A DNA stretch of 64,000 bases from positions 62,001 through 126,000 of the forward strand of contig JAMLGK010000008.1 of NCBI GenBank assembly GCA_023957995.1. The letters are read 5' to 3'. Under the pieces are notes generated by a model. That model worked only from the letters and a program-made list of their open reading frames with translations. It had not been told where the DNA came from and ran no database searches. The translations under genes were made by a program, and so were the position numbers. Positions 1-64,000 of the stretch are shown in pieces (within the stretch, counting starts at the first letter, position 1; every line of letters starts with the position of its first letter). The stretch is from Microthrixaceae bacterium. GTDB lineage: Bacteria; Actinomycetota; Acidimicrobiia; Acidimicrobiales; Microtrichaceae.

Positions 1-30
1 TCCTTCGATGATGCTCACTGCTGGTTACCC

Positions 31-56
31 CTGATTCTGGATGCTGATTCTGGATG
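31..56. repeat. 13-bp tandem direct repeat, two copies
   Basis: The unit ctgattctggatg occurs twice head to tail (31-43 and 44-56). It lies in the short non-coding end of the window beyond the stop of the acyltransferase gene, and no gene is seen in bases 1-116. Other short tandem repeats in this window sit on stop codons, so this one may mark the end of a gene to the left that is out of view (inference). Confidence 0.7.
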
Positions 57-116
57 TTTGTGTGAACGGCACTACTTGTGAACCCTCCATTGTCCTACAC
101 GGTCCGACCTGCCGGC

Positions 117-2012
117 TCACAGTGCGTCCGCGATGGCCGTGGCGTACGCCAACTGTCCGGCGGGCCTGAGATGGGTGCCATCGGCCACGAACCACTCCGG
201 ATGGGAGCTGGCCATCGAATGCCAGTCGACCAGCACGACGTTGTCGTGCCTGGCCGCCACGCGGGCGGTGCGCTCGTTGGAGATCGCCTCCCATGGCCGT
301 TCCACCTTGGCATTGACCAGGATCACCTTGCGGTCACCGAAGGACTCCACCATCGCCTCGATGCGGTCCTCGCGGGCGATGCCGTTGTTGCCGGCCTGCA
401 CGATCGCCGGTCCGGGCATGTTTCCGGAGGTTGCGTACCAGGTGGCTGCGTCCGCGATGTCGTCGAACTGGCGGGACACCTTGGCGTCCACCCGGATCCC
501 GGGCATCACCTGGTACATGGCGCCGGCGGCACCGAGCATCACGGAATCACCCACCGCCACGGCGTCTGTGGGTGTGACCGAGGGATCCGCGGGTGCTGTC
601 GTGGCGGTGGTGGTCGTGGCGTCGCTGCCGCTGGCGGGGTCCGCGACGACGGTGGTGGAGGAGGTCGAGACGGACGGATCGAGATCGGTCGCCGCGTCCG
701 GAACGGTATCCACCAGGTTGGCGGGATCCACGTCGTCGAGACCGATGGCACCTGCGGCCTCGAGCTCGAGCTTTCCGCGGTCGGGATCGCTGGCCGCCGA
801 GACCAGTCCGAAGCCCACCAGGAACACTGCGGCACCCAGCGCTCCGATGCGGATGAGTGCGGCCTGCTGGATCTTCGCCCGGTCACCGCCGCGGCTGTCC
901 TTCCACCGCTGGTGGTAGCGACCGATGGCGCCGGTGCGGATCGGCTGTTCGATGAAGTGGTACGACAGCTCTGCTGCGGCCAGGGTGAGCCCGATCCGCA
1001 GCACGAACAACGGCCACCCCGTGAGCGGGACGTCCAGTTCGGGCCGGGTGAAGATGAAGATCGGCCAGTGCCAGAGGTAGATCGAGTAGGACCGCACGCC
1101 GATCCACACCAGAGGGGGCAGCGCCAAGACCTTCGAGATGCTCGCCGATGGGTGTACGAGAACTGCGATCAACACGATGCAGACGATGTCGAGCAGCAGG
1201 AATCCACCGCGGTAGACGAAGGGGTCGAACTCGTTGACCCGGGCGAAGAACCAGCCCAACAGCACCAGTGCCAGCACCCCGACGGTGTTGAGAACCGGCC
1301 CGGCCGCCCTCGACGGCTTGCCACGGGAGCGCCAGGGGGTCCAGACCACCGCCAGCATGGCGCCCAGCAGAAGTCCCGAGAGGCGGGTGTCGGTGCCGTA
1401 GTAGACCCGGGAGGGATCCTCGTACGGCACGTACAGGACCGCCATCCACACCGCCGAGGCGATCGCCACCGCCAGCAGCACATTGCGGGTGGCATTGCGC
1501 CCCGCCCGCGAGATCAGCCACACGAACAGCGCCGGGAAGATGATGTAGAACTGCTCCTCGACGGCCAGGGACCAGAGATGGCGCAGCACCGGGGGTCGAC
1601 CGGCCTGGGCGAAGTAGCTCTCGTTGAGGAAGATCTGCCACCAGTTGCTCACGTAGAACAACGCGGCGAGCACATCGCCGCCCAGGCGCCCAGCGGCGTC
1701 GCGGTAGAACAGCAGGGTGATCGCCGGCACCACCAGGAGCAGCACGTACAACGCCGGCAGCAACCTGCGCCCCCGGCGGGTCCAGAATCCCCGGAGTGAG
1801 ACCGCGCCGTTGTGGTGGCGCTCCTCGACGAGCAGGGCGGTTATGAGGAAGCCCGAGACGACGAAGAACACCTCGACACCGAGGAAGCCACCCGGGATCC
1901 ACTCGAGATCCATGTGGTACAGGAGCACCGCGGCGACCGAGATGGCGCGCAGCGCGTCGAGCGACGGCTGGTAGCCGAGCTTGTCGCCCGAGCGCGCGGA
2001 AGTGCTCACCAT
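117..2012 (-). CDS. Membrane acyltransferase 3 family protein with C-terminal SGNH domain (OafA/YrhL-like)
   Basis: This 631-residue protein is predicted to move acyl groups, typically acetyl, across the membrane onto surface sugars or glycolipids. The N-terminal two thirds is a multi-pass acyltransferase-3 domain that opens with a conserved pattern ending in LLYHM near residue 25, containing the family's His. A Ser/Thr/Asp-rich linker leads to an SGNH hydrolase-like domain with GDS near residue 488 and DGTH near 611, the usual Ser and Asp-His positions. The start chosen is the ATG at 2012, not a longer in-frame option that would overlap the upstream inositol synthase gene. A CAGAAT box ends 6 bases before it. 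The acceptor substrate cannot be read from sequence; the polysaccharide genes 10 kb away are candidates. Confidence 0.88.
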   Translation of the reverse strand: MVSTSARSGDKLGYQPSLDALRAISVAAVLLYHMDLEWIPGGFLGVEVFFVVSGFLITALLVEERHHNGAVSLRGFWTRRGRRLLPALYVLLLVVPAITLLFYRDAAGRLGGDVLAALFYVSNWWQIFLNESYFAQAGRPPVLRHLWSLAVEEQFYIIFPALFVWLISRAGRNATRNVLLAVAIASAVWMAVLYVPYEDPSRVYYGTDTRLSGLLLGAMLAVVWTPWRSRGKPSRAAGPVLNTVGVLALVLLGWFFARVNEFDPFVYRGGFLLLDIVCIVLIAVLVHPSASISKVLALPPLVWIGVRSYSIYLWHWPIFIFTRPELDVPLTGWPLFVLRIGLTLAAAELSYHFIEQPIRTGAIGRYHQRWKDSRGGDRAKIQQAALIRIGALGAAVFLVGFGLVSAASDPDRGKLELEAAGAIGLDDVDPANLVDTVPDAATDLDPSVSTSSTTVVADPASGSDATTTTATTAPADPSVTPTDAVAVGDSVMLGAAGAMYQVMPGIRVDAKVSRQFDDIADAATWYATSGNMPGPAIVQAGNNGIAREDRIEAMVESFGDRKVILVNAKVERPWEAISNERTARVAARHDNVVLVDWHSMASSHPEWFVADGTHLRPAGQLAYATAIADAL

Positions 2013-2018
2013 CGCACC

Positions 2019-2024
2019 ATTCTG
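2019..2024 (-). promoter_or_regulatory. -10-like box, candidate leaderless promoter of acyltransferase
   Basis: CAGAAT on the minus strand is followed by 6 bases and then the ATG at 2012. There is no Shine-Dalgarno. The spacing is the same as in other start regions of this window; the hexamer is a weak match to TANNNT. Confidence 0.35.
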
Positions 2025-2076
2025 ACCAACGGGGGCACCCCTCGGGGGTACCCCGGGAAGTGGGATTTCTGTGGGG

Positions 2077-3381
2077 TCAGCCGGCCTCGCTGTGGGTGAC
2101 CGGCTGTTCACCCATCCACTCGCGCAGCGTGTTCTTCAACTTCGTCTGTTGGATGAAAATGTCGTGTTCGGCCGGGGTCACCCCATCGGTGTGGGGGGAC
2201 TTCCAGTAGAAGCTCAGCCACTCCTGGTTGCCCGACTGCCCGGCGCGCTGGGCCAGGTCCAGGAAGAGGGCGAGGTCCAGCACGATCGGTGCGGCCAGGA
2301 TCGAGTCGCGGCACAGGAAGTCGACCTTGATCTGCATCGGATAACCCATCCAGCCGAAGATGTCGATGGCGTCCCAACCCTCCTTGTTGTCACCACGGGG
2401 CGGGTAGTAGTTGATCCGCACGACATGGTCGATGTTGCCGTAGAGCTCCGGGTAGACCTCTGGCTGGAGGATGGTGTCGAGCACGCCGAGTTTGGAGACC
2501 TCCTTGGTCTTGAAGTTCTCCGGATCGTCCAGCACCTCACCATCACGGTTGCCCAGGATGTTGGTGGAGTACCAGCCGCGCATGCCGAGCATCCGCGCCT
2601 TGAACCCCGGAGCGAGGATCGTCTTCATCAGCGTCTGGCCGGTCTTGAAGTCCTTGCCGGTGTAGGGAACGCCCTGGCGTGCGGCCAGCTCCACCATGCA
2701 GGGAAGATCGGCGGAGAGGTTGGGAGCACCATTGGCGAACGGCACCCCGCTCACCATCGCCGCGTACGCGTACAACTGGCTCGGCGAGATGTTCTCGTCG
2801 TTGGCCCGCATACCGGCTTCGAAGGATTCCACGGTCTCGTGGACCGCAGTGGCCTCCTGGTAGGCCTCGGTGGATCCGCACCAGACCATGACCAGGCGGT
2901 CGCAGCCGTTCTCGCTGCGGAACCGTTCGATGTCCGCGATGAGCTGTTCGGCGAGATCGAACATGTTCTCGCCGGTCTTGACCCTCACGCCGTCGAGCCG
3001 CTTCACCCAACGCTGGTCGAACACCGCCGACATGGCGACCACGCCCTCGAGCTCCGATGAGATGGGTGCGATGTCGGATTCCTCGAGCACACCGGCGGTC
3101 CGCGCCGCCTCCAGGGCGTTGGGGGAGATCGGGTCCCAGCCCCCGAACACCAGGTCGTCCAACTGCGCCAACGGGACGAACTCCCGTATCAGCGGATTTC
3201 GACCCTCACCTCTCGCGCCGAGCCGGATGTGGGCCATCTGGGTGAGCGAGCCGATGGGCGCTGCGAGGCCCTTCCGGGCGGCGATCACGCCGGCGTAGGC
3301 GGTGGAAGCGACAGCTCCCATTCCGGGGGTGAGGATGCCGAGGCGACCGGTCGCCTCGGCGATGTTCAGGGGTTCAGGCAT
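2077..3381 (-). CDS. ino1: Inositol-3-phosphate synthase (myo-inositol-1-phosphate synthase)
   Basis: Converts glucose 6-phosphate to 1L-myo-inositol 1-phosphate using NAD, the entry step for phosphatidylinositol and, in many actinobacteria, mycothiol. The 434-residue length suits the family. It has an N-terminal Rossmann motif GMGAVAST (residues 20-27), a FANGAPNLSADLP block near 215 and a central catalytic region running through KTGQTLMKT. The ATG at 3381 is preceded by TAGTCT and a 6-base gap, so the mRNA is probably leaderless. That -10 box overlaps the TAG stop of the upstream lipoprotein gene, so the two genes may be read from separate promoters despite their 9-base gap. Confidence 0.93.
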   Translation of the reverse strand: MPEPLNIAEATGRLGILTPGMGAVASTAYAGVIAARKGLAAPIGSLTQMAHIRLGARGEGRNPLIREFVPLAQLDDLVFGGWDPISPNALEAARTAGVLEESDIAPISSELEGVVAMSAVFDQRWVKRLDGVRVKTGENMFDLAEQLIADIERFRSENGCDRLVMVWCGSTEAYQEATAVHETVESFEAGMRANDENISPSQLYAYAAMVSGVPFANGAPNLSADLPCMVELAARQGVPYTGKDFKTGQTLMKTILAPGFKARMLGMRGWYSTNILGNRDGEVLDDPENFKTKEVSKLGVLDTILQPEVYPELYGNIDHVVRINYYPPRGDNKEGWDAIDIFGWMGYPMQIKVDFLCRDSILAAPIVLDLALFLDLAQRAGQSGNQEWLSFYWKSPHTDGVTPAEHDIFIQQTKLKNTLREWMGEQPVTHSEAG

Positions 3382-3387
3382 GTTCGC

Positions 3388-3393
3388 AGACTA
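3388..3393 (-). promoter_or_regulatory. -10 box TAGTCT for ino1, overlapping a stop codon
   Basis: Minus-strand TAGTCT ends 6 bases before the ino1 ATG. Its first three bases are the TAG stop codon of the upstream lipoprotein gene, so one triplet appears to serve both roles. Confidence 0.5.
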
Positions 3394-4422
3394 TTGCGTC
3401 GGCGCACCCGGAGCCTCGGGCCGACCAACCGTGGCGGTCAGCGTCGGTGCCACCGGCTGCCCGGTCGGGCCCGCCTGGGACTGGGTGAGCTGCAACTCCA
3501 CGCCCGCTCCGTAGCGGGGGTTCACCTCGGTACCCCTGGCGATCCTGACGGCGAGCAGCGACTGGGCCACCTCGCTCGCGAGCTCGTCGCTCACGTCTTC
3601 GAAGGAGAGTTCCTCGCGAGACCGTACGACGGCGAACACCACGACGGTCTGGCCACCCTGGGTCACCTCGACGGGTCCGATGAGCGAACCGGTGGACGCA
3701 TCGTCGATGACGGCGCCGAGCTCCGGTGGGAGGCCGGCGAGGTCGGCACCGGTGGCGCACTGCTGTGTCGAATCCAGTGCCAGCTGGATTCCGGGCACCT
3801 CGTCGGGCAGGTCCAGCACCTCGCTGCCGCCGTCCAACGCGCTGCTCGCATCCTGGGCCACCTCGGGTGGGCCACCGACCATGTCCAGGCAAGTTCGCTC
3901 CCAACGGCCCGACTCCGCGGTCGAGTCATAGGCGAAGCGGAGGTCGTCCTCGGTCGGTTCACCGAAGCTGGAACCGGCCGATGCGACCGCCTGATCGGCG
4001 ACGACGAGTCTCGCCAGCACATCGCGGGCCTGGTCGCTCAGGTCGTCCATGGTGAAGGTGTATCCCTGACCCCGCAGACCGTCGATGGTCTGTGACAGCA
4101 GTGCTTCGTCGGGCTCGACGGCGAGGCCCTGCTCATCGGCGACGGATGCGAGGGCCTCGCCCTGGAGCAGGAAGTCGAGCACCGACCGGGCGGTGGAACC
4201 GTTGAGGACCGCGCCGGTGTCGGATACCTGGAAGCCGATGAGCGCAGCGAACGCCTCATCGGAGGCAAGGGCATCGACCGTGGAGGCGGGGATGTCCTCT
4301 CCCTCGAAGGTCGCAGCCACGTCCGGATCAGCAATCCCACAGGAGGCTACGAGGAGCCCCACGACACACATTCCTGCGATCAGCAGCCCGCCGCGGCGCC
4401 GGGTTCGAGACGATTCCAACAT
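3391..4422 (-). CDS. Exported lipoprotein, SurA-N/parvulin-like
   Basis: A 343-residue predicted lipoprotein. The N-terminus has RTRRR, a hydrophobic stretch and a lipobox ending LVASC with the lipidated Cys at residue 28. The rest resembles the chaperone-like SurA N-terminal region of foldase lipoproteins: an ATFEGEDI-type start, helical middle and LARLVVADQAV. A parvulin-like segment follows near EVTQGGQTVVVFAVV. The canonical parvulin active-site residues are not clearly visible, so a chaperone rather than an isomerase role is possible. The gene follows mfd by about 50 bases, a neighbourhood where actinobacteria often carry such a lipoprotein. A start 12 codons further upstream is possible, but the ATG at 4422 has TAGCAT 7 bases before it. 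Confidence 0.7.
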   Translation of the reverse strand: MLESSRTRRRGGLLIAGMCVVGLLVASCGIADPDVAATFEGEDIPASTVDALASDEAFAALIGFQVSDTGAVLNGSTARSVLDFLLQGEALASVADEQGLAVEPDEALLSQTIDGLRGQGYTFTMDDLSDQARDVLARLVVADQAVASAGSSFGEPTEDDLRFAYDSTAESGRWERTCLDMVGGPPEVAQDASSALDGGSEVLDLPDEVPGIQLALDSTQQCATGADLAGLPPELGAVIDDASTGSLIGPVEVTQGGQTVVVFAVVRSREELSFEDVSDELASEVAQSLLAVRIARGTEVNPRYGAGVELQLTQSQAGPTGQPVAPTLTATVGRPEAPGAPTQ

Positions 4423-4429
4423 GGGCCCG

Positions 4430-4435
4430 ATGCTA
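4430..4435 (-). promoter_or_regulatory. -10 box TAGCAT, candidate leaderless promoter
   Basis: Minus-strand TAGCAT ends 7 bases before the ATG at 4422, with no Shine-Dalgarno between them. It decides the start of the lipoprotein gene. Confidence 0.45.
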
Positions 4436-4471
4436 GAGCTCCCGTGCTCCGCCAACACACCGGAGACGAGC

Positions 4472-7400
4472 TCAGGACGCCGACGCGTCGATGGGCATCA
4501 GCTGGTCGATCGCCGCTGCCAGCTCGACCGGGGCCGGCTCCCTTCCCGGGAGGTGGAGCTGCAGCTCCCCGCTCTGCTCCTTGTAGAACGATCCCCTGAA
4601 CAGGCGCTCGAGGCGCATCTGCTTCGACTGCGCGAGCCGCACCGGGGACATCTTGGCGATCAGTCCACCGCCCGAGATCGTCGGCGCCTTGGTCACCAGC
4701 ACCTCACCGATTCCCCGTTGCACACAGGCCGCTCGCACGCGGGCGACCGCCAACAGGTTCACCACCGGTTGCGGCACCGGACCGAAGCGGTCCGACAGCT
4801 CCGACGCGATCTCGTCCACCTCTGCGGGGTCGGTGACGGCGGCGAGTCGCCGGTAGGTGTCGAGCCGCAGGTCGTCGCGCGACATGTAGTCGGTCGGGAT
4901 CCCCGCCGAACCCGGTATCTCCACGGTCACCTCGGGCGCCGCTTCCGGTGGTCGGTCTCCGTTGAGCTCCGCTATGGCTTCGTGCACCATCTGGACGTAC
5001 AGGTCGTAGCCCACCGCCGCCACATGTCCGGTCTGGCCGGTCCCCAGGAGGTTTCCGGCACCCCGGATCTCGAGGTCGCGCATCGCGATGCGGAACCCCG
5101 AGCCCAACTCGGTCGTCTCACCGATGGTCTTCAGCCGCTCGTAGGCCTCTTCGGAGAGCTGTCGGTCCTGGGGGAAGAACAGGTAGGCGTAGGCCCGCTG
5201 CCCGGCGCGACCCACACGGCCGCGCAACTGGTGCAGCTGTCCCAGGCCCAGCAGGTCGGCCCGCTCCACGACCAGGGTGTTGACGGTGGGCATGTCGATC
5301 CCCGACTCGATGATCGTCGTGCAGACCAGCACGTCATAGAGGCCCTCCCAGAAGTCCACCACGACGCGCTCGAGGGTGCCCTCGTCCATCTGGCCGTGCG
5401 CGATGGCGATCCGGGCCTCCGGAACCAGATCCCGGATCCGCTCCGCGCGGTGCTCGATGTCGCGAACACGGTTGTGCACGTAGAAGACCTGGCCCTCCCG
5501 CAGCAGTTCGCGCCGGATCGCCTCGGCCACGGCACGGTCGTCGTACTCCCCCACATAGGTGAGGATCGGGCGACGCGCAGCGGGTGCGGTCTCGAGCAGT
5601 GACAGGTCCCTGATTCCCGTGAGGCTCATCTCGAGGGTTCGCGGGATGGGCGTTGCTGTCAGCGTCAACACGTCCACGTCGGCCTTGAGGGCCTTGATGG
5701 CCTCCTTGTGGGTCACGCCGAAGCGCTGTTCCTCGTCCACCACCAGGAGTCCCAGCGACTTGAACTCGATGTCGGCCGACAGCAGCCGGTGGGTGCCGAT
5801 GACCAGGTCCACAGAGCCGTCACGGATCCCGGCGGTCACCTTGCGGGCCTGTGCGTCGGAGAGGAATCGGCTCAGCACCTCCACCCGCACCGGGTAGCCA
5901 GAGAAGCGCTCGGCGAAGGTCTGGTGGTGCTGCTGGGCGAGCAAGGTGGTGGGCACCAGCACCGCAACCTGCTTTCCCGCCTGGATGGCCTTGAACGCAG
6001 CCCTCACCGCGACCTCGGTCTTGCCGAAGCCCACGTCCCCGCAGACGAGTCGGTCCATCGGGGTGGATGCCTCCATGTCGGCCTTCACGTCCGCAATGGC
6101 CTTCAACTGGTCCGGTGTCTCCTGGAAGGGAAACGATGCCTCCATCTCGGACTGCCAGGGCGTGTCGGGCTCGTACGCGTGGCCCTGTGCATTGAGTCGC
6201 TGCTGGTAGAGCACGACCAGTTCCTGGGCGATCTCGGCGACCGCCGAACGAACCTTGGCCTTGGTGCGGGCGAAATCGGCTCCGCCCATCTTGTTGAGTC
6301 GGGGTGTGTCACCCCCCGAGTAGAGCCGCACGGAATCGACCTGATCGGACGGTACGTAGAGACGGTCCTCACCGCGGTACTCGAGCAGCAGGTAGTCGCG
6401 TTCGGCCCCGCCCATCGAACGGGTGACCATGCCCGCAAAGCGGGCCACGCCGTGTTGTTCGTGGACCACGTAGCCGCCGACGGTCAGGTCCTCGAAGAAC
6501 TGCTGCGCGTCGCGGCGACGCTTCCGCTGGGGGCGGTGCGTGCGGCGCCGACCGGTGAGGTCCGCCTCCGAGAGCAGCGCCAGGTCTATGGCGGGGATCA
6601 CGCAGCCGGCATCGAGGGCGCTGTCGACGATCCACCCGCCGGGCTCCCGCAGTTGCCTCGACCCCGGCTCCGCTCGCTGGAAGCTGAGTCCCCGCTCCCC
6701 CAGCACGCGCGACAGCCGTTCCACCGAGGACGAACCATCGGCACAGACGACCACCCGCGAGCCGCGTTGGATCAGGTTCGCCATGTCTGCCACGACGGCG
6801 TCGGCGTCGCCGACCGCGGTGGGCCAGCTGCGGGCATCGACCGCGGTCGAGTCGGGGGATTCGGCCACCGAGGTCACCGACAGGTGATCGGCTCCGGTGT
6901 GAGCGAGGAGCCTCTCGAAGGGTAGATGGATCCGCGGCAGCTGAACCTGGGATGCGAGATCCCACGTACGCGCCAGGCTCTCGGCGAGTGATTCCTCCTC
7001 GCCGATGATGTCGGCCGCTCGGTCGCGAACCCGGCGCGGGTCCACCGACACGATCAGGGAACCGTCCGGAACGAGGTCGTACAGGACGTGCTCACGGTCG
7101 GCCAGCCACGCCGACCAGGCCTCCATGCCATCGAAGATCTCACCGTCCGCGATCCGCTGCCACTGCTCGCGGCCCCATGGCTCCGAGCCGATCAGCGACT
7201 CGGCCCGCTCACGCACCTCCGGTGTCGGCAGGAGTTCTCGGGCGGGGAACAGGTTGACCGAATCGATGGGATCGGTCGCCAGCTGATCGGCGACCGAGAA
7301 GTTCGTGAGCCGGTCCACCTCGTCGCCCCAGAGGTCGATGCGAACGGGGTGGTCGGCTGTGGCCGGGAACACGTCGACTATCGAGCCGCGCACCGCCACC

Positions 7401-7927
7401 TCGCCCCGGTGCTCCACCTGGTACTCGCGGTGGTAGCCCATGTTGACCAGATCCTCGACCAACTGTTCGCTGTAGAGCACCGAACCGGGGCGCACCTCGA
7501 TGGGCTCGGTGTCCTCCACGTGTGGGCCCAGCCGCTGGACCAGTGCACGAGCTGGGGCCACCACCACCTTCAGGGATGGATCGTGGCTGCGCAGGCGCCA
7601 CAGCGTCTCGACCCTGGCACCCATCGTCTCGACGCCCGGCGAGACGCGTTCGAACGGCAGCGTCTCCCACGCCGGGAAGACCGAAACCGAGCCCGCCGGC
7701 AGGAACTGGGCGAGGTCGCCCGCCAGGCGCTCCGCCTCGGTCGCCAGCGGCACCGCCACCACCAGTGGGGCCCCACCACGTAGATCCACCGCTGCTGCGA
7801 TCACGGCCGCCTGGGCCGCTGCGGGCACGGCCATGGTCGACTCGCCCGTCGCAACCGCCTCGGCGAGTCCCGGCACATCGCGGAGCGCGGGCAGCAGCGG
7901 GGCCAGCGGCGGTGGTTGATCGAGCAC
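4472..7927 (-). CDS. mfd: Transcription-repair coupling factor Mfd
   Basis: A DNA translocase that removes RNA polymerase stalled at lesions and recruits UvrA. From the GTG at 7927 it is 1151 residues, normal for Mfd. Domains in order: a UvrB-homology module (about 1-350), the CarD-like RNA polymerase-interacting domain beginning GGYVVHEQHG near 485, an SF2 helicase pair with Walker A GDVGFGKTE near 633, the DEEQ box VVDEEQRF and motif LRGRVGR, and the C-terminal autoinhibitory TRCF domain. A longer reading with 65 low-complexity Arg-rich residues is open upstream. It was rejected because TACCGT lies 6 bases before this GTG and the extension would run into the divergent transporter gene. Confidence 0.96.
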   Translation of the reverse strand: MLDQPPPLAPLLPALRDVPGLAEAVATGESTMAVPAAAQAAVIAAAVDLRGGAPLVVAVPLATEAERLAGDLAQFLPAGSVSVFPAWETLPFERVSPGVETMGARVETLWRLRSHDPSLKVVVAPARALVQRLGPHVEDTEPIEVRPGSVLYSEQLVEDLVNMGYHREYQVEHRGEVAVRGSIVDVFPATADHPVRIDLWGDEVDRLTNFSVADQLATDPIDSVNLFPARELLPTPEVRERAESLIGSEPWGREQWQRIADGEIFDGMEAWSAWLADREHVLYDLVPDGSLIVSVDPRRVRDRAADIIGEEESLAESLARTWDLASQVQLPRIHLPFERLLAHTGADHLSVTSVAESPDSTAVDARSWPTAVGDADAVVADMANLIQRGSRVVVCADGSSSVERLSRVLGERGLSFQRAEPGSRQLREPGGWIVDSALDAGCVIPAIDLALLSEADLTGRRRTHRPQRKRRRDAQQFFEDLTVGGYVVHEQHGVARFAGMVTRSMGGAERDYLLLEYRGEDRLYVPSDQVDSVRLYSGGDTPRLNKMGGADFARTKAKVRSAVAEIAQELVVLYQQRLNAQGHAYEPDTPWQSEMEASFPFQETPDQLKAIADVKADMEASTPMDRLVCGDVGFGKTEVAVRAAFKAIQAGKQVAVLVPTTLLAQQHHQTFAERFSGYPVRVEVLSRFLSDAQARKVTAGIRDGSVDLVIGTHRLLSADIEFKSLGLLVVDEEQRFGVTHKEAIKALKADVDVLTLTATPIPRTLEMSLTGIRDLSLLETAPAARRPILTYVGEYDDRAVAEAIRRELLREGQVFYVHNRVRDIEHRAERIRDLVPEARIAIAHGQMDEGTLERVVVDFWEGLYDVLVCTTIIESGIDMPTVNTLVVERADLLGLGQLHQLRGRVGRAGQRAYAYLFFPQDRQLSEEAYERLKTIGETTELGSGFRIAMRDLEIRGAGNLLGTGQTGHVAAVGYDLYVQMVHEAIAELNGDRPPEAAPEVTVEIPGSAGIPTDYMSRDDLRLDTYRRLAAVTDPAEVDEIASELSDRFGPVPQPVVNLLAVARVRAACVQRGIGEVLVTKAPTISGGGLIAKMSPVRLAQSKQMRLERLFRGSFYKEQSGELQLHLPGREPAPVELAAAIDQLMPIDASAS

Positions 7928-7933
7928 CGTCCG

Positions 7934-7939
7934 ACGGTA
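7934..7939 (-). promoter_or_regulatory. -10 box TACCGT, candidate leaderless promoter of mfd
   Basis: Minus-strand TACCGT, then 6 bases, then the GTG start of mfd. No Shine-Dalgarno is visible, which supports transcription starting at the start codon. Confidence 0.5.
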
Positions 7940-7954
7940 GTACCGCCCCGCGCC

Positions 7955-7984
7955 GCCCGGAATTCGCGGCCGACGATTCCGGGC
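7955..7984. promoter_or_regulatory. 9-bp perfect inverted repeat in the mfd/transporter divergent region
   Basis: GCCCGGAAT (7955-7963) and ATTCCGGGC (7976-7984) form perfect arms around a 12-base spacer. The element lies between the divergent mfd and DMT-transporter starts, so an operator or a hairpin is possible. No regulator is named by the context. Confidence 0.4.
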
Positions 7985-8013
7985 ATTGCTCCCATGGCGG
8001 GCAGAATCCACCG

Positions 8014-8886
8014 ATGTCGGTACTGCTGGCCGTGTGCGCGTCCGCCCTGTTCGGTGTGGCCGACTTCCTGGGAGGCTCATCCGCGCGGCGCATCCAGCCC
8101 ACGATCTCCTCCTTCGCATCACAGGTGGCGGGCCTCGTCGTGCTCACCACGGCGGCATTCGTCACCGGGGGCCTGCTGCTGGGCCCGGACCTCGCACTGG
8201 GCGCACTCGGGGGAGCGATCGGTGCGGTGTCCATCTGGCTCTTCTACCGGGGCCTGTCGCTGGGCGCCATGAGCGTGGTCGCCCCGGTCTCCGCTGTGAC
8301 CTCGGCGGTGGTGCCGATCCTGGTCGGCGTGGCCATCGGCGAATCACCCGCACCCGTGTCGTGGTTGGGAGTGGCTCTGGCCTTGCCCGCTGTGGTGCTG
8401 ATCTCGCGTGAGGGAACCACTGGGGCCGAGAACCGACAGGACGAACCGATCGAGGAGCGCGCAACTCCATCGTCCAACCGGGCCGGTGTGACAGCGGGCC
8501 TGCTGGCGGGGGCCGGATTCGGGGCGTTCGTCACGCTGCTCACCCGTACCAGCAGCGAGTCCGGTATCTGGCCCCTGGTCTCGGCGCGCGCTGTGGCCTC
8601 CCTACTGACCCTCGGTGCCATGGCGGCCACGGGACTGATCTGGAAGATCTCCCGCGGGCGTGGCCTGAACCTGGCCCTGGGTGCAGGGGTCCTCGATGCG
8701 ACCTCCAACGTCCTGATCCTGGAAGCCGGCAGGCGCGGACTGCTGGTGCTGGTCGGGGTGATCGGATCGCTCTACCCCGCCACCACGGTGTTGTTGGCAC
8801 GGGTGGTGCTCGCCGAGAAGCTGCAGCGGCACCAGGTGTTGGGGTTGGCGCTCGCGGTCGTGGCGATCGTGCTCGTCGCGCTCTGA
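8014..8886 (+). CDS. EamA/DMT-superfamily transporter
   Basis: A 290-residue integral membrane protein made of two EamA-like halves of about five transmembrane helices each, separated by a polar loop around residue 140-155 (TTGAENRQDEP region). Such proteins export or import small metabolites; the substrate cannot be told. The first half begins SALFGVADFLGGSSAR, and the second ends with SLYPATTVLLARVVLAEKLQ, a typical DMT signature where the final helices begin. The ATG at 8014 has a CAGAAT box 6 bases upstream, like other leaderless starts here. The gene is divergent from mfd and convergent with pth. Confidence 0.8.
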   Translation: MSVLLAVCASALFGVADFLGGSSARRIQPTISSFASQVAGLVVLTTAAFVTGGLLLGPDLALGALGGAIGAVSIWLFYRGLSLGAMSVVAPVSAVTSAVVPILVGVAIGESPAPVSWLGVALALPAVVLISREGTTGAENRQDEPIEERATPSSNRAGVTAGLLAGAGFGAFVTLLTRTSSESGIWPLVSARAVASLLTLGAMAATGLIWKISRGRGLNLALGAGVLDATSNVLILEAGRRGLLVLVGVIGSLYPATTVLLARVVLAEKLQRHQVLGLALAVVAIVLVAL

Positions 8887-8906
8887 TCCGCACGGCTGCT
8901 CGCACA

Positions 8907-8951
8907 GGCGAACTCAGCGACGGCGAACTCAGCGACGGCGGACTCAGCGAC
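8907..8951. repeat. 15-bp tandem repeat (3 copies) spanning the pth stop codon
   Basis: Units ggcgaactcagcgac (8907-8921, 8922-8936) and ggcggactcagcgac (8937-8951). The tca inside each unit is the complement of TGA. The third copy supplies the real pth stop, and because 15 is a multiple of three the other two provide in-frame spare stops. Confidence 0.85.
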
Positions 8952-9525
8952 GGGCGTTGAACTCCACCATCGCCGCATCGAGCCCGACGTCCACTATCGC
9001 CTCGATGGCATCCGCTGCTCGTTCGACCGAGCCCTCCAACACCTCTCGGGCGCTACCCGAGACCTTGGAGAGGACCCAGTCGGCTCCCCTGTCGGCACCA
9101 CCGGGGGGCTTTCCGACGCCGATGCGCACACGGGCGAAGTCACGGGTGCCGAGGTGTGCGTCGATGCTGCGCAAGCCGTTGTGCCCCGCCAGTCCTCCGC
9201 CGGACTTCAGACGGACCGTGCCCGGCTCGAGATCCAACTCGTCGTGGACCACCACCAGATCGGTCCACTCATCGGGTGGATGCCGTCGAACCAGCTGGGA
9301 CAGCGCTAGGCCGGATTCGTTCATGAAGGTGCTCGGCACGGCCAGGACCACACGCGAGTCGCCGATTCGAACGCTGGCGGTCTCGGCAGAGACCTTGGAG
9401 TCGCTGCGCAGACGTTCGCCGTGACGGCCCGCCAGCAGGGTCACCGCGTCCGAACCCACGTTGTGGCGGGTGCCCGCGTAGCGGCTACCCGGATTCCCCA
9501 GGCCCACCACGAGCAGGTCAGCCAA
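8944..9525 (-). CDS. pth: Peptidyl-tRNA hydrolase
   Basis: Releases peptides from prematurely dropped peptidyl-tRNA so the tRNA can be reused. The 193-residue length fits bacterial Pth. Catalytic-site residues are visible: Asn11 in GLGNPG, His21 in GTRHNVG and the Asp in VVHDELDLEPG. The GHNGLRSI block and RVRIGVGKP follow. The start is the TTG at 9525, directly after a GGAGGGG ribosome site. Longer readings lie inside the L25 gene and give an Arg/Pro-rich shadow sequence. The gene follows rplY by about 30 bases, the usual actinobacterial order. Confidence 0.93.
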   Translation of the reverse strand: MADLLVVGLGNPGSRYAGTRHNVGSDAVTLLAGRHGERLRSDSKVSAETASVRIGDSRVVLAVPSTFMNESGLALSQLVRRHPPDEWTDLVVVHDELDLEPGTVRLKSGGGLAGHNGLRSIDAHLGTRDFARVRIGVGKPPGGADRGADWVLSKVSGSAREVLEGSVERAADAIEAIVDVGLDAAMVEFNARR

Positions 9526-9556
9526 AATCCCCTCCGGAGTCGATTGTCTTCCGGGG

Positions 9557-10225
9557 TCAGCTGCCGTCGGAGGACTCGGAATCGTCGCCGCCCTCGGAGG
9601 AGGCTTCACCCTCGGCTGCTTCGCCCTCCTCGCCCTCGGTCTCCTCGAGGACTTCCTCGACGAGTGCGGCACGGGTGAGCTCGGCGCTCACGATCGCCTC
9701 GTCGGCGGGGGTCACGATGTCGACCGATCCCGGGAGGTCCAGATCACCCACGGTGATCGTGCTGTCCATGGTCATGTCAGAGATGTCGACAACGACCTCG
9801 TCGGGAATCTCGGTGGGCTTCACGCTCACCAACAGCGAGGTGAGCCGCAGCACGGCGATCCCCTCTTCCTGGGTGACCTTCTCGGCCTCGCCGACGGTGT
9901 GGATCGGAACCTCGACCTCGATGCGGGCGTTGGGGTCGACGCGGAGGAAGTCCACGTGGGTGACCTCGCGGCGCACCGGGTGACGCTGAAGGTCCTTCAC
10001 CACCGCCATCTCGTGGGCGCCGTCCACGTCGAGGTCCAGCAGTGCGTTGAGCCCGGCGTCGGTGGTCAGGGCACGGCGCAGGTCAGCGCCGTCGACCGAG
10101 ACCGACAACGGGTCCGAGCCCAGGCCGTAGACCACGCCGGGGACCAGCTTGTCGGTCCGTTGGCGACGTGCTGCACGGGAACCCGTGGAACGTCCGGTCG
10201 TGAGGGTCAGCTTGTACTGGGACAT
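9557..10225 (-). CDS. rplY: 50S ribosomal protein L25/general stress protein CTC
   Basis: A 222-residue bL25 of the long CTC/TL5 type that binds 5S rRNA. The N-terminal L25 barrel (about 1-90) contains LVPGVVYGLG and KDLQRHPVRREVTHVDFLR. The C-terminal TL5-type beta domain (about 95-185) contains IPDEVVVDIS. It ends in a very acidic Glu/Ser/Gly tail of about 35 residues, common in actinobacterial forms. The ATG at 10225 has GGAG 6 bases upstream. It sits between prs and pth, and a TACAAT box about 70 bases upstream could drive it separately from prs. Confidence 0.93.
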   Translation of the reverse strand: MSQYKLTLTTGRSTGSRAARRQRTDKLVPGVVYGLGSDPLSVSVDGADLRRALTTDAGLNALLDLDVDGAHEMAVVKDLQRHPVRREVTHVDFLRVDPNARIEVEVPIHTVGEAEKVTQEEGIAVLRLTSLLVSVKPTEIPDEVVVDISDMTMDSTITVGDLDLPGSVDIVTPADEAIVSAELTRAALVEEVLEETEGEEGEAAEGEASSEGGDDSESSDGS

Positions 10226-10297
10226 GGAGAACTCCGGGTGTGAATGGTGGGCCCGGTCTGCCCAAATGAGCAGGACCGCTATCAGGGCCGACTTGCG

Positions 10298-10303
10298 ATT
10301 GTA
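10298..10303 (-). promoter_or_regulatory. Candidate -10 box TACAAT upstream of rplY
   Basis: Minus-strand TACAAT lies about 72 bases before the rplY ATG in the 125-base gap after prs. No clear -35 hexamer is visible in the very GC-rich upstream sequence. Confidence 0.4.
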
Positions 10304-10350
10304 ACGACTCCGGCCCCCCGGGGCCCAAGCGGCCGGGTCGGGGGCCCGAC

Positions 10351-11334
10351 TCAGCTGAGGTTGTTGCCGTCGAAGATCTGCGAGACCGAGGTGTCCTCGA
10401 ACACCGCGTCGATGGCATCCGCGATGATTCCGGCGGCCGACAGCACCTCGACCTTGTCGAACTGCTTGTCGGCCGGGAGGGGCAGGGTGTTGGTGATGAC
10501 TACGCGATCGAGCCGCGAGTTCTTGAGACGATCCACCGCCGGCCCCGAGAACACACCGTGGGTGGCCGCGCAACAGACCGAGCTCGCACCGTGGTCGATC
10601 AGCTGTTCCGCTGCTGCGACGATCGTGCCCGCCGTGTCGATCATGTCGTCGATCAGCACACAGGGCCGTCCGGCTACGTCGCCCACCACGTCCTTGGCCT
10701 CGACGGTGTTCTTCGCACCCTTGACGTGACGCTTGTGGACGATCGCCAGGTCGGCGCCCAGCTGGTTGGCATAGCGCTCCGCAACCTTCACGCGACCTGC
10801 GTCCGGCGACACCACGACCAGGTCGTCACCGAGGTTGCGCGCCATCCAGTCCACCAGGACGGGCATGGCTGTGAGGTGGTCCACCGGACCGTCGAAGAAG
10901 CCCTGGATCTGCCCGGAGTGCAGGTCCACCGAGATGATGCGCTTGGCCCCGGCGGTCTCGAACATGTCGGCGACGAGTTTCGCGGTGATCGGCTCACGCC
11001 CCTCGGCCTTGCGGTCCTGGCGGCCGTATCCGTAGAACGGCGCCACCACGCTGATGCGCTTCGCACTCGCACGTTTGGCAGCATCCACCATGATCAGCTG
11101 CTCCATGATCGAGTCGTTGACCGACAGCGATCCGGTGGTGCAGTGACTACCGATGATGAACACGTCCGCGCCGCGGATGGAATCGCCGAAACGGCAGTGC
11201 AGCTCCCCGTTCGCGAACTCCGATATCTCCACCGGATCCAGAGGTGTGCCGAGCGATTCGGCGACCTCCTCGGCGAGCTCGTGGTTGGCCCGCCCTGCCA
11301 CCAACACGAGTCGCTTCTTGGTCACGAGTTCCAC
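10351..11334 (-). CDS. prs: Ribose-phosphate pyrophosphokinase (PRPP synthetase)
   Basis: Makes PRPP from ribose 5-phosphate and ATP for nucleotide, His and Trp synthesis. The 327-residue length is normal. Visible motifs are ISEFANGELHCRFGDSIRG, the flexible-loop region FYGYGRQDRKAEGREPI, the pyrophosphate region VVSPDAGRVKVAE and the ribose-phosphate loop VLIDDMIDTAGTI. The GTG at 11334 is preceded by GGAGG 4 bases away. The gene follows glmU by 29 bases, an order conserved in many bacteria, and its product supplies the phosphoribosyltransferase Upp encoded at 32 kb. Confidence 0.96.
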   Translation of the reverse strand: MELVTKKRLVLVAGRANHELAEEVAESLGTPLDPVEISEFANGELHCRFGDSIRGADVFIIGSHCTTGSLSVNDSIMEQLIMVDAAKRASAKRISVVAPFYGYGRQDRKAEGREPITAKLVADMFETAGAKRIISVDLHSGQIQGFFDGPVDHLTAMPVLVDWMARNLGDDLVVVSPDAGRVKVAERYANQLGADLAIVHKRHVKGAKNTVEAKDVVGDVAGRPCVLIDDMIDTAGTIVAAAEQLIDHGASSVCCAATHGVFSGPAVDRLKNSRLDRVVITNTLPLPADKQFDKVEVLSAAGIIADAIDAVFEDTSVSQIFDGNNLS

Positions 11335-11363
11335 AGCGCCTCCGATTCCCCAGTCGGTCCCGG

Positions 11364-12503
11364 TCAGGACCGTTGGACATCCGCAGGTGGAGTGTAGAAC
11401 GCACCTGTGGTGGTGTCAGATGCGATCTTCGTGCCTGCGGGGATGTTCGCGAACGGCCCCACGGTGCACCGGTCGCCGATGTCCGCGCCGGTGGCCACCG
11501 CATGGGTGAGCACACAGTCGTCCCCGACGGAGGTGTCGACCAGTCGACAGCCCGGACCGACCTCGGTGCCGTCACCGACGGTGGTCGATCCCTGGAGTAT
11601 CACCCCGGGGAACAGCGAGACATCCCGTCCCAACTTCACCGTCGTGTCGACGTAGGTGACCGAGGGGTCCACCATCGTGACCCCATCGGCGAGGAGTGCC
11701 TTGTTGGTCCGCTGGCGGAGCTCTGCCTCGGCAGCTGCGAGTTGACCCCGATCGTTCACACCCTGGGTCTCCGTCTCGGGTGCGCCGTGGGCCTCGACGG
11801 TGTGACCTGCCGCCACGAGCACCGACACGACGTCGGTCAGGTAGTACTCGCCCTGGGAGTTGTCGGGCTGCACCCTCCGGAGCGCAGGGGCGAGGAGCGA
11901 ACGCCTGAAGCAGTAGATGCTCGTGTTCACCTCGTCGATCGAGCGCTGTTCGGGGCTGGCATCGCGCTCCTCCACCACGGCCTCGACACCGCCCGACCCA
12001 GATCGGATGACCCGGCCGTATCCCGTTGGATCCTCGACCACCGAGGTGAGCACAGTGGCCGCAGCTCCGGTTCGACGGTGGTGTTGCACCAGCGCCTCGA
12101 CGGTCTCCCTGCGGAGCAACGGGGTGTCGCCCGGAAGGACCAGGACATCTCCGTCGTCATCGTCGGGAAGCCCCACGAGTCCGACCATGGTGGCGTCGCC
12201 GGTGCCGCGTTGCACCCGCTGCTCGACGAACTCGAGCGGCACACCCCAGAACTGTTCCTGCATCTTCTTGGTGACCCACTCGGCCTTGTGGCCGACGACG
12301 ATCACGGCACGTTCGACCCCACAGGTGGAAAGGGAGTCGAGCACGTAGCTGAGCATCGGCGACCCGCAGAGGCGGTGCAGCGGTTTGGGGCGCTCCGAAC
12401 GCATGCGCGAACCCTGACCCGCGGCCAGCAGCACGGCGGACAGGCCGGAGCCTTCGGTTGGGGACCCGGGGTCCGGGGAAGCCGTATGTCGAGTATCGGT
12501 CAT
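11364..12503 (-). CDS. glmU: UDP-N-acetylglucosamine pyrophosphorylase, GlmU lacking the acetyltransferase active-site end
   Basis: The first about 245 residues are a complete nucleotidyltransferase: LLAAGQGSRMRSERPKP, the GTGDA uridine loop and DEVNTSIYCF. A left-handed beta-helix follows, but the protein stops at 379 residues, whereas GlmU is normally about 450. The end comes just after GPFANIPAGTKIAS, before the segment that in E. coli carries the acetyl-transfer His, Tyr and Asn. Uridylyltransferase activity is expected; glucosamine-1-phosphate acetylation is doubtful. Only 29 bases separate its stop from prs, so no lost C-terminus lies downstream. The ATG at 12503 is one base from the tRNA-Gln 3' end. 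Confidence 0.88.
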   Translation of the reverse strand: MTDTRHTASPDPGSPTEGSGLSAVLLAAGQGSRMRSERPKPLHRLCGSPMLSYVLDSLSTCGVERAVIVVGHKAEWVTKKMQEQFWGVPLEFVEQRVQRGTGDATMVGLVGLPDDDDGDVLVLPGDTPLLRRETVEALVQHHRRTGAAATVLTSVVEDPTGYGRVIRSGSGGVEAVVEERDASPEQRSIDEVNTSIYCFRRSLLAPALRRVQPDNSQGEYYLTDVVSVLVAAGHTVEAHGAPETETQGVNDRGQLAAAEAELRQRTNKALLADGVTMVDPSVTYVDTTVKLGRDVSLFPGVILQGSTTVGDGTEVGPGCRLVDTSVGDDCVLTHAVATGADIGDRCTVGPFANIPAGTKIASDTTTGAFYTPPADVQRS

Positions 12504-12504
12504 G

Positions 12505-12577
12505 CTCTCGGGGCAGGGATCGAACCTGCAACCTCCTGATCCAAAGTCAGGCGTTCTGCCGATTGAACTACCCGAGA
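12505..12577 (-). tRNA. tRNA-Gln, anticodon TTG
   Basis: A 73-base cloverleaf on the minus strand. The acceptor strand TCTCGGG pairs with CCCGAGA, the anticodon arm is CCTGA-CTTTGGA-TCAGG with TTG at positions 34-36, and the T arm is GCAGG-TTCGATC-CCTGC. The discriminator base is G. The CCA end is not encoded. The 3' end lies one base before the glmU start codon, so the two are probably co-transcribed. Confidence 0.95.
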
Positions 12578-12629
12578 TCGAGTTGCCCGCGCTCACCGGA
12601 CACGACCGAACGGTACTGCACGGCCACGA

Positions 12630-13370
12630 TCACACGACAGGCCCGGGCAGCATGAAGAAGTTGTGCTTCTCGTGGGTCATGGGGTCACAGGGCACCACCG
12701 AGCCGTTCTCGAGCACAGCGGCGTGGTAGCCCAGCTCCGCGAAGAAGTCGACGCAGACGCGTCGGTTCTCACCCTTGCCCAGCTCGGTGTAGATGACCGG
12801 TCGGCAACGCTCTATCAGTGAACGGCCGCCCCTGAACACGAACTGCTCGTAGTCCTCGACGTCGATCTTGATCCCGGCCACGCGCACCCCTTCGAGGAAG
12901 TCCAGCGTGTCGAGGGTGCGTTGAGGAACCTCGTAGTGCTCGCCGCGGTCGGGATCCGATTCGCCACCGGTCAGCACCCGGGACAGCCCCTGCATCCGCA
13001 CGTCCGATTCCACGGGCATGACCATCTCGAGGGTTCCCTCGGAGTCGCCCAGCGCAACCTGGTGACAACTCACGTTGGTCAGGCCGTAGTGCGCGACCAC
13101 GCGGCGCAGGACAGCATGATTCTCGGGCACCGGTTCGAAGGCGTGGACGTGGCCCCTGGAGACCCGCCGGGCCAGGTGGACGGTCATGATCCCGATGTTG
13201 GCCCCGATGTCCAGCACGACGGCGTCGGTCGGCATCATCTCCACGAAGTGGATGACATCGCCCTCGATCCTGTCGCGCCCCAGCGTGCGGACCTTGAACA
13301 GGCTGAAGAGGTAGAGGTAGCGGTCGAAGCCGAGCACCCGCTGCAGTAGCCGTTGGATCCGTTGCTTCAT
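12630..13370 (-). CDS. FkbM-family SAM-dependent methyltransferase
   Basis: A 246-residue class I methyltransferase. The SAM-binding motif VLDIGANIGIMTVHLA lies near residues 53-68, HVHAFEPVPENHAVLRR follows, and the FkbM-type block IKIDVEDYEQFVFRGG occurs near 175. FkbM proteins methylate hydroxyls on sugars or natural products. Its position next to a glycosyltransferase and a polyprenyl sugar transferase suggests it decorates an exopolysaccharide sugar (inference). The ATG at 13370 has an AGAGG about 5 bases upstream. About 50 bases separate its end from the tRNA-Gln gene. Confidence 0.85.
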   Translation of the reverse strand: MKQRIQRLLQRVLGFDRYLYLFSLFKVRTLGRDRIEGDVIHFVEMMPTDAVVLDIGANIGIMTVHLARRVSRGHVHAFEPVPENHAVLRRVVAHYGLTNVSCHQVALGDSEGTLEMVMPVESDVRMQGLSRVLTGGESDPDRGEHYEVPQRTLDTLDFLEGVRVAGIKIDVEDYEQFVFRGGRSLIERCRPVIYTELGKGENRRVCVDFFAELGYHAAVLENGSVVPCDPMTHEKHNFFMLPGPVV

Positions 13371-13420
13371 CGTCGCCTCTCGAGCCGGCTCATCGGCTCC
13401 GGGTTGTCTTCCCTGTCGTG

Positions 13421-13465
13421 ATCTTCGCGTGGGTCATCTTCGCGGGCGTCACCTTCGCGGGGGTC
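13421..13465. repeat. 15-bp tandem repeat (3 copies) at the stop of the glycosyltransferase gene
   Basis: Units atcttcgcgtgggtc, atcttcgcgggcgtc and accttcgcgggggtc run head to tail. The tca at each unit junction is the complement of TGA. The last junction (13464-13466) is the glycosyltransferase stop, so three TGA codons recur in the same frame. Confidence 0.8.
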
Positions 13466-14624
13466 ATCGTCGTTCGAATATCGACGTCAGCTTGTCACCG
13501 ACGGCTCCCCAGGAGAACCGATCGATGACCATCGCCCGAGCCGCCTCCGAGATCTCCGCTCGGCGACCGGGAGACTCCAGCAGTTCCGCGGTGGCCTGCG
13601 CCAGGTCAGCCGGGTTGTCCGCGACCATGATCTCGCGACCGCGCTCGGCACCGATCGAGTCGTTCACCAGTGTGGTGGTGACGCAGGGAACGCCCATCGC
13701 CATGGCCTCGAGGATCTTGTTCTGCAGCCCGGCTCCGATGAACAGGGGTGCAACCATCACCGAGGCGCGGGCATAGGCGTCACGGATGTCGGGCATCCAA
13801 CCGGTCACCTCCACACCGGGACCGGCGAGCCGGCGAACCGACCGCGACGGCCGCGCTCCCGCCAACAACACCGTGGGCGATCCCCCGAGTGCCGGCACGA
13901 TCTCCTCCACCAACATGCGCGAGGCCCGCACATTGGGGGGATAGCCCATGTTGCCGACGAACGCGATGTCGACCCCGTCGGCCGGCGTCGACCCGCGCGG
14001 GGAGAAGTGGTCGGTGTCGACGCCGTTTGGAACCACGTCCACCGTCTCGGGAACGGGCACCTCCAACAGGCGACGATCCTGCTCGGAGATCACGACCTGG
14101 TTGTCGAAGGCATCGAAGGCCGCCCTCTCGCAGCGACCGATCCGGTCTGCCTCACGGTCGAACAACACGCGCACCGGTGCCGGTCGGTTGGCCCCCCGGC
14201 GGCGCATGGCCGCCGCGAACGCGTCCTGGTAGTCGATGGTGGACCGCACCCCGCCCGCGTCGTTCGCCCAAGCGGTCCTCACGAGTTGGCAGTAGAGGTG
14301 ATCCGGCTGCAGCCGTTCCAGGAGCCGGGCCACCTCTGTGCGGACGCGGGGAGCCATGAAGTAGCCCACCTGTATCGGGCGGCCCCCGAGCACTCCCGAG
14401 GCCGTCGAGCGGACCGTGTCGAGCCGGGACCGTTGCACGACGTGCACCTCGACGCCCAGATCCGAGACGATTCGTCGGTCCCCGTCGGGTACTGGCCCCT
14501 CGGAGAGCGCTATCAGCGCCACGTCGTGGCGCTGGGCGAGCACCCTGAGCTGATGGTGGGCCCGGAGCTTGTCACCGCGCTCGATCGGATAGGGAAATCT
14601 GGAGGTGACCGTGACGAGCCGCAC
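13464..14624 (-). CDS. Group 1 glycosyltransferase (GT4-like), exopolysaccharide synthesis
   Basis: A 386-residue retaining GT-B glycosyltransferase. The N-terminal acceptor domain begins RFPYPIERGDKLRAHHQL, resembling the sugar transferases of EpsH/PEP-CTERM-type clusters. The C-terminal donor domain has VPNGVDTDHFSPRG near 205, FVGNMGYPPN, GWMPDIRDAYARASVMVAPL and the E-x7-E type block ILEAMAMGVPCVTT. It should add a sugar to a lipid-linked precursor on the cytosolic face of the membrane. It follows the WbaP-like initiating transferase by 35 bases on the same strand and precedes the FkbM methyltransferase. Confidence 0.87.
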   Translation of the reverse strand: MRLVTVTSRFPYPIERGDKLRAHHQLRVLAQRHDVALIALSEGPVPDGDRRIVSDLGVEVHVVQRSRLDTVRSTASGVLGGRPIQVGYFMAPRVRTEVARLLERLQPDHLYCQLVRTAWANDAGGVRSTIDYQDAFAAAMRRRGANRPAPVRVLFDREADRIGRCERAAFDAFDNQVVISEQDRRLLEVPVPETVDVVPNGVDTDHFSPRGSTPADGVDIAFVGNMGYPPNVRASRMLVEEIVPALGGSPTVLLAGARPSRSVRRLAGPGVEVTGWMPDIRDAYARASVMVAPLFIGAGLQNKILEAMAMGVPCVTTTLVNDSIGAERGREIMVADNPADLAQATAELLESPGRRAEISEAARAMVIDRFSWGAVGDKLTSIFERR

Positions 14625-14659
14625 CGCAGCGACGATACCGGCAGGCTGGGCGAAGCCGA

Positions 14660-16201
14660 CTAGCGGCGCTTGCCGAACAGCGTCGGCAGGGTCCGCAGTG
14701 CGATCACGAGGTCACGCCAGATCGACCAGTTCTCGATGTAGCGGTTGTCGAGGCGCGCCCGACGTTCGATGCTCGTGTCTCCCCAGTACCCGTTGACCTG
14801 GGCCCAGCCCGTTATCCCGACCGGCACGCGATGGCGGTGTTCGTAGCCATCGACCTCGGCGGAGAACTGCTCGACGAAGTGGGGGCGCTCCGGGCGGGGC
14901 CCGACCAGCGACATGTCACCGCGCAGCACGTTGATCAGTTGGGGCAGCTCGTCGAGGTGTGAAGGACGCAGCACCTTGCCGGCGAGAGTGACCCGGTCGT
15001 CGTCGTCGACGCACCACTGGGTGGAGGAGTCGTCGTTCTCCTTCATGGTGCGGAACTTGAGGATCTCGAAGGGTCGGGCGTCGATTCCGATCCGGACCTG
15101 ACGGAAGAACACCGGGCCTCTCGAGGTGAGTTTCACCGCCAGGGCGCAGGCGACCATGATCGGAGCCGCCAGCAGCAGGAGAACCGCTGAGGTCACGAGG
15201 TCGAACCAGCGCTTGGCACGCCAGGCACGTTGATCGGGGGTGGCCACCTTCACCAGCGGAAGGCCGTCCACCTCGTGTCCGAGGTTGCCGGCCGAGACGC
15301 CGAGTTCGAAGAGCCTCGGGACCACGAAGAACTGAACCCTCAGCCCGTGACAGCGCCGCACGATCCCCACCAGCTCAGTTTCGGGCACCCCACCGAACGC
15401 GATCACCGCGTTGTGGACGCCGGTGGTGGCGAGGATGGCGGGCAGGTCCTCGGGATGGCCGATGGTCGGCAGGTCGCTGCCCGAATCGAACCGGTCGACG
15501 AACCCCACTGGCACCAGTCCCACCTCGGGATTGTCCAGCAACGCTTCTGAGATCTCCACGCCGGTGGGGCCCGACCCGACGATGACGGTGTCCTCGAGGT
15601 CGTACCCGCGGTTGCGGGCGAGGGTCGCCAGGCGGTAGCTGACCACCCGACCCACGAGGATGAGTGGGAAGGTGAGGACGACGATCTGCATGATGGCAAC
15701 GACGTCGATCATCCGGGTGACACCGAGACCGTCGCCCCAGCGCGATGCCGCGAGGATCGACCAGGTCACCACCGGGGCGAGCCCGAGGCGGGCCACCAAC
15801 GAAACCAGACCCTCGCTCGGTGCGACCAGATGACGGCCGCGCCGGTGGGTGGACCACAACATGAGGGTCACGACGGTGACGAACAGGGCGACCACGCCCT
15901 TGGAGACGACGTCGTCACGGACGAAGCTCGACAGGAGGAACGGCAGGCCCACCGCGATGGCATCCAGGCCGTGGCCGAAGTGGCACAGGAACCGGCCCAT
16001 GGCGCGCCGGTCCCGGCGTGGAATGGCCGTTACGGCTCGCAGCCCGCCGACCGGATCCGGTTCGGCACTCGGGTCGGTGGTCGGCTCGGTGGTGTCCTGA
16101 CCGAGGTTGCCCGAGGTGAGGTCGATCGTGTCGGAATCAGCCGACCGATCAGCTACAGATCTCCCGCCCAAGAGGCTGCTCGCCTCGGTGATCTTCAACA
16201 T
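14660..16201 (-). CDS. Polyprenyl-phosphate sugar phosphotransferase (WbaP/WcaJ-like)
   Basis: Starts polysaccharide assembly by moving a sugar phosphate from a UDP-sugar onto undecaprenyl phosphate. The 513-residue protein has a disordered N-terminus, about four to five transmembrane segments, and a CoA-binding-like Rossmann segment TVIVGSGPTGVEISEALL. The catalytic bacterial sugar transferase domain runs from about residue 320: KRWFDLVTSAVLLLLAAP, the KFRTMKE block, HLDELPQLINVLRGDMSLVGPRPE and GITGWAQVNG. The ATG at 16201 has AGGGG upstream; another ATG 16 codons earlier falls on the predicted promoter. Confidence 0.9.
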   Translation of the reverse strand: MLKITEASSLLGGRSVADRSADSDTIDLTSGNLGQDTTEPTTDPSAEPDPVGGLRAVTAIPRRDRRAMGRFLCHFGHGLDAIAVGLPFLLSSFVRDDVVSKGVVALFVTVVTLMLWSTHRRGRHLVAPSEGLVSLVARLGLAPVVTWSILAASRWGDGLGVTRMIDVVAIMQIVVLTFPLILVGRVVSYRLATLARNRGYDLEDTVIVGSGPTGVEISEALLDNPEVGLVPVGFVDRFDSGSDLPTIGHPEDLPAILATTGVHNAVIAFGGVPETELVGIVRRCHGLRVQFFVVPRLFELGVSAGNLGHEVDGLPLVKVATPDQRAWRAKRWFDLVTSAVLLLLAAPIMVACALAVKLTSRGPVFFRQVRIGIDARPFEILKFRTMKENDDSSTQWCVDDDDRVTLAGKVLRPSHLDELPQLINVLRGDMSLVGPRPERPHFVEQFSAEVDGYEHRHRVPVGITGWAQVNGYWGDTSIERRARLDNRYIENWSIWRDLVIALRTLPTLFGKRR

Positions 16202-16247
16202 TGCGCCCCTGCTTCGACTTGTCGATCCAGCCAGACCGACAACGCCC

Positions 16248-16277
16248 ATGTAATCGTGTGACAGGTGCCACCGTCAA
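16248..16277 (-). promoter_or_regulatory. Candidate promoter of the WbaP-like gene
   Basis: Minus strand: TTGACG (16272-16277), an 18-base spacer, then TTACAT (16248-16253). The predicted start of transcription lies about 35-40 bases before the chosen ATG. The -10 is a weak match. Confidence 0.4.
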
Positions 16278-16344
16278 GGGAGGATGTACCCGACCCGGTG
16301 TGCCATTCGGCTCAACTTGGCACCCGGCGCTGCCACGGCAACAC

Positions 16345-16374
16345 TTGACAGGTGACGAAAACCCAAAAATCTCG
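16345..16374 (+). promoter_or_regulatory. Candidate promoter for the CelD/FemAB-like gene
   Basis: Perfect TTGACA at 16345-16350 in the 257-base divergent intergenic region, with an A-rich stretch (acgaaaacccaaaaatct) downstream. No convincing -10 hexamer occurs at 17 or 18 bases, so this is tentative. Nothing else was recognised in this intergenic stretch. Confidence 0.3.
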
Positions 16375-16458
16375 CTCTCCCAACGCATCCGGCGGCCCAC
16401 TCGTCGGTACACCGGCGGGTGCGCTCCTGAGTGAACCATCAGGTCGGAGGGTCACCAC

Positions 16459-17535
16459 GTGAGCCGACCCGATGTGTCGCTGGTCGAAATGTCATCTCTG
16501 GGGTCGAACCGCGCGAGCTGGGACGACCTGGTCGACCGTTCGGCACTCCCCTCGCCGTTCCTCAAGTCGTGGTGGCTGGAGAACGCCTTGGCGGGGAGCC
16601 TCGTGGTGCTGGCCTGCTCTGATGGCGAAGGCCGGATGCTCGGCGGTGCCGCCTTCGAGGCGGACACCCTCTCGATGGGCCCCTTCGGTGTGCCGAGACT
16701 CCGCTCGGTAGGCCAGGGAGTGCTCACGCCCGACCACCTCGATGTGGTGGCCGACCCCCGCGACCGAAACGCTGTGGTCGCCTCGGTCGCCCGCTGGCTG
16801 CACAGCAGCCGGCGGCTGATCGACCTGGATGGGCTCGCGGACACCTCCGAACTCCCGGCACTGCTCGACGCACCCGCGATCGAGAACGAACCGGCCCCCT
16901 ACCTCGACCTCGGGCCCCTGACCACCGAGGCGCCGCTGGCCCAGATGCCCGGGCGCCTACGCAGCACCGTGAAGCGATCCGGCAAGCGCCTGGCGCGCGA
17001 CGGCTACGCGGTCCGACGGATCGACCGGGCCTCGGGCTCCACCGCGCATGAAGGTGCGCTCGATGCTCTGCTGCACCTCCACGACGAGCGCTGGCAGGAC
17101 ACATCCGCGCTCGCCGACGGCGCCGATCGTCTGCAGAGAACGCTCCGCGCTGCCCTCGCAGCCGGCGGAGCCGTGATCCACGAACTCGCCGACGACGAGA
17201 GGGTGATCGCGTCGGAGGTGGAACTCCTCGCCGGGACCAGGGCGTGCTTCTACCAATCAGGACGCCTCACCGACCGCGAGTTCCGTGGAAGTGGATCGGT
17301 GCTCAAGGAGGCCGTGCTGCGCTGGGCGATCGAGGAAGGACTCACGGAGTTCGACCTGTTGCGAGGTGCTGAGAGCTACAAGGACGACTGGGCGGACTCC
17401 AGCCGGAACGTCCTGCGGATCCGCGTCGGGTCGGGAACCGCCGCCGCGCTGACGGCCGCTTCGATGAACCGCTGGGTGACCCTGGCACCGCACCTGGCGA
17501 CGCTGCGGAGCCGGCTCAACCCGTCGCGGGACTGA
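16459..17535 (+). CDS. CelD/BcsL- and FemAB-like GNAT acyltransferase
   Basis: A 358-residue protein of the double-GNAT type often annotated as acetyltransferase involved in cellulose or exopolysaccharide biosynthesis. The second GNAT fold is clear: RLRSTVKRSGKRLARDGY near 165, LHDERWQD, YQSGRLTDREFRGSGSVL and the end block FDLLRGAESYKDDWAD. The GTG at 16459 follows GGAGG at an 8-base distance. It is divergent from the WbaP-like gene and convergent with the flippase, inside the polysaccharide locus, so it probably acylates a sugar or lipid intermediate. The true substrate is unknown. Confidence 0.78.
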   Translation: MSRPDVSLVEMSSLGSNRASWDDLVDRSALPSPFLKSWWLENALAGSLVVLACSDGEGRMLGGAAFEADTLSMGPFGVPRLRSVGQGVLTPDHLDVVADPRDRNAVVASVARWLHSSRRLIDLDGLADTSELPALLDAPAIENEPAPYLDLGPLTTEAPLAQMPGRLRSTVKRSGKRLARDGYAVRRIDRASGSTAHEGALDALLHLHDERWQDTSALADGADRLQRTLRAALAAGGAVIHELADDERVIASEVELLAGTRACFYQSGRLTDREFRGSGSVLKEAVLRWAIEEGLTEFDLLRGAESYKDDWADSSRNVLRIRVGSGTAAALTAASMNRWVTLAPHLATLRSRLNPSRD

Positions 17536-17562
17536 GCCGGAGGGAGCTCTCGCCGGTCGGGT

Positions 17563-19053
17563 TCAGTTGCCCCGGACCTTGGCCACGAGTTCCATCAGCT
17601 CGGTGCGAGCCGGAGGTGAGACCGCCAGCGCGAGGGCAGCTCCCACTGCTCCGGCGAGGGTCACCAGCAGGCCCGACAGCGCCCCGGCATCGGTGAGCAG
17701 CCGAACGGGAAGTGCGAACACCAGCACACCGGTCGCAACCACCATGCCGGGACCGCACGAGAGCACCACCTTCATCATCGAGGCCCCGACCAGGCCGTTG
17801 ACCACGACCTGGCGGATCGTCACGAACACGGCCTGGATGCACAGGTGGGTGAAGGCCACCCACTCGATGCCGTGCGGGGCCACGAACCACATCGTGGCCA
17901 GCATCGTCGGCACCATCACGAGGTTGATCCGCATCAGCAGACCGGGACGGTTGATGGCGTAGAGCAGGTCACCGGTGGCGAATCCGAGGCCTGTCACGCA
18001 ACCGGTGAGTGAGATCAGTTCCATCGTCGGAACCGCCGCGGAATCGCCGGTTCCGAACATCACCGTGATGACGTCGCGGGCCACCAGGGCGAGCCCTATC
18101 CCCACCGGGATCGAGAACAGCCCCACGATCCGGAGCGCCCGGTACATCGCGGAGCGCAACGCATCGGGCCCCTCGGTGCGGATCCGGCTGTACATGGGGA
18201 ACAACACCGCTGACATGGCGTTCAGCTGGCCGCCCATCACGATCTCGGGCAGACGGAACGCCTGGTAGTAGAGGTCCAACGAGCTGGTCCGGTTGCCAAC
18301 CACGAAGTAGTCGCCGTTCAACGCCAACAGGCCCAGGAATCGGTTGCCTGCCATGCGCCACGCGTACGCGAACAACTCCTTCACGATCGAGCGCTCCCAC
18401 GCCAGGATCGGTTTGTACCTGGTGGCGATCCAGGTGACCACGGTCCACACCGTGCGGGAGGCGACGAAGCCCCAGACCACACCCCAGATCCCGAGGTCGT
18501 AGTGGAGCACCAGGATCAGCGTGAGAACGAGTCGGGTGCCGTCGCGGAGCAATTCGGACACCGCGCGCGGCCGGAACGAGAGATCCCGGTTCAACAGCGC
18601 CCACGGCACCGTGTTGAGACCGGAGATCACGATGATCGGGCCCATGATCATGAACACGCCGACGTAGTCCGCCAGGTTGAACACCGCACCCAGCACCGGT
18701 GCGAGACCCACAGCAGCGACAGCCAGCACCAACGCCAGCGCGACGTTGGCGGTGAACGCCACATTCACCCTGCGGCTGCGTCCGGTCTCCTGTTCGTAGA
18801 TGAGCGATGCGCCCATCCCGAGGTCCAGGGTCGTGTCCGCGTAGAGCATCACGACGGTGAGAGCCACCATCGCGTCGTAGTCGGACTTGCTGAGCGAACG
18901 GGCGAGCACCGATGCCAGGACGAACGCGACACCGAAGCGACTCAGAAGCCCCACGTTGGCCCACAGGTAGCCGCGTGTGGCGGCGGTGCCGAGATCCTCT
19001 CGGGACACCCGTTGCCCGGGCGACTCCTGCTCTTCTGGATCCAAGGAGGTCAA
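17563..19053 (-). CDS. Oligosaccharide flippase, Wzx/MATE-like
   Basis: A 496-residue membrane protein with 12-14 predicted helices of the polysaccharide-transport (MOP) superfamily. It begins GYLWANVGLLSRFGVAFVLASVLARSLSKSDYDAMVAL, split over the first two helices, and carries LLNRDLSFRP and NRFLGLLALNGDYFVVGN. It should flip lipid-linked repeat units to the outer membrane face. The TTG start (19053) overlaps the TGA stop of the frameshift-extended upstream gene as TTGA. That supports the extended reading of the upstream gene and implies translational coupling. Confidence 0.85.
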   Translation of the reverse strand: MTSLDPEEQESPGQRVSREDLGTAATRGYLWANVGLLSRFGVAFVLASVLARSLSKSDYDAMVALTVVMLYADTTLDLGMGASLIYEQETGRSRRVNVAFTANVALALVLAVAAVGLAPVLGAVFNLADYVGVFMIMGPIIVISGLNTVPWALLNRDLSFRPRAVSELLRDGTRLVLTLILVLHYDLGIWGVVWGFVASRTVWTVVTWIATRYKPILAWERSIVKELFAYAWRMAGNRFLGLLALNGDYFVVGNRTSSLDLYYQAFRLPEIVMGGQLNAMSAVLFPMYSRIRTEGPDALRSAMYRALRIVGLFSIPVGIGLALVARDVITVMFGTGDSAAVPTMELISLTGCVTGLGFATGDLLYAINRPGLLMRINLVMVPTMLATMWFVAPHGIEWVAFTHLCIQAVFVTIRQVVVNGLVGASMMKVVLSCGPGMVVATGVLVFALPVRLLTDAGALSGLLVTLAGAVGAALALAVSPPARTELMELVAKVRGN

Positions 19054-20380
19054 CCCCGCAGCACCACGACGCCCGACGGGCCCGAGGCGAAGGACCGCAG
19101 CGCGTCGCCGGCGAGGCGGGCATCGGTCATGCGGGTACGACCCTCGGTGATCACCATGAGCGTCGTGTCGGCGAGCGACAGCATCTGTGAGGTCGGAACC
19201 GGCCCGGGATCTGGGGGCCGTTGATGATCACGACATACCTGCCTGCGAGAGCCTCGAGCACACGGTCGAGGGTCGAGCGCATCCGCAGGATGTTGCGGCT
19301 CCGATCGACTCCGGCTCCCATGAACCTCACCATTCCGGCCGGCGCCGTCATGCCGTCGAGTTCACGGGGAAGTGCTGTGTCGGGAAGGTCGACCAGGGCT
19401 GCATCGGCCGACAGCTGACCCGACAGGCACTCGCTCAGTCCTGCCATGTCCGTGCTGCCGAGCAGGTTGGTCAGTTCGGAGTTCTGCAGGTCGGCGTCCA
19501 GGAGCGCCACGGGCTGACCGAAGTTGGCGGCGATCACGTTGGCCAGTGCGAGCGACAGCAGAGCGCGCTCGGAGGCCGAGTCGGGGCCCACGAGCACGAG
19601 GCGGTGAATCGGCTCGTCGAGGCTCAGCCGCTCGACCGCGGAGATCACCCCTGCCACCGCGTCACGCGGATTGGCCGAGCGTCCCGACAGGGCCGGCACC
19701 TTGACCAGCACGGGGAGGTCGATGGCGGTGGTGACGTCCTGAGCCGACGACACCACCGGCTTGCGCAGGTTCCGCGCGAGGAAGAACAGGTAGGGCACCA
19801 ATCCGCCCAGGACCAACCCGAACAGGGCGGCGAACCAGACCGGGAACCGGGTGGTCGACTGCAGCGGGAAGTCGAACACCTCCTGGAACACAGGTCCGCT
19901 GATGCGTTGGCTCACGGGCAGATCGACCTGCTGGGCCTGGAACACCGCCGTGAGTGCCGGGAGGATCTGTGCGCTCACCGCCTCGGAGAGCTCCTTGTCG
20001 GCACTGGTGCTGATCACGTCGATGTACGGCGACAGCGGGGACCGGCTGGTCGAGATCATCGCGTCGATCTGGTCGATCGACTCCTCGAAACCACCCCGAC
20101 GCTTCACCTCGGCTGCCATCTGCGTGGAAGTGACGATCTGTTCGAAAGCGGCCGAGAGCACGTCGTTCTCGTTGGCGTTGGCGCCCGAGTACACGATCAT
20201 CGAGCGCCGCGTCTCGTAACGCGGCGGACTCAGCTGTGAGAACACCACCGCGATCACAGCCGTGATCAGCATCGACGCCACGACGATGATCGTCTGGTTC
20301 CGCGAAAGCCGGAGCGAGCGGCGCTCCTGGTCATCACCGCGCGCAGCGATGACGCTTTCGTCGTATGGCATCGGCGTCAT
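19050..20380 (-). CDS. Wzz chain-length determinant with BY-kinase-like ATPase domain, read through a -1 frameshift
   Basis: Joins a Wzz-type membrane domain (transmembrane segments near residues 28-48 and about 180-200) to a cytoplasmic domain resembling bacterial tyrosine kinases. Walker A is degenerate: GPDSASERA has no Lys. Walker A' survives as ALLDADL. The zero frame stops at 19151 with an unrelated Arg-rich tail. A -1 shift at 19202-19208 instead gives IPG-PVPTSQML, LADTTLMVITEG and about 30 more family-like residues, ending at a TGA overlapping the flippase start. The full product would be 443 residues. A one-base sequencing or real deletion is the alternative. The start (ATG 20380) is uncertain because no strong ribosome site is seen. 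Confidence 0.75.
19202..19208 (-). promoter_or_regulatory. Candidate -1 ribosomal slippery heptamer CCCGGGC
   Basis: In the zero frame the codons are C CCG GGC, the X XXY YYZ layout needed for simultaneous -1 slippage to CCC GGG. It sits exactly where the Wzz/BY-kinase-like gene changes frame. A short TGTCG/CGACA hairpin starts about 24 bases downstream. It could also be the site of a missing G. Confidence 0.4.
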
Positions 20381-20482
20381 GACGCACCGTTTCTGGGAAT
20401 CCCGTGGAGAAAAGGATGAGTGTACCGGTCGGATCGCGGACGACCTCACGCGCCCGATTTCCGCTCAGGGGTCAATCTCTCC

Positions 20483-20488
20483 TAGAGT
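20483..20488 (+). promoter_or_regulatory. -10-like TAGAGT just upstream of bS22
   Basis: TAGAGT ends 10 bases before the bS22 ATG and no Shine-Dalgarno is present, so the transcript may be leaderless or carry only a few leader bases. Confidence 0.4.
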
Positions 20489-20498
20489 CGCCGACGTC

Positions 20499-20600
20499 AT
20501 GGGATCGTTGGTCAAGAAGCGCCGTAAGCGCATGCGCAAGAAGAAGCACAAGAAACTCCTGCGCAGGACGCGCCACCAGCGCCGCGCACGCGGCAAGTAG
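20499..20600 (+). CDS. Small ribosomal protein bS22 (AURKAIP1/COX24-domain, 33 aa)
   Basis: A 33-residue, extremely basic protein: MGSLVKKRRKRMRKKKHKK followed by LLRRTRHQRRARGK. This matches from memory the actinobacterial bS22 family (mycobacterial members begin MGSVIKKRRKRM), which binds the small ribosomal subunit and shares the AURKAIP1/COX24 domain of mitochondrial ribosomes. An in-frame longer reading would start inside the divergent Wzz gene and is not supported. It has its own -10-like box, no Shine-Dalgarno, and stands alone between the polysaccharide gene and ispE. Confidence 0.9.
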   Translation: MGSLVKKRRKRMRKKKHKKLLRRTRHQRRARGK

Positions 20601-20649
20601 CTCGCGGCGGGTGGGCAGCCAGCGGTAGCTGAGCAGCCAACGACCGGAG

Positions 20650-21363
20650 TCAGCTCTCCCTGGTCGTACGGGCCACGACCCGACCGGGTCCGGGGAACTC
20701 CCCGTAGACCCACCACGTCGAACCACTCCCTGCCAGACGCGGGCGGACGCCGCATTCATCGGCGAACTCGTCGCGCCAGACCGCCAACTGTGGGGCCACC
20801 TGCAGCGCCGCCGGTTCCAGGTCGTTGCCGTGCTCGCCCTCGGGGCCTCCGAGGTCGTCCCATGCACGGTAGACAGCAGGTGTGGAACAGAACACCGGCG
20901 GGGTGAGAAGGGTCAGCACCACTTCCCGGTAGGCAAGTGGTTCGATCTCGTCACCGATCCCCCGCACCCGGGCCCTGCCGCCTCTCACACAGAACGGCAC
21001 GTCCGCACCCAGCGCCACGGCCGTTGCGGTATCGGTCACGCCGGCCCAGCGGAGCACCGCCGCAGCATCGGCGCTGCCGCCACCGAGCCCCGCACCGCGG
21101 GGAATGCTCTTGTGCACCACCACCGAAGCGGTGCGCCCCACCGCCTGCAGGGCACGACGGACCAGATCGTCCTCCGGCGCGTCGACCGGGCCCGAGGATC
21201 CGGGCTCGGAGATCGTGACGCCGTGTCCCGAGGGGTCGACGACCAACCTGTCACCGAAGTCGAGCGACACCATCTCGGCATCCAGCAGGTGATAGCCGTC
21301 ATCGCGGACCCCCACGACCCGCAACGACAGCGTCAGCTTCGCCGGCGCTTCCAGTTCGATCAT
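20650..21363 (-). CDS. ispE: 4-diphosphocytidyl-2-C-methyl-D-erythritol kinase, compact form
   Basis: Phosphorylates CDP-methylerythritol in the MEP isoprenoid pathway, which also supplies the undecaprenyl carrier used by the polysaccharide genes. GHMP kinase hallmarks are present: APAKLTLSLRVVGVRDDGYH at the N-terminus, the ATP loop PRGAGLGGGSADAAAVL near 90, GADVPFCVRGG, and the C-terminal RLAGSGSTWW. At 237 residues it is about 50 shorter than typical IspE. The missing parts are a helix after the ATP loop and segments of the C-terminal half. The ATG overlaps the ksgA stop (ATGA), as in the conserved ksgA-ispE operon. Confidence 0.88.
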   Translation of the reverse strand: MIELEAPAKLTLSLRVVGVRDDGYHLLDAEMVSLDFGDRLVVDPSGHGVTISEPGSSGPVDAPEDDLVRRALQAVGRTASVVVHKSIPRGAGLGGGSADAAAVLRWAGVTDTATAVALGADVPFCVRGGRARVRGIGDEIEPLAYREVVLTLLTPPVFCSTPAVYRAWDDLGGPEGEHGNDLEPAALQVAPQLAVWRDEFADECGVRPRLAGSGSTWWVYGEFPGPGRVVARTTRES

Positions 21364-22220
21364 GATCTGTGCCTTCGGTGTGTGTCGGCGAGGTCCGCCC
21401 ATTGCTGCACGGACAGTTCCTCCGGTCGGCTGGTCGGATCCACGCCGGCGTCGGCGAAGGTGTCGGCATCCAGCCCACGCAGGGACGACCGCAGCATCTT
21501 TCGGCGCTGACCGTAGGCCCTGTGGGCGAGATCGAACACCGGTCCCGCCGCGGTGTCGCAGTGCGGGGGCTGGGTGCGGTGTATCGCCACCACTGCGGAC
21601 TCGACCCTCGGAACGGGCACGAACGCCTCGGGCGGAACTGTCATGACGATCCTCGCGGTCGCGTACCAGTTGAGCCGCAGGGTGGGCAGTCCGATGGTGC
21701 GACCGCCGGGTAGGGCGCAGAGACGTTCGGCCACCTCGTTCTGCACCATCACGAACATCGGACCGACAGACGGCGCCTCGGACAGGATCCTCAGGATGAT
21801 CGGCACAGCCACGTTGTAGGGAAGGTTCGCAACCATCGACCACGCTCGGGCCTCGACCGCTGGATCCGCGGGTCCACCCCGGACCGAGAGGAGCTCGTCG
21901 AGGTCGACCGTGAGCGCATCGCCGTGTCTGATCCGCACGAGCGGGTCGAGCCCCTGGGTCACCAGCACGTCGCGCAACACCTCGCAGAGCCGCTGGTCCT
22001 TCTCGAGGGCGAGCACACGGGCACCCGAACCGGCCAGACCGGAGGTGAGACTGCCCAGACCGGGACCGACCTCGAGCACGTCGGAGCCAGCACCCACCCC
22101 GGAGAGTTCCACGAGACGATCGATCACCAACGGATCCGACACGAAGTTCTGTCCCAGGGAACGTCTGGGTTCGAGTCCGCGCTCGGCGAGGATGCGATCG
22201 ATCTCCTCGGGACCCAACAT
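21360..22220 (-). CDS. ksgA: 16S rRNA (adenine(1518)-N6/adenine(1519)-N6)-dimethyltransferase
   Basis: Dimethylates two adenines in the 16S 3' hairpin during late 30S assembly. The 286-residue length is standard. Motifs in order: RRSLGQNFVSDP, SAM motif I LEVGPGLGSLT, acidic LALEKDQRLCEVL, catalytic NLPYNVAVPI and the C-terminal helical domain with PPEAFVPVPRVESAVV. The start is ambiguous between GTG at 22223 and ATG at 22220; both overlap the tatD stop, and the TGATG arrangement favours the ATG. It lies in a fully overlapping chain tatD-ksgA-ispE. Confidence 0.95.
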   Translation of the reverse strand: MLGPEEIDRILAERGLEPRRSLGQNFVSDPLVIDRLVELSGVGAGSDVLEVGPGLGSLTSGLAGSGARVLALEKDQRLCEVLRDVLVTQGLDPLVRIRHGDALTVDLDELLSVRGGPADPAVEARAWSMVANLPYNVAVPIILRILSEAPSVGPMFVMVQNEVAERLCALPGGRTIGLPTLRLNWYATARIVMTVPPEAFVPVPRVESAVVAIHRTQPPHCDTAAGPVFDLAHRAYGQRRKMLRSSLRGLDADTFADAGVDPTSRPEELSVQQWADLADTHRRHRS

Positions 22221-23008
22221 CACGTTCCGGACTCACCGAGCCCGTAGAACGCCCTCGAGTTCTCGACGGTGACCGAGGCGACCTCGTCGACGGGGATCTG
22301 CTTGATCGCAGCGACGGCCTCTCCGACGAGCCCGACCCATGCCGGCCTGTTGGTCTTGCCCCGGTTGGGTACCGGCGCGAGGAACGGCGCATCGGTCTCG
22401 ACCATCAGACGGTCCAGGGGTACGGCGGCCACGGCTTCCTGTACGTCCTCGGCGGAGCGGAAGGTAACGATTCCGCTGATCGACAACATGGCGCCCCGGT
22501 CCAGGCACGCTGTGGCCTCCTCCGGTCCACCGGTGAAGCAGTGGAACACGGTGCGCGGGGGGATCCCCTCGGTGTCGAGGATCTCGAAGGTCTCATCCCA
22601 CGCCTCGCGTGTGTGGATCACGAGCGGCAACCCGTAGTGGTTGGCGAGGCCGATCTGGCGGGCGAACACCTCCCGTTGGTCCTCTGACGGCGAGTGGTCG
22701 TAGTGGTGGTCGAGACCGCACTCCCCGACCGCCACGGGTCTGGGCAGGTCACCGACCGATCCCTTGATCAGTTCCTCGAGACCTTCGATCCCGCCCGCGG
22801 CATCGTGTGGGTGCACACCGGCGGTGCCCCACACATGGTCGTGGCGGGACGCCAGTTCCAGACAGAACGTGGATGTGGCCACGTCCACGCCCACACAGAT
22901 CAGTTCCTGCACACCTGCGGCGTGGCTCTCTGCGAGAAGTGCGCCGACGTCGTCGTACCCGTCCAGATGGCAGTGGTTGTCGATCCACTGGATCGCTGGA
23001 GTACTCAT
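22220..23008 (-). CDS. tatD: TatD-family metal-dependent hydrolase/DNase
   Basis: A 262-residue TIM-barrel hydrolase. Metal ligands are visible: DNHCHLDG at the N-terminus (HxH), GECGLDHHYD with the bridging Glu, VIHTREAWD, FHCFTGG and ETDAPFLAP near 205. TatD proteins are 3'-5' nucleases or deacylases acting in DNA repair and quality control. The position ahead of ksgA-ispE is a widely conserved order. Its ATG overlaps the stop of the Wzy-Wzz fusion gene (ATGA), which is unusual because metG normally precedes tatD. Confidence 0.93.
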   Translation of the reverse strand: MSTPAIQWIDNHCHLDGYDDVGALLAESHAAGVQELICVGVDVATSTFCLELASRHDHVWGTAGVHPHDAAGGIEGLEELIKGSVGDLPRPVAVGECGLDHHYDHSPSEDQREVFARQIGLANHYGLPLVIHTREAWDETFEILDTEGIPPRTVFHCFTGGPEEATACLDRGAMLSISGIVTFRSAEDVQEAVAAVPLDRLMVETDAPFLAPVPNRGKTNRPAWVGLVGEAVAAIKQIPVDEVASVTVENSRAFYGLGESGT

Positions 23009-25737
23009 ACGTCCGAGAGGATCACACCTGCGGACCCTCGGGCAAAAGTGGCCAACTGGAGCGCACCGTCCTCGGCGTCGAAGGTGACGGTCTCGCCTTC
23101 GACGAGGTCGTAGAACACCACGTCGGCCCAGCCCATGACGGGACCCACGGCCACCGTGCCCGTCAGCGGCGGTGACAGCACCACCGTCACGATCGACTGG
23201 TCCAGACCATCGAGCCACGCCGGATCGAACTGGTCCCCGCCACCCCGCGACACCCGACCGGCGCTGACGAACCGCAGGTTCTCACGCTTGCCCCGCAGGG
23301 ACCTACGGATCACCCTCGGCAACAACCAGACCTTCACCCGCGACAGCACCCGGTCCAGTCCGACTCCCGATCCGGCCATCTCCCTCACACCGGGTGCGCG
23401 CCAGAAGCCCATCCTCCTCGAGAGCCGCGGCCGCCCCACCTGGCCATCCACCAGCACGACCTTGTGGTCCATCGACGCCAGGGCGGCGGCAACCCCCAGC
23501 GCCAGGGTGCGCGTGGAGCGCGACGGCGTCGGCCCCGCGACGACGATTCTGCGCGGCATCAGTTCGGCGCCGCTCTCCTCGGCCGCACGCACCGCTATGT
23601 GTGCGTACTGGTCACCGGTCGCACCATTGCGGCGGTTGCCGGGCCGTCCGACATGGCTCCACAGCGGAAGCCCGAGCGAGTCGTCGAAGTTGTCGGCGTC
23701 GTTGACCCGCGGCTTTCGCTGCTGGAGCAGCATGTACCCGACCGCCACGAGGCCTCCGGTCATGAGCCCGACGAGGAAGTTCCAGACCACCCGCGGAGGC
23801 ACGACCCCCAGGTCCACGTAGTCCGATACCGGGAGGTACAACGGACCGGTGTAGTAGCGCTGTTCTCCCGGGACCGTCGGACGGAGCTCGTCACGCAGTG
23901 TCGGGATGGTGAACTGCCTTCCCTCCTCGACCAGCGCGTCCACGGAGTCCAGCATGTGGGGCGCCACCTGCTCGACGAGAGCCTGGTCAGGGTCCTCGAA
24001 GGTGATTGCGACGAAGGGCCCGAACTTGGGCCGGTCCACGGTGATCCCCGAGGAGATCTCCGGTGGCGTGGCGTCCACCCCGCTCCGGTCGATCAGTTCG
24101 GCCGCGTACGCGTCCGAGAGCACGAGCGTGTGGATCATGCTCACACGCGCGCGGTCGATCCGCACCGACTGGAGCGAAGCGGGCACGTCCAACTTCGGAA
24201 TCATCATCGACACCGTGGCTGTGTACCTGTTGGTGGCCGACCCCGTGGCGGCACCGAACGCGATCCCGCCACAGATCGCTCCGAGCAGCACCCAGATCCT
24301 GAAGCGCCGCGAGATCTTGAGATCCCAACGGGCCAGCCGGGGCGCGCTGAACCTGTCGCGCGGCTGCTCGTCGGGCGGGCGCGAGAAGTAACCCCGGTAG
24401 CGCTTGCCCCAGGACGGGACCTGGAGGATTCCCGCAAGGCCGACCAGTGACCAGGCGAGCTTGTTGTTGGAGAGATCCAGGAACATGGAGCCACTGAGCA
24501 CGGGGAGCATCATCAGGAACAGGTAGCCCGAGATCTCCTTTGTCTGCTTCCAGCGCGGACGCAGGAACCCGATGACGGTGATCACGATGATCGATCCGTA
24601 GATCGAGAAGCCGATGACCCCCAGGTTCCCCAGGAAGTCCAACCAGGTGTTGTGCGAGGTCACCTCGTCGCGCTTGTCGGAGTGCGTCGTGGTACCCGGC
24701 GTGGTGGCGAGGAGGCCGGGGATCTTCTCGTTGATCTGACGCTGGCCGTGGCCCAGGACCGGTCGCTGGGAGATGAGCTCCACAGTGGCCTTCCAGAAGT
24801 CGAGCCGGCCCGAGCTGTCGGTGCCGCGCTCGAGGGTGTTCGGGTTGGCGAAGATCAGGATCACCGCGACCAACGCGGTGCCGATGCCGGCCGGGATCAC
24901 CACCGATATCCGACGCTTGATCGACTCGCCGGGTCGGTAGACGAGGCTGCCGAACAGAGCCAGTGCCGAGCCGATCACTCCTGAACGGCTGCCCGCTCCG
25001 GCCGCGCCTGCGAGGACCATCAACAACACGACCGTGTAGATCCACTTCTGGCGCGTGCTGGTGGCGTTTCGCCGGTAGTAGAAGGTGAGCGGAACCATCG
25101 AGGCCGCCAACACCCCGAACAGGTTCGCGTCGCCGTTGAAGCCGAACGCACGCACACCGTTGACCAGGCCCGCCACCCCCGCCGCGGCGCCGAAGATCCC
25201 GCCGTACCAGTAGGCGCGCAGGAACTTCCCGATCTTCTCGTACGAGTCCACCAGGAGCCCGGTGGCAGCGAAGTAGGCGAGGGCCAGGCCGATCGTGCCG
25301 ATGCCCACCATCCACGAACCCGGCAGGGCTGCCCACACCCCGCTCGCAGTTGCCCAGGTGGCGAGGGCGAGCGGACCGATCCAGTGGCGGGTGGGCATCG
25401 CGGGCGGACGCCACTTCTCGACCACCAACTTGTAGACGATCACCGCGACGACCACCGCTGAGATGACCCTGCCGAGGGTCACGGGACCCACACCGATCCC
25501 GTCGAAGTGGATGAGGAAGGCCACCACCTCGATCAGCGCCAACGAGCGCCGTACCGCGAAGAGGATCGAGCCGGTCACGAAGGCAACCGCCAACAGGATC
25601 AGCACACCGAAGCGGGTCTGGATCGCGAGTACCGAAGCGCCCAGCAGCACCAGGGCCGCGACGACGAACAGCACCGTCTGCGGACGCCTGGGTTCCTGCC
25701 CACCGGCGGGCTCGGTGTAGCGCTCGAGAGTCTGCAA
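23005..25737 (-). CDS. Wzy-like polymerase fused to Wzz and BY-kinase-like domains (910 aa)
   Basis: Three modules of polysaccharide export in one chain. Residues about 15-450 carry ten or more transmembrane helices and the O-antigen ligase/polymerase region GHGQRQINEK followed by TSHNTWLDFLGNLGVIGF. From about 465 a Wzz-type pair of transmembrane helices brackets a periplasmic domain (NRYTATVSMMIP to VVPPRVVWNFLVGLM). From about 720 comes a Rossmann ATPase-like domain whose P-loop reads GPTPSRST, without the Lys, and whose Walker A' is VVLVDGQVGRP. No Tyr-rich tail is seen. Polymerisation and length control would be physically linked, with a nucleotide-dead kinase domain. The TTG start is weakly supported. 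Confidence 0.82.
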   Translation of the reverse strand: MQTLERYTEPAGGQEPRRPQTVLFVVAALVLLGASVLAIQTRFGVLILLAVAFVTGSILFAVRRSLALIEVVAFLIHFDGIGVGPVTLGRVISAVVVAVIVYKLVVEKWRPPAMPTRHWIGPLALATWATASGVWAALPGSWMVGIGTIGLALAYFAATGLLVDSYEKIGKFLRAYWYGGIFGAAAGVAGLVNGVRAFGFNGDANLFGVLAASMVPLTFYYRRNATSTRQKWIYTVVLLMVLAGAAGAGSRSGVIGSALALFGSLVYRPGESIKRRISVVIPAGIGTALVAVILIFANPNTLERGTDSSGRLDFWKATVELISQRPVLGHGQRQINEKIPGLLATTPGTTTHSDKRDEVTSHNTWLDFLGNLGVIGFSIYGSIIVITVIGFLRPRWKQTKEISGYLFLMMLPVLSGSMFLDLSNNKLAWSLVGLAGILQVPSWGKRYRGYFSRPPDEQPRDRFSAPRLARWDLKISRRFRIWVLLGAICGGIAFGAATGSATNRYTATVSMMIPKLDVPASLQSVRIDRARVSMIHTLVLSDAYAAELIDRSGVDATPPEISSGITVDRPKFGPFVAITFEDPDQALVEQVAPHMLDSVDALVEEGRQFTIPTLRDELRPTVPGEQRYYTGPLYLPVSDYVDLGVVPPRVVWNFLVGLMTGGLVAVGYMLLQQRKPRVNDADNFDDSLGLPLWSHVGRPGNRRNGATGDQYAHIAVRAAEESGAELMPRRIVVAGPTPSRSTRTLALGVAAALASMDHKVVLVDGQVGRPRLSRRMGFWRAPGVREMAGSGVGLDRVLSRVKVWLLPRVIRRSLRGKRENLRFVSAGRVSRGGGDQFDPAWLDGLDQSIVTVVLSPPLTGTVAVGPVMGWADVVFYDLVEGETVTFDAEDGALQLATFARGSAGVILSDV

Positions 25738-25856
25738 CTACTGCACTTTCATCAGGTGGGCGGGTGCCGCTGGGGTGCCCCGGATCCAATCGTATCGAGG
25801 GCATCGACGCTGACTACATGCAGCAGCCCCGCACCGGTGGGTGCAACACTCTCACG

Positions 25857-26672
25857 ATGAGCCTCGACGACCCATGGGAACTTGCCTCGGCCGACGCGGA
25901 GTTGCTCCGCGGGAGGCTCGGCACCCCCGATGCCGTCGTGGTGCTCGGATCGGGCTGGGCGGAGGTGGGGACCAGCCTCGGCTCCGTCGAGGCGGAGATG
26001 CCCATGTCGGATCTGGTGGGAGTTCCGCCGCCGACGGTGCTCGGCCATGGTTCCACCGCATCGATGGTGTCGGCCGGGGACCGCAGGGTGCTGGTGATGG
26101 CCGGAAGGGTGCACCTGTACGAGGGCCACGGTGCCCACACGGTCGTCCACGGCGTGCGGACCGCGGTGCTGGCCGGCTGCCGGGACGTGCTTCTCACCAA
26201 TGCCGCCGGCTCCCTGCGCCCCGAGGTGGGCGTGGGCTCTGCGGTGGTTCTCGAGGACCAACTCAACCTGACCGGAGCCAGCCCGCTGGCCGGACCACCA
26301 CCCCCACCTGAGATGGGTGCACGGTTCGCGGACATGACCGATCTGTACGACCCCGATCTGCGGGCCGCGGCCCTGGCCGCCGATCCCCGGGGTGTCGGCG
26401 GGGTCTATGCAGGCCTGTTGGGCGGAGCATTCGAGACACCCGCCGAGATCCGGATGCTCTCGGGTATGGGAGCCGACGTCGTCGGGATGTCGACCGTGCT
26501 GGAGGCGATAGCTGCGCGACACCTCGGAGCGCGCGTGTTCGGCGTCAGCCTGGTCACCAACCTCGCAGCAGGACTGCAGGACACCCTGGACCACGAGGAG
26601 GTCCTGGCTGCCGGCGCAGCATCAGCGGGACATCTGGGAGTGCTCCTACAGGCCGTGCTGGGCGCAGGCTGA
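25857..26672 (+). CDS. Purine nucleoside phosphorylase (PNP type I)
   Basis: Phosphorolyses inosine and guanosine, and the deoxy forms, to base plus (deoxy)ribose 1-phosphate. At 271 residues it has the trimeric PNP signatures: VVLGSGWAEV near 25, phosphate-site GHGSTAS, substrate block GRVHLYEGHG, LTNAAGSLRPEV and GMSTVLEAIAARHLG near 205, then SLVTNLAAG. The ATG at 25857 has AACACT 6 bases before it, matching the leaderless pattern, and gives the normal N-terminus; a longer reading adds 31 uncharacteristic residues. It is first of the nucleoside salvage genes and lies 10 bases before the phosphohexomutase gene. Confidence 0.92.
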   Translation: MSLDDPWELASADAELLRGRLGTPDAVVVLGSGWAEVGTSLGSVEAEMPMSDLVGVPPPTVLGHGSTASMVSAGDRRVLVMAGRVHLYEGHGAHTVVHGVRTAVLAGCRDVLLTNAAGSLRPEVGVGSAVVLEDQLNLTGASPLAGPPPPPEMGARFADMTDLYDPDLRAAALAADPRGVGGVYAGLLGGAFETPAEIRMLSGMGADVVGMSTVLEAIAARHLGARVFGVSLVTNLAAGLQDTLDHEEVLAAGAASAGHLGVLLQAVLGAG

Positions 26673-26682
26673 ACCCGGACCG

Positions 26683-28470
26683 ATGCCGAACCACGAGCGC
26701 AACCCCGACGGCTCAGCGAGGCACCGGGCATCGGCGATGGATCGGGCCCGCCGGTGGCACGCGGCCGACCCCGACCCCGATGACCGCGCCCGGCTGCTCT
26801 CCCTCATCGACGAGCAGGACCGGAGCGCCATCGACGGGCTCTTCGATGGAAGACTGCACTTCGGAACAGCCGGCCTGAGGGCGCCCGTCGGGGTCGGTCC
26901 CAACCGGATGAACCGACTCATGTCGGCGATCACCGCCCTGGCGACGGCGCGGGTGCTCATGGAGCAGGCCGGAACCGACCCCGTGGGACCCGTCGTGGTC
27001 GCCCACGATGCCAGGCGTGGCTCGAGGGAGTTCGCGGCAGAGATCACCGATGCCCTGTGCGCCAGTGGCCTCGATGCGATGACGATCTCCGGGCCGGCGC
27101 CGACCCCATTGGCCGCATTCGCTGTGCGGCACCTGGATGCCTCGGCCGGGATGGTCGTGACGGCCAGCCACAACCCGGCCCGTGACAACGGGATCAAGGT
27201 CTACTGGTCCGACGGTGCGCAGATCGCTCCTCCGGTCGATCGCCAGATCTCCGACGCGATGGACAACCTCTTCGTGGACCTCTGGTCGGGCGGGCAGATC
27301 ATCGGGCCCCACGGTCCCGCCCGCGGCAGCGTGGAGGACCTCGGGAGTGTGGAGGACCTCGGGAGTGTGGAGGACCTCGGGAGTGTGGAGGACCTCGGGA
27401 GTGTGGAGGAGGGGACACCTCTGGTGGAGGCCTACCTCTCCGAGGCCGCGGGACTGCCCCGCAGCGAAGGCCGCCACCCCGTCGTGGTCGCCTACACGGC
27501 CCTGCACGGTGTCGGCGCGGACCTCCTCGAGTTGGCACTCGGACGCATGCAGTCGGTCGAGCTCGTCCAGGTGGCTTCCCAGCGGGAGCCGGACCCCCTG
27601 TTCCCCACCGTGGAGTTCCCCAACCCCGAGGAACCCGGCGCGATGCGTGAGGTGCTGGAACTGGCCGACGCCGTATCGGCCGACCTGGCGATCGCCAATG
27701 ATCCGGATGCCGATCGCCTGGCGATCGCGGCCCCCGCGGAGGAGGGGGGATGGCAGGTCCTCAGCGGTGACGAGACCGGCGCGCTGCTGGCCCATCACCT
27801 GTTCACGCTGACATCGGACATCGATGACCGACTGGTCGCCACGACGGTGGTGTCCTCGAGGCTCCTGGGCTCGATGGCCAGGGCTGACGGGGTTCACTTC
27901 GAGGAAACCCTGACGGGATTCAAGTGGCTCTGCCGTCCCGCACTGGAGCACCCCGAGTGGACCCAGGTGCTCATCTACGAGGAGGCACTGGGCTACGCGA
28001 TCGGTCCACTGGCCCGGGACAAGGACGGGATCACCGCTGCGGTGGTGGCGGTCGACCTGGCACGACAACTGGCGTCATCCGGAAGGACCGTCTGGGACCT
28101 GCTGGACGACCTTGCCGAGCGTCACGGTGCCCATGTGACCGCCAACGGCTCCCGACGCCTCGACGGACCCGACGCCCGTGACCGTTTGGACGGCCTGGCG
28201 GCGGAACTGGTCGCCCACCCACCGACCACACTCGGCGGCAACCGGGTGAGCGACAGCGACCAGCCCGCTGGCGACGTGCTGCGGCTGTGGCTCACAGATG
28301 GCACCAGGGTGGTCCTGCGACCGTCGGGGACCGAACCCAAGTTCAAGTACTACTGCGAGGCCATCGAACCCGTGGGCACCGACCGCGACAGCAGAGCGGC
28401 CCGGCGGAGGGCCCGCCTGAGACTCCGGAGGATCGAGCGCGACCTCGTGGCCCTCTTCGGCTCCGCCTGA
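26683..28470 (+). CDS. Phosphoglucomutase/phosphomannomutase family protein (phosphopentomutase-like role possible)
   Basis: A 595-residue alpha-D-phosphohexomutase. The N-terminus has the FGTAGLRAPVGVGPNRMN block; the catalytic phosphoserine loop is MVVTASHNPARDNGIKVYW near 165; metal-binding NDPDADRLAI lies near 345; a sugar-recognition EEALGYAIG motif and the phosphate-binding RPSGTEPKFKYY follow. This long subfamily includes enzymes acting on glucose 1-phosphate and ribose 1-phosphate. Co-transcription with purine nucleoside phosphorylase makes interconversion of ribose 1- and 5-phosphate attractive (inference). An insertion of four SVEDLG repeats sits in a surface region after domain I. 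Confidence 0.88.
   Translation: MPNHERNPDGSARHRASAMDRARRWHAADPDPDDRARLLSLIDEQDRSAIDGLFDGRLHFGTAGLRAPVGVGPNRMNRLMSAITALATARVLMEQAGTDPVGPVVVAHDARRGSREFAAEITDALCASGLDAMTISGPAPTPLAAFAVRHLDASAGMVVTASHNPARDNGIKVYWSDGAQIAPPVDRQISDAMDNLFVDLWSGGQIIGPHGPARGSVEDLGSVEDLGSVEDLGSVEDLGSVEEGTPLVEAYLSEAAGLPRSEGRHPVVVAYTALHGVGADLLELALGRMQSVELVQVASQREPDPLFPTVEFPNPEEPGAMREVLELADAVSADLAIANDPDADRLAIAAPAEEGGWQVLSGDETGALLAHHLFTLTSDIDDRLVATTVVSSRLLGSMARADGVHFEETLTGFKWLCRPALEHPEWTQVLIYEEALGYAIGPLARDKDGITAAVVAVDLARQLASSGRTVWDLLDDLAERHGAHVTANGSRRLDGPDARDRLDGLAAELVAHPPTTLGGNRVSDSDQPAGDVLRLWLTDGTRVVLRPSGTEPKFKYYCEAIEPVGTDRDSRAARRRARLRLRRIERDLVALFGSA
27331..27410. repeat. 18-bp tandem repeat, four copies plus a partial, inside the phosphohexomutase gene
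   Basis: The unit gtggaggacctcgggagt repeats at 27331, 27349, 27367 and 27385, with a partial copy at 27403. It encodes (V-E-D-L-G-S)4 and keeps the frame. The copies are identical, which implies recent or gene-converted expansion. Confidence 0.95.
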
Positions 28471-28486
28471 GCGTCGGCGGACCAGC

Positions 28487-28500
28487 CTCGACTAGTCGAG
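28487..28500. terminator. 14-bp perfect palindrome between convergent genes
   Basis: CTCGACTAGTCGAG lies between the convergent phosphohexomutase and deoC genes and includes the deoC TAG stop. It could fold as a 5-bp stem with a CTAG loop. There is no T-run, so terminator function is tentative. Confidence 0.3.
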
Positions 28501-29166
28501 CTCCGACAGAATCGACTCGGTGGCCGACAGACCCAGGCGGCTCGCTCCGGCATCGATCATCTCCATGGCCGTGCTGAGATCGCGGATCCCACCAGAAGCC
28601 TTCACCCGTGCTCGACCGCCGACCCGTTCCGACATGAGAGACACCGCCGCCGTGCTGGCTCCACCCGAGGGATGGAACCCGGTCGAGGTCTTGACGAAGT
28701 CGGCCCCACCTGCGAGCGCGGCATCGCATGCAGCCTCGAGTTGCGCCCCGTTCCACAGTGCCGACTCGAGAATCACCTTCAGCACCACATGGGGAACAGC
28801 AGCGCGTACCCGTGCCACATCGGAACTGACCGCCGAGTAGTCGGAGTCGGCCAGGGCGGACAGGTCGGCGACCATGTCGACCTCGCGGGCACCCTGGGCC
28901 ACGACTCCACTCGCTTCGACCGCCTTGGTCTCGCTGAGGTTCGCGCCGTGGGGGAACCCCACGACCGCGCAGACCGGCACACGGCCCACGGCCGATTCCA
29001 CCGCCACGGGGACCATCGCGGGTTGTACGCACACCGACGCGCAGCCGAATCGGATCGCCACGGTCACCGCATCGCGGACCTCCGCGGACGTGGCTTCCGG
29101 GCGCAGCAGGGTGTGGTCGATGAGCGCCGCCAGCGCCGCTCGGGTGGGCTCCCGGTCACCGGTCAT
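28492..29166 (-). CDS. deoC: Deoxyribose-phosphate aldolase
   Basis: Splits deoxyribose 5-phosphate into acetaldehyde and glyceraldehyde 3-phosphate, the last step of deoxynucleoside breakdown. At 224 residues it shows IDHTLLRPEAT near 15, VCAVVGFPHGA, EVDMVADLSAL with the active-site Asp region, FVKTSTGFHPSGGAS and the Schiff-base Lys in RVKASGGIRD near 190. The ATG at 29166 overlaps the stop of the methyltransferase gene (ATGA). It works with the thymidine and purine nucleoside phosphorylases of the same region. Confidence 0.95.
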   Translation of the reverse strand: MTGDREPTRAALAALIDHTLLRPEATSAEVRDAVTVAIRFGCASVCVQPAMVPVAVESAVGRVPVCAVVGFPHGANLSETKAVEASGVVAQGAREVDMVADLSALADSDYSAVSSDVARVRAAVPHVVLKVILESALWNGAQLEAACDAALAGGADFVKTSTGFHPSGGASTAAVSLMSERVGGRARVKASGGIRDLSTAMEMIDAGASRLGLSATESILSELD

Positions 29167-30101
29167 CGGACATCCCAGGAACGTCGGGCGATGACGATCA
29201 TCTTGTTGGTCATCCCCAGTGCGTTCATGGAGCGATCGAGGGGCCCGTACAGACGACCCATCGTGAGTCCCCGGCCACCCTCGCTCATGTGGTCGAACTG
29301 ACTGCGCATCTTCGCGTTGGGAGAGCGCATCGCCATGTCGGTCATGAAGTCCAGGCCTTCGGCTTCCAACAGGTGGCGTAGCCCGGCCACCGAGAAGTAG
29401 GTGCGGTGGTCCGCGAAGTAGAGGACGTCGCTGTAGCGGATCGGCTCCACCACCTTGCGGACCGCGATCGCCGCCGGCCGAAGGGGAAACGCCACGTCGG
29501 GGGTCTCGAGCACCATGAGACCACCCGGACGCAGCAGTGGCACCAGATCCCTCACCGCGGTGGCCGGATCGACGAGGTGCTCGATCACGTCCCACATCGT
29601 GATCAGGTCGAGCGAGCCCGGTTCGATGGCCGAGGCCATCTCCTCCAGTTCGTACACGACCAGACCCCGGGCGCGGGCCGCGCCGATCGCCTCCTCGTCG
29701 ACCTCCGCGCCCACCGCGTCGAGGCCCCGGTCCACGGCCCAGCTCGCGAAGTTGCCGATCCCGCACCCCACGTCGAGCGAACGGTGGATCGTCGAGGTGT
29801 ACTTGGACGACTCCGCGAGGACGTCCGCGTAGCGCTGTGAGTACTCGGCGCGCGATTCCTCGTTGCCGTACGCCTCGAACTTGTAGTCGTCCCAGTAGTG
29901 GCCGTCATGGGGCCGCCCGTCGGGACGCAACACGAGGAACTCGGTGCGGCACTCGACACAGCGGTACAGGTCGTAGTCGTCGACGCGGTACCGACGGCTG
30001 CGAGCTGTACCGCCACACGCCGGGCAGGTAGGCACGCCGTCGACCAGCCGGGGATCATCTGGCCGGCGATCATCTGGTTGTGCCACATCGATCTCGGTCA
30101 T
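29163..30101 (-). CDS. SAM-dependent methyltransferase with N-terminal zinc ribbon
   Basis: A 312-residue protein. A CxxC pair near residue 25 (TCPACGG) and another near 47 (YRCVECRTEF) form a zinc ribbon. They are followed by a UbiG-like class I methyltransferase: RSLDVGCGIGNFASWAVDRG near 108, an acidic DAVGAEVDEEA strand, and ITMWDVIEHLVDP. This architecture is common in methyltransferases acting on sugars in surface-glycan clusters; the substrate here is unknown. The ATG at 30101 has GGAGGA 7 bases upstream. It lies between adenosine deaminase and deoC and is translationally coupled to deoC, so it may have been inserted into a salvage operon. Confidence 0.82.
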   Translation of the reverse strand: MTEIDVAQPDDRRPDDPRLVDGVPTCPACGGTARSRRYRVDDYDLYRCVECRTEFLVLRPDGRPHDGHYWDDYKFEAYGNEESRAEYSQRYADVLAESSKYTSTIHRSLDVGCGIGNFASWAVDRGLDAVGAEVDEEAIGAARARGLVVYELEEMASAIEPGSLDLITMWDVIEHLVDPATAVRDLVPLLRPGGLMVLETPDVAFPLRPAAIAVRKVVEPIRYSDVLYFADHRTYFSVAGLRHLLEAEGLDFMTDMAMRSPNAKMRSQFDHMSEGGRGLTMGRLYGPLDRSMNALGMTNKMIVIARRSWDVR

Positions 30102-30159
30102 GTGCGCTTCCTCCGCTCCGGAACCGGTGTTCTCAGCATCGGGCACGCCCTGGCGCCCA

Positions 30160-31248
30160 TCACGCACCGCCGGCACCGAGGGCACGGTAGGTCGGCTTGA
30201 TCACGTCGTCGATCAGCGCCAGACGTTCGTCGAAGTGCACGAAGGCCGATTTCATGGCGTTCACGGTCAGCCACTGCATGGCCGCGAGGTCGACGCCGTG
30301 GTGTTCGGCCAGGAGCAGGAACTCGTCGGAGAGTGACACTCCGCTCATCAGCCGGTTGTCGGTGTTGACCGTGACCCGGAACCGCAGGTCCATCAACACC
30401 CCGATCGGGTGTTCCTGGATCGATGGAGCGGCGCCGGTGTGCACGTTCGAGGAGGGACACATCTCGAGTGGCACCCGCCGGTCGCGCACGTAGTTGGCGA
30501 GCGTGCCCAGAACCGGCCCCGCCTCGGTGATCTCGATGTCGTCCACGATGCGTACGCCGTGGCCGAGACGTTCCGCACCGCACCAGCCCAGGGCCTCGGA
30601 GATGGACGGGAGCCCGAATGCCTCGCCTGCGTGGATCGTCGAGTGGAAGTGAGCCCGGCGGATGCGGTCGAAGGCGTCCATGTGACGACTGGGTGGGTGA
30701 CCGGCCTCCGCGCCGGCGATGTCGAAACCGACCACCCCGTGATGACGGTGCCGAAGCGCCAGCTCTGCGATCTCCGAGGACCTCGCGGCGGTGCGCATGG
30801 CGGTCACGAGGAGCCTGACCATCACCGGTGATCCGGCCGCAGCGGCCGCCACCTCGCCCTCGGCGAAGCCCTCCAGGATCGCCACCACGACGTCGTCGAG
30901 CTCCATTCCGGCTTCGGTGCACAGCTCGGGTGCCATCCTCACCTCGGCATAGACCACGCCATCGGCCGCGAGGTCCTCCACGCACTCGCGAGACACCCGG
31001 CGGATCGCTTCGGGGTGCTGCATCACGCCGACGGTGTGCGCGAAGGTCTGCAGGTAGAGCTCCAGATCGCGGCGGTTGGCCCCTCTGCGCACCAGTGATG
31101 CCAGCTCGTCGGGGTCGGTGCTCGGCAGATCGGGGTACCCGTACTCCGCGGCCAGCTCGATGACCGTGCCCGGACGAACCCCGCCGTCGAGGTGATCGTG
31201 CAGGAGCACCTTGGGGGCGGCCACGACGAGGTCCCGATTGAGTTCCAC
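30160..31248 (-). CDS. add: Adenosine deaminase
   Basis: Converts adenosine and deoxyadenosine to inosine forms for the purine nucleoside phosphorylase. The 362-residue TIM barrel has zinc ligands in LLHDHLDGG (residues about 16-24), the HAGEA motif near 220, RLGHGVRI near 250, the SNVHTGA block and NTDNRLMSG near 305. The GTG at 31248 is preceded by TACGGT at 6 bases, the leaderless layout, and removes 41 unconserved residues present in the longest reading. It is divergent from the HAD phosphatase gene. Confidence 0.93.
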   Translation of the reverse strand: MELNRDLVVAAPKVLLHDHLDGGVRPGTVIELAAEYGYPDLPSTDPDELASLVRRGANRRDLELYLQTFAHTVGVMQHPEAIRRVSRECVEDLAADGVVYAEVRMAPELCTEAGMELDDVVVAILEGFAEGEVAAAAAGSPVMVRLLVTAMRTAARSSEIAELALRHRHHGVVGFDIAGAEAGHPPSRHMDAFDRIRRAHFHSTIHAGEAFGLPSISEALGWCGAERLGHGVRIVDDIEITEAGPVLGTLANYVRDRRVPLEMCPSSNVHTGAAPSIQEHPIGVLMDLRFRVTVNTDNRLMSGVSLSDEFLLLAEHHGVDLAAMQWLTVNAMKSAFVHFDERLALIDDVIKPTYRALGAGGA

Positions 31249-31254
31249 GACCTC

Positions 31255-31260
31255 ACCGTA
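31255..31260 (-). promoter_or_regulatory. -10 box TACGGT, candidate leaderless promoter of add
   Basis: Minus-strand TACGGT followed by GAGGTC and the GTG start. GAGG could also act as a weak ribosome site, so both modes are possible. Confidence 0.4.
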
Positions 31261-31309
31261 CCGTGACCGCACAGCTCCCACCCCGGGGGATCGCCCGGAG
31301 CGGCGCGGG

Positions 31310-31315
31310 TAGCGT
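31310..31315 (+). promoter_or_regulatory. -10 box TAGCGT, candidate leaderless promoter of the HAD gene
   Basis: TAGCGT, 6 bases, then the ATG at 31322, with no Shine-Dalgarno. Confidence 0.5.
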
Positions 31316-31321
31316 TGGACG

Positions 31322-32035
31322 ATGGCAGCACACGGCTCGGGCCTGCTCGTCGGGTTGGACGGAGATGACACGCTCTGGCACAGCGAGAGTCACTTCATCA
31401 CCACCACCGAGAGACTCGGTGACCTCCTGGCCGGATACCTCGATGACGACGCCTCTCACGAGGACCACCTGATCGAGGTGGAACGCAGGAACCTGGCGCG
31501 CTTCGGCTACGGCGTCAAGGCGTTCACGCTGTCGATGATCGAGACCGCGGTGGAGGTGTCCGGTGGACGTGTCACCGGATCGGAGGTGCAGAGGATCCTC
31601 GACTGGTCGAAGGAACTGATGGACCATCCGGTGGAGCTGCTCGACGGTGTGGTCGAGACCGTCGGGTCCCTTGCAGAACAGCACGACCTCGTGTTGGTGA
31701 CCAAGGGGGACCTGCTCCACCAGGAGTCGAAGGTGGCCCGTTCGGGGCTGACCGAGCTGTTCGACGGGATACACATCGTCTCGGAGAAGGATCCCGACAC
31801 CTACCGGCGGGTACTCGAGGCCCACGGCACCCGGCCCGACAGCTTCGTCATGGTCGGCAACTCCGTGCGTTCTGACGTGCAGCCGGTCCTACAGCTCGGA
31901 GGTACCGGGATCCACGTTCCGTACCACACGACCTGGGCGCTGGAGCTGGTGGAGAACGACGATGCCGGTGGTTACGAACGGGTGGAACGGATCGCGGATG
32001 TGCCCGGAGTGCTGGAGCGCCTGGCCGGTACATGA
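31322..32035 (+). CDS. HAD-family hydrolase (phosphatase)
   Basis: A 237-residue HAD-like phosphatase. Motif I is GLDGDDTLWHS near residue 12, containing the DxDxT nucleophile pattern. Motif II Thr lies in LVLVTKGDLLHQ near 122, motif III Lys in the IVSEKDPDTY region and motif IV in FVMVGNSVRSDVQP near 180. A helical cap occupies about 20-95. Many such enzymes remove phosphate from nucleotides or sugar phosphates, and the neighbours fit a nucleotidase role (inference). Its stop codon lies in a 13-bp tandem repeat that carries TGA into all three frames. Confidence 0.85.
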   Translation: MAAHGSGLLVGLDGDDTLWHSESHFITTTERLGDLLAGYLDDDASHEDHLIEVERRNLARFGYGVKAFTLSMIETAVEVSGGRVTGSEVQRILDWSKELMDHPVELLDGVVETVGSLAEQHDLVLVTKGDLLHQESKVARSGLTELFDGIHIVSEKDPDTYRRVLEAHGTRPDSFVMVGNSVRSDVQPVLQLGGTGIHVPYHTTWALELVENDDAGGYERVERIADVPGVLERLAGT

Positions 32036-32063
32036 GACCGCTACATGAGACCGGTACATGAGG
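32027..32063. repeat. 13-bp tandem repeat at the HAD gene stop codon
   Basis: Units ggtacatgagacc (32027-32039), gctacatgagacc (32040-32052) and partial ggtacatgagg. The TGA in each falls 13 bases apart, so the three copies put a stop in all three frames. Confidence 0.85.
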
Positions 32064-32076
32064 AGGCCCGGCACGT

Positions 32077-32091
32077 CGGTCGGGTCGACCG
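32077..32091. terminator. Short hairpin between convergent HAD and upp genes
   Basis: CGGTCG-GGT-CGACCG forms a 6-bp stem with a 3-base loop, 1 base before the upp stop. There is no T-run on either strand; it is a weak bidirectional terminator candidate. Confidence 0.35.
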
Positions 32092-32092
32092 C

Positions 32093-32734
32093 TCAGACGG
32101 TGCCGAAGATCCTGTCGCCCGCATCGCCGAGGCCGGGCACGATGTACCGGTTCTCGTCGAGCCGGTCATCGAGTGCCGCGAGGAAGATGGGCACGTCCGG
32201 ATGCGCGGCGCGCACGGTCGCTATCCCCTCGGGACAGCCGACGATGCAGAGGAGTCGTACATCGGTGGCACCCGCCTCGGCGAGCTGGCTCAGTGCGTGC
32301 GCCGCGCTGCCACCGGTGGCGAGCATTGGGTCGACCACGAGCACGGCGCGGTCCGCGATCCGGTCCGGAAGCTTGGCGTAGTAGTCGACCGGTTCGTGTG
32401 TGGTCGGGTCGCGGTACATCCCGAGATGGCCGACCGCGGCGTGGGGAATCAGTTCCAGAACCGCATCGACCATGACCAGGCCGGCGCGGAGGATGCCCAC
32501 CACTGCGGGTTCGGGCGACGGCAGACGCCGGGCGTGTGCGGTGCCTATCGGCGTGCGGACCTCGGTCGGAACGGTCGGCAGGTCAGCTGTGGCCTCATAG
32601 GCGGCCAGCAGGGTGATCTCGCGGGCCAACCTGCGGAACTCCCCGTGGGGGGTGTCCGCGTCGCGGAGGATGGAGAGCTTGTGCGCGACCAGCGGGTGGT
32701 CGACGACGTGCACGCCGACGGGGGCTTCAGCCAC
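32093..32734 (-). CDS. upp: Uracil phosphoribosyltransferase
   Basis: Salvages uracil to UMP with PRPP. The 213-residue length is normal. Visible are the N-terminal VHVVDHPLVAHKLSILRD, GILRAGLVMVDAVLELIPHA, the PRPP loop VLVVDPMLATGGSAAHAL near 130 and the C-terminal uracil-binding YIVPGLGDAGDRIFG. The GTG at 32734 overlaps the end of the upstream PfkB kinase gene by 8 bases, so the two are coupled. It completes pyrimidine salvage with cytidine deaminase and the pyrimidine phosphorylase about 7 kb away. Confidence 0.95.
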   Translation of the reverse strand: MAEAPVGVHVVDHPLVAHKLSILRDADTPHGEFRRLAREITLLAAYEATADLPTVPTEVRTPIGTAHARRLPSPEPAVVGILRAGLVMVDAVLELIPHAAVGHLGMYRDPTTHEPVDYYAKLPDRIADRAVLVVDPMLATGGSAAHALSQLAEAGATDVRLLCIVGCPEGIATVRAAHPDVPIFLAALDDRLDENRYIVPGLGDAGDRIFGTV

Positions 32735-33740
32735 CGAGCACCGCCGCAGACTGTGCGGCGAGGTCGCCCTCGGGTCGAGCGCCCAGGTGCGAGATCACCT
32801 CCGAGGCCGCCAGCGAACCCAGTCGACCGCAGTCCTGCAGATCCGCCCCACGGCTGAAGCCGTGCAGGAAGCCCGAGGCGTAGAGGTCACCCGCTCCGGT
32901 GGTGTCGACGAGCTCGTCGATCGGCTCCGCCGGAATCTCGATCACCCTGTCCGCTGTGGCCACCACCGATCCCTTCGCCGAGCGGGTGAGCGCTGCGACC
33001 TCGACGTGCTCGCGGACCCTGGAGAGCGCGACGTCGAAGTCATCGGTGCCGTACAGGGCCAGGATCTCCGCCTCGTTGGCGAACAACAGGTCGACGTGGT
33101 TCTCGACGAGATCCAGGAACGCGTCGTGATGACGCTCCACACAGAATCCGTCCGACAGCGTCGCCGAGACCACCCGGCCGGCCTCGTGCGCGTACCGGGC
33201 GGCGACCCGGAACGCCTCCTGAGCCTCCGGAGGATCGAACAGGTACCCCTCGAGATACAACACCGAAGCCCGCGCGATGCGGTGCTCATCCACGTCGTCG
33301 GGACCGAGGTGCACCGAGGCCCCGAGATAGGTGTTCATGGTGCGTTGCGCGTCGGGGGTCACCAGGATGAGGCAGCAGCCCGTCGCCGGACCGGCGGCGG
33401 CCAGGGGTACCTCGTAGGTCACGCCGGTCGCCCGGATGTCGTGGGCGAAGACGTGTCCGAGCTGGTCGTCGCGTACCTTCCCCAGGTACTCCGCACGACC
33501 TCCCATGGCAGCGACGCCGACCATCGTGTTGGCAGCCGAACCCCCCGAGATCTCCACGGCGGGACCGGTCAGGTCGTAGATCTCGCCGGCCCGCTCCTCG
33601 TCGATGAGGGTCATCGCCCCCTTGGACACCCCGAGGGAATCGATGAACTCCTCGCTCTCGTGGCTGAGGACGTCGACGAGGGCATTGCCGATTCCGACGA
33701 CGTCCACGTCCGCGTTTGATGGGTCCAGAGGTGCTCGCAC
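32727..33740 (-). CDS. PfkB-family kinase, adenosine kinase-like
   Basis: A 337-residue ribokinase-fold enzyme. It begins VVGIGNALVDVLS, has GGSAANTMVGVAAMGG near 70, the mid-domain NEAEILALYG near 225 and the anion-hole/catalytic DTTGAGDLYASGFLHG near 290. The GGSAANT and GAGDLYASGFL forms resemble the adenosine kinase/sugar kinase branch rather than ribokinase, and the salvage genes around it support nucleoside phosphorylation (inference). The GTG start at 33740 has TAGCCT 7 bases upstream; longer readings extend into the divergent BMP gene. Confidence 0.87.
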   Translation of the reverse strand: MRAPLDPSNADVDVVGIGNALVDVLSHESEEFIDSLGVSKGAMTLIDEERAGEIYDLTGPAVEISGGSAANTMVGVAAMGGRAEYLGKVRDDQLGHVFAHDIRATGVTYEVPLAAAGPATGCCLILVTPDAQRTMNTYLGASVHLGPDDVDEHRIARASVLYLEGYLFDPPEAQEAFRVAARYAHEAGRVVSATLSDGFCVERHHDAFLDLVENHVDLLFANEAEILALYGTDDFDVALSRVREHVEVAALTRSAKGSVVATADRVIEIPAEPIDELVDTTGAGDLYASGFLHGFSRGADLQDCGRLGSLAASEVISHLGARPEGDLAAQSAAVLGG

Positions 33741-33747
33741 GCCGCAG

Positions 33748-33753
33748 AGGCTA
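33748..33753 (-). promoter_or_regulatory. -10 box TAGCCT, candidate leaderless promoter of the PfkB kinase
   Basis: Minus-strand TAGCCT ends 7 bases before the GTG at 33740. No Shine-Dalgarno is present. Confidence 0.45.
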
Positions 33754-33763
33754 AGGATCACCG

Positions 33764-33775
33764 GTGTCCGGACAC
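33764..33775. promoter_or_regulatory. 12-bp perfect palindrome GTGTCCGGACAC, candidate operator
   Basis: It sits in the divergent region between the PfkB kinase and the nucleoside transporter operon, 11 bases upstream of the kinase -10 box and about 50 bases upstream of the transporter -10 candidate. It is a plausible site for a regulator of nucleoside uptake. Confidence 0.4.
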
Positions 33776-33806
33776 AACTGCCGCACGCTTGGGGCATCCT
33801 CTGCCG

Positions 33807-33832
33807 CACCGCATCCCGCGGTGAACTACTGT
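33807..33832 (+). promoter_or_regulatory. Candidate promoter of the BMP nucleoside transporter operon
   Basis: TACTGT (33827-33832) is a possible -10, followed by a leader of about 40 bases. Immediately upstream an inverted repeat CACCGC-ATCCC-GCGGTG (33807-33823) overlaps where a -35 would be, so it may be an operator. Confidence 0.35.
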
Positions 33833-33879
33833 GCGCCCACGCCGCCCACGCGGCCCGGAACCCGATGGAGGTAACTGCT

Positions 33880-34962
33880 GTGAGTAGACGATTCCTGCGT
33901 ATGGCCGCACTTGGTGCAGCTCTGGTACTGGTGGCGGGAGCATGCGCCTCCGAGGACGAGGGTTCGAGTGACACCACCGAGGCCTCCGGCGCCGACAGCT
34001 CCGGTTCAGAGATCACCGCTTGTCAGGTCACCGACACCGGTGGCGTGGACGACCGTTCGTTCAACCAGACCGCCAACGACGGTCTGGTCCAGGCCGAGGA
34101 CGAACTCGGCGTGCAGGGCAAGGTGCTCGAGTCCTCCAGCGAGGCGGACTTCGAACCCAACATCAAGGCCTTCGTCGACCAGGGCTGCGACCTGATCATC
34201 CCGGTCGGGTTCCTGCTCGACGGTGCGACCCAGGCCTCCGCCCAGGAGAACCCTGATCAGAAGTACGCCATCGTGGATGTGGACTTCTTCGATGCCGATG
34301 CCGGCGAGGACATCTCCTACGACAACGTCGAGGAGCTCACCTTCGCCACCGACCAGGCCGCGTTCCTGGCCGGATACCTGGCTGCGGGCACTTCCACCAC
34401 CGGCAAGGTCGGCACCTACGGCGGCATCAACATCCCGACCGTGACGATCTTCATGGACGGATACCTCGCAGGGGTCCAGCAGTACAACGCCGACAACGGC
34501 ACCGACGTCGAGGTGCTCGGCTGGGACGGGTCCGACGGCCTGTTCACCGGCGACTTCGAGGACCAGGACAAGGGCAAGCAGACCACCAAGTCACTGATCG
34601 ACGAAGGTGCCGACGTGATCATGCCCGTTGCCGGTCCCGTGGGACTGGGTTCGGTCGAGGCGGCCAACGAGGCCGATGGCGTGAAGCTCGTCTGGGTCGA
34701 CACCGACGGCTGCATCTCGGTTCCCGACGCCTGTGACCTGTTCCTCACCTCGGTCCAGAAGAAGATGGACGTAGCGGTGTTCGACAGCATCAAGTCCGTC
34801 GTGGACGACGACTTCAAGGCCGGGCTCTACACCGGCACCCTCGAGAACGACGGTGTCGGTATCCCCGAGATGGGCTCCGACATCCCCGAGGATCTCGCCA
34901 AGAAGGTCGACGAGTACAAGGCGGCCATCATCTCCGGTGACCAGTCGGTGACCCCCAGCTGA
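33880..34962 (+). CDS. BMP-family nucleoside-binding lipoprotein (ABC transporter substrate-binding protein)
   Basis: A 360-residue exported lipoprotein of the PnrA/BMP family, which captures nucleosides outside the membrane. The signal is SRRFLRMAALGAALVLVAG with lipobox AGAC, then an acidic Ser/Thr linker. The binding domain contains GGVDDRSFNQTANDGL, DQGCDLIIPVGFLLDGAT, TFATDQAAFLAGYLAAG and the GTYGGINIPTV hinge. The GTG at 33880 follows a strong GGAGGT at 7 bases, so this gene is not leaderless, unlike its divergent neighbour. It heads the operon with an ATPase and two permeases. Confidence 0.93.
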   Translation: MSRRFLRMAALGAALVLVAGACASEDEGSSDTTEASGADSSGSEITACQVTDTGGVDDRSFNQTANDGLVQAEDELGVQGKVLESSSEADFEPNIKAFVDQGCDLIIPVGFLLDGATQASAQENPDQKYAIVDVDFFDADAGEDISYDNVEELTFATDQAAFLAGYLAAGTSTTGKVGTYGGINIPTVTIFMDGYLAGVQQYNADNGTDVEVLGWDGSDGLFTGDFEDQDKGKQTTKSLIDEGADVIMPVAGPVGLGSVEAANEADGVKLVWVDTDGCISVPDACDLFLTSVQKKMDVAVFDSIKSVVDDDFKAGLYTGTLENDGVGIPEMGSDIPEDLAKKVDEYKAAIISGDQSVTPS

Positions 34963-35001
34963 TCCGGGGCGACCGACACCTGATCGAGGGAACGCAACGA
35001 A

Positions 35002-36522
35002 GTGAAGGTCGAACTGCGAGGAATCACCAAACGGTTCCCCGGTGTGACCGCCAATGAGGACGTGGACCTCTCCGTGAGCAGCGGAGAGGTCCTCGCCTTG
35101 TTGGGCGAGAACGGTGCCGGCAAGTCGACCCTCATGAACGTCCTCTACGGCCTCTACCACGCCGAGGAGGGCGAGATCCTTCTCGATGGGGAGCCGGTCA
35201 CCTTCGAGTCCCCTGCCGACGCGCTGGCCGCCGGGATCGGCATGGTGCACCAGCACTTCATGTTGGTGCCGGTGTTCACGGTCAACGAGAACCTGATGCT
35301 CGGCAACGAGGTGACCCGCGGCCCGTTGGGCAAGCTCGATTTCGAGGCCTCACGGGAGCGGATCGTCGAGCTCTCCCGCCGCTACAACCTGGCGGTGGAC
35401 CCCGATGCGCTGGTGGAGAACCTCCCGGTGGGCGTTCAGCAGCGGGCGGAGATCCTCAAGGCCCTCTACCGGGATGCGGATCTGTTGATCCTCGACGAAC
35501 CGACCGCGGTGCTCACGCCGTCGGAGGTGACCGAGCTGGAGGGGATCATCTCGGCGCTGGCAGAAGCCGGCAAGGCGATCATCCTCATCACCCACAAGCT
35601 CGGCGAGGTGATGAGGGTGGCGAGTCGGATCGCGGTCCTCAGGCGCGGAAGGGTGGTCGGTGAGACCCGCCCGGAGGACACCGACGAACAGCACCTGGCC
35701 GAGATGATGGTCGGCCACGCGGTGAAGCTGGTGGTCGACAAGACCGAGGCCGCACCCGCTGAGGTGGTCCTCTCCGTCGATGGGCTGTCGGTCCGTGACG
35801 ACCGGGGATTCGTGGCCGTCGACGACCTCGATTTCGAGGTGCGCAGCGGTGAGATACTCGCCATCGCGGGGGTGCAGGGCAACGGACAGACCGAACTGGT
35901 CGAATCGCTCTGCGGACTCCGCACCCCACTGACCGGTGTTGTGACCCTGGACGGGGCCGACGTGACCGGCGCCCCACCGGGGGATCTGTTCAGGCTCGGC
36001 CTCGGCCACGTTCCCGAGGACCGCCAGAACGACGGGCTGGTGGGTCCGTTCCCGGTGGCGGACAACATGGTGCTGAACACCTTCAACTGGGAAGGGTTCG
36101 CCAGCGGTCCGGTGCGCGACCGCGACGCGGTGCACGACAACGCCACCCGGCTCTCCGAGGAGTTCGACGTGCGCACCCCCTCGGTGGACACACCGGCAGG
36201 AACGCTCTCTGGAGGCAACCAGCAGAAGGTGATCGTTGCGCGGGAGTTCACCCATGCCCAGCGGTTGCTGATCGCCGCACAACCGACGCGGGGTCTCGAC
36301 GTGGGATCCATCCAGTACATCCACGCCCGGATCGTGGCCATCCGCGACGCGGGCGCCGCGGTGCTGGTGGTCTCCGCCGAGCTCGACGAGGTACTGGCAC
36401 TGGCCGACCGCGTCGCGGTCATGTCCGAGGGCCGGTTCGTGGGAATGCTCGAGGGCGACCGGATCGACCGCAACACGATCGGACTCCTCATGGCGGGACA
36501 TGCGACCGAGGAGGCCCGATGA
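35002..36522 (+). CDS. Nucleoside ABC transporter ATP-binding protein (tandem NBD)
   Basis: A 506-residue ATPase with two nucleotide-binding domains. The first has Walker A GENGAGKST near residue 36, a Q-loop VHQHFMLVPVFTV, the signature-like LPVGVQQRAEILKAL and Walker B LLILDEPTAVLTP. The second has the reduced P-loop GVQGNGQTE near 295 and signature LSGGNQQKVIVAREF, the asymmetry usual in sugar and BMP-type nucleoside importers. The GTG at 35002 is the natural start. It follows the lipoprotein gene by 39 bases and its stop overlaps the first permease start (ATGA). Confidence 0.95.
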   Translation: MKVELRGITKRFPGVTANEDVDLSVSSGEVLALLGENGAGKSTLMNVLYGLYHAEEGEILLDGEPVTFESPADALAAGIGMVHQHFMLVPVFTVNENLMLGNEVTRGPLGKLDFEASRERIVELSRRYNLAVDPDALVENLPVGVQQRAEILKALYRDADLLILDEPTAVLTPSEVTELEGIISALAEAGKAIILITHKLGEVMRVASRIAVLRRGRVVGETRPEDTDEQHLAEMMVGHAVKLVVDKTEAAPAEVVLSVDGLSVRDDRGFVAVDDLDFEVRSGEILAIAGVQGNGQTELVESLCGLRTPLTGVVTLDGADVTGAPPGDLFRLGLGHVPEDRQNDGLVGPFPVADNMVLNTFNWEGFASGPVRDRDAVHDNATRLSEEFDVRTPSVDTPAGTLSGGNQQKVIVAREFTHAQRLLIAAQPTRGLDVGSIQYIHARIVAIRDAGAAVLVVSAELDEVLALADRVAVMSEGRFVGMLEGDRIDRNTIGLLMAGHATEEAR

Positions 36523-37754
36523 CCGTCGACGACACGAGCGATGGTCGGGCTCCCGACCCGGGCGAGCACCCCGACGCCGGGGGAACGACCCAACAGGAGT
36601 CCCCGACCCCGCCGTTCTGGCGCCGCGCGTTCGACTCGCTCAAGGTTCCCGTGCTCGCTGTGTTCTCCGCACTCGTCGTGGGCGCACTCCTGATCATGTT
36701 CACCGATGAGGACGTGCTCTACGCCTGGGCGCGCTTCTTCAACGATCCGCTCCGGGCGCTGGAACGATCGGCCACAACCGTCTGGGAGGCCTACTCCGCC
36801 CTGCTCGACGGAGCGGTGGGATCACCCGCGGCCATCTCCGAATCACTGCTGCGCGCCACGCCGCTGATCCTCGCCGGTCTGGCGGTGGCATTCGCGTTCA
36901 AGGCCGCCCTGTTCAACATCGGTGCCAACGGCCAGATGATCATGGGGGCGATGTTCGCCGCCTGGGCCGGGTTCAGCCTCGACATTCCGGGTCCCCTGGT
37001 CATCCTGGCCTCGTTGGTGGTCGGCACCCTCGCAGGCGCTGTGTGGGGAGGGATCGCGGGTGTGCTCAAGGCCACCACCGGCGCCCACGAGGTGATCACC
37101 ACCATCATGTTGAACTTCATCGCGGGGTTCCTGCTGGCGTATGCACTGACCACCGACGCGTTCCTGCCGAGCGGCACCGGCAACCCGGTGTCGAAGCCCA
37201 TCCTCGACCAGGCCCGGCTCCCCCGGTTCATCTCCGGCGAGCGCGTCGACCTGGGGATCTTCCTGGCGCTGGGGGCGGTGCTGCTCATCTGGTGGGTGCT
37301 CGAGAGATCCACCTTCGGTTTCCAGGTCAAGGCGGTGGGACTCAACCCGCATGCCGCGCGGTATGCAGGCATGAAGGTGGCGACCATCACCGCTCTCACC
37401 ATGGCGATCGCAGGTGGTCTGGCCGGCCTGGGAGGAGCCACCATCCCGATCGGCCCGACCGGCACGCTCACCGCCGGGATCATCGGCTTCCTCGGTTTCG
37501 ACGCCATCGCGGTCGCCCTGTTGGGCAAGTCCAATCCGTTCGGGGTACTGGCGGCGGGACTCCTGTTCGGTGCGCTCAACGCAGGTGCGGTGACCATGCA
37601 GGCCGAGACCCAGATTCCGGTCGACATCGTGATCGTGATCCAGGCACTCATCATCCTGTTCGTGGCAGCACCCGCCCTGGTGCGCGCCATCTACCGGGTT
37701 CGCACCGGCGATGCCGAGTCACCGCTGTTCACGTCGTCGTGGGGGTCGGGATGA
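36519..37754 (+). CDS. Nucleoside ABC transporter permease (first subunit)
   Basis: A 411-residue membrane protein of the BPD_transp_2 family, with 8-10 helices after a disordered Pro-rich cytoplasmic N-terminus of about 40 residues. Recognisable pieces are ATPLILAGLAVAFAFKAALF, NIGANGQMIMGAMFAAW, TGAHEVITTIMLNFIAGF and the C-terminal GFLGFDAIAVALLGKSNPFG. It pairs with the next gene product to form the translocation pore for nucleosides. It overlaps the ATPase gene and the second permease gene by 4 bases on each side, which indicates tight coupling. Confidence 0.93.
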   Translation: MTVDDTSDGRAPDPGEHPDAGGTTQQESPTPPFWRRAFDSLKVPVLAVFSALVVGALLIMFTDEDVLYAWARFFNDPLRALERSATTVWEAYSALLDGAVGSPAAISESLLRATPLILAGLAVAFAFKAALFNIGANGQMIMGAMFAAWAGFSLDIPGPLVILASLVVGTLAGAVWGGIAGVLKATTGAHEVITTIMLNFIAGFLLAYALTTDAFLPSGTGNPVSKPILDQARLPRFISGERVDLGIFLALGAVLLIWWVLERSTFGFQVKAVGLNPHAARYAGMKVATITALTMAIAGGLAGLGGATIPIGPTGTLTAGIIGFLGFDAIAVALLGKSNPFGVLAAGLLFGALNAGAVTMQAETQIPVDIVIVIQALIILFVAAPALVRAIYRVRTGDAESPLFTSSWGSG

Positions 37755-39064
37755 CCGACACCTCGAGCAGCGGAACCCAGCCGGAGGCGTCGGTGTCGAC
37801 CGGGACGAAATCGACCGACAAGCAGACCGCAGACGCTGCGGTGGCGGCCGAGGCCCGCCGCAGGGCCACCCGCCGCGGGATCATCTGGTTGTTCACCGGA
37901 GTTGCCGTCATCTGGTTGTTCGCCATCGGTGTGGACACGTCGATCTCGAGCACCTTCGACCTCTCGACCACCACCGATCTGACCCTGACGGTCCCCTCCG
38001 CAGCGACCGTGTGGGTACTCGGTGGGGTGATCGTCGCACTGGGAGTGCTCCAGATCGTCAGACCCCTGGGCGCTTCCGGCTACCTCTCGGTGCTGGTCGT
38101 GATCCTGGCCGTGATGGCGTTCCTCACCTGGGCAGGGCGGGACCAGGCCTTCTCGCTGGTCGGGATGCTCCAGTCGACGGTGACCCGAGCCACACCGCTG
38201 GCGCTCGGCGCCCTTGCGGGCGTGCTCTGTGAGCGCTCGGGCGTGGTCAACATCGCCATCGAGGGGATGATGCTGTTCTCGGCCTTCCTTGCCGCCTTCG
38301 CCGCCAGCGCATCGGGGAGTCTCTGGGTCGGCATGGCGGTGGGCGTGTTCGGTGGCGCCGCCCTCGCCTGGGGTCACGCAGGTCTGTCGGTCACCTACAA
38401 GGTGGACCAGATCATCTCCGGTACCGCCATCAACTTCTTCGCCACCGGCATCACCGCGTACCTGGCTGCCTCGGTGCTCACCAGCAACCCGCAACTGAAC
38501 CGCTCCGGCACCTTCGACAACTGGAGCCTCCCGCTGTTGGGCGACATCCCCTTCATCGGCGAGTTCCTCTTCGACAACAACATCTACGTGTACACGATGT
38601 ACGTACTCCTGCCGTTGGTGACCTGGATGCTGTTCCGCAGTCGCTGGGGACTGCGGGTGCGTTCTGTGGGTGAACACCCGAGGGCTGCGGACACGGTCGG
38701 CATCAACGTGCTGCGCACCCGCTACCACTCGGTGATCCTCGGTGGCATGGCCGCCGGTCTCGCAGGTTCGTTCCTGCCGCTGGGGTCGGTGGGCTCCTTC
38801 CAGGAGGACATGACCGCCGGCCGGGGATTCATCGCCCTGGCCGTGATGATCTTCGGACGCTGGAACCCGGTGGGGGCTCTGGGCGCCGCCCTGCTGTTCG
38901 GTTTCGCCGAGTCACTCAACTCGAAGCTCGCAATCCTCGGCACGCCCATCCCCTCGGAGTTCCTGCTGATGGCGCCGTACGTCGTGACGCTGTTCGTAGT
39001 GGCGGGCTTCGGGGGCAGGGCCCGTCCACCGGCGGCAGACGGCCAGCCGTACGAGACGAACTGA
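37751..39064 (+). CDS. Nucleoside ABC transporter permease (second subunit)
   Basis: A 437-residue BPD_transp_2 permease. A Thr/Ala-rich cytoplasmic N-terminus of about 45 residues precedes 9-10 helices. The family core is ATPLALGALAGVLCERSGVV, NIAIEGMMLFSAFLAAF, VDQIISGTAINFFATGITAYL, HPRAADTVGINVLRTRY and GGMAAGLAGSFLPLGSVGSF. The ATG at 37751 overlaps the previous stop; a longer open reading upstream is only a shadow of the first permease. It is followed 1 base later by cytidine deaminase, linking uptake with catabolism. Confidence 0.93.
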   Translation: MTDTSSSGTQPEASVSTGTKSTDKQTADAAVAAEARRRATRRGIIWLFTGVAVIWLFAIGVDTSISSTFDLSTTTDLTLTVPSAATVWVLGGVIVALGVLQIVRPLGASGYLSVLVVILAVMAFLTWAGRDQAFSLVGMLQSTVTRATPLALGALAGVLCERSGVVNIAIEGMMLFSAFLAAFAASASGSLWVGMAVGVFGGAALAWGHAGLSVTYKVDQIISGTAINFFATGITAYLAASVLTSNPQLNRSGTFDNWSLPLLGDIPFIGEFLFDNNIYVYTMYVLLPLVTWMLFRSRWGLRVRSVGEHPRAADTVGINVLRTRYHSVILGGMAAGLAGSFLPLGSVGSFQEDMTAGRGFIALAVMIFGRWNPVGALGAALLFGFAESLNSKLAILGTPIPSEFLLMAPYVVTLFVVAGFGGRARPPAADGQPYETN

Positions 39065-39065
39065 G

Positions 39066-39500
39066 ATGGGCTCCGACCGCACCCCGACGGACCCCGCGGT
39101 GACCGAGGCGCTCTGGTCCCAACTCGCCGAGCGGGCCGCTGAGATGGTCGGGGTCGCCTACGCGCCCTACTCGCGGGTCCACGTGGGTGCAGCCGCGCTG
39201 GTGGACGACGGGCGGATCGTCACGGGCTGCAACGTCGAGAACGCCTCCACGGGCCTGGGGATCTGTGCCGAGGTGAACCTGACGGGTGCGCTGGTGTCGA
39301 GCGGTGGCGGTCGGCTGGTGGCCCTGTCGGTACTGGCCGGGGACCAGCAACCGATCATGCCCTGCGGACGTTGCCGACAGTTCCTCTACGAGTTCGGTGG
39401 CGACGAGTTGCTGGTCGCCACATCCGAGGGCGTGCTCACCCTCGGGCAGCTGCTACCCCACGCGTTCGGACCGGGCGACGTCTCGGCCCGTGCGGACTGA
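39066..39500 (+). CDS. cdd: Cytidine deaminase
   Basis: Deaminates cytidine and deoxycytidine to uridine forms. The 144-residue length suits the tetrameric class. Substrate and zinc motifs are visible: YAPYSRVHVGAA near 30, GCNVENAS near 57, the zinc-ligand and proton-shuttle pair CAEVN near 70 (Cys and Glu), and PCGRCRQFLYEF near 100 with the other two Cys ligands. The start lies 1 base after the permease stop. The product feeds uridine to the phosphorylase encoded next. Confidence 0.95.
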   Translation: MGSDRTPTDPAVTEALWSQLAERAAEMVGVAYAPYSRVHVGAAALVDDGRIVTGCNVENASTGLGICAEVNLTGALVSSGGGRLVALSVLAGDQQPIMPCGRCRQFLYEFGGDELLVATSEGVLTLGQLLPHAFGPGDVSARAD

Positions 39501-39516
39501 CCCGACCCGGAGAACC

Positions 39517-40794
39517 ATGGCCAACGTCACGATCCTCGATGTCATCGGAACCAAACGTGACGGCGGCGAGCTGAGCACCGAGCAGATCCGGTGGTTCATC
39601 GAGAACTTCACCGCGGGATCGGTCGGCGACGAACAGGCCTCCGCCCTGTTGATGGCGATCCTGCTGCGCGGGATGACGCCGAGCGAGCTCGCCACCTGGA
39701 CAACGGCCATGATCGATTCCGGCGAGCGCGCCGATCTCAGTGCGCTGGGCCGCCCGACGGTCGACAAGCACTCCACCGGTGGGGTCGGCGACAAGATCTC
39801 GCTGCCTCTCTGCCCATTGGTCGCAGCCTGTGGTGCAGCGGTTCCCCAGATGGCGGGCAGGGGCTTGGGTCACACCGGAGGCACGATCGACAAGCTGGAG
39901 TCGATCCCCGGCTGGAGCCCCGAGGTGGCCGGTAGCGACTACGCCCGACAGCTCCGCGACGTGGGTGCGGTGATCTGTTCGGCCGGGGCACAGCTCGCTC
40001 CGGCCGACCGACGCATGTACGCGCTGCGCGATGTCACGGGCACCGTCGAGTCGATCCCCCTCATCGCCAGTTCGATCATGTCGAAGAAGATCGCGGAAGG
40101 TGCCGCCGCGTTGGTCCTCGACGTCAAGTTCGGTTCCGGCGCGTTCATGACCGAGATGGGACGCGCCCGCGAGCTGGCCGAGACGATGGTCGGCCTGGGT
40201 GAGGCCAACGGCGTGAGGTCCGCTGCCCTGCTCACCGACATGAACACACCTCTGGGCTACAACGCCGGCAACGCTATCGAGGTGACCGAGTCGGTCGAGG
40301 TGCTCGCCGGTGGCGGACCCCCGGACGTGGTCGAGCTCACGCTCGCTCTGGCCGAGACCATGTGCGAGCTGGCACAGATAGACGCCGATCCCGCTTCTGT
40401 TCTCGCCTCCGGTGCCGCCATGGACAAGTGGCGCTCGATGATCTCGGCCCAGGGCGGCGACCCCGACGCACCGTTGCCGACCGCTCCCCACGTCGAGCGG
40501 ATCGAGGCCCCGTCGGCGGGACACGTCACCCGGCTGGACGCCAGGGCTGTGGGAGAAGCCGCCTGGGTCCTCGGGGCCGGCCGGGCGCGCAAGGAGGACC
40601 CGGTGTCGGCCTCCGCCGGCGTGCGCTGGTTCGTCCGTCCGGGCGACCGGGTCGCGAAGTCCCAGCTGCTCTTCGAACTGCACACCGAGGACCCCGAACG
40701 CATCCCTGCGGCACGGGAGGCTCTCGAGTCCGCCCTGGTACTCGGCGACGCCGCCCCCGAGCCCACTCCACTGATCGCCGAGCGAATCGGCTGA
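39517..40794 (+). CDS. deoA: Thymidine/pyrimidine-nucleoside phosphorylase
   Basis: Cleaves thymidine (and, if of the Pdp type, uridine) to base plus sugar 1-phosphate. The 425 residues include DVIGTKRDGGELSTEQIRWF at the N-terminus, the signature KHSTGGVGDKISLPL near 83, MAGRGLGHTGGTIDKLESIPG and DVKFGSGAFM near 200, and a C-terminal pyrimidine-phosphorylase barrel with GVRWFVRPGDRV. The ATG at 39517 has GGAG 6 bases upstream. It is the last gene of the nucleoside operon, and its stop codon forms part of a hairpin. Confidence 0.94.
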   Translation: MANVTILDVIGTKRDGGELSTEQIRWFIENFTAGSVGDEQASALLMAILLRGMTPSELATWTTAMIDSGERADLSALGRPTVDKHSTGGVGDKISLPLCPLVAACGAAVPQMAGRGLGHTGGTIDKLESIPGWSPEVAGSDYARQLRDVGAVICSAGAQLAPADRRMYALRDVTGTVESIPLIASSIMSKKIAEGAAALVLDVKFGSGAFMTEMGRARELAETMVGLGEANGVRSAALLTDMNTPLGYNAGNAIEVTESVEVLAGGGPPDVVELTLALAETMCELAQIDADPASVLASGAAMDKWRSMISAQGGDPDAPLPTAPHVERIEAPSAGHVTRLDARAVGEAAWVLGAGRARKEDPVSASAGVRWFVRPGDRVAKSQLLFELHTEDPERIPAAREALESALVLGDAAPEPTPLIAERIG

Positions 40795-40807
40795 GCGGAT
40801 CAGCCGA
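40787..40807. terminator. Terminator-like hairpin on the deoA stop codon
   Basis: TCGGCTGA (40787-40794), loop GCGGA and TCAGCCGA (40800-40807) form a perfect 8-bp stem. The first arm contains the deoA TGA. No T-run follows, but it is the strongest hairpin at the convergent end of the operon. Confidence 0.5.
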
Positions 40808-40810
40808 ACA

Positions 40811-40935
40811 TCAACGGTTCACCAACTCGACCACCGGGATCACCCTGTCCGCGCTGGCCTCGTAGTCGGCGAACTGCGGCACATCAGCTTTCTGGCGGTC
40901 CCACGCGCTGACACGACCGTGCGGACCCCTGCCTT
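40811..40935 (-). pseudogene. C-terminal remnant of a deazaflavin (F420)-dependent nitroreductase-like gene
   Basis: On the minus strand, about 32 codons read RQKADVPQFADYEASADR followed by VIPVVELVNR and a stop (tca at 40811). This matches from memory the end of the DDN/F420-type nitroreductase family, whose members finish with a pattern like F-x-DY-x3-TDR-x-IPVV-x-L. No start or upstream body exists, because rsmI ends directly at 40943. It is therefore best read as a truncated leftover between two convergent genes. The exact upstream edge is arbitrary. Confidence 0.55.
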
Positions 40936-40942
40936 CCGAACC

Positions 40943-41815
40943 TCAGTCCCCGGCGCCCGTACCGTCGATCGAGTTGGCTATCCGTTTCGCGCGGTTGGGT
41001 GACACTCCGAGCTCGTCCGCTGCGACGACCGCCGCGTCTCTTCGCGAGCGTCCCCCTGCGGTCAGGGACCGCACCCGCTCGGCGACCTCGGAGTCGGTTG
41101 GCTCCTCGGGCGGCGGGCAGGCGTCGACCACGACCACGAACTCCCCCCGGGGGGTGTTCAGCGCGAGATGCTCACCGGCCTGGGCCAGGCTGCCGCGCCA
41201 GCTCTCCTCGTGGAGCTTCGTGAGCTCCCGGCACAGGGCGACCGGTCGATCCGGTCCACACCGGGCGGCGAGATCCTCCACAGTGGCAGCGACGCGGTTC
41301 GGGGACTCGTAGATCACCACCGGCACCCGGGACGCGGCGACCTGCCCGAGACGATCGGCTCTCGCCCTTCCCTTGCGGGGAAGGAACCCCTCGAAGGTGA
41401 ACCTGCCGGCACCGTCGAGCAGACCGCTCAGCACCGCTGCTGTGGCACCGGCGAACGGTCCGGGCACCACCTCGAGCGCAACGCCCGCTGCGAGCGCAGC
41501 TGCCACCACTTCCGCACCGGGATCCGACAGGCCCGGCATGCCGGCATCGGTCACGATCGCGATCCTCTCGCCCCGCGCCGCGGCGTCCACCAGTGAGTCG
41601 GCAACCGCCCGCTCGGTGTGTTCGTCCATGCGCACCAACCGGGGCGCCTCCATCCCGAGGTGTCGGAGAAGCCTGCCCGTGCGCCGGGTGTCCTCGCAGG
41701 CGATGCGATCCGCGGTCCCGAGAACCTCGCCGGCTCGCCGCGAGATGTCGCCGAGGTTCCCGATCGGCGTCCCGACGAGGCTTATCACCCCTGCTGGGTC
41801 CAGCCCCTCACTCAC
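40943..41815 (-). CDS. rsmI: 16S rRNA (cytidine(1402)-2'-O)-methyltransferase
   Basis: Methylates the ribose of C1402 in the decoding centre. The 290-residue tetrapyrrole-methylase fold has ISLVGTPIGNLGDISRRA at the N-terminus, ACEDTRRTGRLLRHLG near 40, VTDAGMPGLSDPGAEVV near 88, VVPGPFAGATAAVLSGL and FEGFLPRKGRARADRL. The GTG at 41815 overlaps the stop of the DUF192 gene (GTGA); the longest reading adds 35 unconserved residues overlapping that gene. Downstream lies the nitroreductase remnant. Confidence 0.94.
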   Translation of the reverse strand: MSEGLDPAGVISLVGTPIGNLGDISRRAGEVLGTADRIACEDTRRTGRLLRHLGMEAPRLVRMDEHTERAVADSLVDAAARGERIAIVTDAGMPGLSDPGAEVVAAALAAGVALEVVPGPFAGATAAVLSGLLDGAGRFTFEGFLPRKGRARADRLGQVAASRVPVVIYESPNRVAATVEDLAARCGPDRPVALCRELTKLHEESWRGSLAQAGEHLALNTPRGEFVVVVDACPPPEEPTDSEVAERVRSLTAGGRSRRDAAVVAADELGVSPNRAKRIANSIDGTGAGD

Positions 41816-42135
41816 CGCACCTCCAGGTGGTCGCCCGGCCGGAGGTTCCACTCCCGGAAGGTCCCCTGGCGCGCTTCGAAGACGATCGTCGGTCGCAGCT
41901 GGGGACGCGTCACCCGCCACGGCTGCACGGTCACCACGCGGCGAACGGTGCCGTCGGTCTCGCAGAAGGCCGCATCGATCCCGAAGCGCATCCCGACGGT
42001 GTGCACCGAACGCGCCTTGAGGCGCAGCACCCCGTCGAAGTCCTCCCGCCCCAGCAGACCTCTGCGGCGCGCTGCACGCCCGTCGGCCAGTTCCACCGAA
42101 GCGAGCACCTCGCCATCACGTACCAACCAGGCCAC
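41812..42135 (-). CDS. DUF192 family protein
   Basis: A 107-residue small domain with the family pattern RRRGLLGREDFDGVLRLKA, then SVHTVGMRFGIDAAFCETDG and a C-terminal VFEARQGTFREWNLRPGDHL. DUF192 proteins are compact beta-barrels of unknown biochemical function, often exported; no signal peptide is seen here. The GTG start at 42135 has TAGGTT 6 bases before it, the leaderless layout. It is coupled to rsmI by a 4-base overlap. Confidence 0.85.
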   Translation of the reverse strand: MAWLVRDGEVLASVELADGRAARRRGLLGREDFDGVLRLKARSVHTVGMRFGIDAAFCETDGTVRRVVTVQPWRVTRPQLRPTIVFEARQGTFREWNLRPGDHLEVR

Positions 42136-42141
42136 GACCTC

Positions 42142-42147
42142 AACCTA
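42142..42147 (-). promoter_or_regulatory. -10 box TAGGTT, candidate leaderless promoter of DUF192-rsmI
   Basis: Minus-strand TAGGTT, 6 bases, then the GTG at 42135. The same hexamer and spacing appear at 47138 and 49701. Confidence 0.5.
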
Positions 42148-42176
42148 CCGGTCCGGGAGCCCACCGGAACCGGCGC

Positions 42177-43259
42177 TCACACGTTGAAGAGGAACTCGAC
42201 CACATCGCCGTCGCGCACCTCGTAGTCCTTGCCCTCGGTCCGGACCTTCCCGACGTCGCGGGCGGCAGCCCAGCTACCGGCGGCGAGCAGTTCCTCGGCC
42301 TGGATCACCTGGGCGCGGATGAACCCCCGTTCGAAGTCGGTGTGGATGACTCCGGCCGCCTGCGGGGCCAGTGACCCCGCGCGGAAGGTCCACGCCCTCG
42401 TCTCCTTCTCACCCGTGGTCAGGAAGGTGCGCAGGCCGAGCATCTCGTAGGCCGCCTGGAGGAACGAATCCAGCGCACCACGCCCGAGTCCGAGAGCCTC
42501 GAGCATCTCCGCTCTCGACTCCTCGTCCAGCATGGCCGCCTCCGCCTCCAACTGGATGCAGAGTCCGATCACCGCGGTCTCTCCGCGCTCTCCGAAGGCT
42601 TCCCTCACCGGCGCCAGCACCGATTCGGCGTCGTCGAGCTGCCCTTCGTCCAGGTTGACCAGAGCGAGAGCCGGTTTTGCCGTGAGCAGGTTGTAGGAAC
42701 CGAGGAGTTCGAGTTGTTCGTCGTCCAGGCCGGCACGGTACAGAGGCGTGCCTTCGCCCAGGGCATCGATCGCGGCATCCAGGGCGGCCACCTCCGCCAG
42801 GAGCGACTTGTCGCCCTTGGCGGCCTTGCGGCGCTTGTCCGCCTGTTTCTCGAGCGACTCCAGGTCCGCGTAGACCAGTTCGACCTCGAGGGTCTCGAGC
42901 TGTTCGAGTGGGTCGTTGCTTCCCGGCACGTCGTCGTCGTGGAAGGCCCGCAGCACGAACACGAGTGCATCGACCTCACGGATGTGCGAGAGGAACCTGT
43001 TGCCGAGGCCCTCCCCCTGCGCCGCGCCCTTCACCAGGCCTGCGATGTCCACGAACTGCACGGTGGCGTGGATCAGAACCGAGGTGCCGGACATCTCCGC
43101 CAGGCGCTCCACCCGGTCGTCGGGCACCCGGGCCACCCCCACATTGGGATCCACGGTGGCGAAGGCATAGGGGGCGGCGAGCGCGCCGCCACCCGCCAGT
43201 GCGTTGTAGAGGGAGGACTTGCCCGCGTTGGGTAGGCCCACGAATCCGAAGCGTTCCAT
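42177..43259 (-). CDS. ychF: Redox-regulated ATPase YchF (OLA1/Obg-like)
   Basis: A 360-residue TRAFAC P-loop protein that prefers ATP and associates with ribosomes. It has G1 GLPNAGKSSLYNAL (residues 7-20), G3 FVDIAGLVKGA near 68, the helical insert around 125-200 (KQADKRRKAAKG), and the C-terminal TGS domain ending AAARDVGKVRTEGKDYEVRD. The ATG at 43259 has TATCCT 8 bases upstream and no Shine-Dalgarno. It is divergent from the P450 gene with only 38 bases between start codons. Confidence 0.95.
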   Translation of the reverse strand: MERFGFVGLPNAGKSSLYNALAGGGALAAPYAFATVDPNVGVARVPDDRVERLAEMSGTSVLIHATVQFVDIAGLVKGAAQGEGLGNRFLSHIREVDALVFVLRAFHDDDVPGSNDPLEQLETLEVELVYADLESLEKQADKRRKAAKGDKSLLAEVAALDAAIDALGEGTPLYRAGLDDEQLELLGSYNLLTAKPALALVNLDEGQLDDAESVLAPVREAFGERGETAVIGLCIQLEAEAAMLDEESRAEMLEALGLGRGALDSFLQAAYEMLGLRTFLTTGEKETRAWTFRAGSLAPQAAGVIHTDFERGFIRAQVIQAEELLAAGSWAAARDVGKVRTEGKDYEVRDGDVVEFLFNV

Positions 43260-43267
43260 CGGCGCCG

Positions 43268-43273
43268 AGGATA
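43268..43273 (-). promoter_or_regulatory. -10 box TATCCT, candidate leaderless promoter of ychF
   Basis: Minus-strand TATCCT ends 8 bases before the ychF ATG, within the 38-base ychF/P450 divergent gap. Confidence 0.4.
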
Positions 43274-43297
43274 GGTGCCGTGGGCCAGACTGGCGTC

Positions 43298-44551
43298 ATG
43301 TTGACTTTCGAGGTCGAGGACCCCCGAGCCGCCATATTCATCGATCCACGCATGAGCACCGACCCGGTGCGCTGGCACGAGGTGGCAGCAGAGCTGCGCC
43401 GCGACGACCCGGTGTTCCGGGTGGAGCACGAACTGGTGAGTCCGTTCTATGCGTTGACCCGACACGAGGACGTGTTCGAGGTCTCACGACACAACGACAT
43501 CTGGCACAACACCCGCCACTCGGTGCTGATGCCCGACATCCAGCAGCAGATGCTCGACGCCATGGGTTTCACCCCGCACACGCTGGTGCACATGGACGGC
43601 GACGAGCACACCAAGCACCGCAAGGTGACCAACGACTGGTTCAAACCGGCCGCCGTGCGCAAGCGTCAGGAAGCGATCGCCTCGATCGCGGACACCTACA
43701 TAGAGAAGCTCCGTGAGCTGGGCGGAGAGTGCGACTTCGCCCAGGACATCGCGGTGCCCTACACCCTCCACGTCATCATGGACATCTACGGTGTGCCGCC
43801 CGAGGACGAGCCCAAGATGCTGGAACTCACCCAGGGGATGTTCGGTGCGGCCGACCCCGAGTTCATGGGTGACATGTCGGACCCGTTCCAGACCGTCGTG
43901 AGCACGATCGAGGGATTCAAGGAGTACTTCGGTGCGATCACCGAGGCACGACGCTCCGAACCCACCGACGACATCGCGACCGTGATCGCCAACGGTGAGG
44001 TCGACGGCTGCCCGATGGGCGAGACGGCGCAGCTCTGGTACTACATCATCGTGGCGACCGCGGGCCACGACACCACGAGCTACGGACTGTCCGGTGGGCT
44101 GAACGCCCTGTTGGCCCACCCCGACCAGGTCGCCCTGTTGCGCGAGGACCCGTCGCTGTCCAACCAGGCCGCCGAGGAGATGATCCGCTGGACCTCGCCG
44201 GTGCGCCAGTTCATGCGCTACGCACAGTCAGACACACAGATCGGCGGGGTCGACATCGCCGAGGGCGAAAGGGTGCTGCTCTCCTACCCCGCCGCCAACC
44301 GGGACCCAGCGGTGTTCGTGCGACCGACCGAGTTCGACATAACCCGCGGCGATTCCGACAAACTGCTGTCGTTCGGGGTCGGTGCCCACTACTGCCTGGG
44401 GTCACAGTTCGCCCGACGGGAGATCCACACGATCCTGCCGAAGCTCCTGGCTGCTGTGAAGACGATCGAACCAGCCGGAGAGCCCCAGTTCGCGGAGGCC
44501 AACTTCGTGGGCGGCGTGAAGCACCTGCCGATCCGGTACACACTTGCGTGA
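43298..44551 (+). CDS. Cytochrome P450
   Basis: A 417-residue soluble bacterial P450 monooxygenase. The I-helix oxygen-activation motif is ATAGHDTTSYG near 250, the ExxR pair is EEMIRWTSPV near 290, and the heme-binding loop is SFGVGAHYCLGSQFARRE near 365, with the Cys thiolate. The lengths and VHMDGDEHTKHRKVTNDWF (C-helix region) resemble the CYP125/CYP142/linalool-type steroid or terpene P450s of actinobacteria (inference). No ferredoxin gene is adjacent. Its TGA overlaps the start of the PHP gene by one base. Confidence 0.93.
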   Translation: MLTFEVEDPRAAIFIDPRMSTDPVRWHEVAAELRRDDPVFRVEHELVSPFYALTRHEDVFEVSRHNDIWHNTRHSVLMPDIQQQMLDAMGFTPHTLVHMDGDEHTKHRKVTNDWFKPAAVRKRQEAIASIADTYIEKLRELGGECDFAQDIAVPYTLHVIMDIYGVPPEDEPKMLELTQGMFGAADPEFMGDMSDPFQTVVSTIEGFKEYFGAITEARRSEPTDDIATVIANGEVDGCPMGETAQLWYYIIVATAGHDTTSYGLSGGLNALLAHPDQVALLREDPSLSNQAAEEMIRWTSPVRQFMRYAQSDTQIGGVDIAEGERVLLSYPAANRDPAVFVRPTEFDITRGDSDKLLSFGVGAHYCLGSQFARREIHTILPKLLAAVKTIEPAGEPQFAEANFVGGVKHLPIRYTLA

Positions 44552-45588
44552 TGCCTGAGCCGTCGGTCCACCGAAGGGCGGTCAAGGCCCTGCAGCGGGC
44601 CATCTACCTGCTCGACCGCGGGCTCGCACCGGGCCAGAAGGTCCGTGCGTTCGCGAACGCGCTCGACGTGGTCGAGGGGCTCTCCGAGTCCGAACTCACA
44701 CAGAGGGCCCGCAACGGCACGCTGACCGAACTGCCCGGCATCGGTTCCTCGACCGGCAGCGTCATCTCCGACGCGGTCACGGGAAGCCCTCCGCGGTACC
44801 TGGAACGGCTGGATGCCGACACCGCCTGCCCACCTCAGGTCGGATCCGAACTACGGGAGCTGTTGCGTTGTGACCTCCACTGCCACACCACCTGGTCCGA
44901 CGGCGGGGCGACGGTGCGCGACATGGTGGCGACGGCCATCGAGCTCGGCCACGACCACCTCGCGCTCACCGACCACTCCCCCCGCCTGACCATCGCCCAT
45001 GGGCTCTCGGTGGAACGGCTGCGAGAACAGATCGCCGAGATCGACGAGGTCCGCGCCGAGGTGGCGCCGTTCCGAATCCTCACCGGAATGGAGGTCGACA
45101 TCCTCGCCGACGGTTCGCTCGACCTGCCGGAGGACGTGCTCGCCGAGTTGGACGTCGTGGTCGCCTCGGTGCACTCCAAGCTCCGGATGGGCGAACGCGA
45201 GATGACCGAACGCATGGTCCGCGCCGTCGTCAGCCCCCACGTCGACATCCTCGGGCACTGCACCGGGCGCAAGATCGTCGGCTCCGGACGTCCGCCCTCC
45301 AGCTTCGATGCCGACATCGTTTTCGCGGCGTGCGCGCGTTTCGACACCGCGGTCGAGATCAACTGCAGGCCCGAACGCCGGGATCCACCCGAGGACCTGC
45401 TGGAGTTGGCCATCGAGTGGGACTGCCTGTTCAGCATCGACACCGATGCGCACGCTCCGGGACAGATGGAATGGCAGAACTGGGGCTGTGACCTCGCCAC
45501 ACGCCACGGCATCGAGCCAGAGCGCATCATCAACACCTGGAGCGCCGAGGACCTCGAGGAATGGACCGGCTCCCACACCGCAGCCTGA
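44551..45588 (+). CDS. PHP-domain phosphoesterase with N-terminal PolX-like HhH, no polymerase palm
   Basis: A 345-residue protein. The N-terminal about 95 residues form a helix-hairpin-helix module of the kind seen in family X DNA polymerases ([18 protein letters not shown]). A complete PHP metal centre follows: [11 protein letters not shown] near 107, [43 protein letters not shown] and [10 protein letters not shown]. Bacterial PolX has a nucleotidyltransferase palm between these two modules; here it is absent. A role as a DNA or nucleotide phosphoesterase, or histidinol-phosphatase-like enzyme, is possible. It is coupled to the P450 gene by TGATG. Confidence 0.85.
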
Positions 45589-45630
45589 CTCCCCGCTGGC
45601 CCCGACTTCATGGCGGAGGCCCGCGGGTTG

Positions 45631-45636
45631 TAGCTT
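45631..45636 (+). promoter_or_regulatory. -10-like TAGCTT just upstream of bL37
   Basis: TAGCTT ends 9 bases before the bL37 ATG and no Shine-Dalgarno is present, the same layout as bS22. Confidence 0.4.
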
Positions 45637-45645
45637 GGCATCCCT

Positions 45646-45735
45646 ATGTCGAAGCGCACCCAGAAGAAAAAGAACAACGCGCGGCGCAAGAAGGCCAATC
45701 ACGGTCGCAAGCCCAACCTGGGCCGCAACTCCTGA
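45646..45735 (+). CDS. Large ribosomal protein bL37 (29 aa)
   Basis: A 29-residue highly basic peptide: [20 protein letters not shown] then RKPNLGRNS. The core KANHGRKPN agrees with my memory of actinobacterial bL37, a 23-24 residue protein found on mycobacterial 50S subunits, with a short C-terminal extension here. It lies alone between the PHP gene and the photolyase gene, with a -10-like box and no ribosome site. The other strand and other frames show no competing gene. Confidence 0.8.
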
Positions 45736-45763
45736 CCGAAGCCGGGCCCGACCGAAGCCACGA

Positions 45764-47140
45764 GTGACCGACCGGTCCCAGACACTGGTCTGGTTCCGCA
45801 GGGATCTGCGACTGGTCGACAATCCGGCCTGGGCCGCCGCCACGCACCACGGGCAGCGAGTCGCTGCCGCGTTCGTGCTCGACCCGGTTCCATGGAGCCT
45901 GGCCGGTCCCCGCCGCCGGGCGTTGCTCGTGGGTCACCTGCGCAGCCTCGATCGAGGTCTGCGACGAATCGGATCCGGGCTCTTCCTCGCCGAGGGCGAC
46001 CCCGCGATCGTGGTGCCCGAACTGGCCGAGCGACTCGATGTCGGCTCGGTCCACGTGAACTCCGATGTGAGTTCCTATGCCCAACGCCGTGACGCACGGG
46101 TCCGCCGGGCACTGGGAGAGCGCGAGCTCTGTGTGCACTGGGGCAACCTCGTGCACGAACCGGGCGCCGTGGTGGCACGGTCCACCGGTTCTGTCCACAA
46201 GGTGTTCACGCCGTTCCACAAGGCCTGGCGGAGCACCGAAGCACATCCCTGGCCCGAACCGCGCCAGGTCGAGACCATCGCGCCGACAGACCCGCCCCGA
46301 TGGCCGGCCGTGGAGCATCCGCCGATGGAGCCCGGAGAGGAAGCAGCAGCTGGTCGCCTGGCGGGTTGGGATTCAGAGGTCGACCACTACAGCGAGCGGC
46401 ACGACCTGCCAGCGCAGACCTCCGGTACCTCCCGACTCTCCTGCGACCTCCGCTTCGGCACCCTCGCCGCGCGACACGTGGTCGAGGCGATCGGCGAGCA
46501 CACCGAGGGCCGGCGGGCATTCGTGCGCCAGATCGCCTGGCGCGACTGGTTCGCCCACCTGTGCTTCGCGACTCCGTCGATGAGCGCACACGCGATGACC
46601 CCGGCCATGGACCGCATCGCGTGGCGTGATGACCCCTCCGGTCTGGCCAGGTGGGCAGAGGGATCGACCGGGTACCCGATCGTCGATGCCGGGATGCGCG
46701 AGCTGGCCCGGAGCGGAATCATGCACAACCGCGTGCGCATGATCACGGCGAGCTTCCTCGTGAAGGACCTGCTCATCGACTGGCGCCTCGGAGAGGCGCA
46801 CTTCAGGCGACAGCTTCTCGACTACGACCTCCCCCAGAACGTGGGCAACTGGCAGTGGGTGGCGGGAACGGGTGCCGATGCCGCGCCGTACTTCAGGGTG
46901 CTGAACCCCGTCACGCAGTCGCGGCGCTTCGATCCACGTGGCGAGTACATCCGCCGTTGGGTTCCGGAGTTGGCACGACTGCCGGCCGAGGCGATCCACG
47001 CACCATGGCAGGCCGACAGCTCCGATCTCCGGGCGGCGGGGGTCGAACTGGGAGCCGACTACCCGGAACCCCTGGTCGACCATGCCCGGGCTCGCCAGAG
47101 GGCACTCGGGGCGTACTCCGAGGCCAGGGCCCTCGGGTAG
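45764..47140 (+). CDS. phr: Deoxyribodipyrimidine photolyase (CPD photolyase/cryptochrome family)
   Basis: Uses light and FAD to split pyrimidine dimers. The 458-residue protein has the N-terminal antenna domain starting [17 protein letters not shown] and a C-terminal FAD domain with [18 protein letters not shown] near 225, [49 protein letters not shown] and [19 protein letters not shown]. The invariant electron-transfer Trp region appears normal. The start is GTG at 45764, just after bL37; longer readings cover the bL37 gene in another frame. Confidence 0.94.
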
Positions 47141-47143
47141 GTT
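47138..47143 (+). promoter_or_regulatory. -10 box TAGGTT, candidate leaderless promoter
   Basis: TAGGTT, cggacg, then the ATG at 47150. The TAG is also the stop codon of the photolyase gene (47138-47140). Confidence 0.5.
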
Positions 47144-47149
47144 CGGACG

Positions 47150-47806
47150 ATGCCCGAGCAACGACACCAACTCCGGTCCATCACACTGGGTGACGCTCCC
47201 TCTGCCTGGGCCGAGCTCGGTTTCGAGGTGCGCTCCACACAGGCGCGGTGCGCGGAGGACGAGGTGCGCTACGTCGCCCTCGGAAACACAGCAGTCCTGC
47301 TGGGGGCCCACGAGCCGGGGTTCTCGGGTTGGAGCATCGACGGTGGCACCCCCCACATAGAGGGTCTGGCGGCGAGCGAGCCGTCGGCTCCTGTGGTGGC
47401 GGGTTCGATCCACCCCAATGGGATCGAATCGATCGATCATGTGGTGGTCACCACCGGAGATGTCGACCGAACGGCCGCCGAGCTGGCTGCGGCGGGGATC
47501 GAACAGCGCGGGGAGCGCAGTACCGACAGCTACGGCTCGCCGATGCGCCAGCAGTTCTACTGGTTGGGTGACGTGATCCTCGAGCTGGTGGGACCGGGCC
47601 GGGATGAACCCACCAGCGACGAGCCCCCGAAGCTGTTCGGGCTGGCGCTCGTCGCCCCCGACCTCGATGCCACCACCGAACGACTCGGCGATCTGGGTGG
47701 CACCCCGAAGAACGCGGTGCAGCCGGGCCGACGGATTGCAGGCATCCGGGGCGAACGCACGGGGGTTTCGATACCGCTCGCGGTCATGAGCCCGCACCGG
47801 GGTTGA
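47150..47806 (+). CDS. VOC/glyoxalase-like domain protein
   Basis: A 218-residue protein whose second half, from NGIESIDHVVVTTGDVDRT near 95, has the start of a vicinal-oxygen-chelate repeat. It continues MRQQFYWLGDVILELVGPG and ends with LFGLALVAPDLDATTERLG. The first half looks like a diverged VOC unit (GNTAVLLGAHE). VOC proteins include dioxygenases, isomerases and resistance proteins; the substrate is unknown. Its ATG has a TAGGTT box 6 bases upstream. The stop codon sits in a 13-bp tandem repeat. Confidence 0.7.
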   Translation: MPEQRHQLRSITLGDAPSAWAELGFEVRSTQARCAEDEVRYVALGNTAVLLGAHEPGFSGWSIDGGTPHIEGLAASEPSAPVVAGSIHPNGIESIDHVVVTTGDVDRTAAELAAAGIEQRGERSTDSYGSPMRQQFYWLGDVILELVGPGRDEPTSDEPPKLFGLALVAPDLDATTERLGDLGGTPKNAVQPGRRIAGIRGERTGVSIPLAVMSPHRG

Positions 47807-47846
47807 GCAACCGGGTTGAGCAACCGGGCCGAGTACCGGGTTGAGC
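47801..47846. repeat. 12-13-bp tandem repeat at the stop of the VOC gene
   Basis: Units ggttgagcaaccg (47801-47813, 47814-47826), ggccgagtaccg (12 bp) and partial ggttgagc. TGA triplets at 47804, 47817 and 47842 fall in three different frames; the first is the gene stop. Confidence 0.85.
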
Positions 47847-47882
47847 CCGCGAGCCCGGGTTTCCCCCGGAGTTACCCACCGG

Positions 47883-47888
47883 TAACAT
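47883..47888 (+). promoter_or_regulatory. -10 box TAACAT, candidate leaderless promoter of the acyl-CoA dehydrogenase
   Basis: TAACAT, agggtc, then the ATG at 47895. The gap between this gene and the previous one is otherwise filled by the tandem repeat. Confidence 0.5.
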
Positions 47889-47894
47889 AGGGTC

Positions 47895-49694
47895 ATGGCT
47901 GATTACCGCACCCCCACCAAGGATCTGCTGTTCGCCCTTCGCACCGCGGGGATGATCGACCAGATCTCCGCCAGCAAGCGGTACGAGCACGCCACCTACG
48001 ACGTCGTCGAGGGGGTGTTCGAGGAGCACGGTCGCTTCTTCAACGAGGTGTGGGCACCGACCAACGCCCTCGGGGACACCGAGGGGCTGGAGTGGTCCGA
48101 GGAGGGTGTCACCACCCCGGAGTCGTTCAAGGATGCGTGGGCCAAGTACGTCGAGGCAGGTTGGCAGGGGATGAACCTCGACCCCGACTACGGAGGCATG
48201 GGCTTCCCCGAGGTGGTCTACGGGCTCTCCGCTGAGGCCACCATCGGATCCAACGCCGCATTGTCGATGCTCCCGGGGCTCACCACCGGTGCGGTGGAAC
48301 TGCTCCAGAACTGGGGGACCGAGGAACAGCGCGAGCGCTACCTGCCCAAGATGATCACCGGTGAGTGGTCGGGCACGATGAACCTCACCGAACCACAGGC
48401 CGGGTCGGACGTCGGCCTCTCGACCACCAGGGCGGTGCCCCAGGACGACGGCAGCTACCGCATCACCGGAACCAAGATCTTCATCTCCTTCGGCGAGCAC
48501 GACCTGACCGAGAACATCATCCACCTGGTGCTGGCACGCACCCCCGATGCTCCGGCGGGAACCCGCGGCATCTCGTTGTTCCTGGTGCCGAAGTTCCTGC
48601 TCGAGGAGGATGGCAGCCCCGGCGAGCGCAACGACGTCAAATGCGTGTCGATCGAGCACAAGATGGGCATCCACGCCTCGCCCACCTGCGTGCTCAGCTT
48701 CGGCGACGAGGGCGGCGCCACCGGTTGGTTGGTCGGTGAGGAGAACCAGGGCCTCAACGCCATGTTCACGATGATGAACGCGGCACGCCTGGCTGTGGGG
48801 GTGCAGGGCACCGCCATCGCATCAGCGGCCTACCAGAAGGCGGTGGACTATGCCGGGGAGCGCCTGCAGGGCCGCGAGGTCGGCTCCGACCAACGGGGGC
48901 CGGCACCGATCATCGTGCATCCCGACGTGCGCCGGATGCTGCTCGAGATGAAGTCCTACATCGAGGCCACCCGCAACCTGACCACCCATCTCGCGGCCAG
49001 CCTGGACATGTCGCGCACCACCGAGGGCGATGACTCCGAGGGCTGGGACGAGCGGGTCGAGATCCTGACCCCCGTGGCAAAGGCATGGTGCACCGACGTC
49101 GGCGTGCAGGTCACCTCGACGGCGCTGCAGGTTTTCGGCGGGATGGGATTCATCGAGGAATCAGGGGTCTCCCAGCACTTCCGCGACCAACGGATCACCC
49201 CCATCTACGAAGGAACCAACGGTATCCAGGCCATGGACCTGGTCGGACGCAAGCTACCCATCCGCGGTGGCGCCGCGTTCGCGGACCTCGTGGCGGAGAT
49301 GCGTCGGATCGTGGACGAGCTCGAGGGTGTGGAGGAGATGGCCGCCAGCCGGGCCGAGATCCAGGCCGCCTTCGACGAACTCGACACCGCCACGAAGTGG
49401 ATCATGGAACACGGGATCGCCGATCCGCGCGACGCCCTGGCCGGGGCCACGCCCTACCTGGAGCTGTTCGGCCTCACCGCCGGAGCATGGCTCATGGCCC
49501 GCCAGGCACTGGCGGCTCGCGAGGAGCTCGCCAACGGGGCCGACGCCGGCAAGGAGTTCCTGGAGGGCAAGATCACCACCGCCCGCTTCTTCTGCGAGCA
49601 GATCCTTCCGAAGGTGCGCTCTCTCACACCGGCGGTCACCTCCGGCCACGAAATCCTCTACGAGATCGACGCCGAAGCTCTGGCCTCCACCTGA
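47895..49694 (+). CDS. Acyl-CoA dehydrogenase, long FadE5-like form
   Basis: A 599-residue FAD enzyme that introduces the alpha-beta double bond in acyl-CoA. The N-terminal helical domain has YGGMGFPEVVYGLSAE near 98, the middle barrel MNLTEPQAGSDVGLSTTRA near 160 and the C-terminal domain LQVFGGMGFIEESGVSQHFR near 415. The catalytic Glu lies in TPIYEGTNGIQAMDLVGRK near 440. An extra C-terminal domain of about 130 residues, typical of long-form actinobacterial FadE5-like enzymes, follows. It has a TAACAT leaderless-type promoter. Lipid or sterol degradation is likely, given the P450 upstream (inference). Confidence 0.93.
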   Translation: MADYRTPTKDLLFALRTAGMIDQISASKRYEHATYDVVEGVFEEHGRFFNEVWAPTNALGDTEGLEWSEEGVTTPESFKDAWAKYVEAGWQGMNLDPDYGGMGFPEVVYGLSAEATIGSNAALSMLPGLTTGAVELLQNWGTEEQRERYLPKMITGEWSGTMNLTEPQAGSDVGLSTTRAVPQDDGSYRITGTKIFISFGEHDLTENIIHLVLARTPDAPAGTRGISLFLVPKFLLEEDGSPGERNDVKCVSIEHKMGIHASPTCVLSFGDEGGATGWLVGEENQGLNAMFTMMNAARLAVGVQGTAIASAAYQKAVDYAGERLQGREVGSDQRGPAPIIVHPDVRRMLLEMKSYIEATRNLTTHLAASLDMSRTTEGDDSEGWDERVEILTPVAKAWCTDVGVQVTSTALQVFGGMGFIEESGVSQHFRDQRITPIYEGTNGIQAMDLVGRKLPIRGGAAFADLVAEMRRIVDELEGVEEMAASRAEIQAAFDELDTATKWIMEHGIADPRDALAGATPYLELFGLTAGAWLMARQALAAREELANGADAGKEFLEGKITTARFFCEQILPKVRSLTPAVTSGHEILYEIDAEALAST

Positions 49695-49700
49695 CCGCAC

Positions 49701-49706
49701 TAGGTT
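49701..49706 (+). promoter_or_regulatory. -10 box TAGGTT, candidate leaderless promoter
   Basis: TAGGTT, gccgac, then the GTG at 49713; no ribosome site. It supports the start of the unknown 199-residue gene. Confidence 0.5.
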
Positions 49707-49712
49707 GCCGAC

Positions 49713-50312
49713 GTGCTGGACCACGTCTTCACCGATGCGATCGGCGCCCTGCGCGACGCTCTCGAGCGCGCGCTGTTGGAGCGCCAGGCCTTCGAGGAGC
49801 GGCTCCAGGCAGACGTGCTCCTCGGTGATCTGACCTGGGAGACCAGCTACGGCCTGCCCGGTGAGGGCACGCCTCCGCGGGTCCGCGCGGATCTGACACT
49901 CGACTGGCCGACCTGGTCACAGGCCGCCTACCGCTCCTGGTACATAGACGAGGAACTGAGCGAGCTCCCGCGGATCGACATCGAGGTCGTGCTGCGCGTG
50001 CAGCGGCTGGTGAAGCCACCAGAACCCGCTGATGTGCTCGCGGCGCTGCCCATGGACAGCCCCGAGGTGAGTGGCGAGCGCATGAGCCGCAGTGGTCCCA
50101 CCGTCGAAACGGTGCATTCGGCAGACATGACCGAGAGCCAGCACGCCTTCGAGGTCTCCTACGAAGGAAGCTACGAGCTCGACGAGGCCGCCCTGGCCGA
50201 CGGATCGATCCTCGATGACCACTTCAGCGCCATCGGCGGCTGGATCTCCTCGACCCTGGTCAAACTCGGCGACCTGGACCTGGCCTACGTCCCCGCGGAG
50301 GAGCCGGACTAG
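49713..50312 (+). CDS. Conserved-looking protein of unknown function (199 aa)
   Basis: No family is recognised. The protein is acidic and soluble, without a signal peptide or membrane segment. A helical N-terminus (IGALRDALERALLERQAFEERL) leads to beta-type sequence with LTWETSYGLPGEG, RADLTLDWPTWSQAAYRSWY and RIDIEVVLRVQRL. The second half holds SQHAFEVSYEGSYELDE and a C-terminal GGWISSTLVKLGDLDL. The GTG start is supported by TAGGTT at 6 bases. It is convergent with the potassium channel gene, sharing the four bases CTAG as both stop codons. Codon use is like its neighbours, so it appears to be a real gene. Confidence 0.7.
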   Translation: MLDHVFTDAIGALRDALERALLERQAFEERLQADVLLGDLTWETSYGLPGEGTPPRVRADLTLDWPTWSQAAYRSWYIDEELSELPRIDIEVVLRVQRLVKPPEPADVLAALPMDSPEVSGERMSRSGPTVETVHSADMTESQHAFEVSYEGSYELDEAALADGSILDDHFSAIGGWISSTLVKLGDLDLAYVPAEEPD

Positions 50313-51301
50313 AGCCCGGCCGGGTCCGCCGCGGCCCTCAGTTCGTCGAGCTGGGACTCGGTACCGATCGCGATCATGATCTGGCCGTCCTGCAGGGCGA
50401 TGTCGCTCGATGGGTTCGTGACGAAGGTGCCGTCGGTGTTGCGCATGGCCAGCACCAGCGCGCCGGTGTTGGCCCGGAGATGCGACTCGCCGAGTGACCT
50501 GCCCACGAGCGGCGAGTCCGACGGAAGAGCGACCTCGGCGAGCTGGAACTCGATTCCGCTCTCGTGCATCACCACGTCCACGAACTCCGCCACATGGGGC
50601 TGGCCGACCAGGGCGGCCATCCGGGATCCACCCAGTTCATGGGGGTTGACCACCCGATCGGCACCCGCACGGATCATCTTCTCCGCAGTGGAATCGACCC
50701 TGGCGCGCGCCACTATGAAGGCCCCTTCGTTCAGGGAACGGCCCGAGAGCACCACGAACAGGTTGTCTGCATCGGTGGCCAGCGCGGCGATCATCTTGGC
50801 GCAACGCTGCACCCCCGATGCGGCGAGCACGCCGTCATCGGTGGCATCACCCAGCACGTAGGGGTAGGGGCAGCTCGCCAACCGGGCCGGGTCGTTGTCG
50901 ACGACGACCAGGTCATGGGTGTCGCGGAGGTGTTCTGCGAAGGACTGACCCACCCGGCCCCAACCACAGAGCACGACGTGTTCGGACAGGTGACTGATGT
51001 TGCGGTCCATGCGGCGCCTCCCGACGGTCCTCGACAAATGGCCTTCCACCACGAACTCGACGATCTGGCCGACCGCGAAGACCACCGAGGCGAAGCCCAC
51101 GACGATCAGCAGGATCGTGAACGCCTTCTCCGCGGTGTCGAAGTCGTCGACCTCGTTGAATCCGACCGTGGAGATCGTGATGATCGTCTGGTAGATCGAA
51201 TCCACCGGTCCGAATCCGAGGAGCGTGTAGCCCACGAACCCGAGCAGGATCGCACCGGTGACGAGGCCCAGTGCCACCGCCAGTCGGCGCTGCGGCGTCA
51301 T
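50309..51301 (-). CDS. Potassium channel with RCK (TrkA-N/TrkA-C) domains
   Basis: A 330-residue 2TM channel subunit like MthK/GsuK. It has a transmembrane helix (VALGLVTGAILLGFVGYTLL), a pore loop with the unusual filter TISTVGFNE near residue 44 (TVGF rather than TVGYGD), and a second transmembrane helix (FTILLIVVGFASVVFAVGQIV). RCK-N follows with the nucleotide-binding VVLCGWGRVGQSFAEHL near 110 and VVVDNDPARL, then RCK-C from about 245 (GRSLGESHLRANTGALVLAM). Gating by a nucleotide or ion is expected. Its last bases overlap the convergent unknown gene. Confidence 0.9.
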   Translation of the reverse strand: MTPQRRLAVALGLVTGAILLGFVGYTLLGFGPVDSIYQTIITISTVGFNEVDDFDTAEKAFTILLIVVGFASVVFAVGQIVEFVVEGHLSRTVGRRRMDRNISHLSEHVVLCGWGRVGQSFAEHLRDTHDLVVVDNDPARLASCPYPYVLGDATDDGVLAASGVQRCAKMIAALATDADNLFVVLSGRSLNEGAFIVARARVDSTAEKMIRAGADRVVNPHELGGSRMAALVGQPHVAEFVDVVMHESGIEFQLAEVALPSDSPLVGRSLGESHLRANTGALVLAMRNTDGTFVTNPSSDIALQDGQIMIAIGTESQLDELRAAADPAGL

Positions 51302-51329
51302 CGCCGCGGAACCACCTTCTCACCCGTGG

Positions 51330-52436
51330 TCAGGACCTGACCCGGTGAGCGAGAGTGGCGACGACGCCGTCGGCATCGCGCCTCAGCGCCGCTTCGTCTA
51401 CCGCGTGGTCGGCGTCGAGGTAGTCGTCGATCGGTAGGTGCAACGAGACCGAGGACGCGGCGCCGGCGCCGGTCTCCGTCGCTGCGACGATCACCTCACC
51501 GTGTTCGCCCGTTCCGGCATCCAGTGAGCCACTGAAACGCTCCGAGGCGCACGACACGTCGAGGTCGACGTGGGCGTCGCCGGTGGCGAGGGCATGGCCC
51601 GTGACCTTTCCGAGGCGAACGACGAGGGTCTCACCGGGAGCGCCGGAGTAGGACAACTCGTGGTGGTCCCCGGAGTCGCTCCGGTTGGCGGGCGTGAATC
51701 CCTGTGCGCTGGCAGCGGCGTCGAAGGCGGCCACGAACGCATCGTTGGCGTTCTCGACGATGGAGGCGGCATCTGCACGGGCTCTGCTGCGTTCGATCAG
51801 ATCGGCGAACGCCGCTCCGTGCATCGGATCGAGCCCCTCACCCGCGCCCGCTGCCCTGAATCCCTCTGTCTGGGTGGTGCCGGCATCGGCGGCCTCGAAA
51901 TCGGCGGGGGTGACCTCGACCGCGGGCACGTCGATGGGTTCTGACCCGTCGCCCTCCGCAGACCCGGTGCCGACACCGAAGACCGGTTCCGAGGGCACCG
52001 GCTCGGCGACCACCGGTTCGGGCGAGCGCGTTTCAGGCGAGACCGATTCAGGCGAGACCGATTCAGCAGCCACCGGTTCAGCAGCAGGCGGAGCGGCGGC
52101 CTGCATCACCTCGTCGACCGCCGCGGTCTGCATCGGGGTCGGCTCGGGCTGCACCGGCTGTTGCCCCTGGGGTGGCGGCGGAGCCGCGGGTGGGGCGAAG
52201 GCCGTCGGGGCCTGTTGGGGAGCACCGCGCCGTCGGGCGATCTCCGCGGCCACTGCCGGGTGTCCGACCATGGTGGTCCAATCGGGCAGACCGGGCCACC
52301 AGACCGGGGTGTTGTCATCGAGTCGCCCGGCCACCACCTCGCTCACCAGGAGTTCGAGGGTGTAGGGCCCCCGTTGGTCGTCGGGCCCCACGACCACGTA
52401 GGACTGGGCTTGGTCGAGTGCGGGCAGGTCGCTCAT
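51330..52436 (-). CDS. GYF_2 (DUF4339)-domain protein with repeat-rich linker
   Basis: A 368-residue protein. The N-terminal GYF_2 domain (YVVVGPDDQRGPYTLEL to VWWPGLPDWTTM, residues about 13-58) is a small fold often found beside membrane or secretion modules. A long Pro/Ala/Glu linker follows, including the SVSPE-type repeats around 115-135. The C-terminal half (from about 215) has no recognised family; it contains ELSYSGAPGETLVVRLGKVTGHALATG-like beta sequence, split here as two motifs ELSYSGAPGETLVVRLG and VTGHALATGDAHVDLD. No transmembrane segment is seen. The start is ATG 52436. It is divergent from an acyl-CoA dehydrogenase. Confidence 0.7.
   Translation of the reverse strand: MSDLPALDQAQSYVVVGPDDQRGPYTLELLVSEVVAGRLDDNTPVWWPGLPDWTTMVGHPAVAAEIARRRGAPQQAPTAFAPPAAPPPPQGQQPVQPEPTPMQTAAVDEVMQAAAPPAAEPVAAESVSPESVSPETRSPEPVVAEPVPSEPVFGVGTGSAEGDGSEPIDVPAVEVTPADFEAADAGTTQTEGFRAAGAGEGLDPMHGAAFADLIERSRARADAASIVENANDAFVAAFDAAASAQGFTPANRSDSGDHHELSYSGAPGETLVVRLGKVTGHALATGDAHVDLDVSCASERFSGSLDAGTGEHGEVIVAATETGAGAASSVSLHLPIDDYLDADHAVDEAALRRDADGVVATLAHRVRS
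52032..52066. repeat. 15-bp tandem repeat within the GYF_2 gene linker
   Basis: The unit ttcaggcgagaccga occurs twice with a partial third copy. It keeps the frame and encodes SVSPE-like repeats in the disordered linker. Confidence 0.8.
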
Positions 52437-52527
52437 GGACTGCGATCCTGCCACAGTATGGACCCGCGCGGAACCAATCCCGCTCGATGACACACACGGT
52501 CGATGCGACCCCAGGGAGGCCAACCGA

Positions 52528-53691
52528 ATGGAACTGGAACTCAATGAAGAACAGCGGCAGTTCCGCGATCTGATCCGCCAGTTCACCAACCGCGAGGTGC
52601 GTCCGGTGGCACGGGAGATGGAGCAGTCCGGCACCTACCCGACACGGATAGTCGAGCTGATGGCCGAGATGGGTCTGTTCGGCCTGACGGTACCGACCGA
52701 ATTCGGTGGCCTCGGCGCCGACACGATCACACTCGCGCTGGTCTTCGAGGAACTGTCGCGCGGCTGGATGGGAATCGCCGGGATGATCGGGAGCCATGGA
52801 ATGGCCTGCAAGCTGATCGCGCAGCACGGCACCGAGGCCCAACGCGACCTCTACCTGCGCGAGCTGGCGAGCGGCCGGAGACGTTCGGGACTGGCCCTGA
52901 CCGAACCCGACGCCGGGTCCGACCTCCAGGGGATCAAGACCGTGGCACGGCTCCAGGGTGATCACTACGTGGTGTCGGGCACCAAGACCTGGATCACCAA
53001 CGCGCGACACTCCGATCCGTTGCCCGTGCTGGTCAAGACCGATCCGGATGCATCTCCTGCCCATTCGGGGATGTCGATCCTGCTCGTGGCCGCCGACACC
53101 CCGGGCCTGTTGGTCACCAGGGACCTGGGCAAGCTCGGCTACAAGGGACCCGAGACCTGTGAGGTGGTCCTCGACGACGCCGTTGTTCCTGCGGAGAACC
53201 TGCTCGGTGGGATCGAGGGCAAGGGCATGTCCCAGGCCATCTCCGGGTTGCAGACGGGCCGGGTGAACATCGCTGCGCGAGGAGTGGGCGTGGCGCACCG
53301 GGCTCTCGAGGAAGCTCTCTCCTACACCCAGGAACGAGAGGCCTTCGGACGGCCGGTCGCCGACTTCCAGGCGGTTCAGATGCGCCTTGCGGACATGGCG
53401 ACCAAGGTCCAGGCCGCCCGGTCGCTCACCTGGTGGGCAGCCGACCGGCTGGACCGCGGCGCCGACGCGGCAACGGAGTCGGCGATGGCCAAGTTGTTCG
53501 CCTCGGAGGTGGCCCTCGAGGCGAGCATGGAGAGCATGCGGCTGCACGGCGGCTACGGATACTCCACCGAGTTCGAGGTCGAGCGCCTCTACCGTGACGC
53601 GCCGATGATGGTGATCGGAGAGGGCACCAACGACATCCTGCGCACGGTGATCACCAAGGGCCTCCGCAACAACGGGATCCCCGAATCCTGA
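52528..53691 (+). CDS. Acyl-CoA dehydrogenase
   Basis: A 387-residue standard-length acyl-CoA dehydrogenase. It begins LELNEEQRQFRDLIRQF, with LTVPTEFGGLGAD near 55, ALTEPDAGSDLQGIKTVA near 125 and GTKTWITNARHSDP near 150. The C-terminal GGYGYSTEFEVERLYRDAP near 350 is followed by the catalytic-Glu position in IGEGTNDILRTVI. The ATG at 52528 follows GGGAGG at about 9 bases. It likely takes part in fatty-acid or branched-chain acyl-CoA oxidation. Downstream it converges with the esterase gene across 5 bases. Confidence 0.93.
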   Translation: MELELNEEQRQFRDLIRQFTNREVRPVAREMEQSGTYPTRIVELMAEMGLFGLTVPTEFGGLGADTITLALVFEELSRGWMGIAGMIGSHGMACKLIAQHGTEAQRDLYLRELASGRRRSGLALTEPDAGSDLQGIKTVARLQGDHYVVSGTKTWITNARHSDPLPVLVKTDPDASPAHSGMSILLVAADTPGLLVTRDLGKLGYKGPETCEVVLDDAVVPAENLLGGIEGKGMSQAISGLQTGRVNIAARGVGVAHRALEEALSYTQEREAFGRPVADFQAVQMRLADMATKVQAARSLTWWAADRLDRGADAATESAMAKLFASEVALEASMESMRLHGGYGYSTEFEVERLYRDAPMMVIGEGTNDILRTVITKGLRNNGIPES

Positions 53692-53696
53692 GCTGC

Positions 53697-54659
53697 TCAG
53701 AGCCCCCAGAACTCGAGGATCTTGTCGACCGCCACGTAGTCCGGTGAGTTGACCAGACTGGGGTACTCATGGCCCAGACCCCCGATCACGTCGTAGCGGA
53801 CATCGCTGCCCGGGTCGCACCCCTGGCCCTGGAACGACGCCACACCTCCGAGTTCGAACCCGGTCGGCTCGCCGGTACAGCCCGAGGCTGCTCCGACCGC
53901 CAGCAGCGATCCCTCCACAGGGGGAACCTGGGGCAAACCCGGAAGGCTCGACTTGCCGCCCAGCACGGGGACCACCGGATCCTCCTCACCGGAGATCTGC
54001 AGGAACCTGACGGGCTGTGACGGCTCGCAGTCCGAGAAGTTGGTGCCCGCCACCGAAGCAACCCCGGCGAGGGTGTCCGCCCGCATGCAGGAGTAGAGGT
54101 ACGACATCATGGCACCGTTGGAGTAGCCGGTCAGGTACACCTGTTCGGGGTCCACGCCCTCCTCGGCCACCATCTGCGCCACGACAGCATCCAGGAAGGC
54201 CACGTCATCGACGTTCTGTTCCACCGCAGCGCCACAGCACCGCCCTGCGTTCCAGGACTCCTCCACCCCCTGGGGGAACGCCACCACCAACCCGTGGTCC
54301 CGTGCGGCCTCGGGCCAGGTGGCCAGACGGGCCATCTCCTCGGCGTCGCTTCCGAGCCCGTGGAGGTTGATCACGAGCGGGACGGGATCCGGGTCGGAGG
54401 AATCGCTGCGGTCCGACGGCTCCACCAGGAGCACGGAGCGACCGTTCTGGTTGTCGATGTCGACCCATCGGCTGTCGGCGCCCTCCACACCCAGGTCCAC
54501 CCCGAACAACCCACAGCCCGAAGAGATGGCAGCCACAACGACGACGAGCGCGGTCAGCCCCATACGGGGAATCACGGCGCAGGGAATCACGGCGCAGGGA
54601 ATCACGGCGCGGGGAATCACGGCGCGGGAGAACAGGGGAGGCAAGAGCGGTACCCGCAT
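53697..54659 (-). CDS. Exported alpha/beta hydrolase, PHB-depolymerase/LpqC-like esterase
   Basis: A 320-residue secreted esterase. Visible are the oxyanion-hole region PLVINLHGLGSDAEEMARL near 95, AFPQGVEESWNAGRCCG, nucleophile elbow GYSNGAMMSYLYSC near 200 (GxSxG) and a probable catalytic His in GLGHEYPSLVN near 300. A hydrophobic stretch ends with SSGC near residue 49, a lipobox-like site. Before it the n-region holds four AVIPR/C repeats encoded by a 15-bp tandem repeat. The ATG at 54659 is supported by TAGGCT 6 bases upstream; the ATG at 54563 would drop the repeats and leave a normal lipoprotein signal. Confidence 0.8.
   Translation of the reverse strand: MRVPLLPPLFSRAVIPRAVIPCAVIPCAVIPRMGLTALVVVVAAISSGCGLFGVDLGVEGADSRWVDIDNQNGRSVLLVEPSDRSDSSDPDPVPLVINLHGLGSDAEEMARLATWPEAARDHGLVVAFPQGVEESWNAGRCCGAAVEQNVDDVAFLDAVVAQMVAEEGVDPEQVYLTGYSNGAMMSYLYSCMRADTLAGVASVAGTNFSDCEPSQPVRFLQISGEEDPVVPVLGGKSSLPGLPQVPPVEGSLLAVGAASGCTGEPTGFELGGVASFQGQGCDPGSDVRYDVIGGLGHEYPSLVNSPDYVAVDKILEFWGL
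54568..54627. repeat. 15-bp tandem repeat, four copies, in the esterase N-terminal region
   Basis: The unit ggaatcacggcgcag or ggaatcacggcgcgg repeats four times. Read on the minus strand it encodes AVIPR or AVIPC and includes a GTG in each copy. Confidence 0.95.
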
Positions 54660-54665
54660 ACCGGG

Positions 54666-54671
54666 AGCCTA
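54666..54671 (-). promoter_or_regulatory. -10 box TAGGCT, candidate leaderless promoter of the esterase
   Basis: Minus-strand TAGGCT, 6 bases, then the ATG at 54659. It supports translation of the tandem repeat as protein. Confidence 0.45.
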
Positions 54672-54713
54672 GGCAGTTCTCGAGGGCAGGCCGCCGCGCC
54701 GATCGGACACGGC

Positions 54714-55601
54714 TCAGTTGCCCGAGCGGCGGCAGAACTGCAGTCGCAACCCTCCCGGGCTCACCACCGTGGTCGCCGAGACGCTCGAACCGGACTCGCT
54801 CCAACCGGCTGCCAGAAGAGGTTCGGCTGCTCCGAGGGCAGCTCCGGGTGTTTCATGGCGCAGAGCCCAGAAGCCGCCACCGAGCGTGTCGCCGGTCGGG
54901 GTCGGGCCCGGGTCGTCGGGGAACTCCAGGAGCTCGAGCCGCAATGGCTCCACCTCCGGGCCCGACAGCATCGTCATCCTTATCGGCACCGGCGTCCGCG
55001 GCAGATCGAGGTAGGTCGAGACCTCGGCCTCGGTGAATGCCAGATCCGAGCCCTTGGTGAGGCCCACCGAGACGAGAGCAGCGCTGTGGGCATCCATGTC
55101 GTCCACACACCAGACCACCGAATGGGGCTCGCTGAACAGGCCTGCGCCCGGTCGGTCGAGAATCGAGCTGCGCCTGTGGGTGGACTCCACGAGCACCACG
55201 GCGAGACCGTCCGGACCCGGGACCAGACACTGGCGCATGGTCACCGGGCCCACCGAGAGGGTCCCCACGGGTCCCGGCTGGAGCCCGACCAGACGTAGGT
55301 GGTCGATGGCATCGTCCATGTCGGAGGTGTAGAGGTCGAGCGCCCGGGCCCGGCGCTCGAAGTCCGCCGGGAGCCGTCCCGGCAGATCGCACCCCACCAG
55401 ATGGACCGCCGGAGCGGTGGTTCCGGGCGTGACGCACACCAGCTCCACGCTCGGGCGCTCCAGTCCGTAGAGCGCCGCTGCGTCAGCGACATCGATACGG
55501 GTCCGGGTGGAGCGGGAGAACCCGAAGACCTCCAGGAACTCCGCGCTGGCGGAGGGGTCGGTGGCTCCCACCACCACACCCGTCGCCGACCCCATCATCA
55601 C
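54714..55601 (-). CDS. VOC-superfamily protein (two glyoxalase-like repeats)
   Basis: A 295-residue protein with paired VOC modules. The first begins TGVVVGATDPSASAEFLEVF, the second PHSVVWCVDDMDAHSAALVSVG near 155, and each ends with a metal-ligand-like strand (GLAVVLVESTHRR; RLELLEFPDDPG). The function could be an extradiol-type oxygenase, isomerase or binding protein; the substrate is unknown. It is the last gene of the operon with the RCCR-like and Rieske genes, 9 bases after the calycin-like gene. The GTG at 55601 follows GAGG at about 8 bases; two ATG codons follow directly and are alternatives. Confidence 0.75.
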   Translation of the reverse strand: MMMGSATGVVVGATDPSASAEFLEVFGFSRSTRTRIDVADAAALYGLERPSVELVCVTPGTTAPAVHLVGCDLPGRLPADFERRARALDLYTSDMDDAIDHLRLVGLQPGPVGTLSVGPVTMRQCLVPGPDGLAVVLVESTHRRSSILDRPGAGLFSEPHSVVWCVDDMDAHSAALVSVGLTKGSDLAFTEAEVSTYLDLPRTPVPIRMTMLSGPEVEPLRLELLEFPDDPGPTPTGDTLGGGFWALRHETPGAALGAAEPLLAAGWSESGSSVSATTVVSPGGLRLQFCRRSGN

Positions 55602-55610
55602 CGATCGGCC

Positions 55611-56573
55611 TCAGGCCGCTTCGAAGACCAGTTCACCGAACAGGAAATAGGACGTGCGGTCACCGTCCATGACCCGCCAGACGGCGGAGAGGCGATGGTT
55701 CTCGTCGATGATGAACTCGCGACCCACGATCTTGAGGGCGGATCCGTGCACGTGCTGGGAGGTGTACAACGCCCGGCCATAGGCGGTGGCGTTGCCCCAC
55801 ACGTCGGGACCGTCGTAGGTGTGCAGGTTGCCCGAGCGGTTGCGGTCGAAGCTCCAGGAGTGCTCCAGCAGGCCCGACATCTCGACGGTCTGGTGTGCGC
55901 GCAACAGGGAGGTCGGACGGTGCTCGATGCTCACCTGCACCTCTCCGGCGGGCATCTGGTCCGCCCCGTACGCGTGCAGCGTGCCACTCCAGGTGCCCGA
56001 GGTCTTGGCGGGCAGGGTGAACGGCTTCTTGCCGTTGGTGCGCTCGGAGGCACACCAGGCATCGATGCGCGCCGCTGTTGCATCGTTGGTGTCGTAGTCG
56101 AAGGCGACCTTGTAGATGCCGTTGAACACGCAGAGGACCTTCGGGCCCTCGTAGAGCAGCGACGAGTACACCTGGGTCTCACCGTCATCGAGGATGTGCA
56201 CCATCGTGCGGAGGTCCGCCTGCCAGGCCGGCGAGTAGTAGTGCGCGTCGACCAGGGTGCCGTAGGGCTGGCCGGCCCCGTAGAAGTCAGGGCCCATGTA
56301 GATCCGGTCCTCGTCGGAGTCCTTCACCCCGAACGCGAACTCCACGAACTCGAGTCGGGGGCGCAGCGGCCCGATCCCGTCGAAGAGCGTGTGCATGTAG
56401 TAGGTCGTGGTCCCCTCGTCGAAGACGCTGGACCGGTTGACCTTGATGTATCCGGTGTGGTTGCCCTCGGCATCCCACACCGACGGGTTTCCGTACCACT
56501 CGCCCTCGATGCGCTGTTGCCAGCCCGATGCGATCTCGTCGGCACCCTCGTCCGCTTGGGGGTTCTGGCCCAT
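55611..56573 (-). CDS. Unknown protein with two beta-barrel (calycin-like) halves
   Basis: A 320-residue protein of no family I can name with confidence. It appears to contain two similar all-beta halves, each opening with a G-x-W-x-G element: RIEGEWYGNPSVWDAEG near 21 and KTSGTWSGTLHAYGADQ near 192. Tyr/Trp-rich strands such as TTTYYMHTLFDGIGP and GNATAYGRALYTSQHVHGS follow. Lipocalin/CpcS-type bilin-binding barrels have such openings, and the neighbours resemble bilin and chlorophyll-catabolite enzymes, so a tetrapyrrole carrier or lyase is a reasonable guess (inference). The ATG at 56573 begins 1 base after the upstream stop. Confidence 0.7.
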   Translation of the reverse strand: MGQNPQADEGADEIASGWQQRIEGEWYGNPSVWDAEGNHTGYIKVNRSSVFDEGTTTYYMHTLFDGIGPLRPRLEFVEFAFGVKDSDEDRIYMGPDFYGAGQPYGTLVDAHYYSPAWQADLRTMVHILDDGETQVYSSLLYEGPKVLCVFNGIYKVAFDYDTNDATAARIDAWCASERTNGKKPFTLPAKTSGTWSGTLHAYGADQMPAGEVQVSIEHRPTSLLRAHQTVEMSGLLEHSWSFDRNRSGNLHTYDGPDVWGNATAYGRALYTSQHVHGSALKIVGREFIIDENHRLSAVWRVMDGDRTSYFLFGELVFEAA

Positions 56574-56574
56574 C

Positions 56575-57366
56575 TCAGTTGCCTCCCGGCGTGTTCAGTT
56601 CTCCGCGCCCGGAGTCACGGATTCCGATGCGCAGTTGCGTCGCCTGTTCATCACCCAACAGCGATCCGATGCGATCCCACACCGGGTCCACGGTCGGATC
56701 GAAGATCGTCGCCCTGCTGCGGGCGTCACGCTCGGCGAGCTCGTCGGCGCTGGTTGCGCCGAGGACGTCGGAAGGGACGCCGTTCTCGACGAGGCCGAAC
56801 CAGTGGTCGCGGTAGCCGGCGACGATGTCACCCACCTGTTCGAACGCCTCGGGCGTGGCGCGGTTGGCCATCATCCAGGCCGACATCACCTGCCACTGCA
56901 ACGGGGTCAGATTCGCCGGTGTCACCCCGTCGATCTCGAGTCCGCTCGCACGTAGGTCGTTGAGCGGCACGTAGCAGTGGCGCAGGTAGTCGGGGTTGAT
57001 CGCCGGATCGACCCTCGGGTTCAGGTCGATGTGGAACGCGAGCATCTCACCTCCTCCGGCCTCGGGGGGCAGCGCTGAGCTGACCGAGTCGAGGGTGAAG
57101 TGCGGCACCGCACTGGTGGCCGGAGTGAACGCGTAGATCATGTGGGAGTCGAGCCCGATCATCGGCACCGTGATCCCCACGTAGACGAGCGTGGCAACAC
57201 CATCGGCGGAGAAACGTCTCATCGATCCGACGGGATCGGGCACCATCTCGCTGGTCAGGGTCATCGCCGGTCCGCCGTCGGCGGCCAACTCCTCGCTCAG
57301 ACCCAATCGGGCGACGATCTCTGTCATGTTGGCCTCGCACAGGGCGAAGGACGGGCGGTCAGCCAT
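56575..57366 (-). CDS. Bilin-reductase/RCCR-superfamily-like protein
   Basis: A 263-residue protein that seems distantly related to ferredoxin-dependent bilin reductases and red chlorophyll catabolite reductase. It has VPHFTLDSVSSALPPEAGGG, then AFHIDLNPRVDPAINPDYLR, then a helical C-terminus ending DPTVDPVWDRIGSLLGDE. The order (HFTLD strand, DL-P-R-D strand, Y-L-x2-C-Y helix start) parallels the neighbouring RCCR-like protein. No Cys-based cofactor site is seen, as expected for this cofactor-free superfamily. The ATG at 57366 overlaps the Rieske gene end by 8 bases. Family membership is inferred by eye. Confidence 0.55.
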   Translation of the reverse strand: MADRPSFALCEANMTEIVARLGLSEELAADGGPAMTLTSEMVPDPVGSMRRFSADGVATLVYVGITVPMIGLDSHMIYAFTPATSAVPHFTLDSVSSALPPEAGGGEMLAFHIDLNPRVDPAINPDYLRHCYVPLNDLRASGLEIDGVTPANLTPLQWQVMSAWMMANRATPEAFEQVGDIVAGYRDHWFGLVENGVPSDVLGATSADELAERDARSRATIFDPTVDPVWDRIGSLLGDEQATQLRIGIRDSGRGELNTPGGN

Positions 57367-58624
57367 TTGCGGTCTCCTCGGACGGTTCTGACTCGGATGC
57401 GGGAGCACCTCCGGAACCAGCGCGGTCGCGGCGCGACTTCAGTGCCGCGTGTGTCTCGACCTCCTTGAGGACCCAGGCGTTGGCGAGATCGGCGTTGTCC
57501 TTGCGTGCGGGTGACGGGATCACCGTTGCGGTCCGACGGTCATCGGTGGTGAGTATCTGGTGGGGCTCGATCCCCCACCCGCGGTCATAGGCAGATGCGC
57601 GCCAGCGGCGGAAGGCCAGCGATATCGCATCGGAGCGCACGTTCAGTTCCCCGGCCAGGTCGAAGGGCACCAGCTCGGGCTTCTGTGCCTCCACGGTCGC
57701 CTGGTCCTCGTAGAAGATCTTCATGGTGCGCTTGTAGGTGTCCGCATCGGCTCGCAGCAGGGCCACCTGCCACGGCTTGGTGAAGAAGTTGCGCGCTGCG
57801 ATCCAACGGGAGGCCGTGGTGTTCTCGTCGATGGGAACGTGGGCGGTCCAGATACGGATCTGTCCCAGCGGAAGGGAGACCTGCAGCATCGAGGTGTAGG
57901 GGAACATGATCCCGACCTTGGTGTGCACCGGCGGGCGCTCCGCACTCTTGCGGATGTACTTCCACATGCCGGACGCAGGCGGCGGGTCCAGGTCCACCTC
58001 GGCGAAGATCGACCGCAGGAACTCACCGTCGGTGCTCCAGTCCTCCACGATCTCGTGGTCGGGTACCTCCGGGCGGTCGGGATTTCCGAAGCTCCCCGCG
58101 TGCACGAAGGGGGCGTGAGCGATGTCGGCGCCGTTCTCGATGACGCGTTCGATGTTGGCGTTCCAGACGAACTCGCCCTCGACCATCCGATAGCCGGCGG
58201 AACGCGCCTCGGCCGCCTGCTCGAGACCCGGCAGCTCGGGCATCGGGGGTCTCTCCTGCGCGGACAGGTCGCCCAGGAACGCCCACACGAAGCCGTACCG
58301 CTCGAGCGACGGGTAGGTGTCGGTGCGCGCCTTGCCGGGGATCTTCGCCTCGGGCCCTGCCGCCGGGATCTTCACACAGGCGCCGGAGTCGTCGTACTCC
58401 CAACCGTGGTAGGGACAGACCACGCAGCTGTGTCCGTTGGCTCCGCGCTCGACCCAGCCACCGGCCAGGGAGCCACCGCGGTGGACGCAGATGTCGGACT
58501 GGACCACGGGCTCACCCGACTCGTTGCGCCACAGCACCAGGTCCTGGCCCATGACGCGCAGCTTGGACGGCTCCGCGGTGACCTTGGACCCGTGTTGGAT
58601 CGCGTACCAGAAGTTCTTGAACAT
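57359..58624 (-). CDS. Rieske non-heme iron oxygenase, alpha subunit (PAO/VanA-like)
   Basis: A 421-residue oxygenase. The N-terminal Rieske [2Fe-2S] ligands are CVHRGG near 47 and CPYHGWEYDD near 70. The catalytic domain has the mononuclear-iron region NGADIAHAPFVHAGSFG near 165, with the Asp and two His. The C-terminal part carries FYEDQATVEAQKPELVPFD. Pheophorbide a oxygenase and vanillate demethylase belong to this broad group. Sitting between two bilin-reductase-like genes, ring opening of a tetrapyrrole is an attractive role, by analogy with plant PAO-RCCR (inference). No ferredoxin or reductase gene is adjacent. The ATG is at 58624, 5 bases after the upstream stop. Confidence 0.85.
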   Translation of the reverse strand: MFKNFWYAIQHGSKVTAEPSKLRVMGQDLVLWRNESGEPVVQSDICVHRGGSLAGGWVERGANGHSCVVCPYHGWEYDDSGACVKIPAAGPEAKIPGKARTDTYPSLERYGFVWAFLGDLSAQERPPMPELPGLEQAAEARSAGYRMVEGEFVWNANIERVIENGADIAHAPFVHAGSFGNPDRPEVPDHEIVEDWSTDGEFLRSIFAEVDLDPPPASGMWKYIRKSAERPPVHTKVGIMFPYTSMLQVSLPLGQIRIWTAHVPIDENTTASRWIAARNFFTKPWQVALLRADADTYKRTMKIFYEDQATVEAQKPELVPFDLAGELNVRSDAISLAFRRWRASAYDRGWGIEPHQILTTDDRRTATVIPSPARKDNADLANAWVLKEVETHAALKSRRDRAGSGGAPASESEPSEETANG

Positions 58625-58629
58625 GTCCC

Positions 58630-59472
58630 TCAGCTCCCCGGGTCCTGCGGCCCGCCAGGGGCCCGTTCACTTCGCCGCTCGGCACCCCAGAGGGCGCCGA
58701 CCAGACGATCGGTCAGATCCTCGCCGAAGAACCGCACCCCGAGGGCGTTGGCCGGATCGGTCTCGGCGATGAGGCGCCGCACGTGGAGGTCCCGGGCCGA
58801 CAGCGCAGCCTGTTCGCTGACGGGGACCGCCTCGGCGGCGTCCACCATGGCCAGCCAGTCGGTCACGCGCTGTTCGGCCAGTTGGGCGATCTGGCCGATC
58901 CGCTCCGCACGCCGCGTCGGCTCGTCCGCGTCCTGCACCACGAAGCACGACGCCGATTCGGTCACGTGCTGGCGAACCACCAGGGTGCGGCTGGTGAACC
59001 ACGAGAGTCCCTCATCCGCGCGCAACTCCAGGCATTGTTCGTTGTTCGGCCCGTAGTAGCGCTGGAGGTAGTCGTAGTCGACGCACAGGTCCACCCGCGG
59101 AAGGTAGTCCTGGTAGAACCACAGCGTCGGCAGCGTTCCCCAGGCGAACGCCAGGTGGGGCACCCGGGTCTGTGGTCCCAGCCAGCAGGTCAGGTGCATG
59201 TTGGAGAACCCTGTCGAGGGCTCACCCATCCAGGAGTGGATCATCCAGTCCATCTCCTCGCCCACGTAGGCGTTGAGCTTGCCGCTCCATCCGTCGTTGC
59301 CCTCGTAGGAGGCGAGATCGCGGTAGCCCTCGTCGGTGGTCATCTCGAAGCGTCCGCGGATGCGCTCGGCCTGGGTGGACATGATCGACCAGAGGGCCTC
59401 GAAGGTCGCCTCGTTGTCGATCTCTCCGGATTCGTCGAGGATGTCGACTACCGACCTGAGGGTCTCACCCAT
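58630..59472 (-). CDS. Red chlorophyll catabolite reductase (RCCR)-like protein
   Basis: A 280-residue protein whose second half resembles plant RCCR from memory. The pattern LPRVDLCVDYDYLQRYYG matches the plant LP-x2-DL-x4-DYL-x2-YY region. SWFTSRTLVVRQHVTESAS fits the S-x-LFVRSAFSPTAS region, and FFGEDLTDRLVGALWG fits the C-terminal FGEE-x5-VV-x-AI element. Upstream are RFEMTTDEGYRDLASY and MIHSWMGEPSTGFSNMHL. Plant RCCR reduces the red chlorophyll catabolite with ferredoxin. The ATG at 59472 follows GGGAGG at 6 bases, and the gene heads a five-gene minus-strand operon. The substrate in this organism is unknown. Confidence 0.65.
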   Translation of the reverse strand: MGETLRSVVDILDESGEIDNEATFEALWSIMSTQAERIRGRFEMTTDEGYRDLASYEGNDGWSGKLNAYVGEEMDWMIHSWMGEPSTGFSNMHLTCWLGPQTRVPHLAFAWGTLPTLWFYQDYLPRVDLCVDYDYLQRYYGPNNEQCLELRADEGLSWFTSRTLVVRQHVTESASCFVVQDADEPTRRAERIGQIAQLAEQRVTDWLAMVDAAEAVPVSEQAALSARDLHVRRLIAETDPANALGVRFFGEDLTDRLVGALWGAERRSERAPGGPQDPGS

Positions 59473-59560
59473 GTGTTCCTCCCGTGATCGCGTTCCGCGG
59501 CACCGGCGGCCCCGGTGCTGCGGCACCCATCCTCGCTGGACCGGGGCCTTCCGGGGGCCT

Positions 59561-59595
59561 GTTCCGCTTGCCGGAACGACGTTTCGCCAACCATA
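59561..59595 (-). promoter_or_regulatory. Candidate promoter and operator of the RCCR-like operon
   Basis: Minus-strand TATGGT (59590-59595) is a possible -10. A perfect inverted repeat GTTCCG-N5-CGGAAC (59561-59577) lies 12 bases downstream, overlapping the predicted transcript start. The rest of the 233-base intergenic region shows nothing else recognisable apart from a TATCTT (59670-59675) upstream of the CitE-like gene. Confidence 0.35.
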
Positions 59596-59705
59596 CTTCG
59601 CCCTCGCCGGCCACGGCCAGCCGCGCGGCGGGCAGGCACCACCCGTGGGTGGATCCCTCGATACCGGTGTATCTTGCGCACCGAGCCGACCCCGGAGGAA
59701 GCGTC

Positions 59706-60605
59706 GTGAACCGAAGCTACCTGTACGTGCCCGGGGATCGCCCGGACCGCCTCGCCAAGGGCCTCACCAAGGGGGCCGATGCGATCATCGCCGACCTGGA
59801 GGACGGGGTCGCGGCGACCGCCAAAGCCGAGGCCCGCGATGCCGTGTGCGCATTGCTGGAGAACCTCACCCTCGATGGGGCCGCGGGGGTCGATGGGGCC
59901 GCGGGGGTCGACGGGACCGCAGGGGTCCCGCAAATCCTGGTGAGGGTCAACCCGGGCCAGCTGATGGCCGATGACGTCCGCGCGGTGGTGACCGCGGGTG
60001 CCGACGCCATCTACCTGCCGAAGGCGACGATGGACTCGCTGCGCCACTGTTCGGAACAACTCGACCAGCTCGAGTCGGCCGATCCCGGTCGTCGGGCGCG
60101 GTCGGTGCGAGTGGTGCCTCTGATCGAGAACGCCCGCGGCCTGCTGGACGCACCCGAGATGGCCTGCCATGACCGGGTGCACAACCTGGCGCTGGGCGAG
60201 GCGGATCTGACCGCCGAGCTGGGGATCGAGCCTTCGGCGGACGGCTCCGAACTGCTGTTCGCGCGCTCGACCGTCGTGGTCGCGTCGGCTGCCGCAGGCC
60301 TCGACCCTCCCACCGCACCGGTCAGCACCGACTTCCGCGACCTGGAGTCGCTCCGGGCCGAGACAGTGGCTCTGCGGCGACTCGGTTTCGGTGCCAGGTC
60401 CGCGATCCATCCCTCGCAGCTCGGGGTGATCAACGATGTGTTCACCCCCACCGCCGCGGAGCTCGAGCGTGCCACGGCACTGGTGGCACGCTTCGAGGAG
60501 AGCCTCGTGCGCGGCGAGGGTGTCTGTGTGGACACCGACGGCACGATGGTCGACGAGGCCGTGGTCCGGTCCGCTCGGCGCATCCTCGCCCGCAGGACCT
60601 CCTAG
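59706..60605 (+). CDS. HpcH/HpaI aldolase family, CitE-like CoA ester lyase
   Basis: A 299-residue TIM-barrel lyase. It begins RSYLYVPGDRPDRLAKG, with ADAIIADLEDGV near 27, a metal and CoA-site LVRVNPG near 75, VRVVPLIENARGLLDAPEM near 140 and NLALGEADLTAELGIEPSADG near 160, where an acidic metal ligand lies. Relatives cleave malyl-, citramalyl- or citryl-CoA. An insertion AAGVDGAAGVDGTAGV near 58-73 is encoded by an 18-bp tandem repeat. The GTG start is fixed by GGAGGA 8 bases upstream. It is divergent from the RCCR-like operon, and a functional link is not evident. Confidence 0.87.
   Translation: MNRSYLYVPGDRPDRLAKGLTKGADAIIADLEDGVAATAKAEARDAVCALLENLTLDGAAGVDGAAGVDGTAGVPQILVRVNPGQLMADDVRAVVTAGADAIYLPKATMDSLRHCSEQLDQLESADPGRRARSVRVVPLIENARGLLDAPEMACHDRVHNLALGEADLTAELGIEPSADGSELLFARSTVVVASAAAGLDPPTAPVSTDFRDLESLRAETVALRRLGFGARSAIHPSQLGVINDVFTPTAAELERATALVARFEESLVRGEGVCVDTDGTMVDEAVVRSARRILARRTS
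59874..59927. repeat. 18-bp tandem repeat (3 copies) inside the CitE-like gene
   Basis: gatggggccgcgggggtc occurs twice exactly and once as gacgggaccgcaggggtc. It encodes (DGAAGV)3 and preserves frame. Confidence 0.9.
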
Positions 60606-60668
60606 GCGCCCGGCAACCGGGTAGTTCATCCCAGAGCGGAACACTGTTTCCCTTCCGGATGTCCGACT

Positions 60669-60704
60669 ACACTCCGCCAATCGGCCCGCCCCGGGTGGCC
60701 GATC
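60669..60704 (+). promoter_or_regulatory. -10-like box and 5' UTR hairpin upstream of the small lipoprotein
   Basis: TACACT (60669-60674) is a candidate -10. Directly downstream ATCGGCC-N10-GGCCGAT (60681-60704) forms a perfect 7-bp stem in the predicted leader, about 28 bases before the ATG. It could be an mRNA-stability hairpin or an operator. Confidence 0.4.
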
Positions 60705-60731
60705 TGTTTGCCCAACGAGACGAGGTAAAAG

Positions 60732-61277
60732 ATGAGAATCTCCCGATACACGAGGCCAGCGCTGGCGGTGATGGCGATTGGTTCGCTTGCCCTCGTGGGC
60801 TGCGGCGGAGGCGACGACTCCGCAGATGACACCACCACCACGACCGAGGCCGAGACGACCACGACCGAGGCCGAGACCACCACGACCGCGGCACCCGAGA
60901 CCACCGCCGTCACCGAGACCACCGCTGCTCCGGCTGCTGAGGTGCTCGTGTTCCCGGCCGACCACACCGCACGGATCACCGTCGACAAGACCGACGTGAC
61001 CAGCGGTGATGTCGTGACCGCGCAGGTGACCGGATTCGCACCCGGTTCCAGCCTCGCGAGCTCGTTCATCGCCACCTGGCCCCCGAGCGACATCCCCGAC
61101 CCCGACCACATGGCCACCTACCTGCCTGACGTCGCGGTGGCGGACGCCAACGGCGCGGCAACGGTGGAGATCACCATCGACCCGGTGTGCGCCGAGGGTG
61201 ACTGCTACATGGTGGTCGCGGACGGTATCGGCCCCAATGGGATCTACGCTGGCGTGAAGCTGAACTACCAGGGCTGA
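60732..61277 (+). CDS. Small lipoprotein with neocarzinostatin-like immunoglobulin fold
   Basis: A 181-residue exported lipoprotein. The signal ends ALVGC with the Cys near residue 24, followed by a 45-residue Thr/Glu/Ala linker (TTTTEAE repeats). The C-terminal domain contains TSGDVVTAQVTGFAPGSSL, VAVADANGAATVEITIDP and a CAEGDC pair. It then continues YMVVADGIGPNGIYAGVKL. The C-x4-C near the end and the DANG/GPNG turns resemble neocarzinostatin/macromomycin apoproteins, which bind chromophores, though many exported homologues have no known ligand. The ATG at 60732 has GAGG 8 bases upstream. Confidence 0.75.
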   Translation: MRISRYTRPALAVMAIGSLALVGCGGGDDSADDTTTTTEAETTTTEAETTTTAAPETTAVTETTAAPAAEVLVFPADHTARITVDKTDVTSGDVVTAQVTGFAPGSSLASSFIATWPPSDIPDPDHMATYLPDVAVADANGAATVEITIDPVCAEGDCYMVVADGIGPNGIYAGVKLNYQG

Positions 61278-61329
61278 ACGGGCACGCATCCGCGCGGGCC
61301 TGCACATGCGTGGCCCACAAGGAGCCCAA

Positions 61330-62841
61330 ATGAACTCAACGAGGGTGCGTCGACGCGGGATCGCAGGCCGCAGGCGCACCCTCGTCGCGTTCGTCCTGGC
61401 CGCGGCCATGCTGGTCGCGGCGTGCAGCGGGGGCTCCGGTTCGGACACCAGCACCACCTCGACCACGACCACGACGGCACCCCCGCCCAGCACCACCGAG
61501 GCCGAGGCAGCGCCGGAAGAACCACCGCAGGTCGAGTGGATCGTGCAGGTGGGTGGTCCGGACAACGACGCCCTTCTCGGGGTGGCAGCACGCGAGGACG
61601 AAGTGGTCTCCGCCGGGTACACCGAGGGCTCCCTGCAGGGTGAGGGCAGCGGCGGCCGCGACGTGCTCACAGCGGTCGTCGGCACCGACGCCGAGATCAG
61701 ATCACTCCGACAGACCGGTGAGGGCGGCGACGACTCCGCATTCGGCATCGGCGCCGCTGGAGGCACCACGATCACCTGCGGCTACACCGAGAGTGATCTG
61801 GGTGGTGTGAACGCCGGGTCCGCCGATGCCTGGTGCGCCCCGGTGGACCCGACGGGATCGCTGGGCAACATCCACCAACAAGGTGGCACCGATTGGGATC
61901 GGCTCTACGGCACCGCGGTGGCACCCGAGGGCACCTTCGGATACACCGGCGGGTACACCCTGGGCCTCTTCCCCGGCGCTTCGAACACCTCTGCAGGACT
62001 GCTCGGCGACGGCGACGCCATCATCTGGCAGGTGAACGCCGACGGCACACCGCGCTGGATCCGCCAGTTCGGCACGGCCGCCACCGACTGGGGACAGGGC
62101 GTCGCCACCACCCAGGACGGTGACGGCCTGCTGGTGGGCTACACCCAGGGTGACCTGGACGGACCGTCCAACGGTGGCACCGACGGATTCATAGCCCGCT
62201 TCGACCGGGACGGTCTGCCACGTTTCATCCGCCAGTTCGGGAGCGACGGCGCCGACTGGCCCAAGGGCGTTGCGAGCGGAGGCGAACCCACCCAGGGCAA
62301 CGAGACCTTCGTGACCGTGGGAAGCACCGACGGCGCCCTGGCCCCGGCTCTCGGAGGTGCACTCGTCGACCCCACCGACGCCCCTCGAGCAGACGGAGCA
62401 GAACCGGCGCCGAGCAACGCCGGTGGTACCGACGCCATGGTCGTGGCCGTCGACCCCGCGGGTGAGACCCGCTGGACCGCGCAACTCGGGAGCGACATGA
62501 ACGACGATGCGATCGGCGTCGCCGTCGACGGAACGACGGTGCTGGTCGCCGGAACCACCTCGGGGGTGCTCGACACGACCGGGCAACCGGCCGCGGGGGG
62601 CCGCGATGGATTCCTGGCGGCGCTCGATCTGGAAACCGGGTCGCTGCGCTGGATCACCCAGTTCGGATCCGCTGCCGACGAGGACGTCTACGGGATGACC
62701 GTGACCGAGGACGGCCTGGTGGTCATCTCCGGGCAGACCACCGGCGACCTGGGAGACAACACCAACGCCGGTGGATCCGACGGATTCCTGATCGCATTTC
62801 CGCTGCCCACCGCCGGTGGGTCGGTCGCCTCGGCCCTCTGA
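61330..62841 (+). CDS. Lipoprotein with seven-bladed beta-propeller (SBBP-like repeats)
   Basis: A 503-residue exported lipoprotein: RRR then a hydrophobic stretch and lipobox MLVAACSGG with the Cys near 38, and a Thr/Pro linker. About seven repeats of 50-60 residues follow. They share a W-I-x-Q-x-G strand (VEWIVQVGG, PRWIRQFGT, PRFIRQFGS, TRWTAQLGS, LRWITQFGS) and a closing GG-x-DGF or GRDGF turn, as in SBBP-repeat propellers. A role in surface binding is likely; the ligand is unknown. The ATG at 61330 has AGGAG 6 bases upstream. The gene follows the neocarzinostatin-like lipoprotein by about 50 bases and shares its linker style. Confidence 0.8.
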   Translation: MNSTRVRRRGIAGRRRTLVAFVLAAAMLVAACSGGSGSDTSTTSTTTTTAPPPSTTEAEAAPEEPPQVEWIVQVGGPDNDALLGVAAREDEVVSAGYTEGSLQGEGSGGRDVLTAVVGTDAEIRSLRQTGEGGDDSAFGIGAAGGTTITCGYTESDLGGVNAGSADAWCAPVDPTGSLGNIHQQGGTDWDRLYGTAVAPEGTFGYTGGYTLGLFPGASNTSAGLLGDGDAIIWQVNADGTPRWIRQFGTAATDWGQGVATTQDGDGLLVGYTQGDLDGPSNGGTDGFIARFDRDGLPRFIRQFGSDGADWPKGVASGGEPTQGNETFVTVGSTDGALAPALGGALVDPTDAPRADGAEPAPSNAGGTDAMVVAVDPAGETRWTAQLGSDMNDDAIGVAVDGTTVLVAGTTSGVLDTTGQPAAGGRDGFLAALDLETGSLRWITQFGSAADEDVYGMTVTEDGLVVISGQTTGDLGDNTNAGGSDGFLIAFPLPTAGGSVASAL

Positions 62842-62887
62842 GGCAGCTCCGACCCGGCGGGCGCGTCGCGACCGGTCCGGCCGGGGA

Positions 62888-64000
62888 TCAGGAGACCGGG
62901 GAAACCAGGTCCGTACGTAGCTCGGGCCGCCTACCCCAGACGAGGTCGGTGTCGGTGCTGACCAGCTTCTCGACGGTCCGACCCGGGTGGAGGGTGGTCG
63001 TGAGGTACGGGTCCCCGGGGCCTGCGATGCGTCGCTCCGGGTCGTTGATCGTCTGGTCGAACGGCTCCGGCCTGTCAGCGCGCGACCAGACAGGGTTCCG
63101 CGGCGGTTCGAAGAACGCCGATCCACCGAAGTGCCCGTGACGGCTCGCCACCGCGAGGCACATCCGGTTCTCGGCGCAGCGCTGGGGGGCGATCAGCGCA
63201 AGGTCGTAGGACGTCGCCACCGAGAACGGTGACGCGACCACCTCGGCCCCACCGAGAACGGCCAGCCTGGCCGCTTCCGGCACGAGCAGGTCGTCTCCCA
63301 CGAGCAGGGCCAGGCGGCCGAACCCGGTCGTCACGACCTTGATCCGTTCACCGAGATCGGTCTGCCACGACCGGTGGCGCTCCGGCACGTGCAGCGCCGG
63401 CTGGTGCAGAGCGACCCCCTCCGCGGACACTGCGAGGCCCACGTGGGAGTACCCGCCATCGGCGTGCTCCTCGACCACAGAGGTGACCACCAGTGAATCG
63501 GTACCGGCGAGCGCGGTTCGGAGCACACCCAGCAGGTGGGTGCCGGCCCGGGCCGCCGACTCCGGGTCGCCCTCCAGCGTGCCTCGGTCACTCGCCGCGA
63601 GTTCGGGCAGGACGATCAGTCGTGCTCCCCCCGAGCCGAGTTGGCGCACACGCTCCGCCAACCGGTCGGGTTCACCACAGCCCTCGCTGATGACGGCCGC
63701 ACCGAACGGCTCGGCACCCGTGGGTGGCAGAGGCCGCACGTCCTGGGCCACCGGAAGATAGAGCTCGGGCCGACGCAACCCCAGCAGCGACGTTCCATCG
63801 GGCCTGTGCGCTCCGCGGGCTTCGTCGAGATCGATCTCGGCGAGCACCACCGCTGCGCCGTCGCGCGGCGCCTTGGCCACGACCGCGCCCGTCGGTGAGA
63901 CGATCTGGCTCTCCCCGGCGGCGGTGAAGGTGCTCTCGGGCAGTCCGACCGCCGACGCGATCTCCTGGCGGCGGTCATCGGGGATCAGCGGCCCCACCTT
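62888..64000 (-). CDS. Tandem carbon-nitrogen hydrolase (nitrilase superfamily) protein, partial
   Basis: The gene runs off the right edge of the window; at least 369 residues are visible. The visible N-terminal part is the end of a first nitrilase domain (GESQIVSPTGAVVAKAPRDG and VVLAEIDLDEARG). A second nitrilase-like domain starts near 110. It has the Glu region RLIVLPELAASDRG, but where the nucleophile Cys should be (usually a CYD-x-RFPE-like motif) it reads LALLVGDDLLVPEAARLAVL, without Cys. The second domain therefore looks catalytically inactive. Nitrilase-superfamily amidases hydrolyse amides or nitriles; the substrate is unknown. It is convergent with the propeller lipoprotein gene. 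Confidence 0.75.
   Translation of the reverse strand, partial: KVGPLIPDDRRQEIASAVGLPESTFTAAGESQIVSPTGAVVAKAPRDGAAVVLAEIDLDEARGAHRPDGTSLLGLRRPELYLPVAQDVRPLPPTGAEPFGAAVISEGCGEPDRLAERVRQLGSGGARLIVLPELAASDRGTLEGDPESAARAGTHLLGVLRTALAGTDSLVVTSVVEEHADGGYSHVGLAVSAEGVALHQPALHVPERHRSWQTDLGERIKVVTTGFGRLALLVGDDLLVPEAARLAVLGGAEVVASPFSVATSYDLALIAPQRCAENRMCLAVASRHGHFGGSAFFEPPRNPVWSRADRPEPFDQTINDPERRIAGPGDPYLTTTLHPGRTVEKLVSTDTDLVWGRRPELRTDLVSPVS

Follow-up and report, generated by a model that had tools for sequence, protein, structure and literature searches.

The GlmU protein encoded in the analyzed stretch of DNA (64,000 nucleotides, referred to here as the window) lacks the acetyltransferase half of its beta-helix, and throughout the sampled part of the order the loss of this domain is well documented. 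Judged from its sequence, the protein appears to have kept the uridyltransferase and to be devoid of the acetyltransferase. A family of GNAT proteins, designated A1, is the leading candidate for the lost acetylation because it is present almost everywhere that the acetyltransferase site is missing. A model in which a monofunctional GlmU is complemented by A1, acting as a glucosamine-phosphate N-acetyltransferase of predicted activity, appears to us fairly probable.

A GlmU Gene That Ends within the Beta-Helix

The gene and its immediate surroundings comprise the following features:

12503..11364, minus strand: glmU, 379 amino acids plus stop, 1140 bases (open reading frame, Pfam/NCBIfam, PDB, alignment)
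11760..12446, minus strand: uridyltransferase (NTP_transf) domain, residues about 20–248 (Pfam and conservation)
11394..11717, minus strand: remaining portion of the hexapeptide beta-helix, approximately residues 263–370 (Hexapep and alignment)
10351..11334, minus strand: prs, ribose-phosphate pyrophosphokinase, the next gene after glmU (open reading frame, conserved neighborhood)
12504..12577, minus strand: tRNA-Gln, TTG anticodon (ARAGORN)

By sequence and operon, the window protein is orthologous to bifunctional GlmU (TIGR01173/PRK14352), with which it shares a conserved uridyltransferase domain. Pfam recognizes nucleotidyltransferase and hexapeptide domains, the top NCBIfam models are all GlmU, and the best PDB matches are GlmU chains, extending over query residues about 20–370. 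Unlike the bifunctional enzyme, the protein stops early. Its TIGR01173 match extends no further than approximately position 344 of the 452 in the model, with a score (350.9 bits; 349.5 in the genome search) below the curated cut-off of 366.85, and PDB coverage reaches about residue 360 of Mycobacterium tuberculosis GlmU. A relative from the same order (G043) scores 368.2 bits, just above the cut-off, though its match also ends at 344. The premature end of the beta-helix described in an earlier note on this DNA is thereby borne out, but the deficit amounts to some 105 model positions, compared with the approximately 75 residues given there.

The gene resides in its usual operon, in the order glmU–prs–rplY–pth–mfd (gene names were given by recognition rather than by family search), and a gap of 29 bases (11335–11363) separates its stop codon from prs. 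The position of prs beside glmU is kept in four genomes of the order and beside the short GlmUs of two genomes outside it (G155 and G189). On the other side, the tRNA-Gln gene predicted by ARAGORN adjoins the glmU start codon with zero bases between them; because the two genes abut in this way, they are probably co-transcribed.

The earlier note had also held that no remainder of the domain exists, with the next gene beginning so close. In agreement with this, a tblastn search of the window with the C-terminal domain of a full-length relative returned only a weak match (E 0.09), which is the retained helix itself. A TIGR01173 search of the host genome (G000, 3.54 Mb, with the window on contig C35) identified neither a second GlmU nor a separate GlmU C-terminal domain; the other 16 matches correspond to lower-scoring nucleotidyltransferases or to brief hexapeptide segments. 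The hexapeptide proteins of the genome, which by recognition are NeuD-like, LpxD-like, and FdtC/WlbB-like, gave weak partial matches only and were rejected as a relocated C-terminal domain. The LpxD-like gene (G000:C12:304564-305067; L058:5124-6161) adjoins a probable PIG-L-type deacetylase, in a region that resembles an exopolysaccharide locus.

Loss of the Acetyltransferase Site and Preservation of the Uridyltransferase Domain

Thirty-five truncated GlmU rows were aligned with 11 full-length relatives. The truncated rows represent 34 distinct sequences, the L007 protein (G002, same genus) being identical to the L289 protein (Microthrixaceae bacterium ACE_NR_ACTI2). This identity probably places the window in the genus of ACE_NR_ACTI2. 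The columns of the catalytic E and H, of a K next to them, and of a Y further on are invariant in 11/11 full-length sequences and are matched in 0/35 truncated rows. The catalytic Glu and His are E348 and H362 in the numbering of Staphylococcus aureus/Streptococcus pneumoniae GlmU (PMC11947611), to which alignment columns were assigned through the motif and an equal 14-residue spacing. The complete site, comprising E348, H362, and the Arg of the LRPG motif, is absent from the window GlmU. The LRPG Arg falls within the retained part of the protein and is replaced in 35/35 truncated rows, with a Pro at residue 355 in the window protein, while nearby columns occupied by Gly, Pro, Ala, and Leu are for the most part retained. 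The proposal that this is a GlmU without its acetyltransferase active site therefore holds.

The uridyltransferase domain presents a different picture, with 48 of the 60 positions that are invariant in the 11 full-length GlmUs retained in at least 34 of the 35 truncated rows. Its conserved stretches in the window protein include LAAG, PK, RGTGDA, GDTPL, GYGR, EERDA, EVNT, and GVND. In M. tuberculosis GlmU, whose helix has ten turns, acetyltransfer by the C-terminal domain requires the trimer and uridyltransfer is assigned to the N-terminal domain (PMC2675579). The predicted uridyltransferase-only role follows from these domain roles, from the disappearance of the acetyltransferase residues, and from the retention of most uridyltransferase positions.

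The retained helix of the window protein ends in a TG-x-FY motif. A similar ending (window positions 11364–11396) occurs in 35/35 truncated rows, with Y/F in place of the V of full-length proteins, and is missing from some further eroded members of the order; it is perhaps a helix cap. A 331-residue UDP-GlcNAc pyrophosphorylase chain in the PDB (1fwy/1fxj) is close in length to the window truncation. It is presumably an artificially truncated Escherichia coli GlmU that retains uridyltransferase activity, and in contrast to this laboratory construct, the truncation described here is natural and extends across an order.

The Truncation Extends across the Order

The order, defined from the titles of the relatives, corresponds to the Acidimicrobiales/Microthrixaceae lineage of Acidimicrobiia. 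A GlmU match at 1e-40 was obtained in 54 of 61 genomes (60 relatives and the host). C-termini were inspected in 30 of them, namely the host and 29 of the 53 other matching genomes, and all end early, in one region and typically with VGPFA-L-PG...TG-FY.

A survey of the class covered 149 genomes (at least 90% completeness requested) with the full-length TIGR01173 model at a threshold of 1e-50. Among the 55 genomes of the order, GlmU is short in 45, not found in 10, and full in none, and every one of the 45 matches ends at or before model position 362. Among the 94 genomes of other orders, the C-terminal domain is present in 86, GlmU is short in two (G155 and G189) and cut by a contig edge in one (G068), and none was found in five. 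Hence, 86 of 89 GlmU-bearing genomes outside the order possess the domain; 84 of these score over the cut-off and end at 431–452, the remaining two being a match at a contig edge (G152, 197–448) and one distributed over two contigs (G139). The GlmUs of G155 and G189 stop at model position 242 with no contig edge. Full-length glmU in close relatives, which the earlier note had named as the sign of a local mutation, was found in 0/45 GlmUs among the 55 order genomes, and 30/30 inspected C-termini end early. Local mutation is ruled out, since all 45 GlmUs of the order are short, compared with 86/89 elsewhere that have the C-terminal domain.

Erosion of the gene is graded. Many members of the order retain about 333–347 model positions, whereas in G089, G194, and Ca. 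Microthrix UBA814 (G204) only the NTP domain is left. In the 15 genomes of the class without a match, lowering the threshold to 1e-15 yielded at most approximately 73-bit matches that resemble other nucleotidyltransferases, or nothing. Ten genomes of the order have no recognizable GlmU at this threshold (G097, G112, G124, G156, G175, G180, G183, G190, G192, and G196), each at least 95% complete. They include all sampled members of families f33 (2/2) and f34 (3/3), and because every sampled member is affected there, real gene loss is favored over assembly gaps. For G097 and G190 (f7) and G156 (f22), other members of the respective family retain GlmU.

The acetyltransferase half was probably lost in an ancestor of the order. 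A single loss is likely on taxonomic grounds, and a quick GlmU tree of 62 rows does not establish it because eight full-length rows from other orders (f39, f47, f48, f58, and f59) are nested among the order rows, at weakly supported forks, so that the order GlmUs do not form one clade. The GlmUs of G089 and G204 stand apart in this tree. Those of G155 and G189 fall in a 21-row set (SH-aLRT 97), and as the other 19 rows of this set are full-length GlmUs from other orders, their loss is separate from that of the order.

A GNAT Family Accompanies the Short GlmU

The earlier note had suggested a search of the genome for another acetyltransferase, and a strong candidate emerged in GNAT family A1, of predicted activity and substrate. 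The host genome has 23 listed PF00583 matches, A1 and 22 others, which were compared by tblastn with GNAT loci from two control genomes with full GlmU and from six small genomes of the order. The loci used covered every GNAT match of five of these six, and 4 of the 14 matches of the sixth (G118). Within this coverage, no GNAT of the host genome was strongly matched throughout the six. The distribution of two families, A1 and A2, was then determined across the 149 class genomes. The host copy of A1, to which the gene of L208 (ACE_NR_ACTI2 genome) is 83% identical, lies outside the window:

G000:C22:1064-1504, minus strand: A1, own copy

A1 is present in 53 of the 55 genomes of the order (E values of 1.4e-43 or better) as opposed to 5 of 94 others. 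Within the order, it accompanies the short GlmU in 43/45 genomes and is present in 10/10 genomes without GlmU; in other orders, it is found in 2/2 genomes with short GlmU, 3/86 with full GlmU, 0/5 with none, and 0/1 for the contig-edge case. A weak match in G138 (8.8e-23) was judged to be a different GNAT and was not counted. The two short-GlmU order genomes without A1 are G154 (96% complete) and G164 (99% complete; its congener G081 has A1), and A1 alongside full-length GlmU is confined to three f54 genomes (G103, G105, and G168). The chromosome of Aquihabitans sp. G128, complete according to its title, carries truncated glmU and A1 together (L247/L292). The control family A2, with 43/55 order genomes and 73/94 others, displays no such pattern; being class-wide (116/149) and unrelated to GlmU length, it was discarded as a substitute. 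Family A2 (host copy G000:C1:261907-262425) has a conserved PGDR-x-x-K motif and adjoins a ThyX-domain gene.

Because of kinship, the raw contrast between A1 and GlmU is weaker than it appears (INDEPENDENCE). Fisher tests gave 2.8e-33, or 3.3e-28 when the six undetermined genomes are included; these values take no account of relatedness and were given no evidential weight. Only two independent contrasts lie on supported branches, and three on all branches, too few for significance (sign test, p 0.5); on average, A1 changed in the same direction in 1.9 of 2 contrasts, and never in the opposite one. The most direct comparison is within family f43, where A1 is present in 2/2 genomes with short GlmU (G155 and G189) and in 0/11 with the full domain; the fourteenth genome (G161) has neither GlmU nor A1. 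In a GNAT tree built without the fragments L268 and L276, the G155 copy groups with the f54 copies (SH-aLRT 95), and the G189 copy falls among order rows without support. In both genomes, A1 lies near an enoyl-CoA hydratase-like open reading frame, similar as judged by eye. Contamination is an unlikely source of the G189 copy given this shared neighbor, the presence of prs after glmU, and the similar GC contents of the A1 and glmU stretches (0.611 and 0.614).

At least 540 relatives of A1 exist, 80 of which were listed. For the 72 listed members that were aligned, most titles read Acidimicrobiales, Microthrixaceae, Ilumatobacteraceae, Microthrix, or unspecific actinobacteria, and a few bins are otherwise named. 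A1 is not located near glm genes, and nothing in its neighborhood points to amino sugars; its frequent neighbors are a Nudix protein (63/94 loci) and a GlnD-like open reading frame (58/94).

Fold and Active-Site Comparison of A1 with GNA1

An AF2 model of A1 (pLDDT 96.1, pTM 0.90) has a plain GNAT fold. In a VIA comparison, the 50 PDB entries listed are nearly all named acetyltransferases, with Z scores of 16.4–18.1, entries within 1 of each other counting as ties; the only one named GNA1 is that of Cryptosporidium parvum (6yug; Z 16.5, rmsd 2.1, 133 aligned residues, rank 41). Among the Foldseek matches listed, 3fb3 ranks 16 and C. parvum GNA1 ranks 37, amid similar-scoring GNATs. Neither listing singles out GNA1 by fold. 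The entry 3fb3 is an acetyltransferase of Trypanosoma brucei, which we take to be its GNA1. When the PDB was searched with a five-member A1 profile, 1z4e came first (1.1e-17) and 3fb3 second of 97 (7.7e-12), and the GNA1 4ag7 was matched at 2.3e-5; with a 72-member profile, 1z4e was again first and 3fb3 sixth of 53. PDB chains named GNA1 rank below 3fb3 in these profile searches.

Conservation was assessed in 72 of the 80 listed loci (L225, L249, L254, L262, L266, L268, L275, and L276 were left out of the alignment). E78, V80, and Y126 are present in 72/72 members and D79 in 71/72, with one X, and R116, R119, and R134 are invariant; the f54 and G155 copies are without the last Arg of the family. 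In Caenorhabditis elegans GNA1, the hydroxyls of the sugar are bound by Glu104 and Asp105 and the phosphate by Lys136 and Arg164, and a catalytic role has been proposed for Tyr149 (PMC3413214). When residues are placed by motif and spacing by way of 3fb3, rather than by aligning A1 directly to the C. elegans protein, E78/D79 and Y126 of A1 are the counterparts of Glu104/Asp105 and Tyr149, and the E-D-V motif is present. The stretch IEDVVVD is identical in A1 and 3fb3. The Lys is missing, its place being taken by T110 (65 Thr and 7 Ser among 72), and the place of Cys141 is occupied by S115 (72/72); 3fb3 likewise has Ser there.

These similarities in primary structure suggest that A1 may work like GNA1, though not necessarily as a member of the GNA1 family. 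A1 resembles the eukaryotic enzyme in its GNAT fold, E-D-V motif, conserved Tyr, and invariant Arg, and the same chemistry is proposed for it. It differs in having Thr/Ser and Ser at the Lys136 and Cys141 positions and in that 1z4e, rather than a chain named GNA1, heads both profile searches; moreover, A1 is bacterial and associated with loss of a GlmU domain. A precedent exists in Apicomplexa, where a separate GNAT lineage performs the GNA1 reaction, as established by experiment (PMC5838249). A1 would likewise be an independent GNAT lineage with this reaction, in contrast to the apicomplexan proteins, which belong to eukaryotic parasites and to another GNAT lineage.

Pathway Genes in the Host Genome

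GlmM is present in the host genome (about 480 bits). Next to glmM lies a gene for a GlmS-like protein of 1158 amino acids (G000:C23:307479-310952; L087:11480-14956). GlmS models cover approximately residues 247–834 of this protein, and its C-terminal part of about 320 residues has no Pfam match. As a fused acetyltransferase, the long GlmS-like protein was rejected on two counts: Pfam and NCBIfam detected no acetyltransferase domain in it, and similarly long proteins turn up here and there in the class, in genomes with short as well as with full GlmU, and so do not track the loss. Among the other conserved GNATs, L065 is RimI (over the cut-off), L069 is MshD (150.9 of 163.1 bits), L075 is RimJ-like, and L060 is ArsN1-like; L065 and L069 have strong matches in five of the six small order genomes.

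Discussion

Based on these data, a simple model would suggest that GlmU of the order became a monofunctional GlcNAc-1-phosphate uridyltransferase after losing the acetyltransferase half of its beta-helix, and that further erosion would have left some members with the NTP domain alone, or with no glmU at all. The N-acetyl group would be added by the A1 GNAT, from acetyl-CoA onto glucosamine 6- or 1-phosphate. Because GlmM is retained, acetylation could take place either before or after the mutase step. Eukaryotic GNA1 acetylates glucosamine 6-phosphate. The expectation in the earlier note that a separate acetyltransferase would be needed, or that the pathway differs in this lineage, gains support from the order-wide short GlmU and the A1 candidate. 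A broader reading, whose chances we see as evenly balanced, is that this hitherto unrecognized bacterial GNAT family is the Acidimicrobiales glucosamine-phosphate N-acetyltransferase, that acquiring it allowed the acetyltransferase half of GlmU to be dropped on two or more occasions within the class, and that in the ten GlmU-less genomes a further uridyltransferase completes the pathway.

Alternatively, the lost step could be carried out by another acetyltransferase, be it a GNAT, a hexapeptide protein, or a protein of unrecognized fold, and A1 would be an order-specific GNAT with a different job. The absence of A1 from G154 and G164 and its co-occurrence with full GlmU in three genomes are in line with this view, and the 22 other PF00583 matches and several hexapeptide proteins of the host genome provide possible enzymes, L060, L065, L069, and L075 among them; the class profiles cover A1 and A2. 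However, none of the host GNATs was strongly matched in all six small order genomes (4/14 loci for G118), these four GNATs have better names, A2 is class-wide, and G154, despite lacking A1, contains only two hexapeptide loci besides GlmU. We consider this explanation unlikely, though it deserves more weight than those that follow.

A further scenario is that the short GlmU uridylylates GlcN-1-P, with acetylation taking place on UDP-GlcN, or that the cells rely on salvaged GlcNAc. Retention of GlmM and the GlmS-like gene implies that GlcN-1-P should form; yet the uridyltransferase domain retains most of the positions of its bifunctional relatives, with no sign of altered specificity, and the same two genes render order-wide reliance on salvage improbable. 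Either variant seems highly unlikely. The last possibilities are that the assembly is wrong at this place, that the gene was truncated recently, or that the shortened helix still acetylates. No point in favor of them was found; the alike endings in 35/35 truncated rows (34 distinct), including that of the Aquihabitans sp. G128 chromosome (L292), together with the lack of E, K, H, and the LRPG Arg from all these rows, leave them with hardly any credibility. The model of a monofunctional GlmU complemented by A1 thus remains the one we prefer.

Among the papers listed by the literature searches, no report of GlmU truncation in Acidimicrobiia was found, which does not prove its absence from print. 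The one paper naming both Acidimicrobiales and GlmU is a lake microbiome study, and the searched terms are missing from the main text of a class-wide marker study (PMC5962788).

Bacteria of the Acidimicrobiales are common in aquatic samples and activated sludge. Similarity-based annotation would probably call their short GlmUs bifunctional, and the reconstructed cell-wall pathway of these bacteria has a gap that a short list of genes may fill. Loss of a domain is seen here beside the gain of a possible substitute, and the f54 genomes, which have both A1 and full GlmU, represent a candidate intermediate state. More generally, bacterial GlmU is usually regarded as bifunctional, as essential, and as a target for drugs; that an entire order does without one of its activities, and in places apparently without the whole gene, indicates that this step is replaceable.

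Follow-up and report, generated by a model that had tools for sequence, protein, structure and literature searches.

The locus and its frame break

The window analyzed here, a stretch of 64,000 nucleotides, is part of a 3.54 Mb genome in 36 contigs; its named relatives from the same genus are MAGs that carry the label Microthrixaceae. The features considered are the following:

17563..19053, minus strand: downstream flippase (Polysacc_synt_3 / MOP family), with a TTG start that overlaps the TGA of the -1 frame
19050..19202, minus strand: the 50 conserved C-terminal codons with their stop; the window has them in the -1 frame, relatives in the zero frame
19151..20380, minus strand: Wzz/BY-kinase-like gene, zero frame as it stands, 409 aa, the last 16 residues aberrant
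19202..19208, minus strand: the heptamer CCCGGGC, where the frame breaks, read as (AT)C CCG GGC (Ile-Pro-Gly); the extra base of the relatives would follow CCG GG directly

The initial annotation described a zero frame ending in a meaningless tail, a correctly phased X XXY YYZ heptamer at the frame change, about 49 further codons after a -1 shift, and a closing TGA overlapping the flippase start, and each of these elements is present. The zero frame runs on the minus strand from ATG at 20380 to TGA at 19153-19151, and its end reads YVVIINGPQIPG followed by RFRPHRCCRSPTRRSW and the stop. Up to residue 394, where most relatives' match to it stops, this frame is 40-82% identical to family relatives. 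The heptamer occupies 19202-19208 in the codons ATC CCG GGC, and a -1 shift there yields PVPTSQMLSLADTTLMVITEGRTRMTDARLAGDALRSFASGPSGVVVLRG, counting 50 residues and closing at the TGA at 19052-19050, which shares two bases with the flippase TTG at 19053-19051.

In the encoded protein, a Wzz-like region flanked by two hydrophobic segments precedes a BY-kinase-like P-loop domain that is degenerate. By sequence, a profile of 14 family members matches BceF 6z0p (E 4.6e-8), as well as Etk and Wzc. Matches to individual domain models are weaker: Pfam PF02706 (Wzz) gives E 0.0041 and 17.8 bits for the window protein, under the cut-off of 25.5, and matches 5 of the 14 members weakly (best 5.6e-5); NCBIfam tyrosine-autokinase matches are also weak. 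The window protein shares with the co-polymerases Wzc, Etk and BceF a P-loop-like cytoplasmic domain and the Walker A' DAD, which is conserved in the family, and probably a Wzz-like N-terminal part. It departs from them in three respects. No Walker A GK[ST] is found in the 14 aligned members, and GPDSASERALL aligns with GPTPGIGKSFL of BceF; the Walker B aspartate is replaced by Asn in most of them; and the C-terminal tyrosine cluster is absent from the -1 tail and from the tails of relatives, which end in VVVLRG or similar. The earlier Wzz/BY-kinase-like label therefore holds in outline, but the kinase half does not fit it: because this half lacks both the Walker A lysine and the C-terminal tyrosine cluster, the window protein is probably a pseudokinase. 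The alignment suggests a conserved pseudokinase co-polymerase in this bacterial family. The neighbours of the gene are a flippase, a Wzy-like protein and a sugar transferase, and judging from family and context it is most likely a Wzz-type protein that regulates chain length or export but has no kinase activity.

Comparison with relatives

A match was obtained in 38 of the 61 genomes searched, a set that includes the window's own genome, and it is long in 28 family relatives. The site is readable by motif in 26 of these 28, the distant G008 (29% identity) being unreadable in this way. Comparison with close relatives had been proposed in the initial annotation, and it reveals a continuous frame across the site: all 26 readable relatives encode the tail in one zero frame with no shift, so that the frame change is shared by none of them, and the same-genus G001, an assembly with other frame breaks, also has the base that is absent from the window. 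At the break the window is one base shorter than its relatives, directly after CCG GG, a single-base length difference from intact homologues of the kind expected from an indel mutation or a sequencing error. The suggestion that one G is missing is strongly supported as to the loss of a base, but the lost base need not be G: relatives use GGT, GGC, GGA and GGG at this codon, with T, C, A or G at the wobble position. The one scan of genome contigs yielded just the two same-genus MAGs, without another assembly of the window's species.

The heptamer does not share the conservation of the reading frame. An X XXY YYZ pattern occurs at the site in only two of the 26 relatives, G002 (CCCGGGT) and G017 (CCCGGGC), in both cases in phase within an uninterrupted zero frame; it is absent in the other 24, and the wobble positions at the heptamer site vary freely. 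CCCGGGC is not enriched in the window (28 occurrences versus 40 expected), and the 36 window genes hold five in-phase copies, four of them in uninterrupted genes. Patterns of the X XXY YYZ type occupy approximately 0.2% of codon positions in the window genes. We looked for a downstream structure in the 92 nt 3' of the site, which fold less stably than shuffled sequences (z +1.0) in a model that does not cover pseudoknots. In E. coli, a survey of all 64 heptamers places C_CC.G_GG.C among the three that do not reach the threshold even when the IS3 pseudoknot is present (PMC4066793), although such results may apply less than fully to an actinobacterium. CCCGGGC here is a coincidence of conserved Ile-Pro-Gly codons in a GC-rich genome.

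Substitution patterns in the tail bear on the age of the break. Over the 50 codons, pN and pS are 0.029 and 0.535 against G002, 0.071 and 0.483 against G017, and 0.061 and 0.447 against G001, a constraint approximately equal to that of the 50 codons upstream of the break. By this measure the tail is under purifying selection, and the base loss should therefore be either very recent or not real. The same selection rules out an old pseudogene.

Assembly quality

We scanned contig 35 (~104 kb matched) and three 20 kb stretches of other contigs (~53 kb matched) for frame breaks, using the syntenic genes of G002 and G017 as references and, for part of contig 35, those of G005 too. The break in the Wzz/BY-kinase-like gene is the only clear one in ~157 kb of relative-matched sequence of the genome. 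That such a scan can see breaks is clear from G001, where a comparable one flagged 26 of 47 genes. Other flagged 'breaks' resemble N-terminal over-extensions of the relatives' ORFs: their second pieces are short, show little conservation or contain the gene starts of other relatives. Internal stops in the matches were located close to the ends of alignments, within extensions of low conservation, or in apparent antisense ORFs. A generally error-ridden assembly is thus unsupported. One isolated break in a low-indel assembly fits a rare consensus error and a real recent deletion alike.

The same-genus MAG FR_25 (L033 / G001:C10, JAOSKI010000010.1), riddled with frame breaks yet intact at this site, serves poorly as a reference when frames are analysed.

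Origin of the frame break

The locus is almost certainly an ordinary polysaccharide co-polymerase gene from which one base was lost ~50 codons before the end, by an error or a very recent deletion, the change being private to this assembly. Several observations argue for this reading: the presence of the base, and of the same tail in one frame, in all 26 readable relatives and G001; the restriction of the in-phase slippery pattern to two relatives with uninterrupted genes; a pN/pS in the tail as low as upstream of the break; and the absence of a stable fold in the 92 nt downstream, together with the non-shifting behaviour of the motif in E. coli. Against it stands the position of the shift point, which falls exactly on a correctly phased heptamer of a type that is rare among codon positions, and the E. 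coli data may not hold fully for an actinobacterium. Where a break is a singleton and database matches back it, the usual interpretation is a sequencing error or an indel mutation (PMC3711429). The locus resembles the singleton indel frame breaks of prokaryotes (Antonov et al. 2013, PMC3711429): one gene leaves its frame close to the 3' end while the homologues are intact. There is no notable difference, the heptamer at the break being a coincidence.

How the base was lost is a question of weighing two accounts, and the weights given here are judged, not computed. A consensus or assembly error is the more probable account: the organism's gene would be intact, and a base would have been dropped in a GC-rich stretch able to form a small hairpin. 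Undiminished purifying selection on the tail favours it, as does the location of the site inside a CGGCCC...GGGCCG inverted repeat, a difficult sequencing context, and singletons with BLASTp support are expected mainly as sequencing errors (PMC3711429). It is weakened by the clean appearance of the assembly across the matched coding sequence and by the hairpin itself, which is ordinary against shuffles (z -1.06).

Less probable, but a serious alternative, is that the strain or population sampled has genuinely and recently lost one base, which would truncate the protein. The low indel background of the assembly supports a deletion, and among frame breaks close to the 3' end of a gene, real mutations outnumber errors (PMC3711429); on the other side, the tail shows no decay, and its conservation across the family implies that its loss should be costly. 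If the deletion is real, the protein would stop 16 aberrant residues past the Walker-B-like segment and would lack the last part of the P-loop fold, which would probably impair it. Ribosomes would then halt ~100 bases ahead of the flippase start, with a possible effect on translational coupling.

Programmed -1 frameshifting at CCCGGGC, producing a short and a long form of an export regulator as the initial annotation had offered as one reading, is very improbable. The correctly phased heptamer at the frame change and the conserved tail encoded by the -1 frame are what recommend it, and the site does resemble dnaX / IS3-type systems in its X XXY YYZ heptamer. It differs from them, however, in that neither the heptamer nor the need for a shift is conserved, the motif is of a non-shifting type, and no stimulator was found in the downstream stretch. 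The proposal does not survive the comparison: no readable relative needs a shift, all having a continuous zero frame, the wobble positions are free, the motif is among the least shift-prone in E. coli even beside a strong pseudoknot (PMC4066793), and the identical in-phase heptamer is present in four intact window genes. There is similarly little chance that a real deletion has become fixed in the species and is tolerated because enough ribosomes slip at CCCGGGC to supply some full-length protein. Phase variation by slippage in a repeat, suggested by the one-base difference, can be dismissed as having next to no probability, since a long homopolymer or short tandem repeat was sought at the break and only runs of three C and three G were found, and the relatives are all in the on state.

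Under the favoured reading of a one-base loss, the annotation of the gene should record a frameshift and note that relatives carry intact copies. Pro-Gly-like codon pairs in GC-rich genomes give X XXY YYZ heptamers by chance, and a heptamer at a frame break is therefore weak evidence of recoding unless compared with relatives.

Neighbouring loci

A 910-residue protein encoded at 23005-25737 on the minus strand contains an O-antigen ligase/Wzy_C part (Pfam E 7.8e-14) and, after it, a weak tyrosine-autokinase-like match at residues 731-802. The protein looks like a polymerase carrying a fused co-polymerase-like domain. Many relatives have paralogous matches that likewise lie in open frames of ~900-1150 residues, and the fusion of polymerase and co-polymerase-like domain may be conserved in them.

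At 20499-20600 on the plus strand lies a very basic ORF of 33 residues, MGSLVKKRRKRMRKKKHKKLLRRTRHQRRARGK. We take it to resemble the small actinobacterial ribosomal protein bS22; small genes of this kind are easily missed by annotation. One relative (L018) has a start similar to that of this ORF.
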